The notes under the pieces were generated by a model, which saw nothing but the letters and a program-made list of their open reading frames with translations, was not told the DNA's origin and searched no databases. This document shows positions 1 through 64,000 of a DNA stretch of 64,000 nucleotides, in pieces (position 1 is the stretch's first letter; each line of letters opens with the position of its first letter). The translations under genes and the position numbers were made by a program. The stretch comes from Melioribacteraceae bacterium (GTDB lineage Bacteria; Bacteroidota; Ignavibacteria; Ignavibacteriales; Melioribacteraceae), in assembly GCA_022181065.1 (NCBI GenBank), contig BQMY01000089.1, positions 1-64,000 on the forward strand, in the 5' to 3' direction.

Positions 1-57
1 ACTTATACTGGCAAACCCTTAAAAGCTTAATAGTGCGCTGTCTAATGGGACGCTACA
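1..57. other. Left-edge sequence foreign to the interrupted kinase gene
   Basis: The kinase reading frame entering from the right loses all resemblance to the histidine kinase family near position 58 and hits a stop at 42-44. Read on the minus strand, the non-kinase sequence begins TGTAGCGTCCC, and on the plus strand it ends in CTACA. A TG...CA terminus of this sort is common at insertion-sequence ends, so an inserted element is possible. An assembly join at a contig edge is equally possible. Only 57 bases are visible and no transposase can be seen. Confidence 0.3.
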
Positions 58-2003
58 CTAGCAGAAGCTATCCCGGAAAAGCATATATTTGTCTCCTCTC
101 TCTTTACTCCTCTCAACAGGTCTTCCAGAACACCGGTAAAACTTAGCACTGCATTTAACGGACTCCTGATTTCATGCGACATTTGCGCTAAAAATTCAGT
201 TTTTAATCTGTCGGCATCCTCCGCGCGTTCTTTTGCCAGAAGAAGATCATTTTCAACTTTTTTAATATATGTGATATCAAAGAGATATCCTCGCATGTCT
301 GTAAGATTTCCATTCTCATCAAAAATCCCATGTACATTTTCGATTATATTGACAACTTCACCATCTGATCTTATCATGTCAATTTCATAATGGCTCACAT
401 CCCGTTCAGAAATGATCTTCTGTAATAATTTTGCTCTGTCTTCGGGATCTTTATAAAAATTGGTTGCATGATAAAGCTGTAGTTCCTTCAGAGACTTGTA
501 TCCAAGAATTTTCAGAAATGACGGATTACAATCTAAAACCTTCCCCTCAACAGATGAAAGAAAGTCACCGGTCAAATCTTTCATGAAAAATTCACGATAC
601 CGTTCTTCACTTTTTTTCAGAGCTGCTTCAACCTCTTTTCGTGCAGTAATATCATTGATAATTCCGAATATCCGTTCCTTTTCCTTGTCGTACACAGCAT
701 TGGAGTGGACAAATCTAATTTCGCCATCAGGGCGGCGCAACTTGAATTCCAGATCATACGGTTTCCCTTCAACAATCAAATCGTACAGAGCTTTATCAAG
801 TTTAGGTCTGAACTCTTCAAGCGGCATTTTCTGGATCAGGGAAAGGTTAAATTCACTCTCAGTAACACCATAGATGTGTCTTGCTCCCGGAGAACCAATG
901 ATTGTTTTTGTTTTAAGATCAATTTCCCAGTTACCAAATCCACCCAATATCTCAGCCTTCCGTAAACGGCTCTCACTATGTTTAAGTGCGTCCCTAAGTG
1001 TGTAATCACTGGTGACGTCCGAGAAAACCAGCACAACTCCTGATATCACTCCATCTTTATTTAAAATTGGTGAAGCACTATCCGCAATCTGGTATTCTTT
1101 TCCCTCATTTGAACGTAAAATAGTATTGTTTGCCAGATTTACCTTCTTTCCTTCTTTCAATACCTTCGATACAGGGTCTACCAGTTGTTCTCTATTTGCA
1201 GGATTGTAAATTTTAAATATCTCCGTGACAGGTTTACCCTTCGCCTCACTGATATTATAACCGCATAATCTTTCAGCCACCGGATTCATGAGGATAACAT
1301 TACCATTAAGGTCTGTCGAGAGAACCCCATCTCCAATAGAAAGTAAAGTAGTTCTCAACTCTTCATTTTTCTTCTCAATTTTCTTATGTAATAATGATTG
1401 CTGTATAGCAATTGCGACAAGGTTTGCCAGCGCTCTTGAAAGCTCAAGTTGATTTTCGGTGCATGTTTGAATTTCATGCAAAGAAGCAATAATAAACACT
1501 CCAAGCGTTTCTTCAGCTGTAAAAATTGGAATATACCAGATTGAACGTAATGCGCGGTTCTCAATAATTATCTTTTCAACAGGAGTTAACTCCTCAACTT
1601 TACTATCGTGCACGTGCACTATCTCTTTTGATTTGATGGCCTTTAAGATATGAATATGTCCATCAAGTTTTGACCATCTGAAATCCTCAGGGAAATTTGG
1701 ATCAAGAGGCGGAATCATCCCTCCCATATAGAGATAGTCTTCTTCTAAAAGATAAATTGCAGCTGTATCAATATTGGTAAGTTGTGCTATCTTATCTGTG
1801 GCTTCCTGCATCAATGTGCCAAGTTCAGCAGATGAACCAAGATTTATAGCGGCTTCCAGGAGGATACGAAACTCATCACTTTCTATGTTAGCAACTGAAC
1901 TTCCAACCTCATTTTGCAGATTCTCAACAATTTGAAGTTTGTCTCTAAGTAACCTGTTTTCCAGGATTAATTCTTCTTTGGATTTAGAATTATCTGAAAC
2001 CAT
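42..2003 (-). CDS. GAF/PAS sensor histidine kinase, truncated at its 3' end
   Basis: Cytoplasmic multi-sensor histidine kinase. A short N-terminal coiled-coil-like stretch is followed by a GAF domain (about residues 47-200) and three PAS domains (about 219-335, 350-465 and 475-590). The HisKA dimerisation/phosphoacceptor segment carries QMSHEIRSP with the phospho-accepting His near residue 610. The protein then ends at residue 653 without any HATPase (N, G1, G2 box) domain, after only about 40 residues of HisKA. As drawn it cannot autophosphorylate. The frame departs from family sequence at about SAS-VASH, exactly where the foreign left-edge sequence begins. No transmembrane segment is evident. 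The ligand is unknown; two-component partner genes are not visible on this side. Confidence 0.85.
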   Translation of the reverse strand: MVSDNSKSKEELILENRLLRDKLQIVENLQNEVGSSVANIESDEFRILLEAAINLGSSAELGTLMQEATDKIAQLTNIDTAAIYLLEEDYLYMGGMIPPLDPNFPEDFRWSKLDGHIHILKAIKSKEIVHVHDSKVEELTPVEKIIIENRALRSIWYIPIFTAEETLGVFIIASLHEIQTCTENQLELSRALANLVAIAIQQSLLHKKIEKKNEELRTTLLSIGDGVLSTDLNGNVILMNPVAERLCGYNISEAKGKPVTEIFKIYNPANREQLVDPVSKVLKEGKKVNLANNTILRSNEGKEYQIADSASPILNKDGVISGVVLVFSDVTSDYTLRDALKHSESRLRKAEILGGFGNWEIDLKTKTIIGSPGARHIYGVTESEFNLSLIQKMPLEEFRPKLDKALYDLIVEGKPYDLEFKLRRPDGEIRFVHSNAVYDKEKERIFGIINDITARKEVEAALKKSEERYREFFMKDLTGDFLSSVEGKVLDCNPSFLKILGYKSLKELQLYHATNFYKDPEDRAKLLQKIISERDVSHYEIDMIRSDGEVVNIIENVHGIFDENGNLTDMRGYLFDITYIKKVENDLLLAKERAEDADRLKTEFLAQMSHEIRSPLNAVLSFTGVLEDLLRGVKREETNICFSGIASASVASH

Positions 2004-2234
2004 TACACTCCAGAAAAATTGAACAGAGTTTTTTAACCATACGTATCTTAAACTTTACAAGTTGCAACTTGGTTCTTAATTATCGCAAAGATTTCTAATT
2101 ATTTAAGTTTTCAGTTTAATAAAAACATACAAAATAAAGAATGCAAGGCTATAATAATACAATATACTCTATTTTAAGTTTAAATGTAATGGGGGGGGAG
2201 ACTAAATGGTTATTTTTTTTAATGGAATGAGAAA

Positions 2235-2254
2235 CCTGCCCTCGCAAGGGCAGG
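2235..2254 (-). terminator. Hairpin terminator after pepD
   Basis: Perfect 8-bp stem CCTGCCCT/AGGGCAGG with a 4-nt loop, 12 nt beyond the pepD stop on the minus strand. The following bases are AT-rich but lack a clean T-run immediately after the stem, so termination strength is uncertain. The rest of 2004-2265 is AT-rich and contains a G8 homopolymer at 2191-2198. Confidence 0.6.
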
Positions 2255-2265
2255 GTTAAAAATGA

Positions 2266-3732
2266 TCAACCTTTGGCAATCTTTTCGAGAATGCCTTTGG
2301 TAAGATTCCAGAAATGTTCAATATCCGCAATTTTAAGCATTTCATCAGGAGAGTGAGCACCCTGTATTGTCGGTCCGTATGAAATCATATCCATACCCGG
2401 ATAACGATCACCGAGTATTCCACATTCCAGACCGGCGTGAATAGCTTTTATTTCTGCTTCGTTCCCGCGCATACCTTTGAATACTTCTTTCGAGACTTTA
2501 AGAAGATTGGAATCCATATTCGGCTGCCAGCCGGGATATCCGTCACCAATCATGATTTCATCGGCACCGGATAGCTTGAATATCGCGGCTACCGAGTCGG
2601 ATAAATACATCTTCGCGGATTCGATTGAACTGCGCTGTGATGTGCCGATACGCAATCTTCCGTTCTCTTCATTTATGGTAGCCAGATTAGTTGAGGTTTC
2701 AACCAATCCTTCAATATCAGGACTCATAGCCATAATACCATTCGGCATCGCGTATAGAACGTTGATGATAGTATCAGTGAAGTTTTTGGTATAAACTTCA
2801 GAGTATGACGCTTCAACTTTGGTGACTTTAACTTTTACACCACCATCATTTACTTTGTACTCAAGAAGGACTTCAGTTGTAGTTTCTTCAGCAACTTTTT
2901 CCATTGCAGGTATATTCGCTGCGTCAACGTATGCGATAACTTCTGCTTCACGTGGAATAGCGTTACGTTTGGAACCACCATTTATCTGCGCGATATAATA
3001 TTCAATTCCGTCAATTTTTTTCAGGTATCTTGCAAGAATCTGCAATGCGTTTCCTCTACCTGCGGCTACATCAAGACCACTGTGACCACCTTTTAGTCCG
3101 TCAACCATAATTTCAACAGGAACTAATCCGGCAGCTGTTTTTTGTTTCGCAATATTGTAAAAACCGTTTGTATCCTGACCACCTGAGCACCCTACATAAA
3201 AAGCGCCATCTTCTTCAGAATCCATATTGAGCAAAATACGTCCCTCAACAAAACCGGGCTGAAGATTATTAGCTCCGGTCAATCCGGTTTCTTCATCAAC
3301 AGTTAGAAGAAGCTCAAGAGGACCATGCACAAAGCTGTCATCATCAACTGTTGCCAAGGCTGCTGCAACACCAATACCGTTATCAGCACCAAGCGTAGTT
3401 CCTTCGGCTGTTATCCATTCGCCGTCAATTTTAAGTTTTATCGGATCGTTGTCAAAATCATGTTCTGTGCCTTTATTTTTTTCACAAACCATATCAACAT
3501 GACCCTGAAGTACAACACCAGGAGCGTTTTCATAACCTTTTGTTGCCGGAACTTTTATCACAATGTTATGAACATCATCTTCCTTGAATTCAAGGTTTCT
3601 CTCTTTTGCGAAATTTCTTACGTATTCAACTGCTTTTTCTTCTTTTTTTGAAGGACGCGGAACTTGAGTAAGTTCATAAAATCTTTGCCAGACAATTTCC
3701 GGTTTTAATCCTTCAATAATATTTGCAGACAT
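2266..3732 (-). CDS. pepD: Aminoacyl-histidine dipeptidase (PepD, peptidase M20)
   Basis: Cytosolic di-zinc dipeptidase that cleaves Xaa-His and other dipeptides during peptide salvage. At 488 residues it matches the usual PepD length. The M20 metal-site motifs are present: GHVDMV (His and Asp ligands), GADNGIG (bridging Asp), DEETGLTGA (catalytic Glu pair), GGHSGLD in the lid/dimerisation domain, and a C-terminal GAHSPDE with the last His ligand. It lies 26 nt downstream of the YchF-type gene on the same strand and is probably cotranscribed with it. A hairpin follows the stop. Confidence 0.93.
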   Translation of the reverse strand: MSANIIEGLKPEIVWQRFYELTQVPRPSKKEEKAVEYVRNFAKERNLEFKEDDVHNIVIKVPATKGYENAPGVVLQGHVDMVCEKNKGTEHDFDNDPIKLKIDGEWITAEGTTLGADNGIGVAAALATVDDDSFVHGPLELLLTVDEETGLTGANNLQPGFVEGRILLNMDSEEDGAFYVGCSGGQDTNGFYNIAKQKTAAGLVPVEIMVDGLKGGHSGLDVAAGRGNALQILARYLKKIDGIEYYIAQINGGSKRNAIPREAEVIAYVDAANIPAMEKVAEETTTEVLLEYKVNDGGVKVKVTKVEASYSEVYTKNFTDTIINVLYAMPNGIMAMSPDIEGLVETSTNLATINEENGRLRIGTSQRSSIESAKMYLSDSVAAIFKLSGADEIMIGDGYPGWQPNMDSNLLKVSKEVFKGMRGNEAEIKAIHAGLECGILGDRYPGMDMISYGPTIQGAHSPDEMLKIADIEHFWNLTKGILEKIAKG

Positions 3733-3758
3733 ATTTGCTCCTGCTTTAATGAATTAAA

Positions 3759-4844
3759 TCAACTATGACGAATATTAAGTATATCGCCGTCTTTTACTAT
3801 ATATTCTTTACCTTCTAGTCTCCAAACACCTGCTTCTTTACATTTAGCGAAAGAGCCGTATTGGATGTAATCATCGTAACTGGTAACTTCAGCACGAATA
3901 AATCTGTTATAGAAATCTGTATGAATTACCCCGGCGGAATCCTGCGCGGTATAATTTTTCTTGATAGTCCATGCCCGGCATTCATCCTCACCTACCGTGA
4001 AGAAAGACTGCAATCCCAGTACTTTGTATGAAGTACCAAGTATTTTTGCCAACGCCGATTCACTTATGCCATAGTCATCCATAAATGTGGCTCTATCGTC
4101 TTCATCAAGCATCGAAAGTTCGTATTCAATTTTGGCGAAAAACGGAATTACTTCGGTATCGGAGTCCTCACCCAAACCGTTTTTTACCTCTTCAATAATA
4201 GAATCTACTTTATCGAACGAATCTTCATCGAAGTTAATTCCAATCATTAGCGGTTTGATGGTCAATAACTGATAACCACTTAAAGTTCTTAACTCATTTT
4301 CATCCAGTTCAAGTGTACGAAGGGGTTTTTCGCTTTCGAGGTGTTCCATACATTTTTCAAGAATGGGAAGTTCTTTCATCAACTTTTCATCTTTCGTTTT
4401 CATCGCGTCTTTTCGAACCTTCTCGATACGATTTTCGAAAAACTCCAGGTCGGAAAGGAGAAATTCAGTTTCGAGAAATAACACATCACTCAGCGGATCA
4501 ATATGATTCATCGGATGCAGCACCGAATCATCCCGAAATTGCCGAATTACATAAAAAAGTGAATCATTATTTCTAACACTATTAAGAAAATTTGTGGTGA
4601 TCTTTAATTTTCCATCATCCGATTTGCGTAAACCCGGTATATCAAAAACTTCAATTGTTGCATTAATTTTTTTCTTGGGGTTGAACATCTCAGTCAGTTT
4701 ATCAAGCCTCGCATCCGGCACCTTAACTACTTCAATTGTTGCCTCATCCTTCATCGAAGCGGCGGGGTCTTCTTCAATTCCGGCAAGTGTGTTAAAAAGC
4801 GTTGTTTTGCCTGAATATTGCAAACCTATTAATCCTATTTGCAT
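3759..4844 (-). CDS. ychF: YchF/OLA1-type P-loop NTPase
   Basis: Ribosome-associated Obg-like NTPase of the YchF family; members bind ATP or GTP and act in stress and translation control. Its 361 residues equal the family length. The N-terminal P-loop is GLQYSGKTT, a G3 motif DIPGL follows, a helical coiled-coil insert lies in the middle, and a TGS domain (about residues 278-361, including the ECRAWTI and HTDFYNRFIRAEV stretches) ends the protein. The P-loop has YSGKTT where classical YchF has NVGKST, and the G4-like region reads GINFDED, so this is a divergent paralogue or a lineage-specific form. It is the first gene of a probable two-gene unit with pepD. Confidence 0.8.
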   Translation of the reverse strand: MQIGLIGLQYSGKTTLFNTLAGIEEDPAASMKDEATIEVVKVPDARLDKLTEMFNPKKKINATIEVFDIPGLRKSDDGKLKITTNFLNSVRNNDSLFYVIRQFRDDSVLHPMNHIDPLSDVLFLETEFLLSDLEFFENRIEKVRKDAMKTKDEKLMKELPILEKCMEHLESEKPLRTLELDENELRTLSGYQLLTIKPLMIGINFDEDSFDKVDSIIEEVKNGLGEDSDTEVIPFFAKIEYELSMLDEDDRATFMDDYGISESALAKILGTSYKVLGLQSFFTVGEDECRAWTIKKNYTAQDSAGVIHTDFYNRFIRAEVTSYDDYIQYGSFAKCKEAGVWRLEGKEYIVKDGDILNIRHS

Positions 4845-5334
4845 TTATTTCCATTTAATAGTTGAAAAAATATTTAAGTTATAAATATAAAAATATTTTT
4901 GCAGGAATACTCGCAGAACCGAATATTAAAGCAATTGCGCATAAGCAAATATTCAATAATTGGACGTTTGGAACCTGTCGTTGTTTTAACCTGATACAAC
5001 TTGAATAATAACAGCGGCATTGAATTTGATTTTTCAGGTAAAATATTTTTTAATCACTGCTGACATTACTCTCATTTTATTGATTATAATTTTGACCAAT
5101 ACTATTTTGAAGTTGATATTCCACATTTCAGGATGTTAAAATCCTAAAAAAATACTTTTGGAGTTCAGGAATATGGCAGTACCATAAGTCCTCCTTTTGA
5201 AGGAGGTGGATTCCGACAAAAGTCGGAAGACGGAGGATGACAGTTTCGAAGTAAAATAAAACTAAAATAAAGTTTTTCAACATTCTCAAATCACGAATAA
5301 CATTACACTATAGCAGCAATAACCGGAACCCGAT
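4845..5334. other. Intergenic region holding one repeat copy
   Basis: About 490 bp between the divergent ychF and gatE genes. It is AT-rich and should hold both promoters, although no clear -35/-10 pair stands out. The only structured element is a repeat of the hairpin family A at 5188-5240. No RNA gene was recognised. Confidence 0.6.
5188..5240 (+). repeat. Family A hairpin repeat, copy 1
   Basis: Two successive hairpins: CCTCCTT/AAGGAGG with a 3-nt loop, then TTCCGAC/GTCGGAA with a 4-nt loop, followed by the conserved trailer GACGGAGGATGA. The same arrangement recurs at 8938, 29154, 31470, 31736 and 54560, always in plus orientation. Confidence 0.8.
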
Positions 5335-7266
5335 ATGTTAAATTTTATATTCAAACCTTTTAACGAAATGACTGATGAAGATTATCAACTGGTTGGTTTT
5401 AAATCCGGACTTGAAATCCATCAGCTTCTTCTCACCGAAAAAAAATTGTTCTGCCGATGCCCCGCCGGGAAATACAATTTCGAGTATAATGCCGAAATAT
5501 TAAGGCATATGCGTCCTACTCTCTCCGAGTTGGGTGAATACGATGGTACAGCATTGATGGAATTCAAAACGAAGAAGGATATCGTTTACAGAATCAATCG
5601 GGAATCGGTATGTACTTATGAAATGGATGATACTCCACCGTTTTTGATAAACGAACAGGCACTTGATATTGCGCTAGAAACCGCGATGTTGTTTAACTCC
5701 AATATCGTCGATGAACTTCATATAGCCAGAAAACAATACCTCGATGGGAGTATCCCCACAGGATTTCAGAGAACCGCAATATTTTCATTAAATGGTGAAA
5801 TACCATACAAGGATAGAAAAATATCGATCATCCAGCAATCTATCGAGGAAGACTCATGTCGTGAGGTTAGCGATATCGGGCACACCAGAATTTACATCAC
5901 AGACCGACTCGGGATGCCATTGATTGAAACCGTAACCGGTCCTGACATGAAAACACCTCGGGAAGTAGCAGAAGTTGCCCGTATTTGCGCCCGGGTTGTC
6001 AGAAGCACCAACAAGGTTCGCAGAGGTATGGGTGCCGCTCGTGAGGATGTAAATGTTTCTGTGGAAGGTGGTACCCGTGTTGAGATTAAAGGTGTACCGA
6101 AAATATCCACAATTCCGCTTCTCACTTATAATGAAGCAAAAAGACAGTGGAATCTGCTAAGATTAAGAGAAGAACTTAAAGACAGAGGTATTACTCCCGA
6201 AACATTCAAGGCAGAATCTGCTGATGTAACCACATTGTTAAAACGCCCTCATTATCTGCCGCTTAAAACGGCGATTTATGATGGTCAGAGAGTTATGTGC
6301 GTTAATCTGCATGGATTCAAAGACCTGCTCCACTGGGAAACTCAAACCGATACTTACTTCTCCAAGGAAATATCAGACCGGGTGAGAGTAATTGCCTGTC
6401 TTACAACGCTTCCTAATATTGTGCATTCCGATAGTAAAAGTGATACTCTTACTTCAGCAGAGTGGGCACTCATAAAAAAACATATGAACGCAAACGAAAG
6501 CGATACACTGGTACTCGTTTGGGGTTCCGAAATGGATACTGATACTGCTGTGAAAGAAATTACTATTCGCGCGAAAGAAGCAACAATCGGCATTCCTTCC
6601 GAAACGCGACAGGCACTCGATGACGGCACAAACGGATTTGAAAGGATTTTACCCGGTGCTGACAGAATGTACCCGGATACAGATCTGCCTCCAAAACAAA
6701 TCACCGCGGAAAGACTGGAAAAAATAAAAAAACAATTACCCGAACCAATCTGGGAAAGAGAAAACTGGTACCGCGAACTAAAAATTCCACCTGATACAAT
6801 CGAAGAATTATCAATACATCCTCTTGCCGCGGTGTTTAAGGAAGCCGTTGAAAAGATGAAGATTGATCCCGTGCTTGCTGCGGTGGTTACTATACAGTGG
6901 ACAAAAAAACTGAAAAAGGCGGGATACGATATCTCTCTCATAACTGACTACATGATGCGGGAAATATTTGAATGTTATTCCAGCGGAATAATATCGCGTG
7001 AAGGTATCTATCTCGCGCTTAAAAAATCTGTTGAACTTGGGAAGTTTTATGCTGAGTTGCTACCCAAACCACTCACACGTTCAGAGTTGAAATCTATAAT
7101 CAAACGTGAAAAAGCATATCTGAATGATATGCCATTGTATGATAAATCAAATTATAACAAGCTTTTAACAGGCAGGGTGATGGATGCAGTAAGAGGCAGA
7201 ATTGAGTTTGAAAAAATTTCCCAGATATTGGATGAACATGATAAGGAGGCAAAAAATGGAAAATAA
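5335..7266 (+). CDS. gatE: Glu-tRNA(Gln) amidotransferase subunit E, archaeal type (GatE)
   Basis: Kinase/transamidase subunit of the GatDE complex, which phosphorylates Glu-tRNA(Gln) and converts it to Gln-tRNA(Gln) with ammonia delivered from GatD. The 643-residue protein starts with the GatB/E cradle motif GLEIHQLL and carries Cys pairs (CRCPAG), the EEDSCRE segment, the VNVSVEGG and VEIKG motifs, an AspRS-like GAD insert in the middle, and a C-terminal YqeY-like tRNA-binding tail. Length and insert set it apart from bacterial GatB (about 480 residues). Met12 at 5368 is an alternative start giving the short N-terminus usual in archaea; no strong ribosome binding site decides between them. 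It overlaps gatD by 11 nt. Confidence 0.92.
   Translation: MLNFIFKPFNEMTDEDYQLVGFKSGLEIHQLLLTEKKLFCRCPAGKYNFEYNAEILRHMRPTLSELGEYDGTALMEFKTKKDIVYRINRESVCTYEMDDTPPFLINEQALDIALETAMLFNSNIVDELHIARKQYLDGSIPTGFQRTAIFSLNGEIPYKDRKISIIQQSIEEDSCREVSDIGHTRIYITDRLGMPLIETVTGPDMKTPREVAEVARICARVVRSTNKVRRGMGAAREDVNVSVEGGTRVEIKGVPKISTIPLLTYNEAKRQWNLLRLREELKDRGITPETFKAESADVTTLLKRPHYLPLKTAIYDGQRVMCVNLHGFKDLLHWETQTDTYFSKEISDRVRVIACLTTLPNIVHSDSKSDTLTSAEWALIKKHMNANESDTLVLVWGSEMDTDTAVKEITIRAKEATIGIPSETRQALDDGTNGFERILPGADRMYPDTDLPPKQITAERLEKIKKQLPEPIWERENWYRELKIPPDTIEELSIHPLAAVFKEAVEKMKIDPVLAAVVTIQWTKKLKKAGYDISLITDYMMREIFECYSSGIISREGIYLALKKSVELGKFYAELLPKPLTRSELKSIIKREKAYLNDMPLYDKSNYNKLLTGRVMDAVRGRIEFEKISQILDEHDKEAKNGK
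7243..7249 (+). promoter_or_regulatory. Strong ribosome binding site of gatD
   Basis: AAGGAGG inside the gatE 3' end, 6 nt ahead of the gatD ATG. It fixes the gatD start and implies translation initiation inside the upstream gene. Confidence 0.8.
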
Positions 7267-8644
7267 TAACGCTTACAAAGGGTACAGAGGCGCCGCTTTA
7301 TCAGTTCTTAAAAATTTTAAAGCACCGGTGTGGAGTGATGTAGATCTGATCACGCCGAAGGGCACTTACAGCGGTATAATACTTCCCCGCTCCGAGAAGG
7401 CTGACGATCTCCACATCGTTCTAAAAATGCCAATTGGTTATAATATTGGAATACTTGCCGAGGCTGTTACAGATATAAAGGTCAAAGGTCAGAAAGAAGC
7501 AATATATAAAATTCCGGAAAAAGCATTCCCGGTTGACCCGAATAAACCGAATATCAAACTACTAGGTACAGGCGGTACGATTGCATCACGACTAGACTAT
7601 CGAACCGGTGCGGTAATTCCCGCATTCTCACCAGGCGAACTTTATGGCTCCGTTCCCGAACTGGCTGATTATTGTAACCTCGATACCGAAAAACTTTATG
7701 GTGTATTCAGTGAAAATATGGGTCCGGAACAATGGATAGGTACGGCAAAAGCGATCGGACGCGAAATTGACAAAGGGGTTCAGGGAATTGTTATTGGTCA
7801 TGGAACTGATGTTATGCACCACACAGCAGCCGTGCTCTCTTTTATGGTTCAGGATTCGCCCATCCCGATTGTGATGGTTGGATCGCAGCGCTCCAGTGAC
7901 CGTCCTTCTTCCGATGCTGCTCTCAATCTTATTCACGCGGTTAAAACTGCCGCTGAAAGTGATATTGCCGAAACTATGGTGTGTATGTTCGGACCCACAT
8001 CAGATGAGTACGGGTTATTACACCGCGGAACACGAGTAAGAAAAATGCACTCAAGTTACAGAAGTACTTTCAGAACTATTGGTGATATCCCCCTCGCGAA
8101 AGTGGACAGAAATGAAATCACCCCTTTCAGCGATAATTATAAAAAACGCAGAAAAGACAGAAACGTTACTATCAACCCTGTATTCGAAGAAAAAGTCAGT
8201 ATGGTTTACTACTACCCCAACATGCAGCCTGATATTATCGACTCACTCATCGATAACGGCTACAAGGGAATAGTAATCGCGGGAACGGGACTCGGACACG
8301 TAAATAAACCTGTTTATCCGGCACTAAAACGCGCTCAGGAAAAGGGTGTCGCTGTTTACATGACAGTACAAACGCTTTGGGGTTATGTACAGATGTACGT
8401 TTATGATACAGGAAGGGACATGATGGAACTTGGTGTAGTTCCCCTTGCAAATATGCTCCCTGAGGTGGCTTATGTTAAACTTGGCTGGGCTTTGGGGCAG
8501 ACTCACGATTTGGATAAGGTAAAAGAAATTATGCTAACACCGATTGCCGGTGAAATAACCGAACGTGAACCTAGCAACGGTTACCTGATCTTCCAGGGTG
8601 GAATTCCCGAAGTTGAGGAGTTTATCAGCAAGTACAGAAAGTAG
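7256..8644 (+). CDS. gatD: Glu-tRNA(Gln) amidotransferase subunit D, archaeal type (GatD)
   Basis: Asparaginase-like glutaminase subunit of GatDE; it releases ammonia from glutamine (or asparagine) for GatE. An N-terminal SH3-like AnsA/GatD-specific segment (about residues 1-85) precedes the asparaginase fold with LLGTGGTIASR (nucleophile Thr), GHGTDVMHHTA (Thr-Asp pair) and the SQRSSDRPSSDA stretch. The start is set by the perfect AAGGAGG at 7243-7249, 6 nt before the ATG at 7256, although the frame stays open upstream to 7202. The protein is 462 residues. The overlap with the gatE stop suggests translational coupling and stoichiometric expression. Confidence 0.93.
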   Translation: MENNNAYKGYRGAALSVLKNFKAPVWSDVDLITPKGTYSGIILPRSEKADDLHIVLKMPIGYNIGILAEAVTDIKVKGQKEAIYKIPEKAFPVDPNKPNIKLLGTGGTIASRLDYRTGAVIPAFSPGELYGSVPELADYCNLDTEKLYGVFSENMGPEQWIGTAKAIGREIDKGVQGIVIGHGTDVMHHTAAVLSFMVQDSPIPIVMVGSQRSSDRPSSDAALNLIHAVKTAAESDIAETMVCMFGPTSDEYGLLHRGTRVRKMHSSYRSTFRTIGDIPLAKVDRNEITPFSDNYKKRRKDRNVTINPVFEEKVSMVYYYPNMQPDIIDSLIDNGYKGIVIAGTGLGHVNKPVYPALKRAQEKGVAVYMTVQTLWGYVQMYVYDTGRDMMELGVVPLANMLPEVAYVKLGWALGQTHDLDKVKEIMLTPIAGEITEREPSNGYLIFQGGIPEVEEFISKYRK

Positions 8645-9056
8645 ATAAAAACAGTGAGATAAGAAAACTGGATGGGGCGACTAAAAAGGGAGTCAGTCCC
8701 TTGCAAAAACATCTATGTCATTATCCCCCTGTAAAATCGGAAGGCATTCAGTTTTGTTTTTCGTTTTTTTTACTTAAAATTTACAATCATAGATTAACGA
8801 CCATAATAGGTGGGTGAGGTACTCGAACCCCCGGAAAAAGCACGATATTAAACGAACCCATCCTATCCGCCTGGGGCGGACTTCCCTTTGACAAAGGGAA
8901 GGACTTTTGACCGTTGGCAAATCTGCTCGTTTTAAAAGTCCTCCTTCGAATGAGGTGGATTTCGACGATAGTCGAAAGACGGAGGATGATTCATTGGGTA
9001 CTTAGACTTTTTGGTCAGCCCCGACATAAACAACGTCATTTCCGTGAATCCGTGAG
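8645..9056. repeat. Intergenic repeat cluster between gatD and idi
   Basis: This 412-bp gap between convergent genes holds several repeat modules. A reverse copy of the GGTTCGAG-type module lies at about 8811-8834. A family C element, AACCCATCCTA followed by a CTTCCCTTT/AAAGGGAAG hairpin, spans about 8854-8904. A family A copy occupies 8938-8990, where the second stem is TTTCGAC/GTCGAAA. No gene or RNA was recognised. The family C hairpin followed by a short T-run could help end transcription of either flanking operon. Confidence 0.65.
8938..8990 (+). repeat. Family A hairpin repeat, copy 2
   Basis: Same layout as the copy at 5188. The second hairpin is TTTCGAC-gata-GTCGAAA, differing from copy 1 by a paired C-to-T and G-to-A change that keeps the stem intact. 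The first hairpin has one mismatch (CCTCCTT facing AATGAGG). Confidence 0.8.
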
Positions 9057-9623
9057 CTAAAAAATCCTCAAGGCCTTCAATTTAGATTCATATTCGCTAT
9101 TTAGCTTTTCCCATTCCATCTTGAACCAGGGGGTGTAATTTTGAGGATTGGATTTCAATTCTTCATTTAACTCACTTTTGGATATCCACTTCCAGTCGGC
9201 TATTTCTGTGGGATTCGGTTTTACTTCACCATTATAATTGCCAACATATACGTAACAATTTTCATTTTCAGAGCCTATCTCACCAAACTTGGCTGTGTAT
9301 ATAAATTTGTATATATATTTTAACTCTGTTGTGATACCCATCTCTTCTTTCAAACGGCGCTGAGTCGCGAATTCTGCGGTTTCACCTTTTCTTGGATGAC
9401 TGCAAACGGTATTAGACCAGAATCCACCCCACAACATTTTATCTTTCGCTCGCTGCTGAAGCAGCAATTCACCCTTGTCGTTAAAAAGGAAGATTGAAAA
9501 TGCTCTGTGCAATACTCCGCTACCAAGATGGCATTCAAGTTTATCTTTGTACCCAACCACATTGTCTTGTTCATCAACAAGTATAAGTTTCTCGTCGTCA
9601 AATGATACGACATCCGAAAACAT
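9057..9623 (-). CDS. idi: Isopentenyl-diphosphate delta-isomerase, type I
   Basis: Nudix-fold metalloenzyme interconverting isopentenyl and dimethylallyl diphosphate, the last step that makes both C5 isoprenoid units usable. The 188-residue protein shows the type I active site: the catalytic Cys in NTVCSHP, the HRAFS segment, a Nudix-like box with RRLKEEMG, and the catalytic Glu in SENENCYVY. The start at 9623 gives a normal N-terminus. It is the last gene of the mevalonate operon, 19 nt behind the HMGR-mevalonate kinase fusion. The organism therefore uses the flavin-independent isomerase, not the FMN-dependent type II enzyme. Confidence 0.94.
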   Translation of the reverse strand: MFSDVVSFDDEKLILVDEQDNVVGYKDKLECHLGSGVLHRAFSIFLFNDKGELLLQQRAKDKMLWGGFWSNTVCSHPRKGETAEFATQRRLKEEMGITTELKYIYKFIYTAKFGEIGSENENCYVYVGNYNGEVKPNPTEIADWKWISKSELNEELKSNPQNYTPWFKMEWEKLNSEYESKLKALRIF

Positions 9624-9642
9624 TTAACACTCCGAAATTTTT

Positions 9643-11892
9643 CTAACCAATATACGCAATAAGTGAGTTATATCCAGCATCTTTGAGAGCCTGAGAGACT
9701 TTTTCAGGATTATCAGGAGCAAGAGCGATCACTGCTCCACCACCACCGCCACCGGTAAGTTTTGCGCCTAATGCACCGTGATTCCTCGCGATTTCAACCA
9801 GCTCTTCCAGTTCCCAACTCGAAACCTGAAGCGCGTTAAGCAATCCGTGATTGACATTCATCAACTCACCAAGCTTAACAAGATCCATAGATTTTACAGC
9901 TTCAACACCTTCAAGAGCTATCGCGTTTATTTCGTCAAAGATACGCTGATACAATCTTTGATTCGCCTGCCACGCTTTTTTAACTTTTCCAACGGTACTT
10001 GCTGTCAAACTCGCGACCCCGCTCAAACCAATCACAACAGGTATTCTCTCTTTAACCTCGATATCCTGCATGAAAGGCGGATCATCTTTTTTGAACAAGA
10101 TAAATTTACCGTAAGTTGCCAGGGTATTATCTATTCCACTTGGTTCGCCATGAACCAACTGCTCACTTCTGAAGGCAAGCGAGTTTACGTGTTCATCACT
10201 TAAATTCAATTTGTAATGTTGCGATAGTGCCCTGATTATTGCTACGGCAAGCGCGGCAGAACCACCCAATCCCATTGCGCGGGGCAGCTTAGGGAAAACT
10301 TCAAGTGTCATGTTACGGTCGCGCAGATCAAGTTCGTCGAGAATCATTTCAAGTGAGCGGTAAACCGAATATTGATGCACATCATCCTTGATCACTTTTT
10401 TCTCAACACCCCATTTCGGAATGAAAAGATTTACACCGTCATCGGCATCTTTAACAGATGCTTCAATTGCGAGCGGAATGGGCGCGGCGACAGCGTGGGA
10501 ACCATAAACAACCGCATGTTCACCAAACAAAATCACTTTTCCATTTCCTGCCGCATGATACGGATCAGCAATTTTTTCCTTGCCGGGAATTGAGGGAACG
10601 CGTTTCCTGTCCGATATTTCGTCAATGATCTCCTTGGCTTTCCATGTCTTTATCTCACCACTTTCTATCAGTTTTTCAACAACTTCCTCAAAAATATCTT
10701 CGCTCGTTCCGGCTGTCATGGCTACACTGCGGGCGTGCAGACTCATATGTCCTCTCTGAATTCCTTCCGTCGCAAGGGCGCGGATTGCGGAAAAATTCTG
10801 CGCGAGGCCGACTGCACCCATAACCTCGGCAAGCTCTCTGGCGTTTTGTACATCCAGTATTTTATATGCCAGTTTTATTACCGGATTAGATTCCAGCGAA
10901 CCACCAACAGTACCAACTTTCATGGGTACTTCAATTTGCCCCACCAGATCACCCGCGTCGTTTTTATACCACTTGGTAAGTGATGTATATCTTCCACCTC
11001 TTGCGGCATATGCATGAGCTGCGGATTCAATTGCCCGCCAGTCATTTCCGGTAGCAATAGCCACAGGATCAATTCCGTTCATTATTCCCTTATTGTGAGT
11101 TGTCGCTCGGTAAGGATCAATCGCGGCGAAATCGGATGCGAGAATAATACCATCACGTACTTCTTCACCTGAGTATCCATTCATTTTCAATAGCTGTACC
11201 GGTAAAGTGACTTTTGAGCGAACAAGTGCGCGATCCGCCAGATTTGATAAAATTCTGAGGAAAACTTCGCCGTCGGTGATTTTTTCCAGAAGAGGCGCTA
11301 CCCCTTCACACATACTGTTCACAAGATTTGCGCCCATTGCGTCTTTCGTATCAACCAGGAGGTGAACAACGAGCATATCCGAGTGTTTACCTCTGCCATA
11401 ATGGATGTAAATCTCAAGATCTTTGGCACCGCCGCCTCTGCCAACCATATTTGGATGCAGACTGTTAGCCAGACCTATAATCTCATCTTTTTTCTGCAAA
11501 ATTAAACTTTTGGCTCTGGAAATATTGGGCACATCCACTATCTGTATTTGTCCGATCAGAATCGAATCATCCGCAACACTCTCAAACCCACCGGCTGATC
11601 GCGCTATTTTTGCGGCGGAACTAACCGCTGCTAAAATTGAAGGTTCTTCCACTACCATAGGAACAAGGTATTCTTTCCTGTTAACAAGAAAATTAAGTCC
11701 GAGCCCCATTGGCAAACCGAAAACACCAATCACATTCTCAATCATTTTATCGGCTTCGTCAGCCTTTAATACTCTTTTACCATTTATCAGTGAGCGCATT
11801 TCTTCTTCATTCAGAACGCCTCTTTCAACCAAAGCTTCAAGTCTGTTTTGTACCGAAAGCTGATAAAACCCCGATATTCTGGAACGTGACAT
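9643..11892 (-). CDS. Fused class II HMG-CoA reductase / mevalonate kinase
   Basis: A 749-residue protein carrying two consecutive mevalonate-pathway enzymes. Residues 1 to about 435 are a class II HMG-CoA reductase: VEEPSILAAVSSAAK with the catalytic Glu, DAMGANLVNSMCEG, the HNKGI Lys, the ATGND Asp and the GHMSLHARSVA His. From about residue 440 a GHMP-family mevalonate kinase begins with GKVILFGEHAVVYG, then PRAMGLGGSAALAVA (ATP loop), GEPSGIDNTLATYG (catalytic Asp) and a glycine-rich KLTGGGGGGAV. There is no stop, frameshift or start site between the halves, so the product should reduce HMG-CoA to mevalonate and phosphorylate it in one polypeptide. It sits 18 nt downstream of the phosphomevalonate kinase gene. 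Confidence 0.93.
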   Translation of the reverse strand: MSRSRISGFYQLSVQNRLEALVERGVLNEEEMRSLINGKRVLKADEADKMIENVIGVFGLPMGLGLNFLVNRKEYLVPMVVEEPSILAAVSSAAKIARSAGGFESVADDSILIGQIQIVDVPNISRAKSLILQKKDEIIGLANSLHPNMVGRGGGAKDLEIYIHYGRGKHSDMLVVHLLVDTKDAMGANLVNSMCEGVAPLLEKITDGEVFLRILSNLADRALVRSKVTLPVQLLKMNGYSGEEVRDGIILASDFAAIDPYRATTHNKGIMNGIDPVAIATGNDWRAIESAAHAYAARGGRYTSLTKWYKNDAGDLVGQIEVPMKVGTVGGSLESNPVIKLAYKILDVQNARELAEVMGAVGLAQNFSAIRALATEGIQRGHMSLHARSVAMTAGTSEDIFEEVVEKLIESGEIKTWKAKEIIDEISDRKRVPSIPGKEKIADPYHAAGNGKVILFGEHAVVYGSHAVAAPIPLAIEASVKDADDGVNLFIPKWGVEKKVIKDDVHQYSVYRSLEMILDELDLRDRNMTLEVFPKLPRAMGLGGSAALAVAIIRALSQHYKLNLSDEHVNSLAFRSEQLVHGEPSGIDNTLATYGKFILFKKDDPPFMQDIEVKERIPVVIGLSGVASLTASTVGKVKKAWQANQRLYQRIFDEINAIALEGVEAVKSMDLVKLGELMNVNHGLLNALQVSSWELEELVEIARNHGALGAKLTGGGGGGAVIALAPDNPEKVSQALKDAGYNSLIAYIG

Positions 11893-11910
11893 TAAAAATC
11901 TCCTAAAATT

Positions 11911-12939
11911 TTATACACCATAACGCAGGTTTACAAGATTAAACCCGCTCTCTTCGAGTAACCCGGTTAACTTATTCCGGTTATAATCTCGTTCAAAAAA
12001 CGCGAGTCCCACATCTCCACCTCCGGCTCCCGAAGGTTTGTACACACCTTCGCAGGAACGAACGATACTGTTTATTTTCCGGTGTTCTCGTGACATAATA
12101 TTTATACCGGCTTTTAGTCCAAGTTTTTCAAGTAAAGAATAATATACGATAATCTGTTCAGAAAAGTTCTGAAACGAATTTTCCTGAAAATTATCGGCAA
12201 GTAATATGGCTGAATTATTAAAATCATCGAGTAAAACCTCAAAATCTTGCCGGTTACTATTCTTGTATTCCATCACAGAAAAAATATATTCCGACGTTGA
12301 GCAGGAAACGCCTGACCAGATCGTAAGGATTTCAAAGTTTTTCGGTATGTGGACAGGTGTGATATAATAGTTTCCGTTTAATTCTTTTCTGAATTTTATT
12401 GATTTTCCGTAAGCCGCAACCGCGATATCGCCTCCGCTTCCGGTTTTGTTCTGCGCAATGGAATGAGCTTCCGAGGCAAATTTCATCAAGGTCTCAGAGG
12501 TAAAATCTTCATCACGGAAATATCGGCTCAACGCCTGTAAAAACCCCACCGTAACCGCGGCGCTGCTCCCGAATCCCAACTTTGATCCTGATTCCGAGTA
12601 AAACTGCGATGTATCAATCTTTACATCTATATTATTCGCTTGTTTTGCATATTGCGGAAACCTGGCGAGAAAAAGGTTGAAAGATACCGAGATAAAAATC
12701 AATTTATCATGGAGTGAAGGTTCATTGATTTTAAACTTTTTATCTTCAATCTCAAAACCGATTTTATCAATGTTAAAAGCAGATGAAGCAAGAGTTGAAC
12801 CCGAATCTGTTGCAGATATTGTTACAACCGCGTATCTGTCAACCGATGTAATCAACGCGGGGGCACCAAATAATACAGCATACTCCCCTGTGAGGAACAT
12901 TTTCCCGGGTACTCTTACCTCAACTTCTTTATTATTCAA
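11911..12939 (-). CDS. mvaK2: Phosphomevalonate kinase (GHMP family)
   Basis: Converts 5-phosphomevalonate to 5-diphosphomevalonate. The 342-residue protein has the GHMP kinase order: an N-terminal VPGKMFLTGEYAVLFG, the ATP-binding KLGFGSSAAVTVGFL, and the C-terminal YKPSGAGGGDVGLAF loop. The KTGSGGDIAVAAYG stretch carrying the catalytic Asp is typical of PMK rather than mevalonate kinase, which is encoded in the neighbouring fusion. Its start overlaps the mvaD stop by 8 nt, which suggests translational coupling. Confidence 0.88.
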   Translation of the reverse strand: MNNKEVEVRVPGKMFLTGEYAVLFGAPALITSVDRYAVVTISATDSGSTLASSAFNIDKIGFEIEDKKFKINEPSLHDKLIFISVSFNLFLARFPQYAKQANNIDVKIDTSQFYSESGSKLGFGSSAAVTVGFLQALSRYFRDEDFTSETLMKFASEAHSIAQNKTGSGGDIAVAAYGKSIKFRKELNGNYYITPVHIPKNFEILTIWSGVSCSTSEYIFSVMEYKNSNRQDFEVLLDDFNNSAILLADNFQENSFQNFSEQIIVYYSLLEKLGLKAGINIMSREHRKINSIVRSCEGVYKPSGAGGGDVGLAFFERDYNRNKLTGLLEESGFNLVNLRYGV

Positions 12940-13906
12940 CTATTTTAACTCCATCTCCAATTCCGGAAACTATAATTGTTTCAATACCGTTCCTGTCGGA
13001 GAAATGATCTTTTATTTTTGTAACATTTTCAGATGGTGTAAAGATTTTCAATTGCGGACCTGCATCAATTGTAAAAAACACGGGTGAGCCGGCAGTTCTC
13101 ATATCCTTTACCTCATTGATCAGATCAAGTGTTGTGCCGTTCCAGTAAATAATTCCGGGACGCGCGGCCATCGCGAGTCCATGCATCTTGAGCGTACTGA
13201 ATTCTGTCACATCCGCAAGTTTTTCAAAATCTTTTTGTTTGATCGCTTTTTTCGCCTCATACAAATCAAATTTTGAACTTGAAATCCAGGAGTTGTAATA
13301 TGGAGATGAATAAGCCGTTGCGTTCATACCATCAGTTGAGCTGATCTTTTTCTGTTTACCGGAAGTTACCAGGATCACTACCGATAAATCCCAATGATTT
13401 GCCGGGGCGATTTGTTCGGCATAATCGGTATGGCTGTCAACACCTTCACCTGTTTTCATTTCAACGAAACCACCGAATATCGAACGAGCTGCCGAACCTG
13501 AACCTTTTCTCGCGAGGATTGATAATTCCCTGTCGGAAATCCGTGTATTTGAAATTTTATTTACACCTGCAGCCAATGCCGCGAACCCTGAAGCAGAAGA
13601 TGCAAGTCCCGCTCCGGAAGGGAAATTATTTATTGTATTTATCGAAAAGAAATCTTTTACACCAAATTCTTTTCTGAAGCTATTGAGGAAATTTGAAATC
13701 CTGCCATACTCTTTTTCGTTTGCGGGTTTTCCATTGTAAATAATCTCATCATTGCCGGAAGTGGCAATGGAGATTTCTGTTTCTGTGTTCAAATTATCGA
13801 GCGTTGCCGAAATTGAACCAACAGCCGGCAGATTAAGTTTTGGTTCTCTTTTACCCCAATATTTAACGAGTGCGATATTGGCGTTTGCTTTTACTTTTAC
13901 GGTCAT
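12932..13906 (-). CDS. mvaD: Diphosphomevalonate decarboxylase
   Basis: ATP-dependent decarboxylation of 5-diphosphomevalonate to isopentenyl diphosphate, completing the classical (not the archaeal modified) mevalonate route. The 324 residues contain NANIALVKYWGKR (substrate binding), FPSGAGLASSASGFAALA (ATP loop), GSAARSIFGGFVEM and the DAGPQLKIF C-terminal motif with its conserved Asp. It lies between the flavin-reductase-like gene (21 nt upstream) and mvaK2 (8-nt overlap). Confidence 0.94.
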   Translation of the reverse strand: MTVKVKANANIALVKYWGKREPKLNLPAVGSISATLDNLNTETEISIATSGNDEIIYNGKPANEKEYGRISNFLNSFRKEFGVKDFFSINTINNFPSGAGLASSASGFAALAAGVNKISNTRISDRELSILARKGSGSAARSIFGGFVEMKTGEGVDSHTDYAEQIAPANHWDLSVVILVTSGKQKKISSTDGMNATAYSSPYYNSWISSSKFDLYEAKKAIKQKDFEKLADVTEFSTLKMHGLAMAARPGIIYWNGTTLDLINEVKDMRTAGSPVFFTIDAGPQLKIFTPSENVTKIKDHFSDRNGIETIIVSGIGDGVKIVE

Positions 13907-13927
13907 GTAGGTCGGTCTTCTAATTTA

Positions 13928-14446
13928 TTACTGATTATTTCTTTCAAGTATATTAACAATTTCACCAAAATAAATCCTGTGATAATCTTTGAGCGGATAA
14001 CTTTTTTCAATTTTGGGGTCGAGGAAGTTTTCCGGTTTGAAGTCATCAAAATATATCTTTTTGCACTCGATTATCAAGTCTGCTTCAAGATATGAGGGAG
14101 AAGATACCACTTCAGAGGCTATTGCCTTAATCCCCTCATAATTTATCTTATCAATATCCTTCCCTGATTTTGTTCCAAGAATTTTAAGATCGGGCTTATA
14201 TTTTTCAGGAAACGCACAAAGTGTAAAATTGTCAAATTTTTCGGTGAATTCATATGTGTACCTAGTAGGTCTCACAACAGCCATAGCGAAAGGCTTGTTC
14301 CACATTGTTCCAATGGAACCCCATGCAACAGTCATGGTGTTATAATTTTTAGATTGAAAATCCCCCGCGGTAAGTAAGAACCATTTATTTAGCCAAATAT
14401 CGTGTGGTTTTAACAAAAGTTCTTCGGGTTTTTTCTTTACAAACAT
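13928..14446 (-). CDS. Flavin reductase-like, FMN-binding split-barrel protein
   Basis: The 172-residue protein resembles the flavin reductase/FlaRed split-barrel family, with an N-terminal NKWFLLTAGD...NTMTVAWG strand pattern and RPTRYTYEF near the flavin site, as in many proteins annotated as flavin reductase or NADH-FMN oxidoreductase. It is the first gene of the mevalonate operon, 21 nt before mvaD, and its promoter should lie in the 104-bp gap shared with the divergent GNAT gene. A role in isoprenoid metabolism is only suggested by position; the substrate is unknown. Confidence 0.8.
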   Translation of the reverse strand: MFVKKKPEELLLKPHDIWLNKWFLLTAGDFQSKNYNTMTVAWGSIGTMWNKPFAMAVVRPTRYTYEFTEKFDNFTLCAFPEKYKPDLKILGTKSGKDIDKINYEGIKAIASEVVSSPSYLEADLIIECKKIYFDDFKPENFLDPKIEKSYPLKDYHRIYFGEIVNILERNNQ

Positions 14447-14550
14447 AAATATCTCGTTTATTTGATTGAATTTGTGATATAATAATGTTAAAATTAAGTG
14501 ATTATCCTCTTATTTACAAAAGGATCTTCCCAACAACCTAGTGAGGCAGC

Positions 14551-15039
14551 ATGTCCAGTTTCAAGATAGTAAACATTATACCGGTCGAAGATACAGAAGT
14601 TAGAAAAATATTGGAAGAGCATTGGGGTTCTACAACTATCATCGCGATGGATCGTGTGCATACTATCGAGGATTTGTCAGGATTTGTAGCAATTCAGAAA
14701 AATATGGCTGCCGGACTAATAACTTACGAAATACGTAAAAATACCTGCGAGATAGTAACACTCAATTCACTGATACCCCGCATCGGAGTTGGCTCTGAAC
14801 TGGTAAGCCGTTGTATAAAACTGGCACGTGAAGAAAACTGCGAAAAAATATGGGTCTCTACTACCAACGACAATACCGACGCAATGAAGTTTTATCAAAA
14901 ACGCGGTTTCAGATTTCGTCAGATTTATCCCGATAAAATTGATGAATACCGGTTAAAAAAACCTGAAATCCCGCTTATAGGAATGAATGATATTCCTATG
15001 AAAGATGAAATAGTTTTTGATATGGTTCTCCATTCTTAA
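14551..15039 (+). CDS. GNAT-family N-acetyltransferase
   Basis: Acetyl-CoA dependent acyltransferase fold of 162 residues. The acetyl-CoA pyrophosphate-binding motif A appears as PRIGVGSELVSRCIKLA, and motif B as NDNTDAMKFYQKRGFR, the usual C-terminal GNAT signature. The acceptor cannot be inferred. The gene stands alone, divergent from the mevalonate operon and ahead of the RND efflux genes with a 181-bp gap. Confidence 0.88.
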   Translation: MSSFKIVNIIPVEDTEVRKILEEHWGSTTIIAMDRVHTIEDLSGFVAIQKNMAAGLITYEIRKNTCEIVTLNSLIPRIGVGSELVSRCIKLAREENCEKIWVSTTNDNTDAMKFYQKRGFRFRQIYPDKIDEYRLKKPEIPLIGMNDIPMKDEIVFDMVLHS

Positions 15040-15220
15040 CAATATCTTAACAGTATATTAAAATATATTATCAAACTTTCAGCGTACCTGTACGTCTGAT
15101 TGTACGTTAATTTTGGATAACAGCAAAAATTCACACTTAATTTATCCAATTATTCCAAAATTGTTTTATGTTTGTTATTTAAGCTTAAAGCTATTTGCGC
15201 AATTAAAACAGGAGTTCCAA

Positions 15221-16618
15221 ATGCTATTTGAAAGAAGGGACAAACTCCTAAGAATCTTATCCCTTTCAGGTTTTATTATTTTCTTTTCTACTCTCGTTTC
15301 GGCACAGAATGATGTTGTTTTTATTACGCTTGATGAAGCTGTCCAAACCGCGTTAGTGGAAAATAACCTTGTCAAGGCAGCAAAATTCGGATATGAAAAA
15401 GCGGAATGGGATGTTAAAAATTCCTGGACTAACTTATTCCCTGTTCTCGATTTTACAACACGTTATACAAGCATCGATGAACAAACATTCAAAGAACGGG
15501 ATTTCAGACAATATTTACCACCCGCGCTCGCAAATGATATTCCACAGACTGTATTTCAGGAATCGTATTCCTCCTCATTTAACCTCTCAGTACCGATATT
15601 CAACATGAATCTGTACAATGGCATCCGAATGGCAAATAAAGGTGAACTTGCCGCGGAGGCATACCTGAAATCAACAAGAGACAACATCACCTTTCAGGTG
15701 GTTTCCGCATATCTGAATATTCTCAAAATGGATGCTCTAAAAGAAATAAGAGAAAACTATCTGGAACTTTCGGAGAAAAATCTGGCGAAAGCCGAGAGAT
15801 TGTTTGAAGCCGACAGATATTCCAAAAATGAAGTTCTCCGCTGGAAAATTGACTACCAACAGCAGAAAAGCGGTTTGGTTGAAACCCAAAACGGATATGT
15901 TTCTTCTGTTTCCGTGCTTAACCGACTAATGAACCGGGACATGAAATCTCAATTTGATTATCAGGGTGTTATTCCCGAGAAACTCAAAGCTGAGACAGAC
16001 AAAATAATCAACATGTCTGAGGAAGAGTTAACCGGTTTAATCGAATTGAGTGATGAGCAGCTGATTCAGCTAAATTCATCTTTAAGGGCAATGTACGACC
16101 AAAATGAAATTTCGAAAATAACTTATCAGAATTCATACTCGAATTACATGCCCAATGTGAATTTTACATATAGTTATGCCTGGCGTGAGAATAATACCCT
16201 GGCGTTTGATGATTATTCACCTAAAACTGTAATGGTAAATTTCTCGCTCCCTATTTTCACCGGATTTCAGAATATCACAAAACTTAAATCCAGCTATAAA
16301 GACTACAAGAAGAACAGTGAGGAATTTGAGGATCAGAAACAGAATATTCGTTTGGCACTTATTGAGCTTGTGCACAGAATAAGAAATCTGAAAACCCAGA
16401 AAGAATTGGCAGATGTAAATGAAGAATACAGCAAGAACAATTACGATATTGTTGAAAACCGGAAAGACCTCGGGCTTGCTTCAAACATTGAGTTTATTGA
16501 CGCAAAATTAAACTATCAGAACGCGGTGATATCAGGGACTAATGCTTATTACGATCTGGTTTCAGCAGTAACCGAGCTTTATTACATGCTCGGCAGAATT
16601 AATATTGTATTGCAATAG
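15221..16618 (+). CDS. TolC-like outer membrane efflux protein
   Basis: Outer-membrane channel of a tripartite RND pump. The start at 15221 is chosen because GGAG lies at 15211-15214, 6 nt upstream, and the product then opens with a clean signal peptide ending in FSTLVSAQ. The open frame further upstream begins only with TTG at 15113 and lacks a binding site. The mature protein shows the duplicated long alpha-helical/coiled-coil pattern of the OEP family (for example LDEAVQTALVENN and the second-half YSNYMPNVNFTYSY). It is about 465 residues long, in the family range. It forms an operon with the adaptor (21 nt) and pump genes. Confidence 0.9.
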   Translation: MLFERRDKLLRILSLSGFIIFFSTLVSAQNDVVFITLDEAVQTALVENNLVKAAKFGYEKAEWDVKNSWTNLFPVLDFTTRYTSIDEQTFKERDFRQYLPPALANDIPQTVFQESYSSSFNLSVPIFNMNLYNGIRMANKGELAAEAYLKSTRDNITFQVVSAYLNILKMDALKEIRENYLELSEKNLAKAERLFEADRYSKNEVLRWKIDYQQQKSGLVETQNGYVSSVSVLNRLMNRDMKSQFDYQGVIPEKLKAETDKIINMSEEELTGLIELSDEQLIQLNSSLRAMYDQNEISKITYQNSYSNYMPNVNFTYSYAWRENNTLAFDDYSPKTVMVNFSLPIFTGFQNITKLKSSYKDYKKNSEEFEDQKQNIRLALIELVHRIRNLKTQKELADVNEEYSKNNYDIVENRKDLGLASNIEFIDAKLNYQNAVISGTNAYYDLVSAVTELYYMLGRINIVLQ

Positions 16619-16639
16619 AAAAATGGTTTCGGAGATAAA

Positions 16640-17749
16640 ATGAATTCTAAATTAAGTCTGTTCGCCATACTTTTTTCACTCCTTTTACTAACAGGGTGTG
16701 AAGATAAACCGGCTGAAGAAAATATTGAAGAAGTAGTTGAAACAAAAAAAGAAGAAATACGTGCAGTTCCGGTTGAAATTATGCCGGTTAAAAGCGAACT
16801 GGTTACACAGGAAGTGAGATTAACCGGTGTTCTGAAAGCTATCGAGACTGTGGATATATACCCTGAAGTCTCCGGAAAGGTTGAAAAGATAGTTACTGAG
16901 CTTGGTGCGCGGGTATCGAAGGGTGACACTTTAGCCTACATTGATTCCGATGTTTTTTACAACAATTATCTGCAAGCTGAGGCACAAGTTTTAACAGCGG
17001 AAAACTCGCTTGATATTGCCGAGATCAATCTCAAATCAGATAAATCCTTGTTTGAATCGGGAGATATTTCAAAGTTGGCTTACGATAACTCTGTACTAAA
17101 TGTTAGAAGCGCGAAAGCAAATCTCCTGAGCACAAAAGCAAACCTCAGCCTAATGAAAAAGAACTATCTCGATACACGAATTATTACTCCTGTTTCGGGA
17201 TATGTAGCCAGAAAAAATATTGATAATGGCGCGATGGTAAGTCAGGCTGCACCTGCGTTCAGAGTTGTGAACATATCCAGATTAAAAGTTTCCGTTGGCA
17301 TTCCTCAGCAGGTTATGCCGAGAACTAAAAAAGGAAACCGGGCAAAAATTATCATTGCTTCTCTTGGTGAAGAAGTGTTTACGGGTGAATTGACAAATAT
17401 TTCACCTCAGGCGGAAGCTTCGACCGGTGCTTTTCCTGCTGAAATCACACTGACAAATACTTCCGACAATAAACTTAAACCGGGAATGACCTCTGAAATT
17501 CTCCTGGCTGTGAGCACAAGTGATGAGAAAATGGTTGTACCGGCATACTCAATAGTAAAACGTAACGGCAGCAGTTATGTGTATAAAATTGAGAACTCCT
17601 TTGCGGTTCTTACCGAAATTGCAGAGGGTATTTCAATTGGCAACAAAACAGTCGTTAAATCAGGGTTAACCGATGGTGATAAAATTGTGGTCACCGGAAT
17701 GAAAAACCTCGGTACAAAAACACCTGTAAATGTTGAGAATGAACTCTGA
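16640..17749 (+). CDS. RND efflux periplasmic adaptor (membrane fusion lipoprotein)
   Basis: Links the inner-membrane pump to the outer channel. The N-terminus is a lipoprotein signal with lipobox LLTGC and the lipidated Cys at residue 20. It is followed by an acidic linker, a biotinyl-lipoyl half (DIYPEVSGKVEKI), a helical hairpin (about residues 105-170) rich in Ala, Lys and Asn, the second lipoyl half (ITPVSGYVARKNIDNG), then beta-barrel and membrane-proximal domains. At 369 residues it has normal size. It sits between the TolC-like and pump genes, 34 nt before the latter. Confidence 0.92.
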   Translation: MNSKLSLFAILFSLLLLTGCEDKPAEENIEEVVETKKEEIRAVPVEIMPVKSELVTQEVRLTGVLKAIETVDIYPEVSGKVEKIVTELGARVSKGDTLAYIDSDVFYNNYLQAEAQVLTAENSLDIAEINLKSDKSLFESGDISKLAYDNSVLNVRSAKANLLSTKANLSLMKKNYLDTRIITPVSGYVARKNIDNGAMVSQAAPAFRVVNISRLKVSVGIPQQVMPRTKKGNRAKIIIASLGEEVFTGELTNISPQAEASTGAFPAEITLTNTSDNKLKPGMTSEILLAVSTSDEKMVVPAYSIVKRNGSSYVYKIENSFAVLTEIAEGISIGNKTVVKSGLTDGDKIVVTGMKNLGTKTPVNVENEL

Positions 17750-17783
17750 AAAGAAAATATTCTAAAAAGTTTGGATACCTAAT

Positions 17784-20700
17784 ATGTCTATAGCAAAATT
17801 TTCAGTAAAAAATCCGGTTCTTGTCAACTTCCTGATGTTAGCCCTTTTTATATTGGGATTCGGCGCTCTCTTTTCCTTGCCGACCGAGCTTAACCCTCCT
17901 GTACCATTTAACTGGGTTATGATAACTGTTCCCTACCCCGGCGCGTCACCAACTGAGATAGAGAACCTGATAATCGATCCTCTCGAAGCGGAAATTGATG
18001 ATATCGAAGATATTGACAAAATTGAATCTACCGCGTTTGATGATTTCGGATTAGTAATCGTAAAATTTGAGGATATGTCGGAGACAGAATTCCGTGAGCA
18101 TTATGTCGATCTCAAAGCTGAGATCGATAAAGTGAACTTTCCCGACGAATCAGAAGATCCGATGATTGAGGATTTCGATAGTGAAGACTTTATCCCGATT
18201 ATCGCGGTTAACCTTTCGTTTAACATACCGGAGGATAATGCCCAGAAAATTGCCGAAGAGCTCGAGGATGACCTCGCCGATCTTAACGGAATACAAAAAA
18301 TTCAAACCTCGGGGATGGCAAAACGTGAAATATGGGTTGAGGTCAATCCGGCAAAAATGTATGCCTACAAGGTTACTTTCGATCAGATCATGGGCGCATT
18401 AAAGCAGAGAAACCTGAACGTACCGGGAGGCGATATAACTATCGGCAAAAAGGAATTTACTCTGCGTTCGGTGGGTGAATACAAGTCGATCGAAGAGATC
18501 AAAAATACGGTTTTAACAAGTACAATCGATGGTAATTTTGTAAAGCTCGGCGACGTGGCAAATGTACTGGATACCCGCGAAGAGATGAATATCCTATCAA
18601 GACTGGATGGTGAACAATCGATTACTTTCTCACTTTCAAAAAAATCGAGCTACAATTCGATCGAAGTAATTGATGAAGTAAAAGCACTTGTTGCGGATTA
18701 CGAAAATAGAGTTCCCGATGGTGTTTCATTCAGCTTTACATTTGATAACTCGATATACATCCTCCGTATTGTAGGAGTGCTGGAGAACAACGCTCTTACC
18801 GGCATGCTGCTCATATTCGCGATACTTTATCTGTTTCTCGGCGGATATAATTCCCTCCTCGCGGCGCTGGGAATACCAATCTCGTTTTTCATCACATTTA
18901 TCTTCATGTACCTTACAGATAACAGTATGAATGGTTCTACGCTCTTCGCGCTGGTAATGGTGCTCGGCATAATCGTGGATGACGCGATAATTGTAATCGA
19001 GAACTGTCACCGGTACAGGCTTTTGGGGTACAATTCGCATGATGCCGCTGTACTCGGTACAAACGAGGTGATTAAACCGATTCTCGCCTCGGTTGCTACG
19101 AATATTGTCGCGTTTCTGCCACTGATTTTACTTCCCGGCATCGTTGGTAAATTTATGCGTATTATCCCTATTGTATTTGCGCTCGCATTATTCGCGTCAC
19201 TGTTCGAAGCTTTTATACTGCTCCCCTCTCACTACGCCGACTGGACAAAAAAATCGGATGTATATAAGCGCGGTGAGAAGAAATTTTTCAAAGTCTTGCG
19301 GGGTCACTACATTAAAGCATTGATAAAATCCCTTAGATACAGATATGCTCTGCTGGGTGCCTTGCTGGTAATTTTCGTGATGTCAATGTACTCTATAACT
19401 TTGCTCGGAATTGATATGTTCGGTGAAGATGAGTTTGATCAGTTTTCGGTATTTGTTAAAATGCCCGAAGGTACATCCCTTGAGGAAACTGATCGGGTTA
19501 TGAAAAAATATGAGGAGAAAGCTAAACAACTACCCGAAGGTGGCGTAAAGCATATTGTCACAAATGTTGGTTTGCTCCAGTCAGACGACGAATGGTTAAC
19601 CAAAAATAATGTTGGTCAGCTTCTGCTGCAGCTTTATCCCGAGGAAGAACGAGAAATCACCACCGATTCCCTCGTATCTCACATGCGCAATATAAGTGCT
19701 GATATCGCTGGACCAACTTTCACAGACTTTAAGAAAATGTCAGGTGGTCCACCTGAAGACAAGCCTATATCTATCAAGGTTCAGGGCAAGTATTACGAGG
19801 ATATCAAAAAAGCCGCGCTGATACTTCAGGATTCAATACGAACTATAGCCGGAGCACTTGATATAACGGATAACTATCCTCCAGGAAAAGAAGAACTGCG
19901 TATTATCGTTAATGATGAAAAAGCGGCAATGTACGGTTTTAACCCTCAATATATTGCTTTTACCGTGCGCTATGCTTTTGACGGAGTTGAAGCTACCGAA
20001 TTCAGGGATGGTGATGAAGAGATTGATGTGATTCTCAAATATGAAGAGAAATACAGGTCATCACTTGATGATGTTCTCAACATGAAAGTAACAAACATGA
20101 TGGGTGGAACTGCTGCGTTGAGAGATATGGTTACTTTTGAAAAAACCCCCGGTAAAACTGAATTACGCAGATTTGATAAAACCAGAACCATTCTTGTGAG
20201 CGGTAATATCGACGAAAGCGTAACTACGCTTGACAGGGTAAACCTGAGAATGATGGAATTTTTTCCGGCTGTTCAGGCTCAGGTGCCCGGAATAGAACTT
20301 AGCACTGGTGGACAGTTTGAAGAGTTCAGCAATATTTTCGCGAATGTAGGTATTTTATTTACTGCATCGGTACTATTAATGTTTCTCATTCTTGGTACAC
20401 AGTTTAATTCCTACAGTCAACCATTACTGATACTCACAACTGTACCTTTCGCGCTGATTGGCGCGGTACTTGGGCTGATCATTTCAGGTAACCCGTTCGG
20501 AATTATATCAATGTACGGGTTTATTGCGCTCGCCGGAATTGTGGTAAACGACGCGATCGTTCTTATATCATTTATGAACAACCGAAGAGAGAAAGTAACA
20601 AATGTTACCCAGATTTGGCGAAGCATCGTTGAGGCAGGCAGCCTGCGGTTACGCCCTATTATTCTAACCTCCATGACAACAATTTTCGGATTGCTCCCAA

Positions 20701-20861
20701 TGGCATTCGGAATTGGCGGTATGTCAAAAATGTGGTCACCTCTCGCCAACGTTATTTTGTGGGGACTACTGGTTGCAACATTATTAACACTCTTTGTTAT
20801 TCCGGCATTTGCGGCAATCCTTGATGACCTGAGAGGCTTTAGAAAAAAAGCAAGACCTTAA
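17784..20861 (+). CDS. RND multidrug/solute efflux pump, AcrB-type
   Basis: Proton-driven inner-membrane transporter of 1025 residues with the duplicated RND topology: TM1 at about residues 12-30, a large periplasmic porter domain, the TM2-6 bundle including GIIVDDAIIVIENCHR with the proton-relay Asp pair, a second porter domain, then TM8-12 with the matching GIVVNDAIVLISFMNN. As in many HAE-1/HAE-2 pumps the second half has Asn-Asp in place of the first-half Asp pair. Substrates cannot be read from sequence. It is the last gene of the three-gene pump operon and is followed by a GC-rich hairpin. Confidence 0.93.
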   Translation: MSIAKFSVKNPVLVNFLMLALFILGFGALFSLPTELNPPVPFNWVMITVPYPGASPTEIENLIIDPLEAEIDDIEDIDKIESTAFDDFGLVIVKFEDMSETEFREHYVDLKAEIDKVNFPDESEDPMIEDFDSEDFIPIIAVNLSFNIPEDNAQKIAEELEDDLADLNGIQKIQTSGMAKREIWVEVNPAKMYAYKVTFDQIMGALKQRNLNVPGGDITIGKKEFTLRSVGEYKSIEEIKNTVLTSTIDGNFVKLGDVANVLDTREEMNILSRLDGEQSITFSLSKKSSYNSIEVIDEVKALVADYENRVPDGVSFSFTFDNSIYILRIVGVLENNALTGMLLIFAILYLFLGGYNSLLAALGIPISFFITFIFMYLTDNSMNGSTLFALVMVLGIIVDDAIIVIENCHRYRLLGYNSHDAAVLGTNEVIKPILASVATNIVAFLPLILLPGIVGKFMRIIPIVFALALFASLFEAFILLPSHYADWTKKSDVYKRGEKKFFKVLRGHYIKALIKSLRYRYALLGALLVIFVMSMYSITLLGIDMFGEDEFDQFSVFVKMPEGTSLEETDRVMKKYEEKAKQLPEGGVKHIVTNVGLLQSDDEWLTKNNVGQLLLQLYPEEEREITTDSLVSHMRNISADIAGPTFTDFKKMSGGPPEDKPISIKVQGKYYEDIKKAALILQDSIRTIAGALDITDNYPPGKEELRIIVNDEKAAMYGFNPQYIAFTVRYAFDGVEATEFRDGDEEIDVILKYEEKYRSSLDDVLNMKVTNMMGGTAALRDMVTFEKTPGKTELRRFDKTRTILVSGNIDESVTTLDRVNLRMMEFFPAVQAQVPGIELSTGGQFEEFSNIFANVGILFTASVLLMFLILGTQFNSYSQPLLILTTVPFALIGAVLGLIISGNPFGIISMYGFIALAGIVVNDAIVLISFMNNRREKVTNVTQIWRSIVEAGSLRLRPIILTSMTTIFGLLPMAFGIGGMSKMWSPLANVILWGLLVATLLTLFVIPAFAAILDDLRGFRKKARP

Positions 20862-20870
20862 TTAATTTAA

Positions 20871-20900
20871 CTGTCCCCGGGGACAACGGGGACAGTATTT
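20871..20900 (+). terminator. Hairpin terminator after the RND operon
   Basis: Arms CTGTCCCC and GGGGACAG (8 bp) surround a 9-nt GC-rich loop that could pair alternatively with the left arm, followed by TATTTATT. It lies 10 nt after the pump stop. The rest of the gap up to 21158 shows no other structure. Confidence 0.7.
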
Positions 20901-21158
20901 ATTCGAGGGATGTACGGGTACCTTACTCTATCGACTCGCATATGATCACACATGCGAACCTGATTGAATCTTTTTAGCCCAAACCGCACTAATTTTTATT
21001 TTGTTCCACATACACTTATTTTTACACAACAGCATAGAAATACCCCCTTTAAACCTGGAAATGTTTTAATTTGTCAAACAGTCAGATTTTTATCTTACAA
21101 GATTAATTTTTATTATTACCCAGCGGTTTGGCAACAAAAAAGTACTCAGTTTGTTTAA

Positions 21159-22712
21159 GTGTTAAATTACACCGGTAGAATATTGCGCTATATTATATTT
21201 TTTCTTTTAACATCAGTCCTTCTGATAAACGCCCAGGATACGACTAAAAGTCTGGCACATAAGGTTAACAAACCTGAAGTAAAATACCCTCTGGTAAAGC
21301 CTGCCGGAAGACCATATCCCCTTGTATCCGGTTTTGCGCTGATGAAACAGGCGAATTCGGGAGACCCTCTGGCGCAACACGAATTGGGAATAAGATACCT
21401 GCTCGGATTGGGTTTTTCAAAAGATACTACTTCCGCGATATTCTGGATAAATCAGGCCGCCGAAAAAAACCTTTCAACCGCTCAATTTAATATGGGGATT
21501 TTTTCTATCAAGGGAATCGGTTTAAAGTGGGACCCTTTTGAAGCATTCAAACAATTTGAACAAGCGGCAAGAAACGGTTTTCCCCAGGCACAACTGGCGT
21601 ATGGTTCCGATTTCATCCACGGATTAATAGTCAATAAAAATCTTGATTCCGCGTATATATGGATAAAAAAAGCAGCGGATGTTGATTTTGAACCTGCTCA
21701 AGAAATCCTTAACAGCATGCTGGAATCCGGCTATACACCCCCGACTGACATAGATGGTGAATATCAGGAGAAAGAATTGGTTCCTGAAAAAGCCGACGCC
21801 ATTAACCTTGACTGGAATATCGACTTTTTCGATTTTGAAAGTGACAGTACCGTTGATCTTACAAAAGATAAAGTTGAAAATCTGTTTAGCATGCCTTCTG
21901 ACGAATTGAAAAAGATACTCCAAATTGAAGCCGATTCATCACAATTAAAAGATACGTCTAATATTAAACTTGTGGAATATGCCGCTGAACGTGGCGGGCC
22001 GGAAGCTCTTGTCATGCAGGGTATCGCTCTTGAAAACGGATTCAATTACAAAAAAGATAATATCAAGGCTATCTTTAACTATTTTACAGCAATGAGAAAC
22101 GGTTCACAACGCGCCGGAATTCTGATTTACGAAATGTTGAAAGATGGCACCGTGTTAAAAGAGATTGAGAAAAGAGCTAACTCCGGAGATGTGGACGCAA
22201 AATATGTTTGGGCAGGAATCATCGCATTTGGTTACGATTTTTCTTTATTGCTCGATGACGCGTTAAATTTACTGGAAGAAGCCGCGGATAATGAACATAT
22301 CCCTTCACTGATAGAACTTGGAGTAATTTATTACAAGGGTGAAATAATAGAGCAGAATAAAGAAAAAGCCTACGAATACTGGCAACAAGCAGTATTGCTT
22401 GGAAGTAAAGAAGCCGCTGTTCGTCTGGCAATAACCAGAATTTTCAATAACGATTATAATTCTTCTACTCTTCCACAACTTGTAAAAACAATAAGTGACG
22501 CGCGTGAGGATGGAATAATTATAGCCGAGACTGCCCTCGGGTATTGTTATGAAAACGGAATTGGTATTGTCATTGATAAAGCTGAAGCAGCCCGCCTATA
22601 CTGGAATGCCGCCACAAAGGGAAATCAGGCAGGATATATTTCACTCAAAAGAATGTATGATGAGGTTCGACCGGAGAATTCACGCTACATTATCTATGAG
22701 CAGAGCTATTAG
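21159..22712 (+). CDS. Secreted Sel1-repeat (tetratricopeptide-like) protein
   Basis: 517 residues beginning with GTG and a hydrophobic signal sequence ending near LINAQ, then arrays of Sel1-like repeats, for example DPLAQHELGIRYLLGLGF and STAQFNMGIFSIKGIG, in an N-terminal block (about residues 65-180) and a C-terminal block (about 340-500). An acidic, low-similarity linker lies between. Sel1 proteins are periplasmic or membrane scaffold proteins; no catalytic domain is seen, so the partner is unknown. The GTG start has no convincing ribosome binding site. The stop overlaps the convergent phosphatase stop by 4 nt. Confidence 0.82.
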   Translation: MLNYTGRILRYIIFFLLTSVLLINAQDTTKSLAHKVNKPEVKYPLVKPAGRPYPLVSGFALMKQANSGDPLAQHELGIRYLLGLGFSKDTTSAIFWINQAAEKNLSTAQFNMGIFSIKGIGLKWDPFEAFKQFEQAARNGFPQAQLAYGSDFIHGLIVNKNLDSAYIWIKKAADVDFEPAQEILNSMLESGYTPPTDIDGEYQEKELVPEKADAINLDWNIDFFDFESDSTVDLTKDKVENLFSMPSDELKKILQIEADSSQLKDTSNIKLVEYAAERGGPEALVMQGIALENGFNYKKDNIKAIFNYFTAMRNGSQRAGILIYEMLKDGTVLKEIEKRANSGDVDAKYVWAGIIAFGYDFSLLLDDALNLLEEAADNEHIPSLIELGVIYYKGEIIEQNKEKAYEYWQQAVLLGSKEAAVRLAITRIFNNDYNSSTLPQLVKTISDAREDGIIIAETALGYCYENGIGIVIDKAEAARLYWNAATKGNQAGYISLKRMYDEVRPENSRYIIYEQSY

Positions 22713-23794
22713 TCGGCTTTGAAAACAAGGTAAGTAAGGTCATCCTGCCCTGTCATTCTGCCTCTGAATTCTTCAACCGCGGCATTAATTCTTTCTTTGA
22801 TAACTTCAACATCCTTATCCTTGCTGCCGGAAATAATATTCCTTATATATCCGTCACCAAACTGACGTTTGTAGTCATCCATTAATTCTGTAATACCATC
22901 TGTATAGAAAAACAAAATATCGCCTGTCTCCGGTTTGATGTTGATCTCTTCAACAGAATTTTCAAAAATCTTTCCATCATTCAACCCGATTCCGATACCC
23001 TTCGGTGTATGCTCGACAAACTTATCTTCAGCTGCTATATAGTGAAGTACCGGTGTATGTCCGGCGCGTATAATTGAGATAGAGCCACCCTTGTCAATAC
23101 AGGCAAGTAGAAGAGTTAGAAAATAACCTTTACTAAGTTTTTTAGAAAACATTCTGTTCAACTTGATTAGAATTTCTTTCGGATTTGAGGCACTCTCGGC
23201 GAGGAACTGCAAAATTGCCTGGAGTCGCACCATATATAAAGCAGCGGCTAACCCCTTACCGGATATATCACCAACAACAAGCAGGTGTTTATCATCCTTT
23301 ACATCCAGGATATCGTAGTAATCACCTCCCACTTCTTTTGCCGATTCGTAATAGGTCGCGACCTGATAACCGGGCAAATCAATTTTATCCTGTGGAAGTA
23401 ATCGTGATTGTATGGTGCGTGCTGTGTTGAGATCATCTTTAACAGTAAGTTTATCAGCAAGCTCAAACGCGAGCAATATATTCATTATCAAGAAGGAGAG
23501 CACAACATAACTGTTTATCGCCTGAACCAGCCCAACAATAAATATCACTATTGTAAAAATATAAATTAGTCTTCTGGCAGGAGATAATTTCAGAAGAAAA
23601 GCATTAAAAAGCGATCGAAGGAAAATTAAAGCCCGCGAAAATTTATTCTTGGTAACATCCGGTTTGGGGATATCGTGAGCGAAATATTCATAAACTTCCG
23701 AAGCATCCCGCTTTATTAGTCTCTCAATCTCCTGATATCCGAGGTCACTTGTATATAAATCAAAAATTCTCTTAAATGGATTCTCTTTAGCCAT
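22709..23794 (-). CDS. Membrane-anchored RsbU/SpoIIE-type PP2C serine phosphatase
   Basis: A regulatory phosphatase of 361 residues. A cytosolic N-terminal region is followed by two closely spaced hydrophobic segments (about residues 75-115) and a C-terminal PPM domain. Motifs include ARTIQSRLLPQ (linker helix typical of RsbU), GGDYYD and GDISGKGLAAALYM with the metal-binding Asp residues, and FFYTDGITELMD. Such enzymes dephosphorylate STAS-domain anti-anti-sigma proteins or related switches. No STAS or anti-sigma partner is adjacent. The promoter should lie in the 103-bp gap shared with the divergent sensor kinase. Confidence 0.9.
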   Translation of the reverse strand: MAKENPFKRIFDLYTSDLGYQEIERLIKRDASEVYEYFAHDIPKPDVTKNKFSRALIFLRSLFNAFLLKLSPARRLIYIFTIVIFIVGLVQAINSYVVLSFLIMNILLAFELADKLTVKDDLNTARTIQSRLLPQDKIDLPGYQVATYYESAKEVGGDYYDILDVKDDKHLLVVGDISGKGLAAALYMVRLQAILQFLAESASNPKEILIKLNRMFSKKLSKGYFLTLLLACIDKGGSISIIRAGHTPVLHYIAAEDKFVEHTPKGIGIGLNDGKIFENSVEEINIKPETGDILFFYTDGITELMDDYKRQFGDGYIRNIISGSKDKDVEVIKERINAAVEEFRGRMTGQDDLTYLVFKAD

Positions 23795-23897
23795 TGATAT
23801 TTTAGCGTTTATTATCCTATATTATTTCGGGAATAATATACAAAATTGGTAATTAGCGTTAAACAACGCAAAGTGCTTCAGTAAAAAATTACAGAAG

Positions 23898-26800
23898 ATG
23901 GCGAATTATATTTTTAGACGGCACATACTGCTCGTTTGTTTTGCATTTTTATTTATTCTTTCCGAAATAATGTCAGGGCAAAGTTTCAGAGTAAAAAAAT
24001 ACTCTTTTGAAGATGGTCTGCCTGATAACTATATCTTTGACTTAATACAGGATACCAACGGTGTAATGTGGTTTACATCCCGAGCGGGTATATTCTCGTA
24101 CGATGCAGTTGAATGGACTACCTTAAATATAGAGAATAAATCTGAACCCCCCGGTAAATATCTTGAACTTGACGACCTGGGCAATATTTGGGTTGCTCCC
24201 GAAAATACCAACGGACAAATTTATTTCTATGACTACAACAGCTGGCAGAAATTCCCTATACCCCAATTTGAGGAATTACTTCAGTGCAATTCATTCTCAA
24301 TAATTAACGAAGGTTTTAACCGTATTCTTTTAATTGGAACAAACGAGGGTCTTTTAGTACATCAAAATGGTGAATGGAAACTACTCACTACTGAAGACGC
24401 ACTTCCCAATAATTATATTTTCTCTACCAGCCGCTATAATGAAAACAATTTTATTGTGGCTACTATGGAAGGATTATCAACCTTCTCACCTGAAGTGGGA
24501 GTTACTCCTCTAACCAAATACGATCTACCCGGGAAAGCTGTTTTCGCCACTTTCAACGAACAACTGGAGGATGAGAGATTTGTATGGCTGCTTGGCAACA
24601 ATTGGACGGGTTACCTGCATGATGGGGAATTTCATGGATTAAACCGCAAGTTCGATTTCCCGGTTTTTAATACTCCACACGAATACTTCATTACATCAGA
24701 TAACCAAAACCGAATTTATGTCGGCAATCAGGTGGGAGCGTTCTGGATTGACCGGAACAATGGAGAACTGCACATACTTAGTGATGATCAGGGAACTATA
24801 AAAGAGGGTGCGACGAACGCTTTTGTTGATCGCGAAAAAAACGTATGGTTCAGCAGCAAAAGAGGTATCCTGAAAATTCGAAAATCGGTATTTGTTAATT
24901 ATTATAAATCCACAGGCTTACTTGAAAATGAGGTTTCAGCAATTGAAGGGTTCGGAAATAACCTCGTTCTCGGGCATAATAATGGTCTGAGTTTATTAAA
25001 TGATAATTCGGTTCGCAGCATAGAATTTGCTGATAGTAATCCCGGAATTTCGAACATTAACAGAGTGCTCGATTTTCAGTTATTTAATAACAGATTATAT
25101 TTTGCCGCTTCCACCAAAGGTGTAGGATATCTGGATAAAAACCTTAATCTCATTAAGATAAATAATATCATTGGCAATTCAGTAAACTCCCTGGCAGTTG
25201 ATAAAGATGGTGTTCTTTGGGGAGGTACCAACCGTGGATTGATCTATCTCAAGGGAGACAAGTTTGTTTTTGATAACCATTTCAAGAACCATTTTTCATC
25301 TCTTCAGTTTATCAGGAAACTGGTTTCAATGGAAGATGGACGACTTGGAATTTTCACAATCAACTCCGGTGTGATCTTCAAGGATGGGAAAAAACTCAAA
25401 AAGTATTTGTCTTCTGACTATCTCGCAAATTCAACATACGACGCGATCACTGTAAATGACACAATAGTGGTAGCAACGAGTGCCGGGCTCTATTATGTGG
25501 GCGAGGACAGTCTCTACAGATATAGCGGTTTCGGAAACATCACAAATTTTGCCGTTTATTTTATACAGAAGGGCAAAGACAATAATATTTGGTTTGGCTT
25601 GAGCAAAGGTGTATATCTTTATAATGGTAAAACTCTTCAGCACTTCGGAGAGGAAGATGGATTATCCGGTCCGGAAACCAATCGCTCTGCGTCCTTCATT
25701 GATTCGGAAGGTGATTTCTGGGTTGGAACAAATAAAGGACTTTCCAATTTTGTAACTGAATATGCCAGAGAACTGAACATAAAACCCAAAATTCAAATAA
25801 CCCGTATCGAGAATAACAGCGGACAAAGTTTTTCACCCCACGATGCAATTTCTCTGGAAAGTTCTGAAAATACCGTCTGGATTCACTACAGAGGCTTATC
25901 CTTTATAGATGAATCAGAAAATTCTTTTTCGCTATCACTGTTTAACATTGATGATAATGACTTTGAAGAAATCACTACAAAAGATGATGTGGCAAGGTTT
26001 TCAAATCTCGAGCCGGGAAATTATAAAATCTCCGTAAAAATGCAAAACTCAAAGGATATCTGGAGCGATCCGGTAACAACTTCCATAATCACCATAGATA
26101 AACCTTTCTATTCGCAGATTTGGTTCTACATTAGTGTACTCTTTTTTGTCGGGTTAATACTCTTCCTGATACTTGATACATATTCGAATAAAAAGTATTC
26201 GAAGGAACTGGAGCGCAAAGTGGCTGAACGAACCAAAGAGCTTGAAAAATCCGAAAAGAAATACAGACAATTAGTTGAAACCGCGATTGATGGAATTATC
26301 TCTACCGACAGAAATTTTTCAATTCTTACCTGGAACATTGCCGCTGAAAAAATATATGGCTTTAACGAAAATGAAGTTCTGGGCAAAAACTTTTTTGAGG
26401 TAACAAAAAGTCAACTGAAAGAAGAAAATTTCCGTAAGGCGACTATTGATTTTTTCACGAAAGGCACATGGAAAGGTGAACTTGTTCAGCAAAATAAATT
26501 TGATCAGCAGATGCATGTGCTTATAGCAGGTTCGGTTTATAAAGACCCGAATGGTGAAATAATTGGTATGGTAGGTGTTTGTAGAGATATAACGGAGCTA
26601 AAACAACTCGAAAAAAATAAAACAATGGCTGTACTCGAATCGCTTGAGAAAGAACGAAACAGAATATCGAGAGATTTGCACGATGATTTGGGACAGATTT
26701 TAAGCAGCGCAAAAATGAAGCTCGAAGTTTTTGAATACAAAGCCGGTTTAAGAGACGATTTCTTCAACGAAGCAATTGAACTTATCGGGCATGCGGGGAC

Positions 26801-27248
26801 TGAACTCAGGAATATTGTGCACGATCTTCACCCCGCCGAAATTGAAAGATACGGTTTGCTGGCTGCCGTTGACCTTCTTGTATTCCAGTTGCAGAAGCTT
26901 TCCGGCACTAATATATACATGCTCAAAAAAAATTATTCCGGTAAACTTCCTAAAAAATCGGAACTTATGGTTTACAGGATAATTCAGGAATCTCTCAATA
27001 ATGCCATCAAACACTCAAAAGCTGAGTATATTTCTGTCTCTATGGAAGAAAAAAATAATAAATTAGTGATTGCGATTAGTGACAAAGGTGTGGGATTCAT
27101 GCCGGAAAAACTTAAATTAAACAGGGAAGAAATTCACGGATACGGATTACTGAACATGTTCCAACGAGCTGATATGATTGGCGCGGAAATAAAAATAAAC
27201 TCTGAACCGGGAAAAGGTACAGATATCACACTCAATATCAGGATATAA
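23898..27248 (+). CDS. Two-component sensor kinase with periplasmic propeller repeats, Y_Y_Y and PAS domains
   Basis: 1116-residue inner-membrane sensor. A signal/anchor sequence is followed by a large periplasmic region of two-component-regulator propeller repeats (recurring WFTS, WVGTNKGL and similar units, about residues 30-640), a Y_Y_Y-like beta-sandwich (about 650-735), one transmembrane helix (about 739-760), a coiled coil, and a PAS domain (about 788-905). A NarL-type HisKA_3 segment ERNRISRDLHDDLGQ carries the phospho-accepting His near residue 928, and a HATPase domain ends the protein (ESLNNAIKHS, GVGF, GYGLLNM). The cognate regulator starts 2 nt after the stop. The layout resembles SusR/hybrid sensors of the FCB group but lacks a fused receiver. 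Confidence 0.92.
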   Translation: MANYIFRRHILLVCFAFLFILSEIMSGQSFRVKKYSFEDGLPDNYIFDLIQDTNGVMWFTSRAGIFSYDAVEWTTLNIENKSEPPGKYLELDDLGNIWVAPENTNGQIYFYDYNSWQKFPIPQFEELLQCNSFSIINEGFNRILLIGTNEGLLVHQNGEWKLLTTEDALPNNYIFSTSRYNENNFIVATMEGLSTFSPEVGVTPLTKYDLPGKAVFATFNEQLEDERFVWLLGNNWTGYLHDGEFHGLNRKFDFPVFNTPHEYFITSDNQNRIYVGNQVGAFWIDRNNGELHILSDDQGTIKEGATNAFVDREKNVWFSSKRGILKIRKSVFVNYYKSTGLLENEVSAIEGFGNNLVLGHNNGLSLLNDNSVRSIEFADSNPGISNINRVLDFQLFNNRLYFAASTKGVGYLDKNLNLIKINNIIGNSVNSLAVDKDGVLWGGTNRGLIYLKGDKFVFDNHFKNHFSSLQFIRKLVSMEDGRLGIFTINSGVIFKDGKKLKKYLSSDYLANSTYDAITVNDTIVVATSAGLYYVGEDSLYRYSGFGNITNFAVYFIQKGKDNNIWFGLSKGVYLYNGKTLQHFGEEDGLSGPETNRSASFIDSEGDFWVGTNKGLSNFVTEYARELNIKPKIQITRIENNSGQSFSPHDAISLESSENTVWIHYRGLSFIDESENSFSLSLFNIDDNDFEEITTKDDVARFSNLEPGNYKISVKMQNSKDIWSDPVTTSIITIDKPFYSQIWFYISVLFFVGLILFLILDTYSNKKYSKELERKVAERTKELEKSEKKYRQLVETAIDGIISTDRNFSILTWNIAAEKIYGFNENEVLGKNFFEVTKSQLKEENFRKATIDFFTKGTWKGELVQQNKFDQQMHVLIAGSVYKDPNGEIIGMVGVCRDITELKQLEKNKTMAVLESLEKERNRISRDLHDDLGQILSSAKMKLEVFEYKAGLRDDFFNEAIELIGHAGTELRNIVHDLHPAEIERYGLLAAVDLLVFQLQKLSGTNIYMLKKNYSGKLPKKSELMVYRIIQESLNNAIKHSKAEYISVSMEEKNNKLVIAISDKGVGFMPEKLKLNREEIHGYGLLNMFQRADMIGAEIKINSEPGKGTDITLNIRI

Positions 27249-27250
27249 TT

Positions 27251-27907
27251 ATGGAAAAAGTGACTATTCTTTTAGCCGATGATCACGCCGTGGTTAGAGA
27301 AGGATTGAAAGCGGCCCTTGAAATTGAAGATTATATTGAAGTTATAGGCGAAGCTGATGATGGTATTGACGCGATAGAATTTTGTGAAAGAACTATTCCA
27401 TCAATAATCATAATGGACATGAATATGCCCCGTATGGATGGGATCACCGCAACTCGCGAAATTAAAAGGCGGTTTCCGGAGGTGAAGATACTCCTTCTTA
27501 CCATGTACGACAATAAAGAGTTTGTGGTTGACGCGCTTGGTGCCGGAATTGACGCGTACTTATTGAAAATGGCGCGAATCGGTGAGGTGCATAAAGCTAT
27601 TTCCGCCCTTGCCGAGGGTGATAGCTACTTCGACCAGAAAATCACTCAGATGATGATCGATATGAAAAAACAGGGGCTGTTAACATTGGCTCCCGGAGAT
27701 GATCATGACGCTCATAATATTACTTCACGTGAAAAAGAAATAATTAAATTCCTCATTAGTGGCAAAACAACCGCTGAAATTGCGGAAACACTGGTTATTT
27801 CTCCCCATACGGTTAACAACCATCGCGGAAATTTGCTTAAAAAACTCGGGTTAAAAAATACCGCGGAGGTTGTTAAATGGGCGGTATTAAGAGGTATTGT
27901 TGATTAA
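27251..27907 (+). CDS. NarL/LuxR-family response regulator
   Basis: 218-residue DNA-binding regulator partnered with the upstream sensor (2-nt spacing). The receiver domain (about residues 1-120) has the acidic pair in LLADDHAVV, the phosphorylated Asp in IIMDMNMPRMDG near residue 56 and LLTMYDN with the switch Thr. The C-terminal LuxR helix-turn-helix is LTSREKEII-like (here ITSREKEIIKFLISG), followed by ETLVISPHTVNNH recognition-helix sequence. Its stop codon overlaps the stop of the convergent phosphatase gene at 27904. Confidence 0.94.
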   Translation: MEKVTILLADDHAVVREGLKAALEIEDYIEVIGEADDGIDAIEFCERTIPSIIIMDMNMPRMDGITATREIKRRFPEVKILLLTMYDNKEFVVDALGAGIDAYLLKMARIGEVHKAISALAEGDSYFDQKITQMMIDMKKQGLLTLAPGDDHDAHNITSREKEIIKFLISGKTTAEIAETLVISPHTVNNHRGNLLKKLGLKNTAEVVKWAVLRGIVD

Positions 27908-29052
27908 AAATATTTTATTGTAACAAGCTTGCCTTCTTGTTCAAGTTTTAGAGCGAGAAGGTTTACTATTTTAATACGTCCTATTATCCCCATCTGTGCA
28001 AAACTGATATCCCTGTTTGCCGGATTTTCCGCTCTCCCCACAAAAAAATTTACCCTGTCAACTACGCTGAGCAAAGAATACAAATCAGTTACCGGACTAT
28101 CTTTATCAAGTCCCGAAGTATCCTCATCCCATATGTTAAAGACCTGATTAAGTGTTACGGCACCTTCAGTGACCAGGTCCATACCTTCGAGATAATAGTT
28201 AACAGGAGTAATATTATTATGATAGTTTTCTTCCATTTGCAACTCTTTACCGGTCTCTCGCGCTACTATCTTTGCAGTTGTAGCACCACAAATAATTTTG
28301 AGTCCGTAGCTGTTTGAAAACTCCTGTACCGTTTCGTAATCTGTTTCTTTTTTTTCAGGTGGCCCTGTGAAAATATTTACGACTTTTCCCGGGCGGGAAT
28401 AGATGGTGACCACTGTACAATCATCTTCCTGCACACCTTTCCACCTGTTAATCGCCTCTTTTCTAATAATCGCCGGAATAGCTCGGAACCTTACACCGGA
28501 TTTAAGTTCTTCATTAAGAAAACTGATGACTCCCGCGGTTTCCCATCCATTGGGCGATCCTTTACCCAATCCCGCCTGTGTGATTCCGTCACTCATGATA
28601 ACAAGAGCATCTCCCGGACTCAATTTAAAGTCTGATTCTCCAACTATACCCTTCTCGTAAGTGCCTGATCTTTGTGCTACTTCTGTGGCAAATCGATTTT
28701 GTATCAGTACGGCTGTCGGGATTTCATATGTGAGGATTGTAACCAGACCATCTTCCAGAATTCTCGCGACGGTAAACACAGCGTAAGGCACATCATTTAA
28801 CCGTGCGTTTTCCATTGAGTTTACTACTTTCAAAAACGATTCACGGAGAGTAAAATCGTTCTTAAGTAGTTCTTCAAGACGCGCCGCCACCATATTCGCG
28901 GCAATATTGGCTTTCATACCGTGCCCTAATCCATCCGCTAAAATCACAGTTGTCGCTGACTCGGTACGAATAAATTTCACCACATCACCGCAAGGCTGAC
29001 CCGCGTGTTTTGATGATTGTGAAACTTCAATATCTATATGAATATAACCCAT
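27904..29052 (-). CDS. SpoIIE-like phosphatase associated with the sensory hydrogenase
   Basis: 382-residue PP2C/SpoIIE fold: SSKHAGQPCGDVV, ILADGLGHGMKANIAANM (metal-binding Asp and G-H-G motif), and LVIMSDGITQAG. A C-terminal extension of about 150 residues follows the phosphatase fold and contains a single Cys. In Thermotoga and other anaerobes a SpoIIE-like phosphatase is encoded beside a HydS-type [FeFe] hydrogenase and the hydABC genes; the same grouping here supports a role in hydrogen-responsive signalling. The substrate is unknown. It is separated from hydS by a 532-bp block of repeats. Confidence 0.85.
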   Translation of the reverse strand: MGYIHIDIEVSQSSKHAGQPCGDVVKFIRTESATTVILADGLGHGMKANIAANMVAARLEELLKNDFTLRESFLKVVNSMENARLNDVPYAVFTVARILEDGLVTILTYEIPTAVLIQNRFATEVAQRSGTYEKGIVGESDFKLSPGDALVIMSDGITQAGLGKGSPNGWETAGVISFLNEELKSGVRFRAIPAIIRKEAINRWKGVQEDDCTVVTIYSRPGKVVNIFTGPPEKKETDYETVQEFSNSYGLKIICGATTAKIVARETGKELQMEENYHNNITPVNYYLEGMDLVTEGAVTLNQVFNIWDEDTSGLDKDSPVTDLYSLLSVVDRVNFFVGRAENPANRDISFAQMGIIGRIKIVNLLALKLEQEGKLVTIKYF

Positions 29053-29584
29053 GAACTGATCTAATGAGATTTAATGTTTAATAATTATCCTGATTCCGTT
29101 GAGACGAGATATCTTCCGCAGCGGAATGACGTCTCACGGTAATTTCTTTTTTTGTCCTCCTTAGAAGGAGGTGGATTCCGACGAATGTCGGAAGACGGAG
29201 GATGATTTATACCGGCTTTGTGACTTTTGGTCATCCCCCATTCCGATAACATCGGAATTTCCCCCTTCAGAAGGGGGATTTGAAAAACCACAACCAGGTG
29301 GTTTGTCAGGCTCACCAACCGGCGTTTTTTCAATCCCATAATTTTTTATAGACGGGATATCCGCCGCGGCGGACCGTCTCCGTCTAAAGCTTGATGTCAA
29401 AGACGCCATAGCTTGTGCGCCGGGGCGTAATGGCGTCTCCACAAAAGCCTGTAATTCCACTAAAAACACCCCCCACTTCCAGGGATTTCGCCTGTTGACA
29501 AGGTCGTTTTGTTACAAAGTCCTCCCACGCCTGAGGCGCACCAACCTGATGGCGTCTTTACAGGATTAAAGGAAATCCGTACCA
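29053..29584. other. Repeat block downstream of hydS (left block)
   Basis: The 532-bp gap between hydS and the phosphatase gene is mostly repeat. From about 29112 to 29442 it matches the right-hand block at 31425-32071 in the same orientation: GCGTCTCACGGTA-like lead, family A hairpins (29154-29206), an ATTCCGAT/ATCGGAAT stem, a CCCCCTTC/GAAGGGGG stem, a stretch ending AATCCCATAATTTT, and a trailer GCGCCGGGGCGTAATGGCG. The frames that run through it are repeat artefacts. No gene or RNA family was recognised. Confidence 0.75.
29112..29442 (+). repeat. Long hairpin-rich repeat, left copy
   Basis: Single copy of the cassette found as a tandem pair on the other side of hydS. It contains family A copy 3 (29154-29206), where the second stem is TTCCGAC-gaat-GTCGGAA. 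It lacks the CCCGCACACGGG segment present in the right-hand copies. Confidence 0.8.
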
Positions 29585-31354
29585 TTACTTCCCGCCATAA
29601 ATATCACGTAACCACTTGTTTCCACCATTGCTCTTTTCGGAGTCACCCGAAAGTTTCATCAGGTTATCAACCAGCTTTTCTCCTTTCGCGGTATTCTCTC
29701 CAAGGAACTTTGCCATTTGCTGGGCAAAATTGATTTGATGATCGAGTAACTCCCTTGCCTGACTTACGGTTTCACTTTTGAGAGAGTCAAGCTGTTTACG
29801 CGCGCTTTCGCTTTTGGTTATGTCAACGAAAATACCAACATATTGGCGATCTTTTTCAAGCATATATAATTTTTCAAAGCAGGTTATACCATATTTTTCG
29901 TGATGCACAGTTGCCTCAAATACACTATCAGAAGCAGCCTTAAGTTTCACAAAAGGCTCAGGGTCCATCAAGTAGGAAATATTTTTTCCGCAAGTAGCCT
30001 CCGAACACATAAAAAACCGTTTAAATGCCGGATTCATATTGAGGATATTCAACTCATCATCGAGTATTACAATACCATTTGGCGAAGATTCGATAATTTT
30101 ATCTGTGCGCTGTTCCGCCATTCTGCGAACGAAAGGGATGCACATTTCCAGTTCTGCCATACCCTTGAGTACTGCAATAGCCTTGTCTCGACAGGTAGAA
30201 TATCCGCACGCGCCGCAATTGAGCTCATCTTCTTCTGTTGTTTTACCGGTTTTGGCTAATATCGCTTTAATTTCATCTTCTGTAAATTCCGAAAAGATAT
30301 CTAAATTCTCTCCGAATGAAGTAGAAAGGTCTAATTCCGTTTGTTCGGGTAATTCATCTTCTGTAATTTTCTGCGAACTAAAATATTTCAGCAGATCATT
30401 TCTTTTATCAAAAATTGATTTTTCCACTCTGCAACCGGGACCATTTATACATCCCTGCCTGCAAAACAGCGGCTCTATAACATATTTATCGTTTCCGTTT
30501 GATTTTACAGATTGAAGAATATCACTTACTTCATCATAGCCGGAAACCGGAATTACATTCATTGAGAAAGCATCCGATTCATAATCGGAAGTTTTCATTT
30601 GTCCGCCTGAGAGGGCGAACATTCTGGAGTGACCGGCAGGTTTTTCATTAAAATCACTCTCTTCGCATCTACCTGGAATGATATTTTCCATTTCGAACAG
30701 ATCACGTAATTCTTCAAATGTAATAACCGCATCGATCAGGTTCGAACTTTGTTCCCTCTCAGCTTCTGCTTTTTTTGCTACACACGGACCAACAAATACA
30801 GTTTTTATATCATTACCCAGTTTTTCTTTTAACAACATGGCATGGGCTGTCATGGGTGATACAATCTTTACCAGATTTGCAAGATTTTCAGGATTATATT
30901 TTTCAACATAATTAACCACTGCCGGACAAGCGGTTGTAATACTGATATTCCGGTTGCTATTTTCTATTTCTCTATTAGATGCCAGAGAAACTTGATAAGC
31001 CCCAACCGCTGTTTCCGAGACAAATGCAAAACCCAGTTTTCTTAGTGCTGAAGGTATTCTTTTAACTTCCCATGAGTTAAATACTGACGCGAAAGATGGC
31101 GCGATAGAACAAACTACTCTTTCATTACTCTTCAGAAGCGAAAGTACTTTTGCCAAATCATTCCGATACTGTTTGGCTCCCTGCGGACACTCTTTTATAC
31201 AAGTGCCGCAAAAAATACAGAGTTCTTCATTAACGGTTGCCTGACCGTTTTCCATCTTTACTGCTTTCACCGGACATGCGCGAACGCATCTGTAACAATC
31301 CCTGCAGCGGGCTTTATTTGTAAATATTATATTATTTTCCATTTTGTTTTTCAT
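29585..31354 (-). CDS. hydS: PAS-containing sensory [FeFe] hydrogenase (HydS-type)
   Basis: 589 residues: a two-[4Fe-4S] ferredoxin-like N-terminus (CRDCYRCVRACP, CIFCGTCIKECP), an H-cluster domain with TTACPAVV, GPCVAKKAEA and FCRQGCINGPG in place of the usual TSCCPGW, MPCTAKK and MACPGGCVGG motifs, then an additional Cys motif (CGACGYSTCRDKA) and a PAS domain (about residues 425-530). These altered active-site motifs and the PAS domain are typical of group C sensory hydrogenases, thought to sense H2 rather than turn it over quickly. The neighbouring SpoIIE-like phosphatase is the likely output. Repeat blocks in the same orientation flank the gene on both sides. Confidence 0.88.
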   Translation of the reverse strand: MKNKMENNIIFTNKARCRDCYRCVRACPVKAVKMENGQATVNEELCIFCGTCIKECPQGAKQYRNDLAKVLSLLKSNERVVCSIAPSFASVFNSWEVKRIPSALRKLGFAFVSETAVGAYQVSLASNREIENSNRNISITTACPAVVNYVEKYNPENLANLVKIVSPMTAHAMLLKEKLGNDIKTVFVGPCVAKKAEAEREQSSNLIDAVITFEELRDLFEMENIIPGRCEESDFNEKPAGHSRMFALSGGQMKTSDYESDAFSMNVIPVSGYDEVSDILQSVKSNGNDKYVIEPLFCRQGCINGPGCRVEKSIFDKRNDLLKYFSSQKITEDELPEQTELDLSTSFGENLDIFSEFTEDEIKAILAKTGKTTEEDELNCGACGYSTCRDKAIAVLKGMAELEMCIPFVRRMAEQRTDKIIESSPNGIVILDDELNILNMNPAFKRFFMCSEATCGKNISYLMDPEPFVKLKAASDSVFEATVHHEKYGITCFEKLYMLEKDRQYVGIFVDITKSESARKQLDSLKSETVSQARELLDHQINFAQQMAKFLGENTAKGEKLVDNLMKLSGDSEKSNGGNKWLRDIYGGK

Positions 31355-31435
31355 CGTTAAATACGATTTTTATTTTAATCAATCATAGAGTATTGAATTC
31401 AATCCCAAAATATTGTCGAGACGGCTATCTACTGA

Positions 31436-31701
31436 GGCGGAATGGCGTCTCACGGTATTTTCTTTTTTTGTCCTCCTTAGAAGGAGGTGGATTCCGACGA
31501 TAGTCGGAAGACGGAGGATGATTTATGCCAGCTTTGTGACTTTTGGTCATCCCCCATTCCGATTACATCGGAATTTCCCCCTTCAGAAGGGGGACGTGAA
31601 AAACCACAACCAAGTGTTTTCCCGCACACGGGACTCGCGTCAGGCTCACCAACCAGCGTTTTTAGAATCCCATAATTTTTAAAAGACGAAATATCCGTCT
31701 C
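31436..31701 (+). repeat. Tandem 266-bp repeat, unit 1
   Basis: First of two adjacent near-identical 266-bp units. It begins GGCGGAATGGCGTCTCACGG and contains family A copy 4 (31470-31521), the ATTCCGAT/ATCGGAAT and CCCCCTTC/GAAGGGGG stems and a CCCGCACACGGG stretch. Only a handful of substitutions separate it from unit 2. Confidence 0.9.
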
Positions 31702-31967
31702 GGCGGAATGGCGTCTCACGGTATTTTCTTTTTTTGTCCTCCTTAGAAGGAGGTGGATTCCGACGATAGTCGGAAGACGGAGGATGATTTATGCCAGCTT
31801 TGTCACTTTTGGTCATCCCCCATTCCGATTACATCGGAATTTCCCCCTTCAGAAGAGGGACGTGAAAAACCACAACCAAGTGTTTTCCCGCACACGGGAC
31901 TCGCGTCAGGCTCACCAACCGGCGTTTTAAAAATCCCATAATTTTGTAGAGACGGGATATGGTTGGT
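31702..31967 (+). repeat. Tandem 266-bp repeat, unit 2
   Basis: Second unit, holding family A copy 5 (31736-31787). It diverges from unit 1 at about 31953, where a composite hairpin module (GTGAGCCTGTC plus CCCCGCTCGCGGGG) has been joined in. The later sequence to about 32071 matches the end of the left block near hydS. Confidence 0.9.
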
Positions 31968-32197
31968 GAGCCTGTCTGCCTGCCCCGCTCGCGGGGAACC
32001 ACATCCCGTCTCCGACTAAGACTCGATTTCAAAAACGCCATATCTTGTGCGCCGGGGCGTAATGGCGTCTCAACAGTGCTCCACCAATAACGAACCCCCG
32101 TTTCCGGGGGTTTAGCCTTATCTAACAACAACAATACGGGGGTACTATTGATAACAATAAAGAGTATCTATGGCTTCACTTATTATAAAAAGAACTA

Positions 32198-34213
32198 TCA
32201 GTCAACTTTAAGAACAGTCAGCTTTTCATTTATTTCACTTACCGCTTTCTCAAAATTGCAAGCGTAAATCAAATTGTCCCCAACTGTAACACTGGGTCCT
32301 TTATCGCAATTTTCCATACAGAATGTTGCTTTGACGTTCACCATTTCTTGCAGACCCTGCTCATCTATATATCTGATAAGCTTATGAAGCAGATTTTGAG
32401 AACCTTTAACGTAACATCCGGTTCCGACACAGACGCTAATTTCCAGTTTTTGAGAATTTGTTCCTGAAAGAACCTCAAATCCGCTCTCAAAAATACGTTT
32501 TCTGTTTCTGTAAGTAGTATGTAGCAAATCGTGTGCCTTATGTCCGCCGGGCTCACCAAGATGCTTGTTATATACTTCTTTCACATAAGGATTTTCCTGC
32601 GCTTTGTGAAGCTGAAGCATTTTATCACATTCGTACAAACCTTTCGCGCGTTCTTTACGGGTATTATCATCGAAGGTTACAGGCTGACCTGCACCTCCAA
32701 CACAACCACCGGGACAAGCCATAACCTCGATCATCGAATAATCGGCTTCACCTTTTTTCACCATTTCGGCTATTTTACCCGCATTAGCCAAACCATGCAC
32801 AATAGCAACTTTCAGTTTGGTTTCACCAACGTTAACCTCAACTTCACGAAGCCCTTCGATACCTCTTACAGCTTTGAAATCGGGATTATCAAGCTGTTTA
32901 CCCGAAATCTTCTCATAAGCATATCTTAGAACAGCTTCACTCACACCACCGGTAGTACCGAAGATCACACCCGCACCGGTTTTAAATCCCATAGGAAGAT
33001 CAAGCGATTCAGGCGCGAGATTGTTCATATCCAATCCGGCTTCCTTGATCATTGCAGCCAGTTCCTGTGTAGTGATCACGTAGTCAACTTCAGGAATACC
33101 ATTCTTCTCAAACTCGTCTCGTTTGGCTTCAACCTTTTTAGCGGTACAAGGCATAATTGAGACTACAACGATATCCTTTTTATTAATTTTGAGCTGTCCC
33201 GGGAGTAAATCCTTAGCGAGGGAGCCAAACATTTGCTGGGGAGACCTGCAGGATGAGAGGTTACCAAGCAACTCCGGATAATACTGTTCGGCATATTTTA
33301 CCCAACCGGGACAGCAAGAAGTAAACAGCGGGAGACTGTCTTTACTTTCATTTCTTCTTAAAAATTCATTCGCTTCTTCAATCACCGTTAAATCGGCTGC
33401 AAAAGAAGTATCAAAAACCTTGTCAAAATTCATCAATTTTAGTGCTGCTACTATTTGTCCGGTTAGAATCGTCCCCGGCTTCATTCCGAACAATTCCCCA
33501 ATTGCTACACGAACCGCAGGAGCAATCTGAGCTACAACAACTTTGTTCGGGTCTTCAAGCTCCTTCCACACATCATGTATATCAGATTTTGGAACTATCG
33601 CGCCTGTAGGACAAACTCTCGCGCACTGACCGCAATCCACACACTCAACTTCCGCAAGATTTTTATCGAAAGCCGGAACCACCTGAACATCCGAGCCACG
33701 ATTCATAAAATCAATCGCGCCAATTCCCTGGATTTCATCACACGCTCTCACACAATCACCACACAAGATGCACTTATTAGGGTCACGTACCAAAGCTTGG
33801 GAGGAGGTATCGAGCGGAATAAGTTTTTCTCTTTTTTTGAATCTTACATCGCCAACACCCAAACTGCTTGCCAGATCCTGCAGTTTACAGTTGAGCGATT
33901 TTCCGCAGGAAGTACACTCTTTGGAGTGATTCGCCAGAAGTAACTCCATCGAGATTTTCCTTATACCCCTAAGTTCGGTGGTGTGTGTTTTAACACGCAT
34001 TTCCGGTTCCGGCTTGATGGAACAAGATGAAACAATTCCTTTATTTTCTATATCGACTATACATAAGCGGCACGCGCCATAAACACTTAATTCCGAATGG
34101 TAACAGAATGTTGGAAGATTGATACCGTTTTTTCTGATAACTTCGAGCAAATTGCGTTCATCTTTGTAATTACACTCTCTGCCATTTATATATATTTTTT
34201 TATTCTCTTCCAT
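32198..34213 (-). CDS. hydA: NAD-linked [FeFe] hydrogenase catalytic subunit HydA
   Basis: Catalytic subunit of a trimeric, probably electron-bifurcating HydABC hydrogenase. In order: an N-terminal [2Fe-2S] domain (CRLCIVDIE), a HSKECTSCGKSLNC His/Cys cluster, two [4Fe-4S] motifs (CILCGDCVRAC, CVDCGQCARVC), the H-cluster with TSCCPGW, MPCTAKK and MACPGGCVGG, and a C-terminal thioredoxin-like [2Fe-2S] domain (CVGTGCY...CMENCD). The start at 34213 is chosen because it lies 1 nt after the hydB stop with an AGGAG about 8 nt upstream; the longer frame to 34240 would overlap hydB. The product is 671 residues. Maturases HydEFG are not in the window. Confidence 0.94.
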   Translation of the reverse strand: MEENKKIYINGRECNYKDERNLLEVIRKNGINLPTFCYHSELSVYGACRLCIVDIENKGIVSSCSIKPEPEMRVKTHTTELRGIRKISMELLLANHSKECTSCGKSLNCKLQDLASSLGVGDVRFKKREKLIPLDTSSQALVRDPNKCILCGDCVRACDEIQGIGAIDFMNRGSDVQVVPAFDKNLAEVECVDCGQCARVCPTGAIVPKSDIHDVWKELEDPNKVVVAQIAPAVRVAIGELFGMKPGTILTGQIVAALKLMNFDKVFDTSFAADLTVIEEANEFLRRNESKDSLPLFTSCCPGWVKYAEQYYPELLGNLSSCRSPQQMFGSLAKDLLPGQLKINKKDIVVVSIMPCTAKKVEAKRDEFEKNGIPEVDYVITTQELAAMIKEAGLDMNNLAPESLDLPMGFKTGAGVIFGTTGGVSEAVLRYAYEKISGKQLDNPDFKAVRGIEGLREVEVNVGETKLKVAIVHGLANAGKIAEMVKKGEADYSMIEVMACPGGCVGGAGQPVTFDDNTRKERAKGLYECDKMLQLHKAQENPYVKEVYNKHLGEPGGHKAHDLLHTTYRNRKRIFESGFEVLSGTNSQKLEISVCVGTGCYVKGSQNLLHKLIRYIDEQGLQEMVNVKATFCMENCDKGPSVTVGDNLIYACNFEKAVSEINEKLTVLKVD

Positions 34214-34214
34214 G

Positions 34215-36119
34215 TTATACTCCTGTCTCAATAGCGTCAAGACGGCAGGCTTGCAGACAAGCGCCGCATTTTATACATAATTCTTCATTTATATGGTGTG
34301 GCTGTTTTCTCTCGCCCGTAATCGCTCCTGTAGGGCATTTTTTAATGCACAAGCCGCAGCCTTTACACTTTTCTTCAATTATTTCATAGGCTAATAAGGC
34401 TGTACATTTTTTCGCCGGACATTTTTTATCAATTACATGTGCAAAATATTCATCATGGAACTGTTCAAGCATTGAAAGCACGGGATTTGGCGCGGTTTTA
34501 CCAAGTCCACAGAGTGAGCCTTTTTGTACAGCTCCCGCAAGTTCTTTCAGAAGAATCAGCGTATCTTCGGTAGCCTCTCCGGTTTCAATATCTTCAAGAA
34601 GCCCAAGCATCTGTTTTGTGCCTTCCCGACAAAGAACACACTTACCACAAGATTCATTCTGGGTGAAATCCATGAAAAACTTCGCCATCTGAACCATACA
34701 TGTATTTTTATTCATTGCCACAAGTCCGCCTGAACCGACCATCGCGCCAATAGAACGTAAAGAGTCGAAATCAAGCGGCAGATCAAGATGTTCTTCGGTT
34801 AAACATCCACCCGAAGGGCCACCAATCTGAACCGCTTTGAACATTGAATTATCTATTTTTCCTTCTTCATTTGTAATACCGCCGCCGATATCAAAAATGA
34901 TTTCGCGAAGTGTAGTACCGAATGGTACTTCAATCAGACCAGTATTTGCAACGTGACCTGTAAGGGCGAAAGTTTTGGTGCCGGGGGATGTATCAGTTCC
35001 CTTGCTTCTGTAATTTTCGATTCCATCCCGGAAAATGAGAGGAACGGTAGCCAGAGTCTCAACATTGTTGATCACGGTTGGTTTTCCATACAAACCACTC
35101 TGAGCCGGGAATGGCGGTTTTGGCTGGGGCATACCCCGTTTACCTTCAATAGAGGCAATAAGCGCGGTTTCTTCACCGCAAACAAATGCACCTGCGCCTT
35201 CCATCACATGAACTCTGAAAGAGTGTTCAGTGCCAAATATATTGTCACCCAACAGACCCATTTCTTCTGCGTCTTTTACCGCTTTTTTCACACGGGCGAC
35301 AGCAAGAGGATATTCAAGACGCACATAGATATACCCCTCATCCGCGCCAATAGCGCGAGCTGCTATCATCATACCTTCAATTACAGAGTGTGGATTACCT
35401 TCCATGATACTTCTGTCCATGAACGCGCCCGGATCACCTTCATCACCGTTACAAATCACGTATTTTTTCGGACCCGGCTCAACTCTGGTGAATTCCCATT
35501 TGCGTCCTGTGGGGAAACCACCTCCACCGCGACCACGCAAACCTGCTTCGATCATATCGCCGCAAACTTTCGCGGGAGTGTAATCATTAAATAATTTTTC
35601 CGCTGAACTGTATCCCCCGATACTGATATATTCGTTTATATCTTCAGGATCGAGTGAACCGCAGCTTTTCAGAACGTATCTGCTCTGCTTGTTGTAAAAG
35701 TTGATCTCTTTAGCGCCTTTGCAAAAAGTCCCATCTTTTGGGTCTTTATAAAGAAGTCTGTCAACAACTTTATTATGAATAAGAGTCTGATCGACAATCT
35801 CGGGTACATCGTCTTTATCAACAACAACGTAGAGTATTCCATCCGGTTCGATTGATACCAATGGACCCATCTGGCAAAACCCCTGACATCCACTTTTGGA
35901 GATATGAATGCTATTATCCGTTTTATGCTCAAAAGAAAGGCTTGTCAAGGCATTAAGACCATTCTCGTTAATCGATTTTTCGAATGCGTCAAGTACGTTT
36001 TTTGAACCATTCGCCACACATCCTGTACCTGAACAAACAACAATACGTCTTTTAATATTTTTTCCGGCATCTTTATAATTTTCAGTAATCTGCTTTAGAT
36101 TAACACGCGACTTTTTCAT
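34215..36119 (-). CDS. hydB: HydB, NuoF-like NADH/flavin subunit of the hydrogenase
   Basis: Diaphorase subunit carrying FMN and NAD(H). An N-terminal thioredoxin-like [2Fe-2S] domain (CSGTGCVANGS), the NuoF core with GRGGGGFPTGRKWEF (NADH/FMN site), the ESCGKCVLCREGT [4Fe-4S] motif, and two C-terminal [4Fe-4S] motifs (CKGCGLCIKKCP, CIKCGACLQAC) are all present. The start MKKSRV at 36119 is preferred over the open frame to 36161: it overlaps the hydC end by 20 nt and has a GGCGGGAA-like site ahead. The result is about 634 residues, as in other HydB proteins. Confidence 0.93.
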   Translation of the reverse strand: MKKSRVNLKQITENYKDAGKNIKRRIVVCSGTGCVANGSKNVLDAFEKSINENGLNALTSLSFEHKTDNSIHISKSGCQGFCQMGPLVSIEPDGILYVVVDKDDVPEIVDQTLIHNKVVDRLLYKDPKDGTFCKGAKEINFYNKQSRYVLKSCGSLDPEDINEYISIGGYSSAEKLFNDYTPAKVCGDMIEAGLRGRGGGGFPTGRKWEFTRVEPGPKKYVICNGDEGDPGAFMDRSIMEGNPHSVIEGMMIAARAIGADEGYIYVRLEYPLAVARVKKAVKDAEEMGLLGDNIFGTEHSFRVHVMEGAGAFVCGEETALIASIEGKRGMPQPKPPFPAQSGLYGKPTVINNVETLATVPLIFRDGIENYRSKGTDTSPGTKTFALTGHVANTGLIEVPFGTTLREIIFDIGGGITNEEGKIDNSMFKAVQIGGPSGGCLTEEHLDLPLDFDSLRSIGAMVGSGGLVAMNKNTCMVQMAKFFMDFTQNESCGKCVLCREGTKQMLGLLEDIETGEATEDTLILLKELAGAVQKGSLCGLGKTAPNPVLSMLEQFHDEYFAHVIDKKCPAKKCTALLAYEIIEEKCKGCGLCIKKCPTGAITGERKQPHHINEELCIKCGACLQACRLDAIETGV

Positions 36120-36624
36120 TTCCCGCCTCTTCCTTGTAAATCTTGTCAATAACTTTATCAATTTTTGCAGGGTTCATCAAAGAGTGAACTGTTTCATTTA
36201 TAACAACGACAGGTGCCAAACCACATGCGCCGAGGCAGGAAACTGTTTCGAGAGTAAACAGCATATCACCGGTAGTGTTTTCATTTTCAGTAATTCGCAA
36301 TTTTTTCTGAATTGCTTTTACGATCGGCATTGAATCTTTCACGTGGCATGCTGTGCCGTCACACACTTTTATCACATACTTCCCCTTGGGTTTAAGGGCA
36401 AAATGAGCGTAAAAAGTAGCGACGCCGTAAACCTTTGCCGGCGACAGCCCCAGTGAAGTAGCGATAAACGTCAGCACGGGTTCAGGCAGGTATCTGTACT
36501 CTTCCTGTACTGCCTGCAGGATCGGGATAAGTTTACCCGGATCGTAATTGTAATCTTCGAGAATCGCGCACACACGTTCAAATTTTCGCGCAGTATCCAT
36601 CTTTTTTTCAATTGCGGTTATCAT
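36100..36624 (-). CDS. hydC: HydC, NuoE-like [2Fe-2S] subunit of the hydrogenase
   Basis: 174-residue thioredoxin-fold [2Fe-2S] protein homologous to NuoE. The cluster ligands lie in CDGTACHVKDS and CLGACGLAP. The N-terminal helical bundle (LIPILQAVQEEYRYLP) is also typical. A GGAG about 8 nt upstream supports the start at 36624. It overlaps hydB by 20 nt and follows the small unknown gene by 15 nt. Confidence 0.94.
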   Translation of the reverse strand: MITAIEKKMDTARKFERVCAILEDYNYDPGKLIPILQAVQEEYRYLPEPVLTFIATSLGLSPAKVYGVATFYAHFALKPKGKYVIKVCDGTACHVKDSMPIVKAIQKKLRITENENTTGDMLFTLETVSCLGACGLAPVVVINETVHSLMNPAKIDKVIDKIYKEEAGNEKVAC

Positions 36625-36639
36625 AATATATCTCCAAAT

Positions 36640-37074
36640 CTAACTTATATGCGGTTTGGTAAAATCACGTTTAGCCAGATACATCGCGTCATAAAGCATA
36701 TCATCGAGCGCGGTGTCAAGAGCGGTAAGTATGGCTGTTGAGTCAAGACCTCTGATCGCGACGTTACCGATAGTAACAACAGTATCATGCACACCCCTGC
36801 CATTGATTTTCGCTGAAGCCAGATCAACGGCATTTTCCATTCCGCGAACCTTCACACGTTCTGATATTTTCTCCAGAATAGTATCGACAGTTTGTTTATC
36901 AGTCATCCTGCTGTAACAGATATAGACATCCATTTTTCTGGCGGATAACCCGGTAAATCCGGAGTTATCATTCGGTGCATGAGTCGCCACAAAAGGAACT
37001 CTGGAAAGGTCTGCTCTTTCAAGAACAGTTTCATTGTTAAATCCGAATATCGATCTTAGCTTCAAATATTTCAT
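36640..37074 (-). CDS. Small unknown protein in the rex-hyd operon
   Basis: A 144-residue soluble protein not recognised from sequence. GGAGG 5 nt before the ATG at 37074 fixes the start; the frame stays open to 37212 inside rex but that part is the rex antisense-frame overlap. There are no Cys pairs or metal motifs; the sequence alternates beta-like and helical stretches (SRVPFVATHAPND, GLSARKMDVYICYS, GMENAVDLASAKI). Position between rex and hydC, with 15-17 nt gaps on both sides, suggests a part in NADH-dependent hydrogen metabolism or its regulation, but no function is claimed. Confidence 0.72.
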   Translation of the reverse strand: MKYLKLRSIFGFNNETVLERADLSRVPFVATHAPNDNSGFTGLSARKMDVYICYSRMTDKQTVDTILEKISERVKVRGMENAVDLASAKINGRGVHDTVVTIGNVAIRGLDSTAILTALDTALDDMLYDAMYLAKRDFTKPHIS

Positions 37075-37091
37075 CTTAACCTCCGTTACTG

Positions 37092-37754
37092 CTAATCCTT
37101 TGAGATAGCATCGGCTAATTTGTGAGTTAATACTGCCAGAGATTGAGTTAACTGCGCGTTTTCGACCAGAACTCCTTCCGGCACTTTCAAATGGATCGGA
37201 GCAAAATTCCATATCGCTCGTATTCCACCTTCTATCAGTAAATCGGCTGAATGCTGTGCCGCAAATGCCGGAACAGTTATCACACCGATATTTATATGCA
37301 TCCTTTTTGCGAGATCAACAAGTTTTTCCATTGACAAAACAGGAGTTTCGTGAATAGTTTTACCAATTTTCATTTCATTATTATCAAAAGCAGCTACGAA
37401 ATTGAGTCCGTAATCCTTGAATCTTCCGTAACCGAGCATTGCTGTACCCAAACTACCTGTTCCAACAAGAAAAGCGTCAGTAATGTTTTTCCAATTGAGG
37501 AATTCCTCGATAGAACTGATGAGTTCTACTATATTAAAACCTGTTTTAGGTCTTCCAACTATACCTGTATATTCAATATCTTTTCTTACCTGCGTGGGGT
37601 CAAAGCCCAGTTCTTTAGCTATGTAAGTACTCGATACACTTTTATCACCGGTTTCACGCAAAAACTTCAATAAGTGTAAATAACGCGGCAACCTTCTCAA
37701 TGTTGGTTCCGGAGTAGCTTTGATTTTCTTATTTGTTTTTTCTGTTTTTGTCAT
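37092..37754 (-). CDS. rex: Redox-sensing transcriptional repressor Rex
   Basis: 220-residue NADH-sensing repressor. The N-terminal winged helix (RRLPRYLHLLKFLRE, SSTYIAKELGFDPTQVRKD) binds DNA, and the Rossmann domain shows GTGSLGTAMLGY. A C-terminal helix for domain-swapped dimerisation follows. A high NADH/NAD ratio releases Rex from operators, so the linked hydC-hydB-hydA genes would be induced when reductant accumulates; the operon arrangement makes Rex an autoregulated first gene. Confidence 0.94.
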   Translation of the reverse strand: MTKTEKTNKKIKATPEPTLRRLPRYLHLLKFLRETGDKSVSSTYIAKELGFDPTQVRKDIEYTGIVGRPKTGFNIVELISSIEEFLNWKNITDAFLVGTGSLGTAMLGYGRFKDYGLNFVAAFDNNEMKIGKTIHETPVLSMEKLVDLAKRMHINIGVITVPAFAAQHSADLLIEGGIRAIWNFAPIHLKVPEGVLVENAQLTQSLAVLTHKLADAISKD

Positions 37755-37766
37755 CCTGCGTTTCCT

Positions 37767-37798
37767 TATCGAGAATTTTATATCGAGAAAAAATTCTC
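37767..37798. promoter_or_regulatory. Inverted and direct repeats in the rex leader, possible operator
   Basis: Inverted arms GAGAATTTT (37771-37779) and AAAATTCTC (37790-37798) with a 10-nt spacer, plus direct repeats TATCGAGA at 37767 and 37781. The element lies between the predicted promoter and rex, where a repressor site or leader hairpin would act. It does not match the common TTGTGAANNNNTTCACAA Rex consensus, so assignment to Rex is only a guess. Confidence 0.4.
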
Positions 37799-37805
37799 TA
37801 TTGCT

Positions 37806-37834
37806 AAATTAATAATTAGTGAAAGTTTTGTCAA
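37806..37834 (-). promoter_or_regulatory. Predicted promoter of the rex-hyd operon
   Basis: Minus strand: consensus -35 TTGACA at 37829-37834, 17 nt spacer, then TAATTT at 37806-37811 as a weaker -10. It lies about 52 nt ahead of the rex start codon. Confidence 0.5.
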
Positions 37835-37854
37835 GAGTTTTCGAGAAAATAATA

Positions 37855-38476
37855 CTGATTTAATTAAGATGCAAAATCTTAATTACTTTTTTTAAGGCGA
37901 GAAAATTGTGATTATTGTATAAAATACAAGGAATTGCAAAAATATTATAATAAGTAAAAAATGTTTTTATTACCTGCCCCTGAATAACAGGTGCCTGTGG
38001 TTCGAGTACCTCACCAACCGTGTCGCCTGCCCCGTGTGCGGAGAAGGGCCAGGCAAAAAATCGCATTTTCATAAATTAAGCGTAGATACGCCATATGGTT
38101 GCTGAGCTTGTCGAAGGGCCGGGGGTTCGAGAGCCTCACCCACCTTAGCTGATAGACCCCTGAGCGTGTCGCCTGCCCCGTGTGCGGAGAAGGGCCGGTC
38201 CGCTTCAGAAAATTATTACAATATTTTCGTAGGGGATGGTCACCGACCATCCCTTTTTATTTTAGAGGTTTTACCCTACCTCACCCTTATTCGCCGCGGC
38301 GAACCTCTCCCGCACCAGAGGCAGGCAGGCTGAGTCACAGGAGAGGGAAACAATTTTGCATTGTCATTCCTGAACGCCTGTCCCGTGAAGCGGGAAAGAG
38401 CCCACCAACCAAGGACCATGGCTTTTTATTTTAATCAAAAATTACTAAGTTCAATTTATGAAATGATGAGGGCATA
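37855..38476. repeat. Repeat-rich intergenic region ahead of the GIY-YIG gene
   Basis: Contains at least four composite modules: GGTTCGAG...CCTCACC followed by GTGTCGCCTGCCCCG-type hairpin (about 37998-38052 and 38124-38197), the plain core CTGAGCTTGTCGAAGGG at 38102-38118, and a GCCTGTCCCGTGAAGCGGGA copy near 38377. A GGGATGGTC hairpin lies at 38233-38253. No RNA gene is recognised. The T-arm-like GGTTCGAG recurs outside any tRNA context and is part of the repeat. Confidence 0.8.
38233..38253. repeat. Family D hairpin, left copy (bounding the nuclease island)
   Basis: Perfect 9-bp stem GGGATGGTC/GACCATCCC with a 3-nt loop, followed by TTTTT. An inverted copy with matching flanks (GTAG on one side, a T/A run on the other) lies at 40278-40298, so the two enclose a segment of about 2 kb. 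Confidence 0.85.
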
Positions 38477-38764
38477 ATGGCATATATGTATATACTTGAA
38501 TGCTCGGACAAATCTTTCTATACTGGTTCAACGATTAATTTAGAGAAAAGACTCTTTGAACATCAAGCAGGAGAAGGGGCTAATTATACTAAAAAGAGGC
38601 GTCCGGTTAAACTTATATATTTTGAAGAATGCAACAATATTGCAGATGCTTTTGCAAGAGAGCAGCAGATAAAAGGTTGGGGCAGAAAAAAGAAAATTGC
38701 ACTAATAGGTGGAAATTCTAAAGAGTTGCCCTCATTGTCACGTAGAAAAATAGTAGGCCCCTGA
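38477..38764 (+). CDS. GIY-YIG nuclease-family protein (YhbQ/UPF0213-like)
   Basis: 95-residue small single-domain protein of the GIY-YIG superfamily: YMYILECSDKSFYTGST (the GIY/YIG strands, here YIL and YTG), KRLFEHQAG, NYTKKRRPVKLIYFEE and AREQQIKGW. A GAGGGC-like site precedes the ATG. The last residues (KIVGP) and the stop codon are read from a flanking repeat module that starts at about 38755, so the C-terminus has been shaped by a repeat. Repeats surround it on both sides. Endonuclease activity is likely by family but not shown for this subgroup. Confidence 0.88.
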   Translation: MAYMYILECSDKSFYTGSTINLEKRLFEHQAGEGANYTKKRRPVKLIYFEECNNIADAFAREQQIKGWGRKKKIALIGGNSKELPSLSRRKIVGP

Positions 38765-39154
38765 GGCACTCGAAGGGCCGAAAGATGTTCAGAATTTGTG
38801 CATTGACGGGTGCTTCCCCGCAAGGCGGGATAAACGTGAGCCTCAGCAGCCCTCACTTTCAGGTCCCTGTGGTTCGAGAGCCTCACCCACCTTAGCTGAT
38901 AGATCCCTGAACCTTATCGCTTGCCCCGTGTGCGGAGAAGGGTTGGGCATTGTGGAAACTTAAGTTCACTTTGGGTTGTTCGTTTTTATCCTTAAAAGAA
39001 AAAACTGGATGCCCGATCAGGTCGGGCATGACAAACCTGGAAGCTCACAAACCTTTATAGTTAGATACCTGAGCTTGTCTGCCTCTCCCGTGAAGCGGGA
39101 AAGTATATGCCGTCTGAATCACTCACCTATCAGAAAAAACAGAAAATAAAAAAA
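38765..39154. repeat. Repeat cluster between the GIY-YIG and MNT genes
   Basis: This 390-bp gap is almost entirely repeat. A module CTGAGGCACTCGAAGGGCC opens it (38761). Next comes GATGTTCAGAATTTGTGCAT (38784), shared with 40009, then CCCCG/CGGGA hairpin, GGTTCGAGAGCCTCACCCAC (38871) with GCCCCGTGTGCGG, a long family E copy (38981-39060), and GAGCTTGTC with CCCGTGAAGCGGG (39070-39102). Confidence 0.8.
38981..39060 (+). repeat. Family E repeat, copy 1
   Basis: About 80 bp including an inverted repeat GCCCGATCAGGTCGGGC and a trailer AAGCTCACAAACCTTTATAG. It is nearly identical, in inverted orientation, to 54341-54420, with only a few substitutions (for example GTCGGGC versus GTCGAGC). Confidence 0.9.
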
Positions 39155-39475
39155 TCAAGCTGCTGAAAACAGCTCAATACCGGTATTGAGTATCTCGGCA
39201 GAGAAAGGGTTACTCCTATTAAAATTACTACTGGAGATCGGATGTGGTTCGATTCTCACGTCATACTTATACGCGATCTTCATAAGTTCAACTTGAATTT
39301 CAAATCGCTGAGTATCATTAAGATCACTTAGTATAAGAGCAACGTCTATATCACTTTCCGTATTTTCACTGTTCTTAACAAAAGAACCAAAAAGATAAAC
39401 CTTTTCAAGATTTGAAAAAGTTTTACGTAAGTGACGGATATAGTCTTTTATGTTTTTATTTGTTCTTTGATCCAT
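39155..39475 (-). CDS. MNT-type nucleotidyltransferase (antitoxin of a HEPN/MNT pair)
   Basis: 106-residue minimal nucleotidyltransferase with the GSF...D-x-D signature (YLFGSFVKNSENTESDIDVAL). In known HEPN/MNT pairs the MNT partner neutralises the HEPN ribonuclease, for instance by AMPylation. Its start codon at 39475 lies inside the 3' end of the HEPN gene, the classic coupled arrangement. The core motif is intact, so this protein may persist although its partner is broken. Confidence 0.87.
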   Translation of the reverse strand: MDQRTNKNIKDYIRHLRKTFSNLEKVYLFGSFVKNSENTESDIDVALILSDLNDTQRFEIQVELMKIAYKYDVRIEPHPISSSNFNRSNPFSAEILNTGIELFSAA

Positions 39476-39852
39476 GCTCGTAATTCACTTATACGTTTTA
39501 CCCAGGTTTCAGTAAACTCCTCTGTACATATTTCTTTGAAGCTGTTTTTATAATCGTCTTATCTTGCGTTAATATTAAATGCTGATATTGTAGTTAAATC
39601 ATTTAATAAATCATCATCAATTTCGAGACCAGTCTGTTGAGCCAATCTGACCAGATTATGAATGTAAGGTGGTGATTCATTATTTAGCGAAACATAAAGG
39701 GCTTTTAACAATTTTTCTATTACTAAATGTCCTATAAACAATGACCAGTTATATTTTCGAGCCTGATAGACCGCCATCATTGTTTCATAGTCATCATCAG
39801 AATTTGCCAGCCAATGCTCAACATGTTTTTGAGTTTCAAAAGTACTGTTCAT
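39448..39852 (-). pseudogene. HEPN-domain toxin gene with an in-frame stop
   Basis: HEPN-family partner of the MNT gene. The start at 39852 (MNSTFETQ) gives a typical HEPN domain (LIGHLVIEKLLKALYV-like and IHNLVRLAQ). At 39559-39561 the frame meets TAA (after AFNINAR), where a Tyr codon TAT would give the normal ...ARYDDYKNSFKEI run. Beyond the stop the same frame continues with KEICTEEFTETW and ISELRAWIKEQIKT, ending at 39448 and overlapping the MNT start. One substitution (T to A) would restore a full 134-residue protein. The product as written loses the last third of the domain. A sequencing error cannot be excluded. Confidence 0.8.
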
Positions 39853-40155
39853 ATTAGCTTCATTTTGCGAGTGACAAAGAGTAAAATAAGAATTAAGTGG
39901 TGAAGACACAATACTTATGTGATAGCAGGTAAATTCAAATGAGTGCAATTCATTATAAAGAGCCCCTGAGCCTGTCTGCCTGTCCCGTGAAGCGGGAAAG
40001 GGCCTGAAGATGTTCAGAATTTGTGCATTGACGGGTGCTTCCCCGCTTTGCGGGATAAACGAGAGCCTCACCCACCTTAACTGATAGACCCCTGAAGTGA
40101 CCGCCTCTCCCGCGATGCGGGAAAGGGTCGGGAAATTTTCGTAAGCCTGGTATTT

Positions 40156-40213
40156 ATTGTCATACTCGCGAAAGCGGGTATCCAGAGATAGAGTATTGTC
40201 GCGATACTACAAT
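40156..40213 (-). repeat. Family B repeat, copy 1 (inverted)
   Basis: On the minus strand it reads TATCTCTGGATACCCGC, a TTTC loop, GCGAGTATGAC. Matches 45452-45508 and 54701-54760 in opposite orientation. The stem carries one mismatch relative to those copies. Confidence 0.85.
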
Positions 40214-40277
40214 GATAACCCTGCCCCTTACAACAGAAGAAGGGTGAAGCGAAGTTTTGTCTGTCCACTTAAAAAAA

Positions 40278-40298
40278 GGGATGGTCGGTGACCATCCC
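40278..40298. repeat. Family D hairpin, right copy
   Basis: GGGATGGTC/GACCATCCC, 3-nt loop, inverted relative to 38233-38253 as judged by the flanking A/T run and the CTAC/GTAG ends. Confidence 0.85.
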
Positions 40299-40426
40299 CT
40301 ACTGAATATTTAAATTTCGTTTTTGTAAAGACGGGATATATCCGGTCTCTTCCACCGGTTCTGAAATTTTATTTAAAGATTACACACGCCAAAGTGCCAG
40401 ACATGCGATCTCACATATTTTCACAC

Positions 40427-41146
40427 CTAAAACGCGGCTCGCATATTAAGATTCAATTTTGGCGAGTAATCAACCTCTCTGCTCATCATCATATTAAATG
40501 ATAAACCTTGCGATTCTTCCACAGCGTTGTTGTGACGAGCTACAAGTCTGACAGCATTTATAGCGGAAACTATCCTGTTGAGCACCAGAGCTCCAACTGC
40601 GAACCTTACATTATTGTAAGCTTGCTCACTGGATGACCATGAATTACGATAATCTTTTCTGGCAACTTCACTCTCCCATTTCCAGTAATGAGTTTCAACG
40701 CTGTAAACCTCGTTAAAATCGCGGTTAAGCTCCTGGATTGTGTTAAATTGATTTACATCAGTGTAATCGCCAATTATCGCCCAGTATTCATCATTTTTCT
40801 GTTCTAGATTAACTCCACCATACGCTTCGGCATACGACTGGTAGTTATTTTTTTCATAATTACCGTAAATATTAAATCCGGCGACAAAACCCCAGAAAAC
40901 ACCATCTGCTATAGTAAAATATTTACCGGTTGAATAATCTCCCGCGTATAGTTCCCCCATTCCCGGGAGAAGAACGGAATACAAAATCGCCAAACCGGCA
41001 GATTTTTTACCGGAAACCTCATCTGGCATCGAGTAGCTTTCCTGAAGTTTAATTCTGTTATTGAATTCATATTTGAATTCTGAAAAATTTTGCTGTGCGA
41101 AAAGTGATATCGAGAAAACAGATAATAACAAGATTACTTTTTTCAT
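40427..41146 (-). CDS. Secreted/membrane protein with DUF5683-like segment
   Basis: The start at 41146 (MKKVILLLSVFSISLFAQ) yields a signal peptide; it lies 1 nt after the mtaB stop, so translation is probably coupled. After the signal comes a central hydrophobic region (SAGLAILYSVLLPGMGELYAG and ADGVFWGFVAGFNIYG) resembling the DUF5683 family of FCB envelope proteins, then a polar region with NRIVSAINAVRLVARHN near the end. Length 239 residues. The function is unknown; outer-membrane or inner-membrane location cannot be decided. Confidence 0.75.
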   Translation of the reverse strand: MKKVILLLSVFSISLFAQQNFSEFKYEFNNRIKLQESYSMPDEVSGKKSAGLAILYSVLLPGMGELYAGDYSTGKYFTIADGVFWGFVAGFNIYGNYEKNNYQSYAEAYGGVNLEQKNDEYWAIIGDYTDVNQFNTIQELNRDFNEVYSVETHYWKWESEVARKDYRNSWSSSEQAYNNVRFAVGALVLNRIVSAINAVRLVARHNNAVEESQGLSFNMMMSREVDYSPKLNLNMRAAF

Positions 41147-41147
41147 A

Positions 41148-42476
41148 TTAACCGGCAATAGTTTTAATAGCGGAAATCTCTGGTAACAAAACTCCGTTAC
41201 AGACATTTCCGTCAGTTGATAATAAATTTACTTTAGATATTTTATTTACAAAATTTTCATCAAAGTCAGTTTCAACGCGGGTATAGTTAGAAGCAAATCC
41301 ACGCATTTTCCCATCTATATTCTGATGTTCCCACAGAACATCCATATCTTTACCAAGCATCGAACGATAAAACGCGTTTTTCTTTTTCGCGCTGAGTATT
41401 CTCAACATGTTATTGCGCTTTTTCCTGTCGAATACATCAACAACTCCGCTCATTTCTTCCGCTTTGGTTCCGGGGCGTTCGGAATAAGTAAAAACATGCA
41501 GGTAACTTATCGGAAGTTCATTAAGTAAATTGTAAGTTTCAAGGAAATGTTCATGAGTTTCACCCGGAAAGCCAACAATCACATCAATCCCGATTCCCAA
41601 ATCAGCAATTTTTTCGTGAGCGCGGTAAATAAGATCATGAAAATAATCGACCTTGTACCTGCGCTGCATCAGTTTCAATATTTCCGGACTTCCACTCTGC
41701 AACGGTATATGAAAATGATTTACGAGCTTTTCATTTTCATCGGTCAGATCGAGAATTTCATCGGTCAGTAGATTCGGTTCAATTGAGCTGATACGCATCC
41801 TGAAATCACCTTCAACCTGAACCATTTTATGGAGCAAATCTGCAAAATTGATTTTCTGATCAACACCATAATCACCAACATTCACTCCGGTAAGAATAAC
41901 TTCCTTGTAACCTTCATCGAGCAATCTTTTAAGATTATCAATTACCAATTCGGGTGAAGCGCTTCTGCTTTTACCGCGTGCTTTGGGGATAGTACAGAAA
42001 GAACATTTATAATCGCAGCCATCCTGAATTTTCAGAAACGCGCGAGTACGGCTGTCTGCTTCTGTGCTGGTAGCCACATGAAAGTCTTCCAGCGATTCGT
42101 TATCACTAACATAAACGCAGGAGAGCTCTTTTTTCTCGAATGAATTTATATACTCGAACAACTTGAATTTTTCATTCGAGCCGAGTACAACATCAACACC
42201 TTCTATCTCGACAATATCGTCAGGACGTAACTGTGCGTAACAACCCGTAACAATAACAAACGCTTCGGGATTTTTCCGCAATGCCCTGCGAACAATCTGT
42301 CTGCAATCTTTTTCAGCGTTTTGCGTAACAGTACAAGTATTGATTACATAAATGTCGGCAGCCGAATCAAACTCCACCACCTCATGACCATGATTGAGGA
42401 ACTGCTCCCCCATAGTGGATGTTTCTGAAAAATTCAGCTTACAGCCTAATGTATAAAACGCGACTTTGGATTTCAC
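41148..42476 (-). CDS. mtaB: tRNA t6A37 methylthiotransferase MtaB
   Basis: Radical-SAM enzyme converting t6A to ms2t6A at position 37 of certain tRNAs. The 442-residue protein has the N-terminal UPF0004 domain (CKLNFSETS, INTCTVTQNAEKDCRQ and VTGCYAQ, three Cys for the auxiliary [4Fe-4S] cluster), the radical-SAM motif CDYKCSFC, and a C-terminal TRAM-like tail. It heads a short unit with the DUF5683-like gene. The gene starts 116 nt after rpsA ends, with a terminator hairpin between them. Confidence 0.88.
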   Translation of the reverse strand: MKSKVAFYTLGCKLNFSETSTMGEQFLNHGHEVVEFDSAADIYVINTCTVTQNAEKDCRQIVRRALRKNPEAFVIVTGCYAQLRPDDIVEIEGVDVVLGSNEKFKLFEYINSFEKKELSCVYVSDNESLEDFHVATSTEADSRTRAFLKIQDGCDYKCSFCTIPKARGKSRSASPELVIDNLKRLLDEGYKEVILTGVNVGDYGVDQKINFADLLHKMVQVEGDFRMRISSIEPNLLTDEILDLTDENEKLVNHFHIPLQSGSPEILKLMQRRYKVDYFHDLIYRAHEKIADLGIGIDVIVGFPGETHEHFLETYNLLNELPISYLHVFTYSERPGTKAEEMSGVVDVFDRKKRNNMLRILSAKKKNAFYRSMLGKDMDVLWEHQNIDGKMRGFASNYTRVETDFDENFVNKISKVNLLSTDGNVCNGVLLPEISAIKTIAG

Positions 42477-42523
42477 TTAATCAAATGCCTTTCACAACTT
42501 AATATCATATCCGTATAAATAAA

Positions 42524-42577
42524 AAGGGACTGATTTTATCAAATTAATAAATAATCAGATAAAATACAGTCCCTTTA
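42524..42577 (-). terminator. Long hairpin terminator after rpsA
   Basis: Arms AAAGGGACTGATTTTATC and GATAAAATACAGTCCCTTT (one bulged A) around an AT-rich loop, 16 nt past the rpsA stop. T/A-rich flanks on both sides allow action in either direction. Confidence 0.85.
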
Positions 42578-42592
42578 TAAATCAACTATATG

Positions 42593-44434
42593 TTATTCTT
42601 CAGCTTTTTCTTCTGCTGGTGCGGCATTTTCTTTTTTAGCTCTTGATGCCGATTTGGAGTTGTCATCATAAAGGCTGAAATCGGAAGGATCAAATTTGCC
42701 TGCATCTGCTGATTTAATATCTTCAATAGATACTTTTTCAAGCTTATGCTCTTTGATATATTCCTCAATCTCTTCATCAGACTTTTCTTTAACTACAGCT
42801 AAAGCACTGAGAACAATTTTTTTGTTTTCTTTATCGAACTCAACAACTTTTAGTTTGAGTTGAGTATCAACCGGGAAACAGAATGAAAGATTTTTAATCT
42901 TGTTAGGAGAAAGCTGAGATGCCGGAATAAAACCGTCAACTCCCGCAGGAAGTTCAGCAATCAAACCTTTTTCGATTATTCTCACAATTTTACCGTCGCT
43001 ATCAGCACCGGCAGCAAATTCTTTTTCAAATCCGTCCCATGGATTATTGTTGATCTGTTTGTGACCGAGAGATATTTTTCTCTGATCGGTATCAACACTC
43101 AGTACAACAACTTCGATTGATTCACCTTTTTTAACAACTTCCCCGGGGTGGCGGATTTTTTTGGTCCATGACAAGTCTGAAATGTGTACCAGACCATCGA
43201 TACCCGGTTCAAGTTCAACGAATACACCAAAGTTGGTAAGGTTACGCGCAACTCCTGTATGTTTTGAACCAACAGGATATTTTTTCATAAGTTCCTGCCA
43301 TGGATCCGGAGTTAACTGTTTCATACCAAGTGATATTTTTTTCTCATCTTTGTCGAGGCTAAGGATAACAGCTTCAACAACCTGACCCATAGATACAAAC
43401 TGACTTGGGTGGCTTATGTGCTGAGTCCAGCTCATTTCGGAGATATGGATAAGACCTTCGATACCTTTTTCGATTTCGATGAATGCACCGTAATCGGTAA
43501 GTGATACTACGCGGCCTGCAACCTTGTCGCCGATTTTGTATTTTTCTTCGATATTTTCCCATGGATGGGGTAGAAGCTGTTTAAGTGAAAGTGAAATTCT
43601 TCTTCTTTCCTTGTCGAAATCAGTAACAACAACTTTGATTTTTTCGTCAAGTTTAACAACTTCGCTAGGATGGTTAATTCTGCCCCAGCTAAGGTCTGTG
43701 ATATGAACAAGACCGTCAACACCACCAAGATCAACGAATACACCGAAGTCTGTGATAGCTTTAACGATACCCTCAAGTATCTGACCTTTTTCAAGACCTT
43801 CAAGAATTTCTTTTCTCTGATCTGCAATGGTTTCTTCAATAAGAACTTTGTGAGAAACAACAACGTTTTCTGTCGGGATGTTAATTTTAACAATTTTGAA
43901 ATCCATTGTCTGACCAACAAAAGCGTCGAAATCTCTTACAGGGCGGATATCAATCTGAGAACCTGGCAAGAACGCTTCAATTCCCATAAGGTCGACAACC
44001 ATACCACCTTTAATTCTTTTAAGAATTTTACCTTGTAGAATTTTTTCATTATCGTGAGCGTCGATAATTCTTTCCCAAATTTTAAGGAAGTCTGCTCTTT
44101 TCTTGCTAAGAACAAGGTTACCTTCTTCGTCTTCTACACTTTCTATAACGATATCAACCGGGTTACCGACTTTTATCTCTTCAGTAGCGTTGAATTCATT
44201 TTTAGGAATTGTACCGTCTGATTTAAAACCAACATCAATAACAATATTATCACCGGATATACCAACTATCTTACCCTGAATAATTTCGCCTTCCTTAATA
44301 TCACGGAACGATTCATCATAAAGACGAGCCAATGAAAGTAGTTCTTCATCAGAATATTCATCTGAGTTGAAAAATTTTGTGTTTTCTAAAGAAACTCCCG
44401 TTTCTTTTAGAGCTTCTTTTTCCTGTTCGGACAT
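42593..44434 (-). CDS. rpsA: 30S ribosomal protein S1
   Basis: mRNA-binding ribosomal protein with six S1 OB-folds, for example GQILEGIVKAITDFGVFVDL and GDKVAGRVVSLTDYGAF in the middle. GGAGGATTA directly precedes the ATG at 44434 (MSEQEKEALKET), which is chosen over the open frame up to 44479. The product has 613 residues. A charged Lys/Glu/Ala-rich tail ends the protein. It follows cmk on the same strand, the arrangement conserved in many bacteria. Confidence 0.94.
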   Translation of the reverse strand: MSEQEKEALKETGVSLENTKFFNSDEYSDEELLSLARLYDESFRDIKEGEIIQGKIVGISGDNIVIDVGFKSDGTIPKNEFNATEEIKVGNPVDIVIESVEDEEGNLVLSKKRADFLKIWERIIDAHDNEKILQGKILKRIKGGMVVDLMGIEAFLPGSQIDIRPVRDFDAFVGQTMDFKIVKINIPTENVVVSHKVLIEETIADQRKEILEGLEKGQILEGIVKAITDFGVFVDLGGVDGLVHITDLSWGRINHPSEVVKLDEKIKVVVTDFDKERRRISLSLKQLLPHPWENIEEKYKIGDKVAGRVVSLTDYGAFIEIEKGIEGLIHISEMSWTQHISHPSQFVSMGQVVEAVILSLDKDEKKISLGMKQLTPDPWQELMKKYPVGSKHTGVARNLTNFGVFVELEPGIDGLVHISDLSWTKKIRHPGEVVKKGESIEVVVLSVDTDQRKISLGHKQINNNPWDGFEKEFAAGADSDGKIVRIIEKGLIAELPAGVDGFIPASQLSPNKIKNLSFCFPVDTQLKLKVVEFDKENKKIVLSALAVVKEKSDEEIEEYIKEHKLEKVSIEDIKSADAGKFDPSDFSLYDDNSKSASRAKKENAAPAEEKAEE

Positions 44435-44521
44435 TAATCCTCCAAGTAGTACTCTTCTGTCTGCCAAAAGCCAAGCCATAAAACAATCAGAGACAGATAA
44501 TTAAATTTAGTTTTTTTTTAG

Positions 44522-45214
44522 TTAGCTAAGATGGCTTAAAAACTTTTTATCTATTTCAGCCAATTTCTTGACAATCTTTTCAAATTCATCTTTTACACTG
44601 ATAGAGGTAGAGTCGATTTCAAAGGCACCTTCCGCTTTTTTCAAAGGTGCTATTGCTCGGCTGCTATCAATTCTATCACGCTCTTCCAGATTTTTTTTCA
44701 CTTCCTCAAAAGTGATCTTTGTTCCCGATTCCTCAAGTTCTTTTAATCTTCTCGCGGCTCTTTCCTCTACAGTGGCGACCATAAAAATCTTGATATCCGC
44801 GTTCGGGAAAACCACAGTAGTGGTATCCCTGCCTTCAACTACAAGATTTCTTTCTTCACCAAATTTCTGCTGGAGTTCCAGGAGCGCTTTTCTTACACCC
44901 GCCATTCTCGCGACAGGCGATACGTAAGAGTTTACTTCAGGAGTGCGTATAAAATCTGTTACTTCTTCATCATTTATAAAAACATGTGTAACACCATCTG
45001 TATATTCCATATCAAGACTTATAGTCTCGGAGATGGCGGTTACTTTTTTTTCGTCATCAACGACATCTCGTCTGATAGCGTCAAGGGTTACCGCCCTGTA
45101 CATTGCTCCGGTATCCAGATAAAGAAAACCGAGTTTGTCAGCAATGTACTTTGCCAGCGTGCTTTTACCAGAGCCGGCGGGACCATCGATTGCTATCACT
45201 ACATTTTTTGACAT
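44522..45214 (-). CDS. cmk: Cytidylate kinase
   Basis: Phosphorylates CMP/dCMP with ATP in pyrimidine salvage. The P-loop is IDGPAGSGKSTLA and the nucleotide-site motifs LDTGAMYRAV and VEGRDTTTVVFP are clear; the last has Thr-Thr where GRDIGT is usual. ATG at 45214 (MSKNVVIAIDG) gives 230 residues, the family size. The open frame to 45241 is discounted for lack of a ribosome binding site. It probably forms an operon with rpsA. Confidence 0.93.
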   Translation of the reverse strand: MSKNVVIAIDGPAGSGKSTLAKYIADKLGFLYLDTGAMYRAVTLDAIRRDVVDDEKKVTAISETISLDMEYTDGVTHVFINDEEVTDFIRTPEVNSYVSPVARMAGVRKALLELQQKFGEERNLVVEGRDTTTVVFPNADIKIFMVATVEERAARRLKELEESGTKITFEEVKKNLEERDRIDSSRAIAPLKKAEGAFEIDSTSISVKDEFEKIVKKLAEIDKKFLSHLS

Positions 45215-45579
45215 AGTTGCGAAATATAGTTTGAATTTCAATCAAAATCAACAAAAAAGATGGAGGAAATAGAGGGTATATGGCTCGTCGCTTTGTGGGG
45301 AACCACCCAGGAATAGGCGATATTTTAGGAACCCATCCTAAACCCTTCCCTTTAGCAAAGGGAAGGATTTTTTAAATACTGTGTTTTCTAAATTTTTGGT
45401 TTCCCTCCCCTCCATTTACCAAAGGGAGGGGTCGGGGGTGGGTTCTGAATACGATATCTCGACAATACACTATCTCTGGATACCCGCCTCCGCGGGTATG
45501 ACAACATATTCTGAGCTTTCGAGCATTAACAATCATTCCCTGCTTCGCGGGACAGGCGATACGCTCAGGAGCCTGGTAA
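45215..45579. repeat. Repeat cluster between cmk and suhB
   Basis: About 365 bp. A family C element (ACCCATCCTA plus CCTTCCCTTT/AAAGGGAAGG and six T) lies at 45329-45376, a similar CCCTCCCC/GGGAGGGG hairpin at 45404-45432, family B at 45452-45508, and an inverted composite module (CGCGGGACAGGCGATACGCTCAG) at 45535-45576. No gene or RNA recognised. Confidence 0.75.
45452..45508 (+). repeat. Family B repeat, copy 2
   Basis: CAATACACTATCTCTGG lead, then an ATACCCGC/GCGGGTAT stem with a 4-nt loop and the GACAACATA trailer. Copy 3 at 54701 changes the stem to ATACCCAC/GTGGGTAT, a compensated pair. Confidence 0.85.
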
Positions 45580-46353
45580 CTATTTCACTGACATCAATTC
45601 ATCACACAACTTTGTATGAATTAACCCGTTACTCGCCAGAATCTCCTCGGAATAGATGGAAATACTTTCACCTCTAAAATTTGTTACCTTTCCTCCTGCC
45701 TCTTCTACCAGTAATTTTCCCGCGCATAAATCCCATGGATGAAGAGATACTTCCCAGAATCCGTCGAAAATACCATCAGCCACATACGCGAAATCTATTG
45801 CCGCGGAACCAAGCCTGCGTATTCCGCGTGAATGATCAAGCATATGAACAAACCGCTGCTTCACGAGATTTGGATTTTCACTTACATGATACGGGAAACC
45901 TGTGACGAGAAGCGATCTTTCAAGACGTTCCGTGTTAGAAACCAGCATCTTCCTCTCATTGGCGAAAGCTCCATTCCCCAATTCGGCAGCATAAGCTACA
46001 TCTCTCATAACATCATAAACTACTCCCGCAACAGTCTGCCCAACCCGCTGTACACCAATTGATACAGAAAAAATCGGTAGCCCATGCGCAAAGTTGGTAG
46101 TACCATCTATGGGATCGATCACCCACAAAAATTCACTATTATTCTTTTCGCTCCCGCTTTCTTCAGCCAGTACGGAATGACCCGGAAAATTTTTATGAAT
46201 ATAATCAATAATTTTTGCTTCGGCTTTTTTATCGATCTCTGTTACAAGGTTACTTTCGTTCGTTTTGAACTCAATTCCGAAACCACTTCGGTAACCTTCC
46301 CTGATCACCTCTCCGGCGATTTTAGATACTTCAATTATCTTTTCAATCATCAT
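45580..46353 (-). CDS. suhB: Inositol monophosphatase family protein (SuhB-like)
   Basis: 257-residue Mg-dependent phosphomonoesterase. The metal-site motifs AEESG, WVIDPIDGTTNFAHG and HPWDLCAGKLLVEEAGG are intact. Members dephosphorylate inositol phosphates or act as SuhB in ribosome assembly/antitermination; the motifs alone do not decide. ATG at 46353 gives a family-like N-terminus; the second Met follows immediately. It is divergent from lon with a 150-bp gap and is followed by repeats. Confidence 0.9.
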   Translation of the reverse strand: MMIEKIIEVSKIAGEVIREGYRSGFGIEFKTNESNLVTEIDKKAEAKIIDYIHKNFPGHSVLAEESGSEKNNSEFLWVIDPIDGTTNFAHGLPIFSVSIGVQRVGQTVAGVVYDVMRDVAYAAELGNGAFANERKMLVSNTERLERSLLVTGFPYHVSENPNLVKQRFVHMLDHSRGIRRLGSAAIDFAYVADGIFDGFWEVSLHPWDLCAGKLLVEEAGGKVTNFRGESISIYSEEILASNGLIHTKLCDELMSVK

Positions 46354-46505
46354 AATTCCTGAATTTTATTACCTTCAACATAAAGAATATATTAAAAGAA
46401 GAAAAATTAAGGTATCTTTAAGTGCTTCATGGTTTCTTGAAGCAGCATCTCAATTTCAGTATATTACAAGGTTTAATTTTACAAAGACGGAGTACACCCG
46501 AACTT

Positions 46506-48962
46506 ATGGAAGAAAAAATCCAGGCTTCAGAGACAGATTTTTCAATTGTTGAAGATATTCCCAAACGGTTGCCGGTATTACCACTGCGCGACAACGTGAT
46601 TTTCCCGTACATGATATTTCCTGTTCTCGTGGGTCGCGAACAATCTATCAGGGCGGCGAACTACTCGCTTGAAAACTCTAAATACATTTTTCTCTCGGCT
46701 CAAAAGAAATCAAATATTGAAGAACCCGGGTTTGATGATATTTTCAAAGAAGGAACAATCGCGAAGATCATTCAGATACTGAAACTCCCCAACGGGTTAA
46801 TGAAAATACTTGTCGATGGGATTATACAGGGGAAAATAACGGATTTTGTTGAGAATGATAAATTCTTCGAGGCTGATGTTGAAGTAATACTTCCCGAATC
46901 GGAAGACCAGCGTGAACTTAATGCACTCGTAAGACAAATGAGCTCCTTATTTAAAGAGTATGTGAAAATAAACAAGAATGTTCCCGCGGAAGCTATCAGC
47001 GCATATGAAAATATTGATGAGCCCGATCGTAAGCTTTTTTACGTTGCCGCAAACATCAATCAATCAATTGAAGTAAAACAATCGATTTTGCAGAAATTTC
47101 AGCTAAAAGACCAATTATTTAGTGTAATTAAAATTCTGAACTCCGAAATAGATATACTTCAGGTAGAGAAAGAGATAGAATCGAAAGTACAGGAAAATAT
47201 AGCCAAAACTCAGCGCAAATTTATTATTCAGGAACAAATCCGAATCTTGCAGGATGAACTTGGTGAAGATGATGAAAACTCACCTGAGCTCACCAAACTC
47301 AGAGATAAAATTAAAAAAGCAAAGATGCCAAAAGAGGTTGAGAAAAAGGCTGTTGATGAATTTAACAAGCTAAAAAAGACTCCGCCGAACTCGCCGGAAT
47401 CAACTGTACTGAGAAATTATCTCGACTGGATCACCGAAGTTCCATGGTACAAGGCAACCAAAGATAATCTCGATCTCGAAAATGTACGAAAAATATTGGA
47501 TCAGGATCATTTCGGACTCGAAAAACCGAAAGACAGGATTATTGAGCATATCGCTGTACTGAACCTCGTAAAAAATATGAAGGGACAGATATTATGTTTT
47601 GTAGGGCCTCCCGGAGTTGGTAAAACTTCTCTCGGTCGCTCGATTGCCCGCGCTTTGGGTAGAAATTTTATCCGTATTAGTCTGGGTGGCGTACGTGACG
47701 AGGCAGAAATCAGAGGACACCGAAGAACCTACATCGGTTCGATGCCGGGTAAAATTGTGCAGTCCATGAAAAAGGCAAAATCTGTAAATCCTGTCATGCT
47801 CCTTGATGAGATTGACAAAATGAGCATGGATTTCCGTGGTGACCCCTCGTCGGCTATGCTTGAAGTTCTCGACCCTGAACAGAACAATACATTTAACGAT
47901 CATTACCTCGATGTTGATTACGATTTGTCGCAGGTTATGTTCATTACAACTGCTAACGTAAGATATAACATTCCCCTTCCCCTTCAGGACAGGATGGAAA
48001 TTATTGAGTTACCCGGTTATCTTGAGTTTGAAAAACTGGAAATTGCCAAACGACATATTTTGCCAAAACAGCTTAAATCGCACGGACTCGATAAATTTGA
48101 AATAGATCTGAATGATAAATCGACCCTGAAAATAATCAGCGAATTTACTCGAGAAGCCGGAGTAAGAAACCTTGAACGCGAAATCGCCAAAGTTTTAAGA
48201 AAAACCGCTCGTGATATTGTGATAGACAGAGCGAAGAAAAAAGCGGGACGTAAAAAAACTAAATTCACGATCGATGCTAAAAAGATTGAAGAATATTTAG
48301 GTGTTCCCCGTTTCAGAAAATCACGAGCCGAGATAAACGATAAAATCGGCAGTGTTACAGGTTTAGCGTGGACCAGCGTTGGTGGTGATATACTCGCGGT
48401 TGACGCTACTGTAATGCCCGGAAGTGAAAAACTCACACTTACCGGTCAGCTTGGTAATGTAATGAAAGAATCCGCGCAAGCTGCACTCAGTTTCATCCGT
48501 TCCAACGCTGCAAAATTGGGTCTTCCACCTAATTTCCAGAAAGGAAAGGAAATACACGTTCACTTGCCTGAAGGCGCTATTCCCAAAGACGGACCTTCAG
48601 CAGGTATAACTTTAACCATGGCTCTATATTCTGCTTTCAGTGGTAAGCCCGCAAAAGGAGATGTAGCTATGACAGGTGAAATTACATTGCGTGGAAACGT
48701 TCTTCCAATAGGTGGATTGAGTGAAAAACTTATCGCGGCGAAACGTAATGGCATTATAAAAGTGATCATACCCAAAGAAAACGAAAAAGACCTTGTTGAG
48801 ATAAAACCGGCTGTAAAAGAAGGTCTGGAAATAATTCCTGTTGAAAATATTGACGAAGCAATGAAACATGTGTTTGGTAAAATAACGCCTTACAAGGCAA
48901 AACCCAAGACAGAAAAAGAGACAATAGAGAGCGAGAATGGCGGAAAATCTGACGATAAATAA
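46506..48962 (+). CDS. lon: Lon ATP-dependent protease
   Basis: Cytosolic AAA+ serine protease for damaged and regulatory proteins. N-terminal LON substrate domain (LPVLPLRDNVIFPYM), a helical region, the ATPase core with FVGPPGVGKTSLGRS (Walker A) and VMLLDEIDKM (Walker B), and the C-terminal Ser-Lys protease domain with KDGPSAGITLTMAL and the Lys of LSEKLIAAKRNG. ATG at 46506 is chosen; it removes 28 residues that precede the LON domain and start with GTG at 46422. The product is 818 residues. Its last 26 nt overlap the fRMsr start. Confidence 0.93.
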   Translation: MEEKIQASETDFSIVEDIPKRLPVLPLRDNVIFPYMIFPVLVGREQSIRAANYSLENSKYIFLSAQKKSNIEEPGFDDIFKEGTIAKIIQILKLPNGLMKILVDGIIQGKITDFVENDKFFEADVEVILPESEDQRELNALVRQMSSLFKEYVKINKNVPAEAISAYENIDEPDRKLFYVAANINQSIEVKQSILQKFQLKDQLFSVIKILNSEIDILQVEKEIESKVQENIAKTQRKFIIQEQIRILQDELGEDDENSPELTKLRDKIKKAKMPKEVEKKAVDEFNKLKKTPPNSPESTVLRNYLDWITEVPWYKATKDNLDLENVRKILDQDHFGLEKPKDRIIEHIAVLNLVKNMKGQILCFVGPPGVGKTSLGRSIARALGRNFIRISLGGVRDEAEIRGHRRTYIGSMPGKIVQSMKKAKSVNPVMLLDEIDKMSMDFRGDPSSAMLEVLDPEQNNTFNDHYLDVDYDLSQVMFITTANVRYNIPLPLQDRMEIIELPGYLEFEKLEIAKRHILPKQLKSHGLDKFEIDLNDKSTLKIISEFTREAGVRNLEREIAKVLRKTARDIVIDRAKKKAGRKKTKFTIDAKKIEEYLGVPRFRKSRAEINDKIGSVTGLAWTSVGGDILAVDATVMPGSEKLTLTGQLGNVMKESAQAALSFIRSNAAKLGLPPNFQKGKEIHVHLPEGAIPKDGPSAGITLTMALYSAFSGKPAKGDVAMTGEITLRGNVLPIGGLSEKLIAAKRNGIIKVIIPKENEKDLVEIKPAVKEGLEIIPVENIDEAMKHVFGKITPYKAKPKTEKETIESENGGKSDDK

Positions 48963-49446
48963 AAGTCACTCAACTGCTGAAATATACGAGCAATTATTGC
49001 CTCAACTTGAAGCTTTGATTGACCCCGATATTCCTGTGATTTCAAATCTTTCGAATATTGCGGCAGGTTTATTTAACGCTTTTGATAAAATAAGCTGGTG
49101 CGGTTTCTACATGAAATCGGGTGAGGTTTTATATCTGGGGCCATTTTGCGGAAACGTTGCATGCACCACGATAAAAATCGGCAAAGGTGTATGCGGTACA
49201 TCCGCGGCAAGCCGTGAAACAATTATTGTTGAGGATGTGGACAAATTCCCGGGTCATATCGCTTGCGATGCCGGTTCAAAATCTGAAATTGTTGTTCCAT
49301 TATTTTCTGGTAGCGAACTGTTTGGAGTGCTCGATCTTGATTCATACGAGTACTCTTCATTTAATGAGACGGACAAAATTTTTCTCGAAAAACTTGTTTC
49401 TGTATTGATAAATAAATTAGATTTCGTTCAATTCAAATTACTCTGA
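48937..49446 (+). CDS. Free methionine-(R)-sulfoxide reductase (GAF domain)
   Basis: Cytosolic GAF-fold enzyme reducing free methionine-R-sulfoxide with thioredoxin. At 169 residues it is of normal length. The catalytic Cys set is visible: GPFCGNVACTTI and GKGVCGTSA, followed by FPGHIACDAGSKSEIVVPLF, the family signature. The start at 48937 lies in the lon 3' end (26-nt overlap), suggesting translational coupling of protein-quality control with oxidative repair. Confidence 0.9.
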   Translation: MAENLTINKSHSTAEIYEQLLPQLEALIDPDIPVISNLSNIAAGLFNAFDKISWCGFYMKSGEVLYLGPFCGNVACTTIKIGKGVCGTSAASRETIIVEDVDKFPGHIACDAGSKSEIVVPLFSGSELFGVLDLDSYEYSSFNETDKIFLEKLVSVLINKLDFVQFKLL

Positions 49447-49457
49447 TTGGAGAATAG

Positions 49458-51101
49458 ATGAGTTATCTTGTTACGGCAAGAAAATGGCGACCAACGTTAT
49501 TTTCTGAAGTTGTTGGTCAGCAGCACATTACACAAACATTGAAGAACGCAATTCTTAACGGACGTGTAGCTCACGCCTATCTTTTCGCCGGTCCGCGTGG
49601 CGTGGGGAAAACAACCACTGCCCGTATCATGGCAAAAGTTTTGAATTGTAAAAACCCGAAAGATGGCGAGCCTTGCAACAAATGTGAAATGTGTAACGCT
49701 TTCAACTCATCGCAATCACTTGATATTATTGAAATTGATGGTGCCTCCAACAGAAGAATTGAAGAGATACGCACATTGCGTGAATCGGTTAAATACGCTC
49801 CAACCAAGGGGACTCACAAAGTTTACATCATAGATGAAGTTCACATGCTCACCATCGAGTCGTTTAACGCGCTACTTAAAACGCTCGAAGAACCGCCGGA
49901 ACACACAATATTTATTTTCGCGACAACCGATGTTCACAAGGTACCTTCTACAATTATTTCCCGCTGTCAACGATACGATTTTCGCAGGATTGAGCTAAAT
50001 ACAATTAAAGATCTACTCAATAAAATAGCGGAAGCGGAAAACATTACAATCGACGACAAATCACTTACTATTATCGGTAAAAAAGCGGATGGTGCGTTAC
50101 GTGATGCCGAATCGATTTTTGATCAGGTGGTTTCATTTTGCGGTAATAATATAGAAGCTGATGTTCTCACCTCTATGTTGAACCTCATTGATGAAGATAT
50201 TTATTTTTCATTCACAGACGCGATTCTTGAAAAAAACTTCGCGGCAGCGTTCGATATTACTGAAGAACTCTACAATAAAGGATGGAACTTCATTGATTTT
50301 GTAAACGGAATGACTGAACATTTCAGGAATATACTTGCCGCTATTGTGAAAAAAGATAGCTCACTCATTGAGTCTGCCGAAATGTACAAAGAGAAATATA
50401 TGGAATATATTAAGAGTTTCAGTGAAGCAGATATTCTGAAACTACTCAATTATTCCAACCGACTTAATCAGGAAATAAAATTCGCGCAGAACCAGCGGGT
50501 AAAAATCGAAATTTCACTTGCCCACATGATAAGTCTGGAGAAAACAGAAACAATAAGTAACCTGCTGGAAAAGCTAAAATCAGCTAATCTTTCAGGTTAT
50601 AATGTTAATACAGTTCCGGGCAGGGAGACCGACGAAAAAAAAAAGCCTGAAAGAGTAACATCTTCCACACCCCCTGAAACGAAGCAGGTTAAACAAGAAT
50701 CTCCAAAGGAAAAATCAAGCCCCAAACCTCCCTCGACGAATGTTCCGGTTGACTTCAAAACAATAAAATCGAGATGGGCTGAATTTGTAGATACGATCAC
50801 GGATTTTAATTACAAACTGCTCCTTGGTGACGCAAAACCACAAAAATATTTTGCCGGAAAACTCACGATCCGTTTAGGAAGACAAAGTGACAAGGATGTA
50901 ATTAAGAGTGAGAAAACCTTCACGAAACAGATATCGACATCAGCACAGGAATTTTTTGGCAAAGAGATGAGTATAGAACTCACTACTCCTGATACGCTCC
51001 ACCGGGAAGAAATTGAATTTATGCAATCCGATCAGCCAAATACCCAGCTCGTTGATGCAATTATAAACGAACTTGGCGGGAAAGAATACAAGACAAATTA
51101 A
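49458..51101 (+). CDS. dnaX: DNA polymerase III subunits gamma/tau
   Basis: Clamp-loader ATPase. Walker A GPRGVGKTT, the zinc module with CNKCEMC, the IIDEVHM Walker B, and the SRC sensor 1 region lie in the first 230 residues. A conserved middle domain follows, then a charged Pro/Lys-rich linker from about residue 385 and a tau C-terminal domain. The full-length product is 547 residues (tau). The linker codes an A10 run at 50635-50644 preceded by AGGGAG, with a -1 frame stop immediately after, predicting a 397-residue gamma form (separate entry). It starts 11 nt after the fRMsr stop. Confidence 0.94.
   Translation: MSYLVTARKWRPTLFSEVVGQQHITQTLKNAILNGRVAHAYLFAGPRGVGKTTTARIMAKVLNCKNPKDGEPCNKCEMCNAFNSSQSLDIIEIDGASNRRIEEIRTLRESVKYAPTKGTHKVYIIDEVHMLTIESFNALLKTLEEPPEHTIFIFATTDVHKVPSTIISRCQRYDFRRIELNTIKDLLNKIAEAENITIDDKSLTIIGKKADGALRDAESIFDQVVSFCGNNIEADVLTSMLNLIDEDIYFSFTDAILEKNFAAAFDITEELYNKGWNFIDFVNGMTEHFRNILAAIVKKDSSLIESAEMYKEKYMEYIKSFSEADILKLLNYSNRLNQEIKFAQNQRVKIEISLAHMISLEKTETISNLLEKLKSANLSGYNVNTVPGRETDEKKKPERVTSSTPPETKQVKQESPKEKSSPKPPSTNVPVDFKTIKSRWAEFVDTITDFNYKLLLGDAKPQKYFAGKLTIRLGRQSDKDVIKSEKTFTKQISTSAQEFFGKEMSIELTTPDTLHREEIEFMQSDQPNTQLVDAIINELGGKEYKTN
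50622..50650 (+). promoter_or_regulatory. Predicted programmed frameshift/slippage site in dnaX
   Basis: AGGGAG at 50622-50627, 7 nt spacer, A10 run at 50635-50644 (frame GAA AAA AAA AAG), then CCTGA. A shift of -1, or one extra A added by polymerase slippage, reads GCC TGA and stops at 50648-50650. The order of Shine-Dalgarno-like sequence, slippery A-run and close stop is that of known dnaX frameshift cassettes. No strong downstream stem-loop was found by eye. Confidence 0.65.
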
Positions 51102-51189
51102 TTGCGGTTCACAATTTTTGTTCACTTTTCCATGATTTGGTGTTATATTGTTGCAATCTTAAAGTTTAAACAAATTTTAAAGTTATTAT

Positions 51190-51621
51190 TTGGGCAAGAA
51201 TTTGAAACCTCTATTTAGAAATATAATCGCGGTTATAGCCGGATGGTTGCTTGGTAGTATAATCAATATGGGTTTGGTAACTGTGGGTCACGCTTTTTTC
51301 CCAATCCCGGGAGTTGATCCTGATAACATGGAAGAAATGGCAGCGATTATCGGTACACTTGAATTCAAATTTTTTATTTTCCCTTTTTTGGCACACGCTC
51401 TTGGTACCTTCACCGGAGCTGTCTCTGCGACACTGATAGGCGCGACACACAAGATGAAACTGGCGATAGGTATAGGGGTGATCTTTCTGATCGGTGGAAT
51501 TTTTGTAAGTTTTCTTCTGCCTGCTCCAACATGGTTTATTGTTGTCGATCTGCTTTTTGCTTATATCCCGATGGCATGGCTTGGAGGTAAACTGGTTACC
51601 GGAAAAACAGAAAAACGTTAA
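51190..51621 (+). CDS. Small four-helix membrane protein of unknown function
   Basis: 143 residues beginning with TTG (MGKNLKPLF), with four hydrophobic segments at about 12-35, 57-83, 90-110 and 115-135 (for example IIAVIAGWLLGSIINMG). The TTG start has no good ribosome binding site; another in-frame TTG follows at 51202. No domain recognised. It is separated from dnaX by 88 bp and has no obvious partner. Confidence 0.65.
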   Translation: MGKNLKPLFRNIIAVIAGWLLGSIINMGLVTVGHAFFPIPGVDPDNMEEMAAIIGTLEFKFFIFPFLAHALGTFTGAVSATLIGATHKMKLAIGIGVIFLIGGIFVSFLLPAPTWFIVVDLLFAYIPMAWLGGKLVTGKTEKR

Positions 51622-51863
51622 TAAAACAAATACCGAATTTCTTTCCACTTTTGGTTTAAGAACCTGTAATGCGAGTTTTTTAGCAGGAGCTATCCAAATT
51701 TAGTTCTGCGATTCGCGTTAACATACCTACTAATCTTTTATTATTTCAAGGCAAAAAAGCAGAAAAATAAATTATTTTCCACCTTTATCTTTTCTTCACT
51801 TTTTTTATTTTGATATTGAAATTTTACAAAACCGTTACAAACAATACAAAAGGGGAATTAGGG

Positions 51864-54296
51864 ATGTTAAAGTACGTTTCTTTACTATCATTACTACTGG
51901 TGTGTTCTTTGTTTGCTAATCCGGACGACACCACCCACGCCGGTTTGCGTGACACTACAAATGTCGGTCCCGGGGTTATCTATTACTCCGAGTTTATTGA
52001 AGAGGGACCATGGCAAATCGATGTTATGGAGATTGATCTCACCAATCAATGGCTCAATGTCGAAACTGTAAAAGCCGATGATCAACTCTTCGGACTCGAA
52101 CGCACAACTTCAATGGCAGCACGCAATAACTATGAAGGGCACAAAGTTGTTGGTGCGGTAAACGCTGATTTTTATAATACCGCAAATGGTGAGCCGCTTG
52201 GAACACAGATAATCAAAGGTGAATTCCTTAAAGTAAATACAGATTGGAGGTCAATAGGATTTGATGTCAATAACCTTCCATTTATGGGGCTTTACGGTTT
52301 TGCAGGATCCGTAATAACCGCAGACACTGTCGCGCAGCTTCATGGTATAAACCGTGACAGACTCGACGAGGAGTTGATTCTTTACAACAAATTTAAAGGA
52401 AATACTACTCTTACAAATCAGTGGGGTTCCGAAGTACGCTTCAAACTTCTCGGCGACTGGTTCGCTAATGACACCTTAACAGCAGTAGCAATCGAACGCG
52501 AAATCGGTGTAGGAAGTATGTCGCTCGATGATTCAACATTTGTTCTTGCGGGTCATGGCGGCAGTAATCTGTTTCTTCAGGATAAAATAGCTGACGGGGA
52601 TACTATCAAATTATTCCCTAAACTGGGTCTTAACCGTGATAAACTGACCGCAATGGTTGGGGGAAGCCACTATCTTGTACAGAATGGTGTTGTGGTTGCC
52701 TCCGATGGCGATCGACACCCGAGAACGGCGGCAGGATTCAGCGCTGATTCTACAAAACTTTACCTGATGACAGTTGATGGCAGACAACCGGGCTATAGTA
52801 TTGGAATGAGTTTAAAAGAGTTGGGGCAATATATGTTAAGTATAGGTGCTGCTAATGCCCTTAACCTCGATGGCGGTGGTTCCACAACAATGGTCGTACG
52901 GAGCGAGATCAAAAACAGCCCGTCAGACCCCGGTGGTGAACGCTCGGTATCGAATTCTCTCCTGATAGTAAGTTCTGCGCCAACGGGTCCGGTCGCTCAC
53001 TTGAGAATAAACCCATCAGAGATATTTATTCTTGGTGGGCTAAATAAAGTTTTTGGTGTATCCGGGGTTGATGAACATTACAATCCTGTTCAGGTGAATC
53101 TCTCATCGGTAAATTGGAGCTGCACTCCGGAATTGGGAACAATAGATGCGTCCGGAAATTTTACCGCGGCTGATGATACAATATCCGGCTACGTTTATGC
53201 GGAATATAACGGTATCACCGACTCCGCCAGGGTTTATCTCACAAAAATATCTTCAATTGTTATCGAACCGGATCCGGTCATATTGCAAGCGGGCGAACTT
53301 CAACAGATGAACGCCTACGCCTTTGATAACTACGGAAACGACATTACCATCTCCAATACCGATTACACGTGGGAGGTTATTGGTGATATGGGTACAATTT
53401 CACCATCCGGAATGTTTGAAGCCACAAATGTTGGCGATGGAAAAATCCGGGTTACTTACGAAAACATCAGCGCCGAGGTTGATGTATCTGTGGGAGTATC
53501 TCAGTTCATACTGCTTGATGATTTCGTTGACGTTTCTGCTTACTTCATGAGTGGCACGAGAGTAAATCTTTCGGAATGCTCATTCACATCCTCAACTGAT
53601 ATATTCAATTCACCACCGGCATCCGGTAAACTTAAATATTCACTCACAACGGGCGGAACAAGTGCCTTATATTTGACTCGCTCAATACCAATTGCAGGGA
53701 CACCAGACAAAGTGACTCTCTCGGTTTACGGAGATGGGAAAGAACACTGGCTGCGGGGAGAATTTGAGGATAAGGACGGTGAAAAATTCCTGGTCGATTT
53801 TGTATCAAAAATAAACTGGTCAGGATCGTGGAAAGAGTTGGAAGTAATACCGGCGGAAGCCTCTCCAAGTTGGGCAAACCCTAACGCTTTTCTTGATTTT
53901 CCGATTACATGGACAAAAATTTATCTTGCAGAAACCGATGACTCCAAAAAAGATAGCGGTGAAATCTACCTTGATGACTTCAAGGCATACTTTATCACCA
54001 CTCATCTTGATGATAACGAGGGACAAGTTCCTGCTGTCTATGAGCTGGAGCAGAACTATCCTAATCCATTTAATCCCTCAACAAAAATAAAATTCTCCAT
54101 CCCCACGGAAAATAAAGTTACTATCAAAGTGTATGATACGCTCGGCAGATTGGTTGATACTCTCGCGAATGAAATTTATTCAGCAGGGTCTCACGAAGTA
54201 ATACTTAATGCCTCCAATCTGGCAAGCGGTGTATATTTTTATACAATAAATGCTGGTGACTTTTTCAGCGTTAAAAAGATGCAGTTGATAAAATAA
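51864..54296 (+). CDS. Secreted phosphodiester-glycosidase-like (NAGPA) protein with T9SS-type sorting domain
   Basis: About 810 residues. The ATG at 51864 gives the signal peptide MLKYVSLLSLLLVCSLFA; upstream codons begin only with TTG at 51810 and are discounted. The first catalytic-type domain (about residues 90-370) is of the NAGPA/exopolysaccharide-associated family (VGAVNADFYNT, NALNLDGGGSTTM). Two Ig-like (BIG) domains and a carbohydrate-binding-like beta-sandwich follow. The C-terminus has the sorting signature NYPNPFNPST and TLGRLVDTL, the usual T9SS cargo tail. The target glycan is unknown. Confidence 0.88.
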   Translation: MLKYVSLLSLLLVCSLFANPDDTTHAGLRDTTNVGPGVIYYSEFIEEGPWQIDVMEIDLTNQWLNVETVKADDQLFGLERTTSMAARNNYEGHKVVGAVNADFYNTANGEPLGTQIIKGEFLKVNTDWRSIGFDVNNLPFMGLYGFAGSVITADTVAQLHGINRDRLDEELILYNKFKGNTTLTNQWGSEVRFKLLGDWFANDTLTAVAIEREIGVGSMSLDDSTFVLAGHGGSNLFLQDKIADGDTIKLFPKLGLNRDKLTAMVGGSHYLVQNGVVVASDGDRHPRTAAGFSADSTKLYLMTVDGRQPGYSIGMSLKELGQYMLSIGAANALNLDGGGSTTMVVRSEIKNSPSDPGGERSVSNSLLIVSSAPTGPVAHLRINPSEIFILGGLNKVFGVSGVDEHYNPVQVNLSSVNWSCTPELGTIDASGNFTAADDTISGYVYAEYNGITDSARVYLTKISSIVIEPDPVILQAGELQQMNAYAFDNYGNDITISNTDYTWEVIGDMGTISPSGMFEATNVGDGKIRVTYENISAEVDVSVGVSQFILLDDFVDVSAYFMSGTRVNLSECSFTSSTDIFNSPPASGKLKYSLTTGGTSALYLTRSIPIAGTPDKVTLSVYGDGKEHWLRGEFEDKDGEKFLVDFVSKINWSGSWKELEVIPAEASPSWANPNAFLDFPITWTKIYLAETDDSKKDSGEIYLDDFKAYFITTHLDDNEGQVPAVYELEQNYPNPFNPSTKIKFSIPTENKVTIKVYDTLGRLVDTLANEIYSAGSHEVILNASNLASGVYFYTINAGDFFSVKKMQLIK

Positions 54297-54340
54297 GTTG
54301 TTAATTGATAGGGGCGCCTTTTATGGCGTCTCCTGGTCTC

Positions 54341-54420
54341 TCTATAAAGGTTTGTGAGCTTTTCGGTTTGTCATGCTCGACCTGATCGGGCATCCAGTTT
54401 TTTCTTTTAAGGATAAAACG
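54341..54420 (-). repeat. Family E repeat, copy 2 (inverted)
   Basis: Reverse-complement counterpart of 38981-39060 with a few substitutions over about 80 bp. Its neighbours are members of families A and B. Confidence 0.9.
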
Positions 54421-54559
54421 ATCAACTAACACTGGACCTAATTTTCCACATAGTCCGGTCCTTTTTCTGCAAACGGGGTAGGAACTGTGCTAAGGTGTCA
54501 ATTAATAGAGGGTTGGAGAGTTCAATCGTGGCACCATGACAAAGTTGATTATTAACAAA

Positions 54560-54634
54560 GTCCTCCTCTCGAAAGCTTTCGGGACAAGTTCCCGAATGTG
54601 GATTTCGACGATAGTCGAAAGATGGAGGATGACT
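54560..54634 (+). repeat. Family A hairpin repeat, copy 6, with insertion
   Basis: The first hairpin is replaced by a longer insert with TCGAAAGCTTTCG and CGGGACAAGTTCCCG stem-like sequences, while the second stem TTTCGAC-gata-GTCGAAA and the GATGGAGGATGA trailer are kept. Confidence 0.8.
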
Positions 54635-54700
54635 TATTGTATTTCCGTGATTTTTGGTCACCCCCCATCACAAAATCTGCCTCATTGTAAGGGCTATGAT

Positions 54701-54760
54701 TGTAGTATCGGGATAATGCACTATCTCTGGATACCCACCTCCGTGGGTATGACAACATAT
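54701..54760 (+). repeat. Family B repeat, copy 3
   Basis: TGCACTATCTCTGG lead, ATACCCAC/GTGGGTAT stem with CTCC loop, and trailer GACAACATA. The stem differs from copy 2 at one base pair (C-G to T-A) on both arms. Confidence 0.85.
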
Positions 54761-55164
54761 CATGGATTTACGAGCTGTAATGGCCCTTTCCCGCTCTGCG
54801 GGACAGGAGACAAGATCAGGTGTCCATTATGCGAGGGCTGCTGAGGCACTCGAAGCACCCGTCACCGGCTGAATTTCCCAAAGTGGCTTGACCGTTTCCG
54901 CTCTGCGAGATGGTCGGCGTGTGAAGATAATTGTGCACACTTATTATCAGGCGTTTTTTACCGCAAAAGCAAACTTTGCCTTTAAATCATCTCATCCAAA
55001 AAACATTAAACCGGGACCTCACAATTTGCAGTTCTATATAACATACTTTGCATTTGCAGTATGATACCCCCTTAGGCAGAAATTCACTGAATTAACAAAA
55101 TAAGTTAACAATTGAACTTGTGCCTTAAATAGATGTTTTGATTTATAAATCAACGGGAGAAAGT

Positions 55165-55779
55165 ATGAGCAAAATTAAATTAACACCTCTCAAGGATGGT
55201 CCACTTCTTCTTGTAAACGCGGAATTTATTTTTGGAAAAAACGGCGAAAAAATTGAAGCAAAAGAAAAATCTTTTTTATGCCGGTGTGGTGCGTCCTCTA
55301 ATAAACCCTTCTGCGATGGTACCCATAATAAAACTGGTTACAGCAGTGATCGGGAACAAACACGTTCCAACGATTATTACAAAACTTATGAAGGGAAGGA
55401 AATCATCATTAATGATAACAGAACGATATGTTCACACGCCGCGGTTTGCGTTTCAAAACTTGCTGAAGTTTTTGATGTTGAGAATCGTCCCTGGATAAAC
55501 GCTGACGGCGCAACCGCGGAAAAAATAAAAGAGGTCATTAAAAAATGTCCCTCTGGTGCTCTCACCTTCGTGGAAAAAGATAAGGTTGTCACCGAATGGT
55601 CTGAAAATGAGACCGTTTCCTTCGAAAAGAACGGACCTTACTTGTTTCAGGGTGGTATAGAAATAGAGAACGATCCTCAGCCTCCGGTAAATGATCACTA
55701 TGTTATCTGCAGATGTGGGAAGTCAAAAAACAAACCTTATTGCGATGGTAATCACCACAATTATAAATTTGACAGCTAA
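55165..55779 (+). CDS. CDGSH iron-sulfur protein with middle ferredoxin-like domain
   Basis: 204 residues starting at ATG 55165, which has GGGAGAAAG just upstream; the TTG-led frame from 55138 is ignored. Two CDGSH [2Fe-2S] motifs are present, CRCGASSNKPFCDGTH near residue 38 and CRCGKSKNKPYCDGNH near residue 181, each with the Cys3-His ligand set. Between them lies a Fer4_19-like domain (CSHAAVCVSKLAEVFD and KKCPSGALTF). The arrangement is found in soluble bacterial proteins linked to redox balance; no partner is adjacent. Confidence 0.88.
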   Translation: MSKIKLTPLKDGPLLLVNAEFIFGKNGEKIEAKEKSFLCRCGASSNKPFCDGTHNKTGYSSDREQTRSNDYYKTYEGKEIIINDNRTICSHAAVCVSKLAEVFDVENRPWINADGATAEKIKEVIKKCPSGALTFVEKDKVVTEWSENETVSFEKNGPYLFQGGIEIENDPQPPVNDHYVICRCGKSKNKPYCDGNHHNYKFDS

Positions 55780-55877
55780 ATAAATAAGTAAAAGAGACGA
55801 TAATAACCTTTAGATGAGTATTTGCCTTGATTTTTACGTAGTTTTATGCTTTATTGAAGTATAATTCAAATTATGTT

Positions 55878-56345
55878 ATGAAAAAGTTTTCGAATAAAAT
55901 ATTGCCATTGTTTCTTATTGCGGCACTCTTCTTTTCAACATCAGGTTATTATAATGTTGAGCATATTTGTGCCTGCTACGAAGAAGAAGTATGTAATGAT
56001 GCACAAAGAGATTGCTGTTCAATCTACGATAAAGTGCTGGCTGAAGAAAGTGGTTGTGTCCCGGAACATCAGGAACACTCGAACTGCGGAGCTACCTGTG
56101 TCACAACTTGTTCTTATGATGTGAACAGAATAGTTATATACCCTGATCAACTACCTGTAAATGAAAACTTGAAACTCAAACCCGAGTTCATTAAATCTGT
56201 AATAATAGATTTTGAAGAAGAAAACAAGAATTTTTATTCTACTTATTTTAATCTTGAGCTCCCCTATACCTCACCCAATTCCCATGGAAAAGAACTTGTC
56301 ATAAGTCTCCACCACTTAAAGACTCCTTGTCTGGTTAACTCGTAG
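55878..56345 (+). CDS. Small secreted Cys-rich protein upstream of a TonB receptor
   Basis: The ATG at 55878 yields a signal peptide (KILPLFLIAALFFSTSGYY); the longer frame starts with TTG at 55854. The mature part of about 130 residues holds EHICACYEEE, a CNDAQRDCCS pair and GATCVTTC, then a hydrophobic-poor stretch ending HHLKTPCLVNS. The His/Cys pattern, size and place 40 nt before a TonB-dependent receptor recall HYC_CC_PP-type proteins of the FCB group, which are found next to putative metal receptors; that identification is tentative. Confidence 0.72.
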   Translation: MKKFSNKILPLFLIAALFFSTSGYYNVEHICACYEEEVCNDAQRDCCSIYDKVLAEESGCVPEHQEHSNCGATCVTTCSYDVNRIVIYPDQLPVNENLKLKPEFIKSVIIDFEEENKNFYSTYFNLELPYTSPNSHGKELVISLHHLKTPCLVNS

Positions 56346-56385
56346 CATTACGTTTTATCAGATTTTATAATTAAAGGAGTTTAAA

Positions 56386-58611
56386 ATGCGATTTTTAATT
56401 CTTGCGCTTTTTTTGAGTAATTTGCTCATGGCACAAAACGTTACCGGAATAGTTTACGAACTAACCGATGATGGCAGAATACCCCTGCCCGGTGTAAATG
56501 TTTACTGGGAAGGAACCCAAACTGGTACCACAACCGATACCGACGGAAAATTCAGTATTGATAAAGTAGAAAACGTATATAATTTAATTGTTTCATATAT
56601 ATCTTATGAACCTGATACAGTTTTCATAGGTGATGAAAGTAATCACGCTGAAATTTTTCTCTCCAACAATCGCGAACTTGATGAGATAACTATTTTCGCG
56701 AGAGTTACTTCCCTTACGTACAAAGATTTCGAGGTTCAACCTGTACAGGAAATCACGAGACATGAATTACAAAAAGCAGCGTGTTGTAATTTGTCTGAAA
56801 GTTTTGAAACAAACGCGTCTGTTGATGTTTCCTACAGTGACGCTGTAACGGGTGCCAAACAAATTAAAATGCTTGGTCTCGCGGGAAAATACAGCCAGAT
56901 CATGACAGAAAACATCCCCAATTTACGTGGTCTGGCTTCCGCATTTGGTATATACTATATTCCGGGACCATGGATGCAGTCTATCCAAATCTCCAAAGGT
57001 ACCGCCTCAGTAAGAAACGGTTTTGAATCCATTACCGGTCAGATCAACATTGAATTCAAAAAGCCGGTAATGAGTGAAAAGTTCTATGCCGATGTTTATT
57101 CCAACAGTATGCTCAAAACAGATGTAAACTCGAATACTTACTACCAGCTTAATGACAATCTCTCAACTCTCCTGTTGGTTCATGGTGAATACTTTGATAA
57201 ACAACTGGATGAATCATATGACGGATTTCAGGATCATCCTAATGTGAAACAGTTTAATGTCATCAACCGATGGCGATATGAAGACTTTGAAAATTGGCAT
57301 ATCGACGCAGGTGTGAACATCCTCTCAGAAGAAAGAACCGGTGGTCAAATGGGTAATAACACACTCCCTTCCTCTTCAATTTACCGCACCGGTATTAATT
57401 CTTCACGTTTTCAGCTCTGGTCAAAAACCGGCTACATATTTGATCAGACAGAGGATGATCATACCGAACATGAAGGTGAAGAACACAAGGAAGAAGCACC
57501 AATGAGTCTTGGTTTTATAAATATGTTTACCCTCCATGGTCAGGAATCACGTTTTGGTCTTCGTGAATATAATGCAGATGAATTTGAATATTATACCAAT
57601 TTGATTCTGGACTATTCGCTGTTCGGACACAAAATTAGTTCAGGCGTGAGTATGAGTTACAATAAATATGATCAGACTTTTTCAAATTCTGAGAGTTACA
57701 GAGAAGATATCATTCCGGGAATTTTCACCGAATATACATTCTCTCACGAACAAAATTTCACCGCTATTTTTGGTGCAAGGGCTGATCACCACAATCGTGA
57801 AGGATGGTTTTATACACCGCGTTTACATTTGCGATACGCTCCGGCAGATAATACAATTTTACGTTTTAGCGCGGGAAAAGGTTACAGAACCGCAAACATT
57901 ATATCCGAAAACATTTCGCTGCTTTCAACTTCCCGCAATTTTTTCATTGATGAATCTCTTAAAATGGAAGACGCATTCAATATCGGCTTTAACATAACTC
58001 AGTATTTCTTACCGTTTGACAGACAATTGAGCATCAGTCTTGATTTTTATCGAACCGAATTCAATAATAAAATCATTGTTGATATTGAAAAAAACGCAAG
58101 TGAGGTTCATTTTTATAATCTTTCCGGGGAATCGTTTGCAAATAACGCGCAAATAGAAATTGCCTATGAAGTTCTTCCCCGTTTTGATGTTAGAACCGCC
58201 TTCAGATATACTGACGCAAAATCAACCTATTCAGGAAAGTTGATAGAAGATCCGCTAAACAAAAAAATGAAGGGGTTGTTATCGTTTTCCTATTATACCC
58301 CGGATGATTCATGGCAATTTGATTTGACCGCGCAGTTTAATGGTAAATCCAGAATTCCGGATTTATCGGGTAATCCTGAAGCAAACCTTGCTGATTATTC
58401 CCCGGCACACACATTATTGCTGGCACAGATCACTAAAAATTTCGGCAGCTATGAGATATATGTCGGAGGTGAAAACCTTACAGATTTCAAACAAGCCAAT
58501 CCGGTAATAGCTCCTGATGATCCATACGGTCCAAACTTCGACGCATCAGTCATTTGGGGACCTGTATCAGGAAGAAGTTTCTACCTTGGCGCAAGATATA
58601 CATTTAATTGA
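56386..58611 (+). CDS. TonB-dependent receptor with carboxypeptidase-like N-terminal domain
   Basis: 741-residue outer-membrane gated channel. Signal peptide ending LLMAQ, a CarboxypepD_reg-like beta-sandwich (NVTGIVYEL, about residues 18-100), a plug domain with KAACCNLSESFETN (Cys pair near residue 132) and a 22-strand-type barrel ending in LGARYTFN. An extracellular-loop-like segment near residue 355 is rich in His and Glu (HTEHEGEEH), which suggests metal ions or metal complexes as substrate. Together with the small Cys-rich gene just upstream it looks like a metal-acquisition pair; the metal is unknown. Confidence 0.88.
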   Translation: MRFLILALFLSNLLMAQNVTGIVYELTDDGRIPLPGVNVYWEGTQTGTTTDTDGKFSIDKVENVYNLIVSYISYEPDTVFIGDESNHAEIFLSNNRELDEITIFARVTSLTYKDFEVQPVQEITRHELQKAACCNLSESFETNASVDVSYSDAVTGAKQIKMLGLAGKYSQIMTENIPNLRGLASAFGIYYIPGPWMQSIQISKGTASVRNGFESITGQINIEFKKPVMSEKFYADVYSNSMLKTDVNSNTYYQLNDNLSTLLLVHGEYFDKQLDESYDGFQDHPNVKQFNVINRWRYEDFENWHIDAGVNILSEERTGGQMGNNTLPSSSIYRTGINSSRFQLWSKTGYIFDQTEDDHTEHEGEEHKEEAPMSLGFINMFTLHGQESRFGLREYNADEFEYYTNLILDYSLFGHKISSGVSMSYNKYDQTFSNSESYREDIIPGIFTEYTFSHEQNFTAIFGARADHHNREGWFYTPRLHLRYAPADNTILRFSAGKGYRTANIISENISLLSTSRNFFIDESLKMEDAFNIGFNITQYFLPFDRQLSISLDFYRTEFNNKIIVDIEKNASEVHFYNLSGESFANNAQIEIAYEVLPRFDVRTAFRYTDAKSTYSGKLIEDPLNKKMKGLLSFSYYTPDDSWQFDLTAQFNGKSRIPDLSGNPEANLADYSPAHTLLLAQITKNFGSYEIYVGGENLTDFKQANPVIAPDDPYGPNFDASVIWGPVSGRSFYLGARYTFN

Positions 58612-58711
58612 TTTTTGAGAGGATAATCCCCTTAATTTGCCAATACACTTTGTTTGTACTGAGTAATTTCAGGGAGGATTAATGATATCGCTCATAAATT
58701 CAGGAATGAAA

Positions 58712-58736
58712 GGCGGTACGTTTTGAACGTACCGCC
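58712..58736. terminator. Bidirectional hairpin between the TonB receptor and aqpZ
   Basis: Perfect 11-bp stem GGCGGTACGTT/AACGTACCGCC with a 3-nt loop between convergent genes. A clear T-run is absent, so it may act as a Rho-independent terminator in a weak form or as a 3'-end stabilising hairpin. Confidence 0.65.
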
Positions 58737-58767
58737 CAACTTAAAAGATTATTTTACATAATGAGCT

Positions 58768-59454
58768 TTATTTTTCTTCGGGTGAGATCATTTTATATAT
58801 AAATCCCGCCAAAATCGCCCCCGCGATCGGGGCAACCCAAAAGAGCCACAATTGAGAAAGCGCCCAGTCACCAACAAAAAGTGCCTGACTTGTACTCCTT
58901 GCAGGATTAACAGACGTATTTGTTACAGGAATACTGATGAGGTGTATCAGGGTTAAACCCAAACCTATCGCAAGACCGGCGAAACCCTTTGGAGCTTTGG
59001 AATGAGTGGCGCCAAGAATAATAATTAAAAATATAAAAGTCATAACCACTTCGGTTACCAAAGCAGCAAGCATTCCGTAACCACCAGGAGAGTTTTCTCC
59101 ATAACCGTTAGCCGCAAATCCCCCCAGCTCAAAACCTGGTTTGCCGGAAGCTATAATGTATAAAACAGCCGCACCCGCGATTCCCCCAAGAACCTGAGCC
59201 ACGATATAAGGTACGAGTTCTTTTGTGTCAAATCTGCCACCAGCCCATAAACCGAGAGAAACAGCCGGATTAAGATGGCAACCCGAAATATGCCCGATTG
59301 CGTATGCCATTGTAACTACTGTTAGTCCGAAAGCGAGTGAGACACCGACAAATCCAATACCAAGTTCGGGAAATGCCGCAGCCAATACCGCGCTCCCGCA
59401 ACCACCCAGCACCAGCCAGAAGGTTCCAATAAATTCTGCAACTAATTTTTTCAC
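58768..59454 (-). CDS. aqpZ: Aquaporin Z-type water channel
   Basis: 228-residue inner-membrane MIP channel with six transmembrane helices and both NPA motifs: [13 protein letters not shown] and [12 protein letters not shown]. The His beside the first NPA and the Arg after the second fit the narrow aquaporin selectivity filter rather than a glycerol facilitator. The gene is alone, with 202 bp to the next gene. Confidence 0.93.
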
Positions 59455-59601
59455 TTTATCCTCAGTGAATTGTTATGAAATATTGTGGGTTGAGTGTATT
59501 TTACAATACCAGTATGTATTGAAAGCAGAATGGTAGAAATACCATTGAATATATTTTAAAGTTAAACTTTAGTCAACAGGTTTTTATTATATATATATTA
59601 A

Positions 59602-59634
59602 AAATGCGACCCCAATAATTTTGAAGTCGCATTT
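59602..59634 (-). terminator. Terminator after the secreted subtilase
   Basis: Arms AAATGCGAC and GTCGCATTT (9 bp) around a 15-nt loop, 23 nt past the subtilase stop. On the minus strand it is followed by TTTTTAAT, a reasonable T-run. Confidence 0.75.
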
Positions 59635-59656
59635 ATAAATAATTATTCGCTAATCG

Positions 59657-62600
59657 TTACTTCATGAGCATCATTTTTTTGGTGTCGGAGAAAGTTCTTC
59701 CGTCAGCACCATTTGCTGATACAGTATAAATATACATACCACTCGCAAGCTGTGAAGCATTGAATTTCACTTCATGACTTCCGGCTGAAAATTCTTTCGC
59801 GACAATATCATTTACCTTTTCACCAAGCATATTGTAAAGTGAGACTGTAACTTTCGCGTCAACAGGCAAGGCAAAATTTATAGTTGTTGACGGGTTGAAC
59901 GGATTCGGGTAGTTCTGACCCAAAGTAAACTCTGTTGGTATCTCAACACTACTAACCGACATACTATTTATTCTAGTATCAGCAATTACGATCTGCTCAC
60001 CAGCCTTCAATGAAGCGTTTAGCAGTATTCCGCCTAAATTATCCTGAAGAGTTATATCGCTTCCTTCTGCCGAAATTGTAACAGGATATTCCAGCCCCTG
60101 CATTTTTATTTCGCCTGAAACTGAAGATTCAACAACTTTATTACTACTGAATCTTACATCAAATACTTGTGATGGCGGCAAAGGAGGTAATTCAAAATAC
60201 TCGCTATTTGATAAATTTGCACCTAACAACAACTTGGTAGTATTTCCGGCAGCGTCTGTTAGAACAAGACTTGCAGATGATGTAATTTCATTCTTCGGCA
60301 CTCCACTTTTTGCGGCTTTGTTCGAATATGTTAAAACACCATTACCACTTGCTTTCACCCAGTAACCATGACCCGGCATCAACGATTCCGCGATACCGTA
60401 TCCGCTGCTAAACTCATAAAATGGAGAGGTTAATAATCCTGATGGATTTGTTCCAATTCCACTCACCATCATTTCATATTCCATAGGTCCAATGAGATTC
60501 CAGCCTTCCTTTACGGGAACATCATCACCTGTTGGCTGCCCCAGCATTTCAATCTGATCGGCTCCGTCAAACTTGACCCAATATCCATATCCCGGCACAC
60601 AGGTATTAACTGTATAATATCCGTTATCAAAACCAAATGCCTGCGAAACAGCACCGGGATAAACAGCTGATACACTCATATCATCCATATCCATCGGCGC
60701 TGATACAATATTCCATCCGGTAGAAACATCTATCATCAATGCCATAACATCAGCATATTCAATCACAAGATCTGTGATCGATGAATTTGTTATCTCCACT
60801 GAACTCTCAGTCTTCATATCAACAGTAATAATAGAGCCCCCAAACGGATCCTTCAGCATAAACATTCCATCAGGGAGATTATCGGGATTCCAGGATAATG
60901 TCACCGGATACCCTGCCGAACCTGCCTGCAATCCGATATTCCAGGTTATAGCCTCTTCGGAGGAATTCCGTAAATCAACCAATGAGCCGACATTTCCGGG
61001 AAGATTGAATCTGGAATCGAAAACTCCGGCAGGAGGAAGTGGGGGAAGTTCAAATTCATCAAGAGAAGCATCAATACCCTCAGTTGCCGTTGGATCCTGA
61101 CCAAATGTGAGGGTATTACTAACTTCAACTCCGCCAGCGTCGGCCACAAGAATATCAGTCGCCCATGAATCACTCGTTCCACCTTCACCAATTGTCATTG
61201 TTACAGGAATTATAATTTCTGAATTGTCAGGATCAGTGGTTGTGATAACAACATCCATTGAATAATCACCTTCGGGAAAATCTTCCGAAATAAATGAAAG
61301 CTCTACATCTACAGAACTTCCGTTATAAATCGTTCCTTCCATTGTATCCGAGGCTAGCCAATCCGGTTCAGCAGAGAATTTAACCGCAAGCCCGTCCTCT
61401 ATATAAACGCCATTCTGAACAATTTGTAAACCATCAAGACCATCATGATCTTCTATACCTACACTTGCGCTATTTACACCATCGGTCATAGCTTCATAGT
61501 AGAACATTACTTTACCACTGGAATGGAGCACAATCTGGAAAGTATAATCTTGACCAGGCTGACCGTAGAATCTTGGCCACTGATCATATTGTACGATAAA
61601 CTTATTACCTTCTTGTTTATAGAAAACAGTACCGCCCTCGGAACCGTCAAGATCATCCCAAAATGCCGCAATAATTCCATTAGGTACTGATGATGATGGT
61701 ATGGCAGAGTTTGAATATGTATTTCCGGAAAACTCGAAGAATGTCAGGAACCCGTTCGACCCAACATATATCTCATCGTAGGTTTCACCGTAGTATTTAA
61801 AATTGAATCCGAGATCAAATGGTCCAGCATAACCTTCATCCTCGGGATCAAAAGTTCCTGATGGAGTCCAGTTTGAAGCTGCCGTTCCTGTTGTGGAAAT
61901 ATCATTCCACTCATATTCAGGGCCATCGGGTTCATTGCTGTCAATCCACTCATATCCGAACAAATCAGGTCCGCCGGCTCCACGAAATCCAACACCACCG
62001 AATTCAATCGGTTTATTTTTTGTTCCTTTTGTTGACTCAATGGCATTTACTTTTGGAATTAGTTTCACTTTCAACGCATCAGAAGAAGGGAAATTGTTAT
62101 TGGCAAGTTCTATGGTAAAGTCCATTGTTGAATTATCAAACGAGACATTCGCGAGATTAAAGGACTCCGTTGTTGATGACATTGGATCCAGATTAACTGA
62201 AATACTCATTGGATCAACTGATGCTTCCGGCGCACCCCAGGTCATACCCTCGGCATTGTTAGAAAGCCCGGAAACATTACCCCATATATCTGATGACTTG
62301 ATCGCAAAATGATATGTTGTGGAGAAATCGAGTCCCTCAATCATATACACTTCAGCTTCCCCTGAGTCAGCGGGTGCTTCACTATATGAAAGCATATTTG
62401 CATTCTCAAAATCAGTATCATTCAAGACAGGGTTTTCTGACCATCTAAGATCATATGCAACCACACCATTTCTTGATGTATCGAAAGGTGCAGTCCAGCC
62501 AAGTGCCAGGGACGATGAAGTCTGATCAATCACCATGAGATCAGTGACAGTGGATGGTGGAACCTGATCAGGCTCTTCAATCACCATGAGCAATGAATTA

Positions 62601-63991
62601 TAGATATTTAATCTTCCCCCGGTAACTGTAATTCCGTCCAATGCCGGGATAGGATCTACATTATCAAAAAGATGCTGCTTGAAAATCAAAGCATATGCAG
62701 CGGGATCGTTCTTGTAAGCTTCCATAATCGTCTGATTTGCCGCAGAGTACATTAATGCAATAGCACCCGCAACAGTTGGCGTAGCCATTGACGTACCGGT
62801 TTTATTACCATAAGAATTTCCGGGGATTGCGTTATATATGGCTGTTCCTGGTGCACCAAGATCAATAGTAGTTAAACCATACGCCGCGCCGCTGTTTTTT
62901 TGGTCAGTATCAGTTGTATTGGTAACCGCTACCATATAATCACTGGGGCATGCAGTTGGTACATCTCCCTGTATATCAACATCGATATTCAAATTTGCGG
63001 TAGCTCCGCAATTCAGGACACCAATTGAGCCGAGAGAATCATACATTGCGCACCAGATGGGATAGTCAGACGGATCACCATAGTCAACACCAAATGAGGC
63101 ATTAGTTACAACCACAAAGGCTCCATACTGACCATTAGTTTCATTATAACGTGAACGCATTTCGTGAACATACCCGTATGCTTCCACTACAGTAGCTTCC
63201 ACACTGGAAGAACCTGCAATCGGCATAATTTTAGCATTCGGATTAACCCCGGAAACACCAATCCCGTTATTACCCACGGCAGCCGCAATTCCGGCAACAT
63301 GGGTACCGTGACTGCTGCTCGGAATAGAACCATCACTTTCATAAGCATCCCAGCCATCATAATCATCAATGTAACCGTTATTATCATCATCAATATTATT
63401 ATTGGGTATTTCATGAACATTTTTCCAATAACTTATATCTTCATGATTAATATCGGCACCACCATCAATTACAGCAATAACCACCTCATCACCAGTTGCT
63501 GTAACACCACCAAAGCTCAGATCCCATGCTTCGACAGCATCAATATCAGCATCAGGAGTTCCTCCGGTCTGACCGGTATTATTTAATGCCCACTGAAGAT
63601 TAAAAGACGGGTCATTGGGTATCATATCTATATAATCATTTTTATTAAACGGTTTGGATGCGTCAACAGATTCTCTGAGCTGCACATAATGATTAAACTG
63701 CGCTATCTTCACATCTTTATGTACCATCACATCAGATAATATTGCTTTATCGGTAGCTTTATTATTTGAATATTCGTAAAGCCAGATATTCATTCTGCGT
63801 GACAATAATTTAACAGGTGTTAATCCGTGTTCTTTCATTTCGTTAGCAAAATTATCTGCCCCTTTATTTAAATCCAGCATGATAATCAACTGGTTTGGGA
63901 CGTATTTTTCTTCCTGCAAAGGAGCATTATTTTGGGAGTATAATGCACCAGAAAAAAGTAACAACAGGATAAGAAGAATATTTTTTTTCAT
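59657..63991 (-). CDS. Large secreted subtilisin-like serine protease with T9SS sorting domain
   Basis: 1444 residues with signal peptide MKKNILLILLLLFSGALYSQ. A short prodomain-like part is followed by a peptidase S8 domain: Asp176 in VIDGGAD, His228 in SSHGTHVAG and Ser401 in GTSMATP, so the catalytic triad is complete. An Fn3 domain (about 480-575) and several beta-rich domains follow. The C-terminus carries NYPNPFNPST and an ATP-independent sorting tail (AKVTVSLYNMLG), marking type IX export and probable cell-surface retention. Start supported by AGGGAAG just before the ATG at the window edge. Confidence 0.92.
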   Translation of the reverse strand: MKKNILLILLLLFSGALYSQNNAPLQEEKYVPNQLIIMLDLNKGADNFANEMKEHGLTPVKLLSRRMNIWLYEYSNNKATDKAILSDVMVHKDVKIAQFNHYVQLRESVDASKPFNKNDYIDMIPNDPSFNLQWALNNTGQTGGTPDADIDAVEAWDLSFGGVTATGDEVVIAVIDGGADINHEDISYWKNVHEIPNNNIDDDNNGYIDDYDGWDAYESDGSIPSSSHGTHVAGIAAAVGNNGIGVSGVNPNAKIMPIAGSSSVEATVVEAYGYVHEMRSRYNETNGQYGAFVVVTNASFGVDYGDPSDYPIWCAMYDSLGSIGVLNCGATANLNIDVDIQGDVPTACPSDYMVAVTNTTDTDQKNSGAAYGLTTIDLGAPGTAIYNAIPGNSYGNKTGTSMATPTVAGAIALMYSAANQTIMEAYKNDPAAYALIFKQHLFDNVDPIPALDGITVTGGRLNIYNSLLMVIEEPDQVPPSTVTDLMVIDQTSSSLALGWTAPFDTSRNGVVAYDLRWSENPVLNDTDFENANMLSYSEAPADSGEAEVYMIEGLDFSTTYHFAIKSSDIWGNVSGLSNNAEGMTWGAPEASVDPMSISVNLDPMSSTTESFNLANVSFDNSTMDFTIELANNNFPSSDALKVKLIPKVNAIESTKGTKNKPIEFGGVGFRGAGGPDLFGYEWIDSNEPDGPEYEWNDISTTGTAASNWTPSGTFDPEDEGYAGPFDLGFNFKYYGETYDEIYVGSNGFLTFFEFSGNTYSNSAIPSSSVPNGIIAAFWDDLDGSEGGTVFYKQEGNKFIVQYDQWPRFYGQPGQDYTFQIVLHSSGKVMFYYEAMTDGVNSASVGIEDHDGLDGLQIVQNGVYIEDGLAVKFSAEPDWLASDTMEGTIYNGSSVDVELSFISEDFPEGDYSMDVVITTTDPDNSEIIIPVTMTIGEGGTSDSWATDILVADAGGVEVSNTLTFGQDPTATEGIDASLDEFELPPLPPAGVFDSRFNLPGNVGSLVDLRNSSEEAITWNIGLQAGSAGYPVTLSWNPDNLPDGMFMLKDPFGGSIITVDMKTESSVEITNSSITDLVIEYADVMALMIDVSTGWNIVSAPMDMDDMSVSAVYPGAVSQAFGFDNGYYTVNTCVPGYGYWVKFDGADQIEMLGQPTGDDVPVKEGWNLIGPMEYEMMVSGIGTNPSGLLTSPFYEFSSGYGIAESLMPGHGYWVKASGNGVLTYSNKAAKSGVPKNEITSSASLVLTDAAGNTTKLLLGANLSNSEYFELPPLPPSQVFDVRFSSNKVVESSVSGEIKMQGLEYPVTISAEGSDITLQDNLGGILLNASLKAGEQIVIADTRINSMSVSSVEIPTEFTLGQNYPNPFNPSTTINFALPVDAKVTVSLYNMLGEKVNDIVAKEFSAGSHEVKFNASQLASGMYIYTVSANGADGRTFSDTKKMMLMK

Positions 63992-64000
63992 GTCTTCCCT

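Follow-up and report, generated by a model that had tools for sequence, protein, structure and literature searches.

The closest described systems to the gene pair reported here are archaeal, in that the best solved relatives of both subunits are the GatDE structures from Pyrococcus (1ZQ1) and Methanothermobacter (2D6F). Passages in two published papers treat GatDE as an archaeal enzyme: one adds that GlnRS is missing from every known archaeon (PMC9499178), and the other places it ‘only in archaea missing AsnRS’ (PMC8007984); to that extent, the initial annotation kept to the literature when it counted this kind of amidotransferase as archaeal. A passage of a 2014 survey states that no bacteria were known with both routes to Gln-tRNAGln, and the same text accounts for GatCAB beside AsnRS and GlnRS in Bdellovibrio, Deinococcus and Thermus by tRNA-dependent Asn synthesis (PMC4206432). 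Those genera resemble the organism studied here in retaining an amidotransferase despite the presence of the synthetases. For Gln, however, we know of no such need for tRNA-dependent synthesis. The GatD of the MurT/GatD system of Gram-positive cell walls, which we take to be a protein unrelated to the GatD of GatDE, has only its gene name in common with ours. Full-text literature searching, judged by titles and abstract openings, returned no report of a bacterial GatDE.

The window (the whole 64,000-nucleotide stretch analysed, from a Melioribacteraceae bacterium) encodes both subunits on its forward strand: gatE (5335..7266; 643 amino acids), the kinase/transamidase subunit of Glu-tRNA(Gln) amidotransferase in a bacterial subfamily, and gatD (7256..8644, with its ATG at 7256; 462 amino acids), the asparaginase-type glutaminase subunit. 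Curated equivalog cut-offs are passed by both, as expected from the initial assignment to the GatD/GatE type: GatE by NF003107 (534 bits against 456) and TIGR00134 (456.5 against 319.6), and GatD by TIGR02153 (513 bits against 324, for a profile query that began at 7202). The GatB equivalog, in contrast, reaches at best 140 bits on GatE, far under its cut-off of 338. GatD carries the Pfam domains Asparaginase, Asparaginase_C and GatD_N (the last at 44 bits against 25.7). The equivalents of Methanothermobacter E13, H15, E157 and E184 in GatE and of T101, T177, D178 and K254 in GatD, which we take to be the catalytic residues, are kept in the window proteins as well as in 89/89 bacterial GatE and 93/93 bacterial GatD. 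The end of gatE (stop at 7264-7266) and the start of gatD overlap by 11 nt, and an AAGGAGG ribosome-binding site for gatD, read from the sequence, lies inside the end of gatE at 7243..7249, just as had been described; with both genes intact and all eight checked catalytic residues present, the pair does indeed appear to be functional.

Within GatE, the most conserved part is the catalytic cradle (residues 1-270; 5335..6144), and a GatB_N match of 163 bits spans residues 24-461. An AspRS-like (GAD) insertion (residues 288-421; 6196..6597) is predicted from the structural match of the AlphaFold model, in which residues 288-422 are matched by AspRS structures with Z 10.6-14.0; Pfam GAD has no match in this GatE and is matched in 37/58 GatE. 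The C-terminal tail (residues 500-643; 6832..7263), a YqeY-like and putatively tRNA-binding region that evolves fast in bacteria, scores 28.0 bits for GatB_Yqey against a cut-off of 27, with the same domain matched in 42/58 GatE. The model has a mean pLDDT of 84.3 and predicts the tail, with high confidence, to be a helical domain; residues 12-565 (those covered by the match) align to 2D6F chain D with Z 35.3, and the remainder is matched by GatB structures (into residues 636-643, Z ~26) and, weakly, by YqeY (Z 7.6). The window pair is like archaeal GatDE in its two subunits, their domains and catalytic residues, and in the predicted GatE fold (at 32-34% identity), and like bacterial GatCAB in that GatE and GatB have a catalytic domain and a YqeY-like tail in common; it differs from the latter in the AspRS-like insertion and in having as partner an asparaginase-type GatD instead of GatA.

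Differences from the archaeal enzyme emerge on phylogenetic analysis, where the bacterial proteins form a separate branch. The GatE of the window falls inside a 24-row set (96) that we read as Ignavibacteria, with a branch of 3.37 changes per column separating off the archaeal rows; in the GatD tree, archaea are parted from bacteria by branches of 4.02 and 1.84, and both window proteins have bacterial sequences around them, chiefly those of Ignavibacteria. There are 57 columns in which 95% or more of bacterial GatE agree on a residue that both archaeal sequences lack (a gap in two columns). GatD is, moreover, found in 36 of 97 relatives within the order. That this genome, or the family to which it belongs, recently gained GatDE from archaea is on these grounds highly improbable, even if the closest solved relatives are archaeal; both proteins belong instead to a broad bacterial clade. 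Contamination is also unlikely, since related gatDE genes sit in single-contig genomes (G043, G058, G071 and G093). The bacterial neighbours named in the initial annotation were borne out in part, namely for an M20 peptidase, lon, an S1-domain protein and two Por_Secre_tail proteins. Archaeal GatDE was absent from the viral contigs searched, and plasmids gave a single instance, broken by a frameshift.

As regards origin, as distinct from function, it is probable that we are looking either at an old transfer from archaea to bacteria followed by passage among phyla, or at bacterial ancestry with many losses. The GatE tree has phylum-mixed clades, with Aminicenantes next to Ignavibacteria, and within its own phylum GatDE is confined to one class (29/395 genomes), both of which suggest movement between phyla; set against this, the forks at the base of the tree fall below 80 and only three archaeal rows are included in it. 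The occurrence of GatDE beside GlnRS in many bacteria bears on whether the last common ancestor had the enzyme.

It had been proposed that, were GatCAB missing, this organism would depend on GatDE for its Gln-tRNA. A search of the genome found GatA, GatB, GatC, GluRS and GlnRS, all above equivalog cut-offs, the GlnRS (G000:C144:13157) with 794 bits in one search and, with NF011291, 906 bits against a cut-off of 681 in another; AsnRS is encoded too. Dependence on GatDE is thereby ruled out, and, because GlnRS and GatCAB are both present, the pair is formally redundant. The archaeal indirect pathway goes with absence of GlnRS and with A1-U72 in tRNAGln; here GlnRS is encoded and both tRNAGln are U1-A72, the bacterial type, as are all 73 tRNAGln(CTG) that were read (this genome's own included).

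The same coexistence extends across bacteria. GlnRS is over its cut-off in all 36 GatD-positive relatives within the order, so GatDE is no replacement for it there; GatB occurs in 33 and AsnRS in 34 of these genomes, and by our reading GatE is matched in 34, with gatD at a contig edge in the other two. A scan of named genomes gave 80 retained loci with bacterial titles, in about a dozen phylum-level groups, and in 38 of 50 GatDE-bearing genomes of other phyla GlnRS again exceeds the cut-off. In six such genomes, of unknown completeness, we found GluRS-like matches only and no GlnRS; since GlnRS is not always found in these phyla, GatDE might be the main route there. GatDE thus occurs across many bacterial phyla, for the most part in cells already equipped with the ordinary routes to Gln-tRNA, and because it coexists with GlnRS in so many bacteria, the published rule of an archaeal, GlnRS-free enzyme is broken. 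This raises a testable question as to the role of a Gln-tRNA amidotransferase in cells that can do without it.

With GlnRS, GatCAB and AsnRS all present, the likeliest use for the enzyme is rescue. We infer, at somewhat less than an even chance, that GatDE of this old bacterial subfamily acts as an accessory beside complete ordinary routes, where it probably rescues Glu-tRNAGln made in error by GluRS as opposed to providing the main supply of Gln-tRNA. GatD would release ammonia from glutamine, this would pass to GatE, and GatE would use ATP to activate the side-chain carboxylate of the Glu carried on the tRNA, yielding Gln. The equivalog matches, the retained active sites, the fit of the GatE model to archaeal GatE, the low dN/dS of both genes (given below), and the joint occurrence of GatD and GatE are consistent with such a role, as is coexistence with GlnRS; the patchy occurrence of GatD within genera (g2, g13, g34, g35, g47, g49 and g53) fits a dispensable accessory. 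The organism's own tRNAGln(CTG) has the same D-stem and variable loop as tRNAGlu(TTC) and is, on these features, a conceivable target for mischarging by GluRS; its identity is 65-72% with the two tRNAGlu(TTC) and 66% with tRNAGln(TTG), and this speaks against rescue, as does the fact that the same repair is possible by GatCAB of the same cell. The incomplete occurrence of GlnRS in other phyla also sits poorly with a purely accessory role.

A second reading, which we consider unlikely, is that GatDE is a real second supply: GluRS would usefully charge tRNAGln and GatDE would complete Gln-tRNAGln, for example under low glutamine. All the required parts are encoded, and the six genomes of other phyla with GluRS-like matches alone lend it some weight. 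The organism's tRNAGln(CTG) also has A73 and not G73, an identity element of bacterial GlnRS (PMC9976931). Yet A73 occurs in 11 of 32 genomes with GatDE and in 8 of 41 lacking it (Fisher p 0.18), among the 73 of 97 genomes in which a similarity search picked up tRNAGln(CTG) (24 genomes, including four GatD-positive ones, fall outside this set). A dedicated A73 tRNAGln(CUG) for GatDE was accordingly rejected, and this failure to track GatDE counts against rescue as well as against a second supply. So does the GluRS of the genome, which has Arg at the position of Thermus thermophilus R358, presumably the residue tied to discrimination against tRNAGln, and which this suggests to be a discriminating enzyme that avoids tRNAGln. 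The presence of GlnRS in every GatD-positive relative within the order further disfavours a second supply.

A further difficulty for rescue lies in the tail, the region that grips tRNA in archaea, whose weak conservation is not what one would expect if the enzyme acted on a single, well-conserved tRNA. Across 171 pairs drawn from 19 genomes, median GatE identity is 29% in the tail against 80% in the cradle, and the tail/cradle ratio is 0.36 for GatE, whereas GatB in these genomes has 0.74, with GatE the lower in 171/171 pairs; the catalytic core of GatE is more conserved than that of GatB, and its putative tRNA-binding tail far less. An archaeal GatE pair gives 58% (cradle) and 37% (tail), and the 58 GatE compared have no invariant column beyond residue 450. 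A conserved core with a divergent tail sets the bacterial form apart. One explanation, which we hold to be possible but rather doubtful, is repurposing: the pair has been kept, its substrate is no longer (or not only) tRNAGln, and lineage-specific tails serve other Glu-carrying RNAs or partners. The strictly kept cradle and GatD would accord with this, but the tail is still predicted to be helical, aligns to GatB as far as residues 636-643 and usually retains GatB_Yqey, and no candidate for a second substrate was identified. We would likewise advance only with considerable reserve the broader proposition that bacterial GatDE is a distinct old subfamily working on a non-archaeal substrate, with tails diverging by lineage; if true, it would constitute an unrecognised second system of RNA-dependent amidation in GlnRS-bearing bacteria.

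Gene neighbourhoods were examined as a functional clue across phyla and rejected, there being no widespread partner: no tRNAGln gene lies beside gatDE in 48 scanned loci (a subset of those known), a scan that took in four of this genome's GatCAB/GlnRS loci besides, and no neighbour family within 6 kb recurs in more than 14 loci, which also weighs against repurposing. The most frequent family (14 loci) is PIN/PhoH-like by eye and lies directly upstream in 13, eight of which belong to the window's own family.

Finally, the patchy distribution could be taken to mean that GatDE is a decaying relic, but we regard this as extremely improbable. Among the 12 closest Ignavibacteria-like pairs of those listed, dN/dS for gatE is 0.03-0.12 overall and 0.003-0.075 in the cradle, with 0.02-0.06 for gatD in comparable pairs, pointing to purifying selection on both genes; every checked catalytic residue is kept, and in one genome (G003) both subunits are retained even though they lie on different contigs. 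GatDE-positive genomes are slightly larger (median 3.9 vs 3.6 Mb, n=31 vs 53, among genomes at least 90% complete), a weak difference with a p of 0.016 that is not corrected for kinship.

The initial annotation's assignment of both subunits to the GatD/GatE kind holds: gatE (5335-7266, + strand) and gatD (7256-8644, + strand) each score far above the NCBI curated equivalog cut-offs, and the nearest solved structures to the window proteins are those of archaeal GatDE. An AlphaFold model of GatE (mean pLDDT 84.3) can be structurally aligned with Methanothermobacter 2D6F chain D over 507 residues (Z 35.3; model residues 12-565) and with Pyrococcus 1ZQ1 chain C over 489 residues (Z 31.8; model residues 11-524), whereas the final stretch of its tail aligns to GatB structures and not to archaeal GatE. 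The overlap and ribosome binding site are likewise as first described, with the gatD ATG at 7256 overlapping the 3' end of gatE by 11 nt, and AAGGAGG, read from the sequence, ahead of it at 7243-7249 (+ strand). G+C across the two genes (0.38-0.43) falls within the spread seen over the first 16 kb (0.36-0.46).

The suggestion that GatCAB might be missing, leaving the organism dependent on GatDE, fails in its own genome (4.9 Mb; completeness 100%, contamination 0.1%), where GatA (contig C75), GatB (C106), GatC (C78) and adjacent GluRS and GlnRS (both C144) each exceed their NCBIfam equivalog cut-offs, and AsnRS (C132) scores 489 bits against a cut-off of 343; the genome carries direct synthetases for Gln and Asn, plus two different amidotransferases. 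Passages of earlier papers describe GatDE as confined today to archaea, with GlnRS absent from all known archaea (PMC9499178), and as limited to archaea without AsnRS (PMC8007984); GatCAB is assigned to bacteria and GatDE to archaea (PMC7373986), and no bacteria are said there to be known with both Gln-tRNAGln routes (PMC4206432). Our literature searches turned up no paper that, judged by title or abstract opening, reports a bacterial GatDE; annotators may have labelled such proteins without comment, since NCBI models score the bacterial protein as GatDE. What we describe is the bacterial form of an enzyme already known, in a setting where it was not expected.

GatD_N occurs in 36 of 97 order genomes (our own counted), and GatDE is patchy inside genera. 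By tallies read from our tables, all 36 have GlnRS over cut-off, 34 have AsnRS (exceptions G024 and G051) and 33 have GatB (absent from G021 and G071, a fragment only in G022); a GatE match is present in 34, and in the other two genomes, G021 and G029, gatD sits at a contig edge, where G029 retains a piece of gatE. Across the phylum, GatE exceeds its cut-off in 29 of 395 sampled genomes, all of our own class by the kinship column (12 in the family, own genome counted, 5 in the order and 12 in the class).

Scanning genome_contigs with the GatE alignment matched at least 589 stretches, at least 565 of which encode relatives. The best 80, which were kept, are all titled as bacterial MAGs (about 8 as just ‘bacterium’), among them Ignavibacteria, Kapabacteria, Chlorobiota, Aminicenantes, Acidobacteria, Planctomycetota, Latescibacterota, Neomarinimicrobiota, Calditrichota, Cloacimonetes, KSB1, Gemmatimonadetes and Krumholzibacteriota; with patterns built from bacterial sequences and only best matches kept, this says little about archaea. 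GlnRS is over cut-off in 38 of the 50 genomes searched out of these 80. Four of the remaining 12 (G100, G105, G111 and G145) look incomplete, as they give no GluRS/GlnRS match whatever, two (G129 and G141) have GlnRS-like fragments, and six (G118, G119, G121, G131, G136 and G142) have GluRS-like matches only; these six may lack GlnRS, and in them the main route could be GatDE or GatCAB.

Phylogenies of GatE and GatD place both window proteins among bacterial rows, with archaea apart. In the GatE tree (95 rows: the window, 15 order-relative loci, 73 rows from named genomes, each with 500 or more residues aligned, 3 archaeal rows and 3 of GatB as outgroup), archaea form a single group (100*) on a branch of length 3.37, and the window falls inside a 24-row set (96*) that is Ignavibacteria by our reading, some rows being titled just Bacteroidetes, Bacteroidota or Chlorobiota. 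In the GatD tree (75 rows) the window belongs to a bacterial set of 50 rows (99*), made up of Ignavibacteria, Kapabacteria and Aminicenantes, where it adjoins own-family rows without a starred fork. A second, more distant GatE branch comprises loci L060, L064 and L069 of order relatives G066, G092 and G075 (41-42% identical to window GatE, 29-31% to archaeal GatE), which have their own GatD branch too. Both are quick trees; basal forks score below 80 in that of GatE, so an old archaeal origin of bacterial GatDE may or may not apply.

The residues that we take to be catalytic (Methanothermobacter numbers) are kept throughout: GatD T101, T177, D178 and K254 in 93/93 bacterial sequences, and GatE E13, H15, E157 and E184 in 89/89. 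Both genes are under purifying selection in close pairs, with dN/dS of 0.03-0.12 for gatE in the 12 closest Ignavibacteria-like pairs among those listed (cradle 0.003-0.075, tail 0.036-0.285) and 0.02-0.06 for gatD in comparable listed pairs; in remoter listed pairs, mainly Aminicenantes and Planctomycetota loci, values reach 0.51 for gatE overall, 0.92 for its tail and 0.40 for gatD, although the simple counting method used is unsure at larger distances.

We compared GatE with GatB in 19 genomes having both (GatB being taken from 20 GatDE-positive relatives and our own, and two genomes left out as gatE lay outside the fetched locus). Over 171 pairs, which share genomes and are not independent, the GatE cradle has a median identity of 80% and the GatE tail 29%; for the corresponding parts of GatB the medians are 72% and 53%. 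GatE has the lower tail/cradle ratio in 171/171 pairs, and in 136/136 without G066 and G075. This contrast persists between phyla (window GatE cradle/tail 72/29% against locus L126 and 74/16% against L138), whereas the figures are 49/42, 51/46 and 45/45% for three distant pairs of GatB, and 58/37% between the two archaeal GatE proteins. Among 58 bacterial GatE sequences no column past residue 450 is invariant, and 42 match GatB_Yqey at E 0.01. Hence the tRNA-gripping part is drifting, against a strictly conserved chemistry.

From family knowledge and the kept residues, we propose that GatD would release ammonia from glutamine, and GatE would activate and amidate Glu on tRNA, driven by ATP. The most likely use in the cell would be rescue of Glu-tRNAGln mischarged by GluRS, as suggested by GlnRS in all 36 GatD-positive genomes of the order and by the patchy but strictly conserved pattern; the main rival, that GatDE acts on a different substrate, would better account for divergence of the tail.

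Our tRNAGln(TTG) has U1-A72 and G73, and tRNAGln(CTG) (G000:C74:69314-69386) has U1-A72 with A73 in place of G73; identity elements given in a passage on bacterial GlnRS are G73, U1-A72, G2-C71 and G3-C70 (PMC9976931). The D-stem and variable loop of this tRNAGln(CTG) are those of tRNAGlu(TTC), though over its whole length it is only 65-72% identical to tRNAGlu(TTC), much as it is to tRNAGln(TTG) (66%). A73 occurs in tRNAGln(CTG) of 19 of the 73 genomes read (own and 18 others), with no association with GatDE presence among them.

In the gatDE neighbourhood, a mevalonate pathway cluster (9057-13906, - strand) comprises a NUDIX isomerase-like gene, a GHMP kinase, diphosphomevalonate decarboxylase and a single 749-aa frame fusing HMG-CoA reductase to a GHMP (mevalonate) kinase; no mevalonate-type neighbours were found beside gatDE in 35 relatives' loci. 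A PAS/GAF sensor kinase near the contig start (42-2003, - strand) is broken or mis-assembled, as its frame stops within the HisKA domain (2-32 of 66 positions matched). Elsewhere, gatE and gatD are separated by a 288-aa secreted, ankyrin-like frame (by eye) in loci L062 and L063, and in L058 by a 277-aa frame resembling phage antirepressors (by eye). Relative G027 has a second GatB-type match (C20:156127-157515; 367 bits, over cut-off) within an open frame of 1097 codons that may be a fusion.

Directly behind the genuine tRNAGln(CTG) gene, our genome carries two tandem copies derived from it (locus L270, G000:C74:66000-72500; C74:69091-69154 and 69203-69266, - strand, 112 bp apart), tRNA-like remnants with a terminator-like hairpin (by eye) after each. 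Partial copies also occur in relatives: G007, G035 and G060 have the 5' part, whereas G048, G051, G079 and G083 have the 3' part (about positions 27-72); the latter would fit integration scars at the tRNA gene, and some partial copies may be contig breaks.
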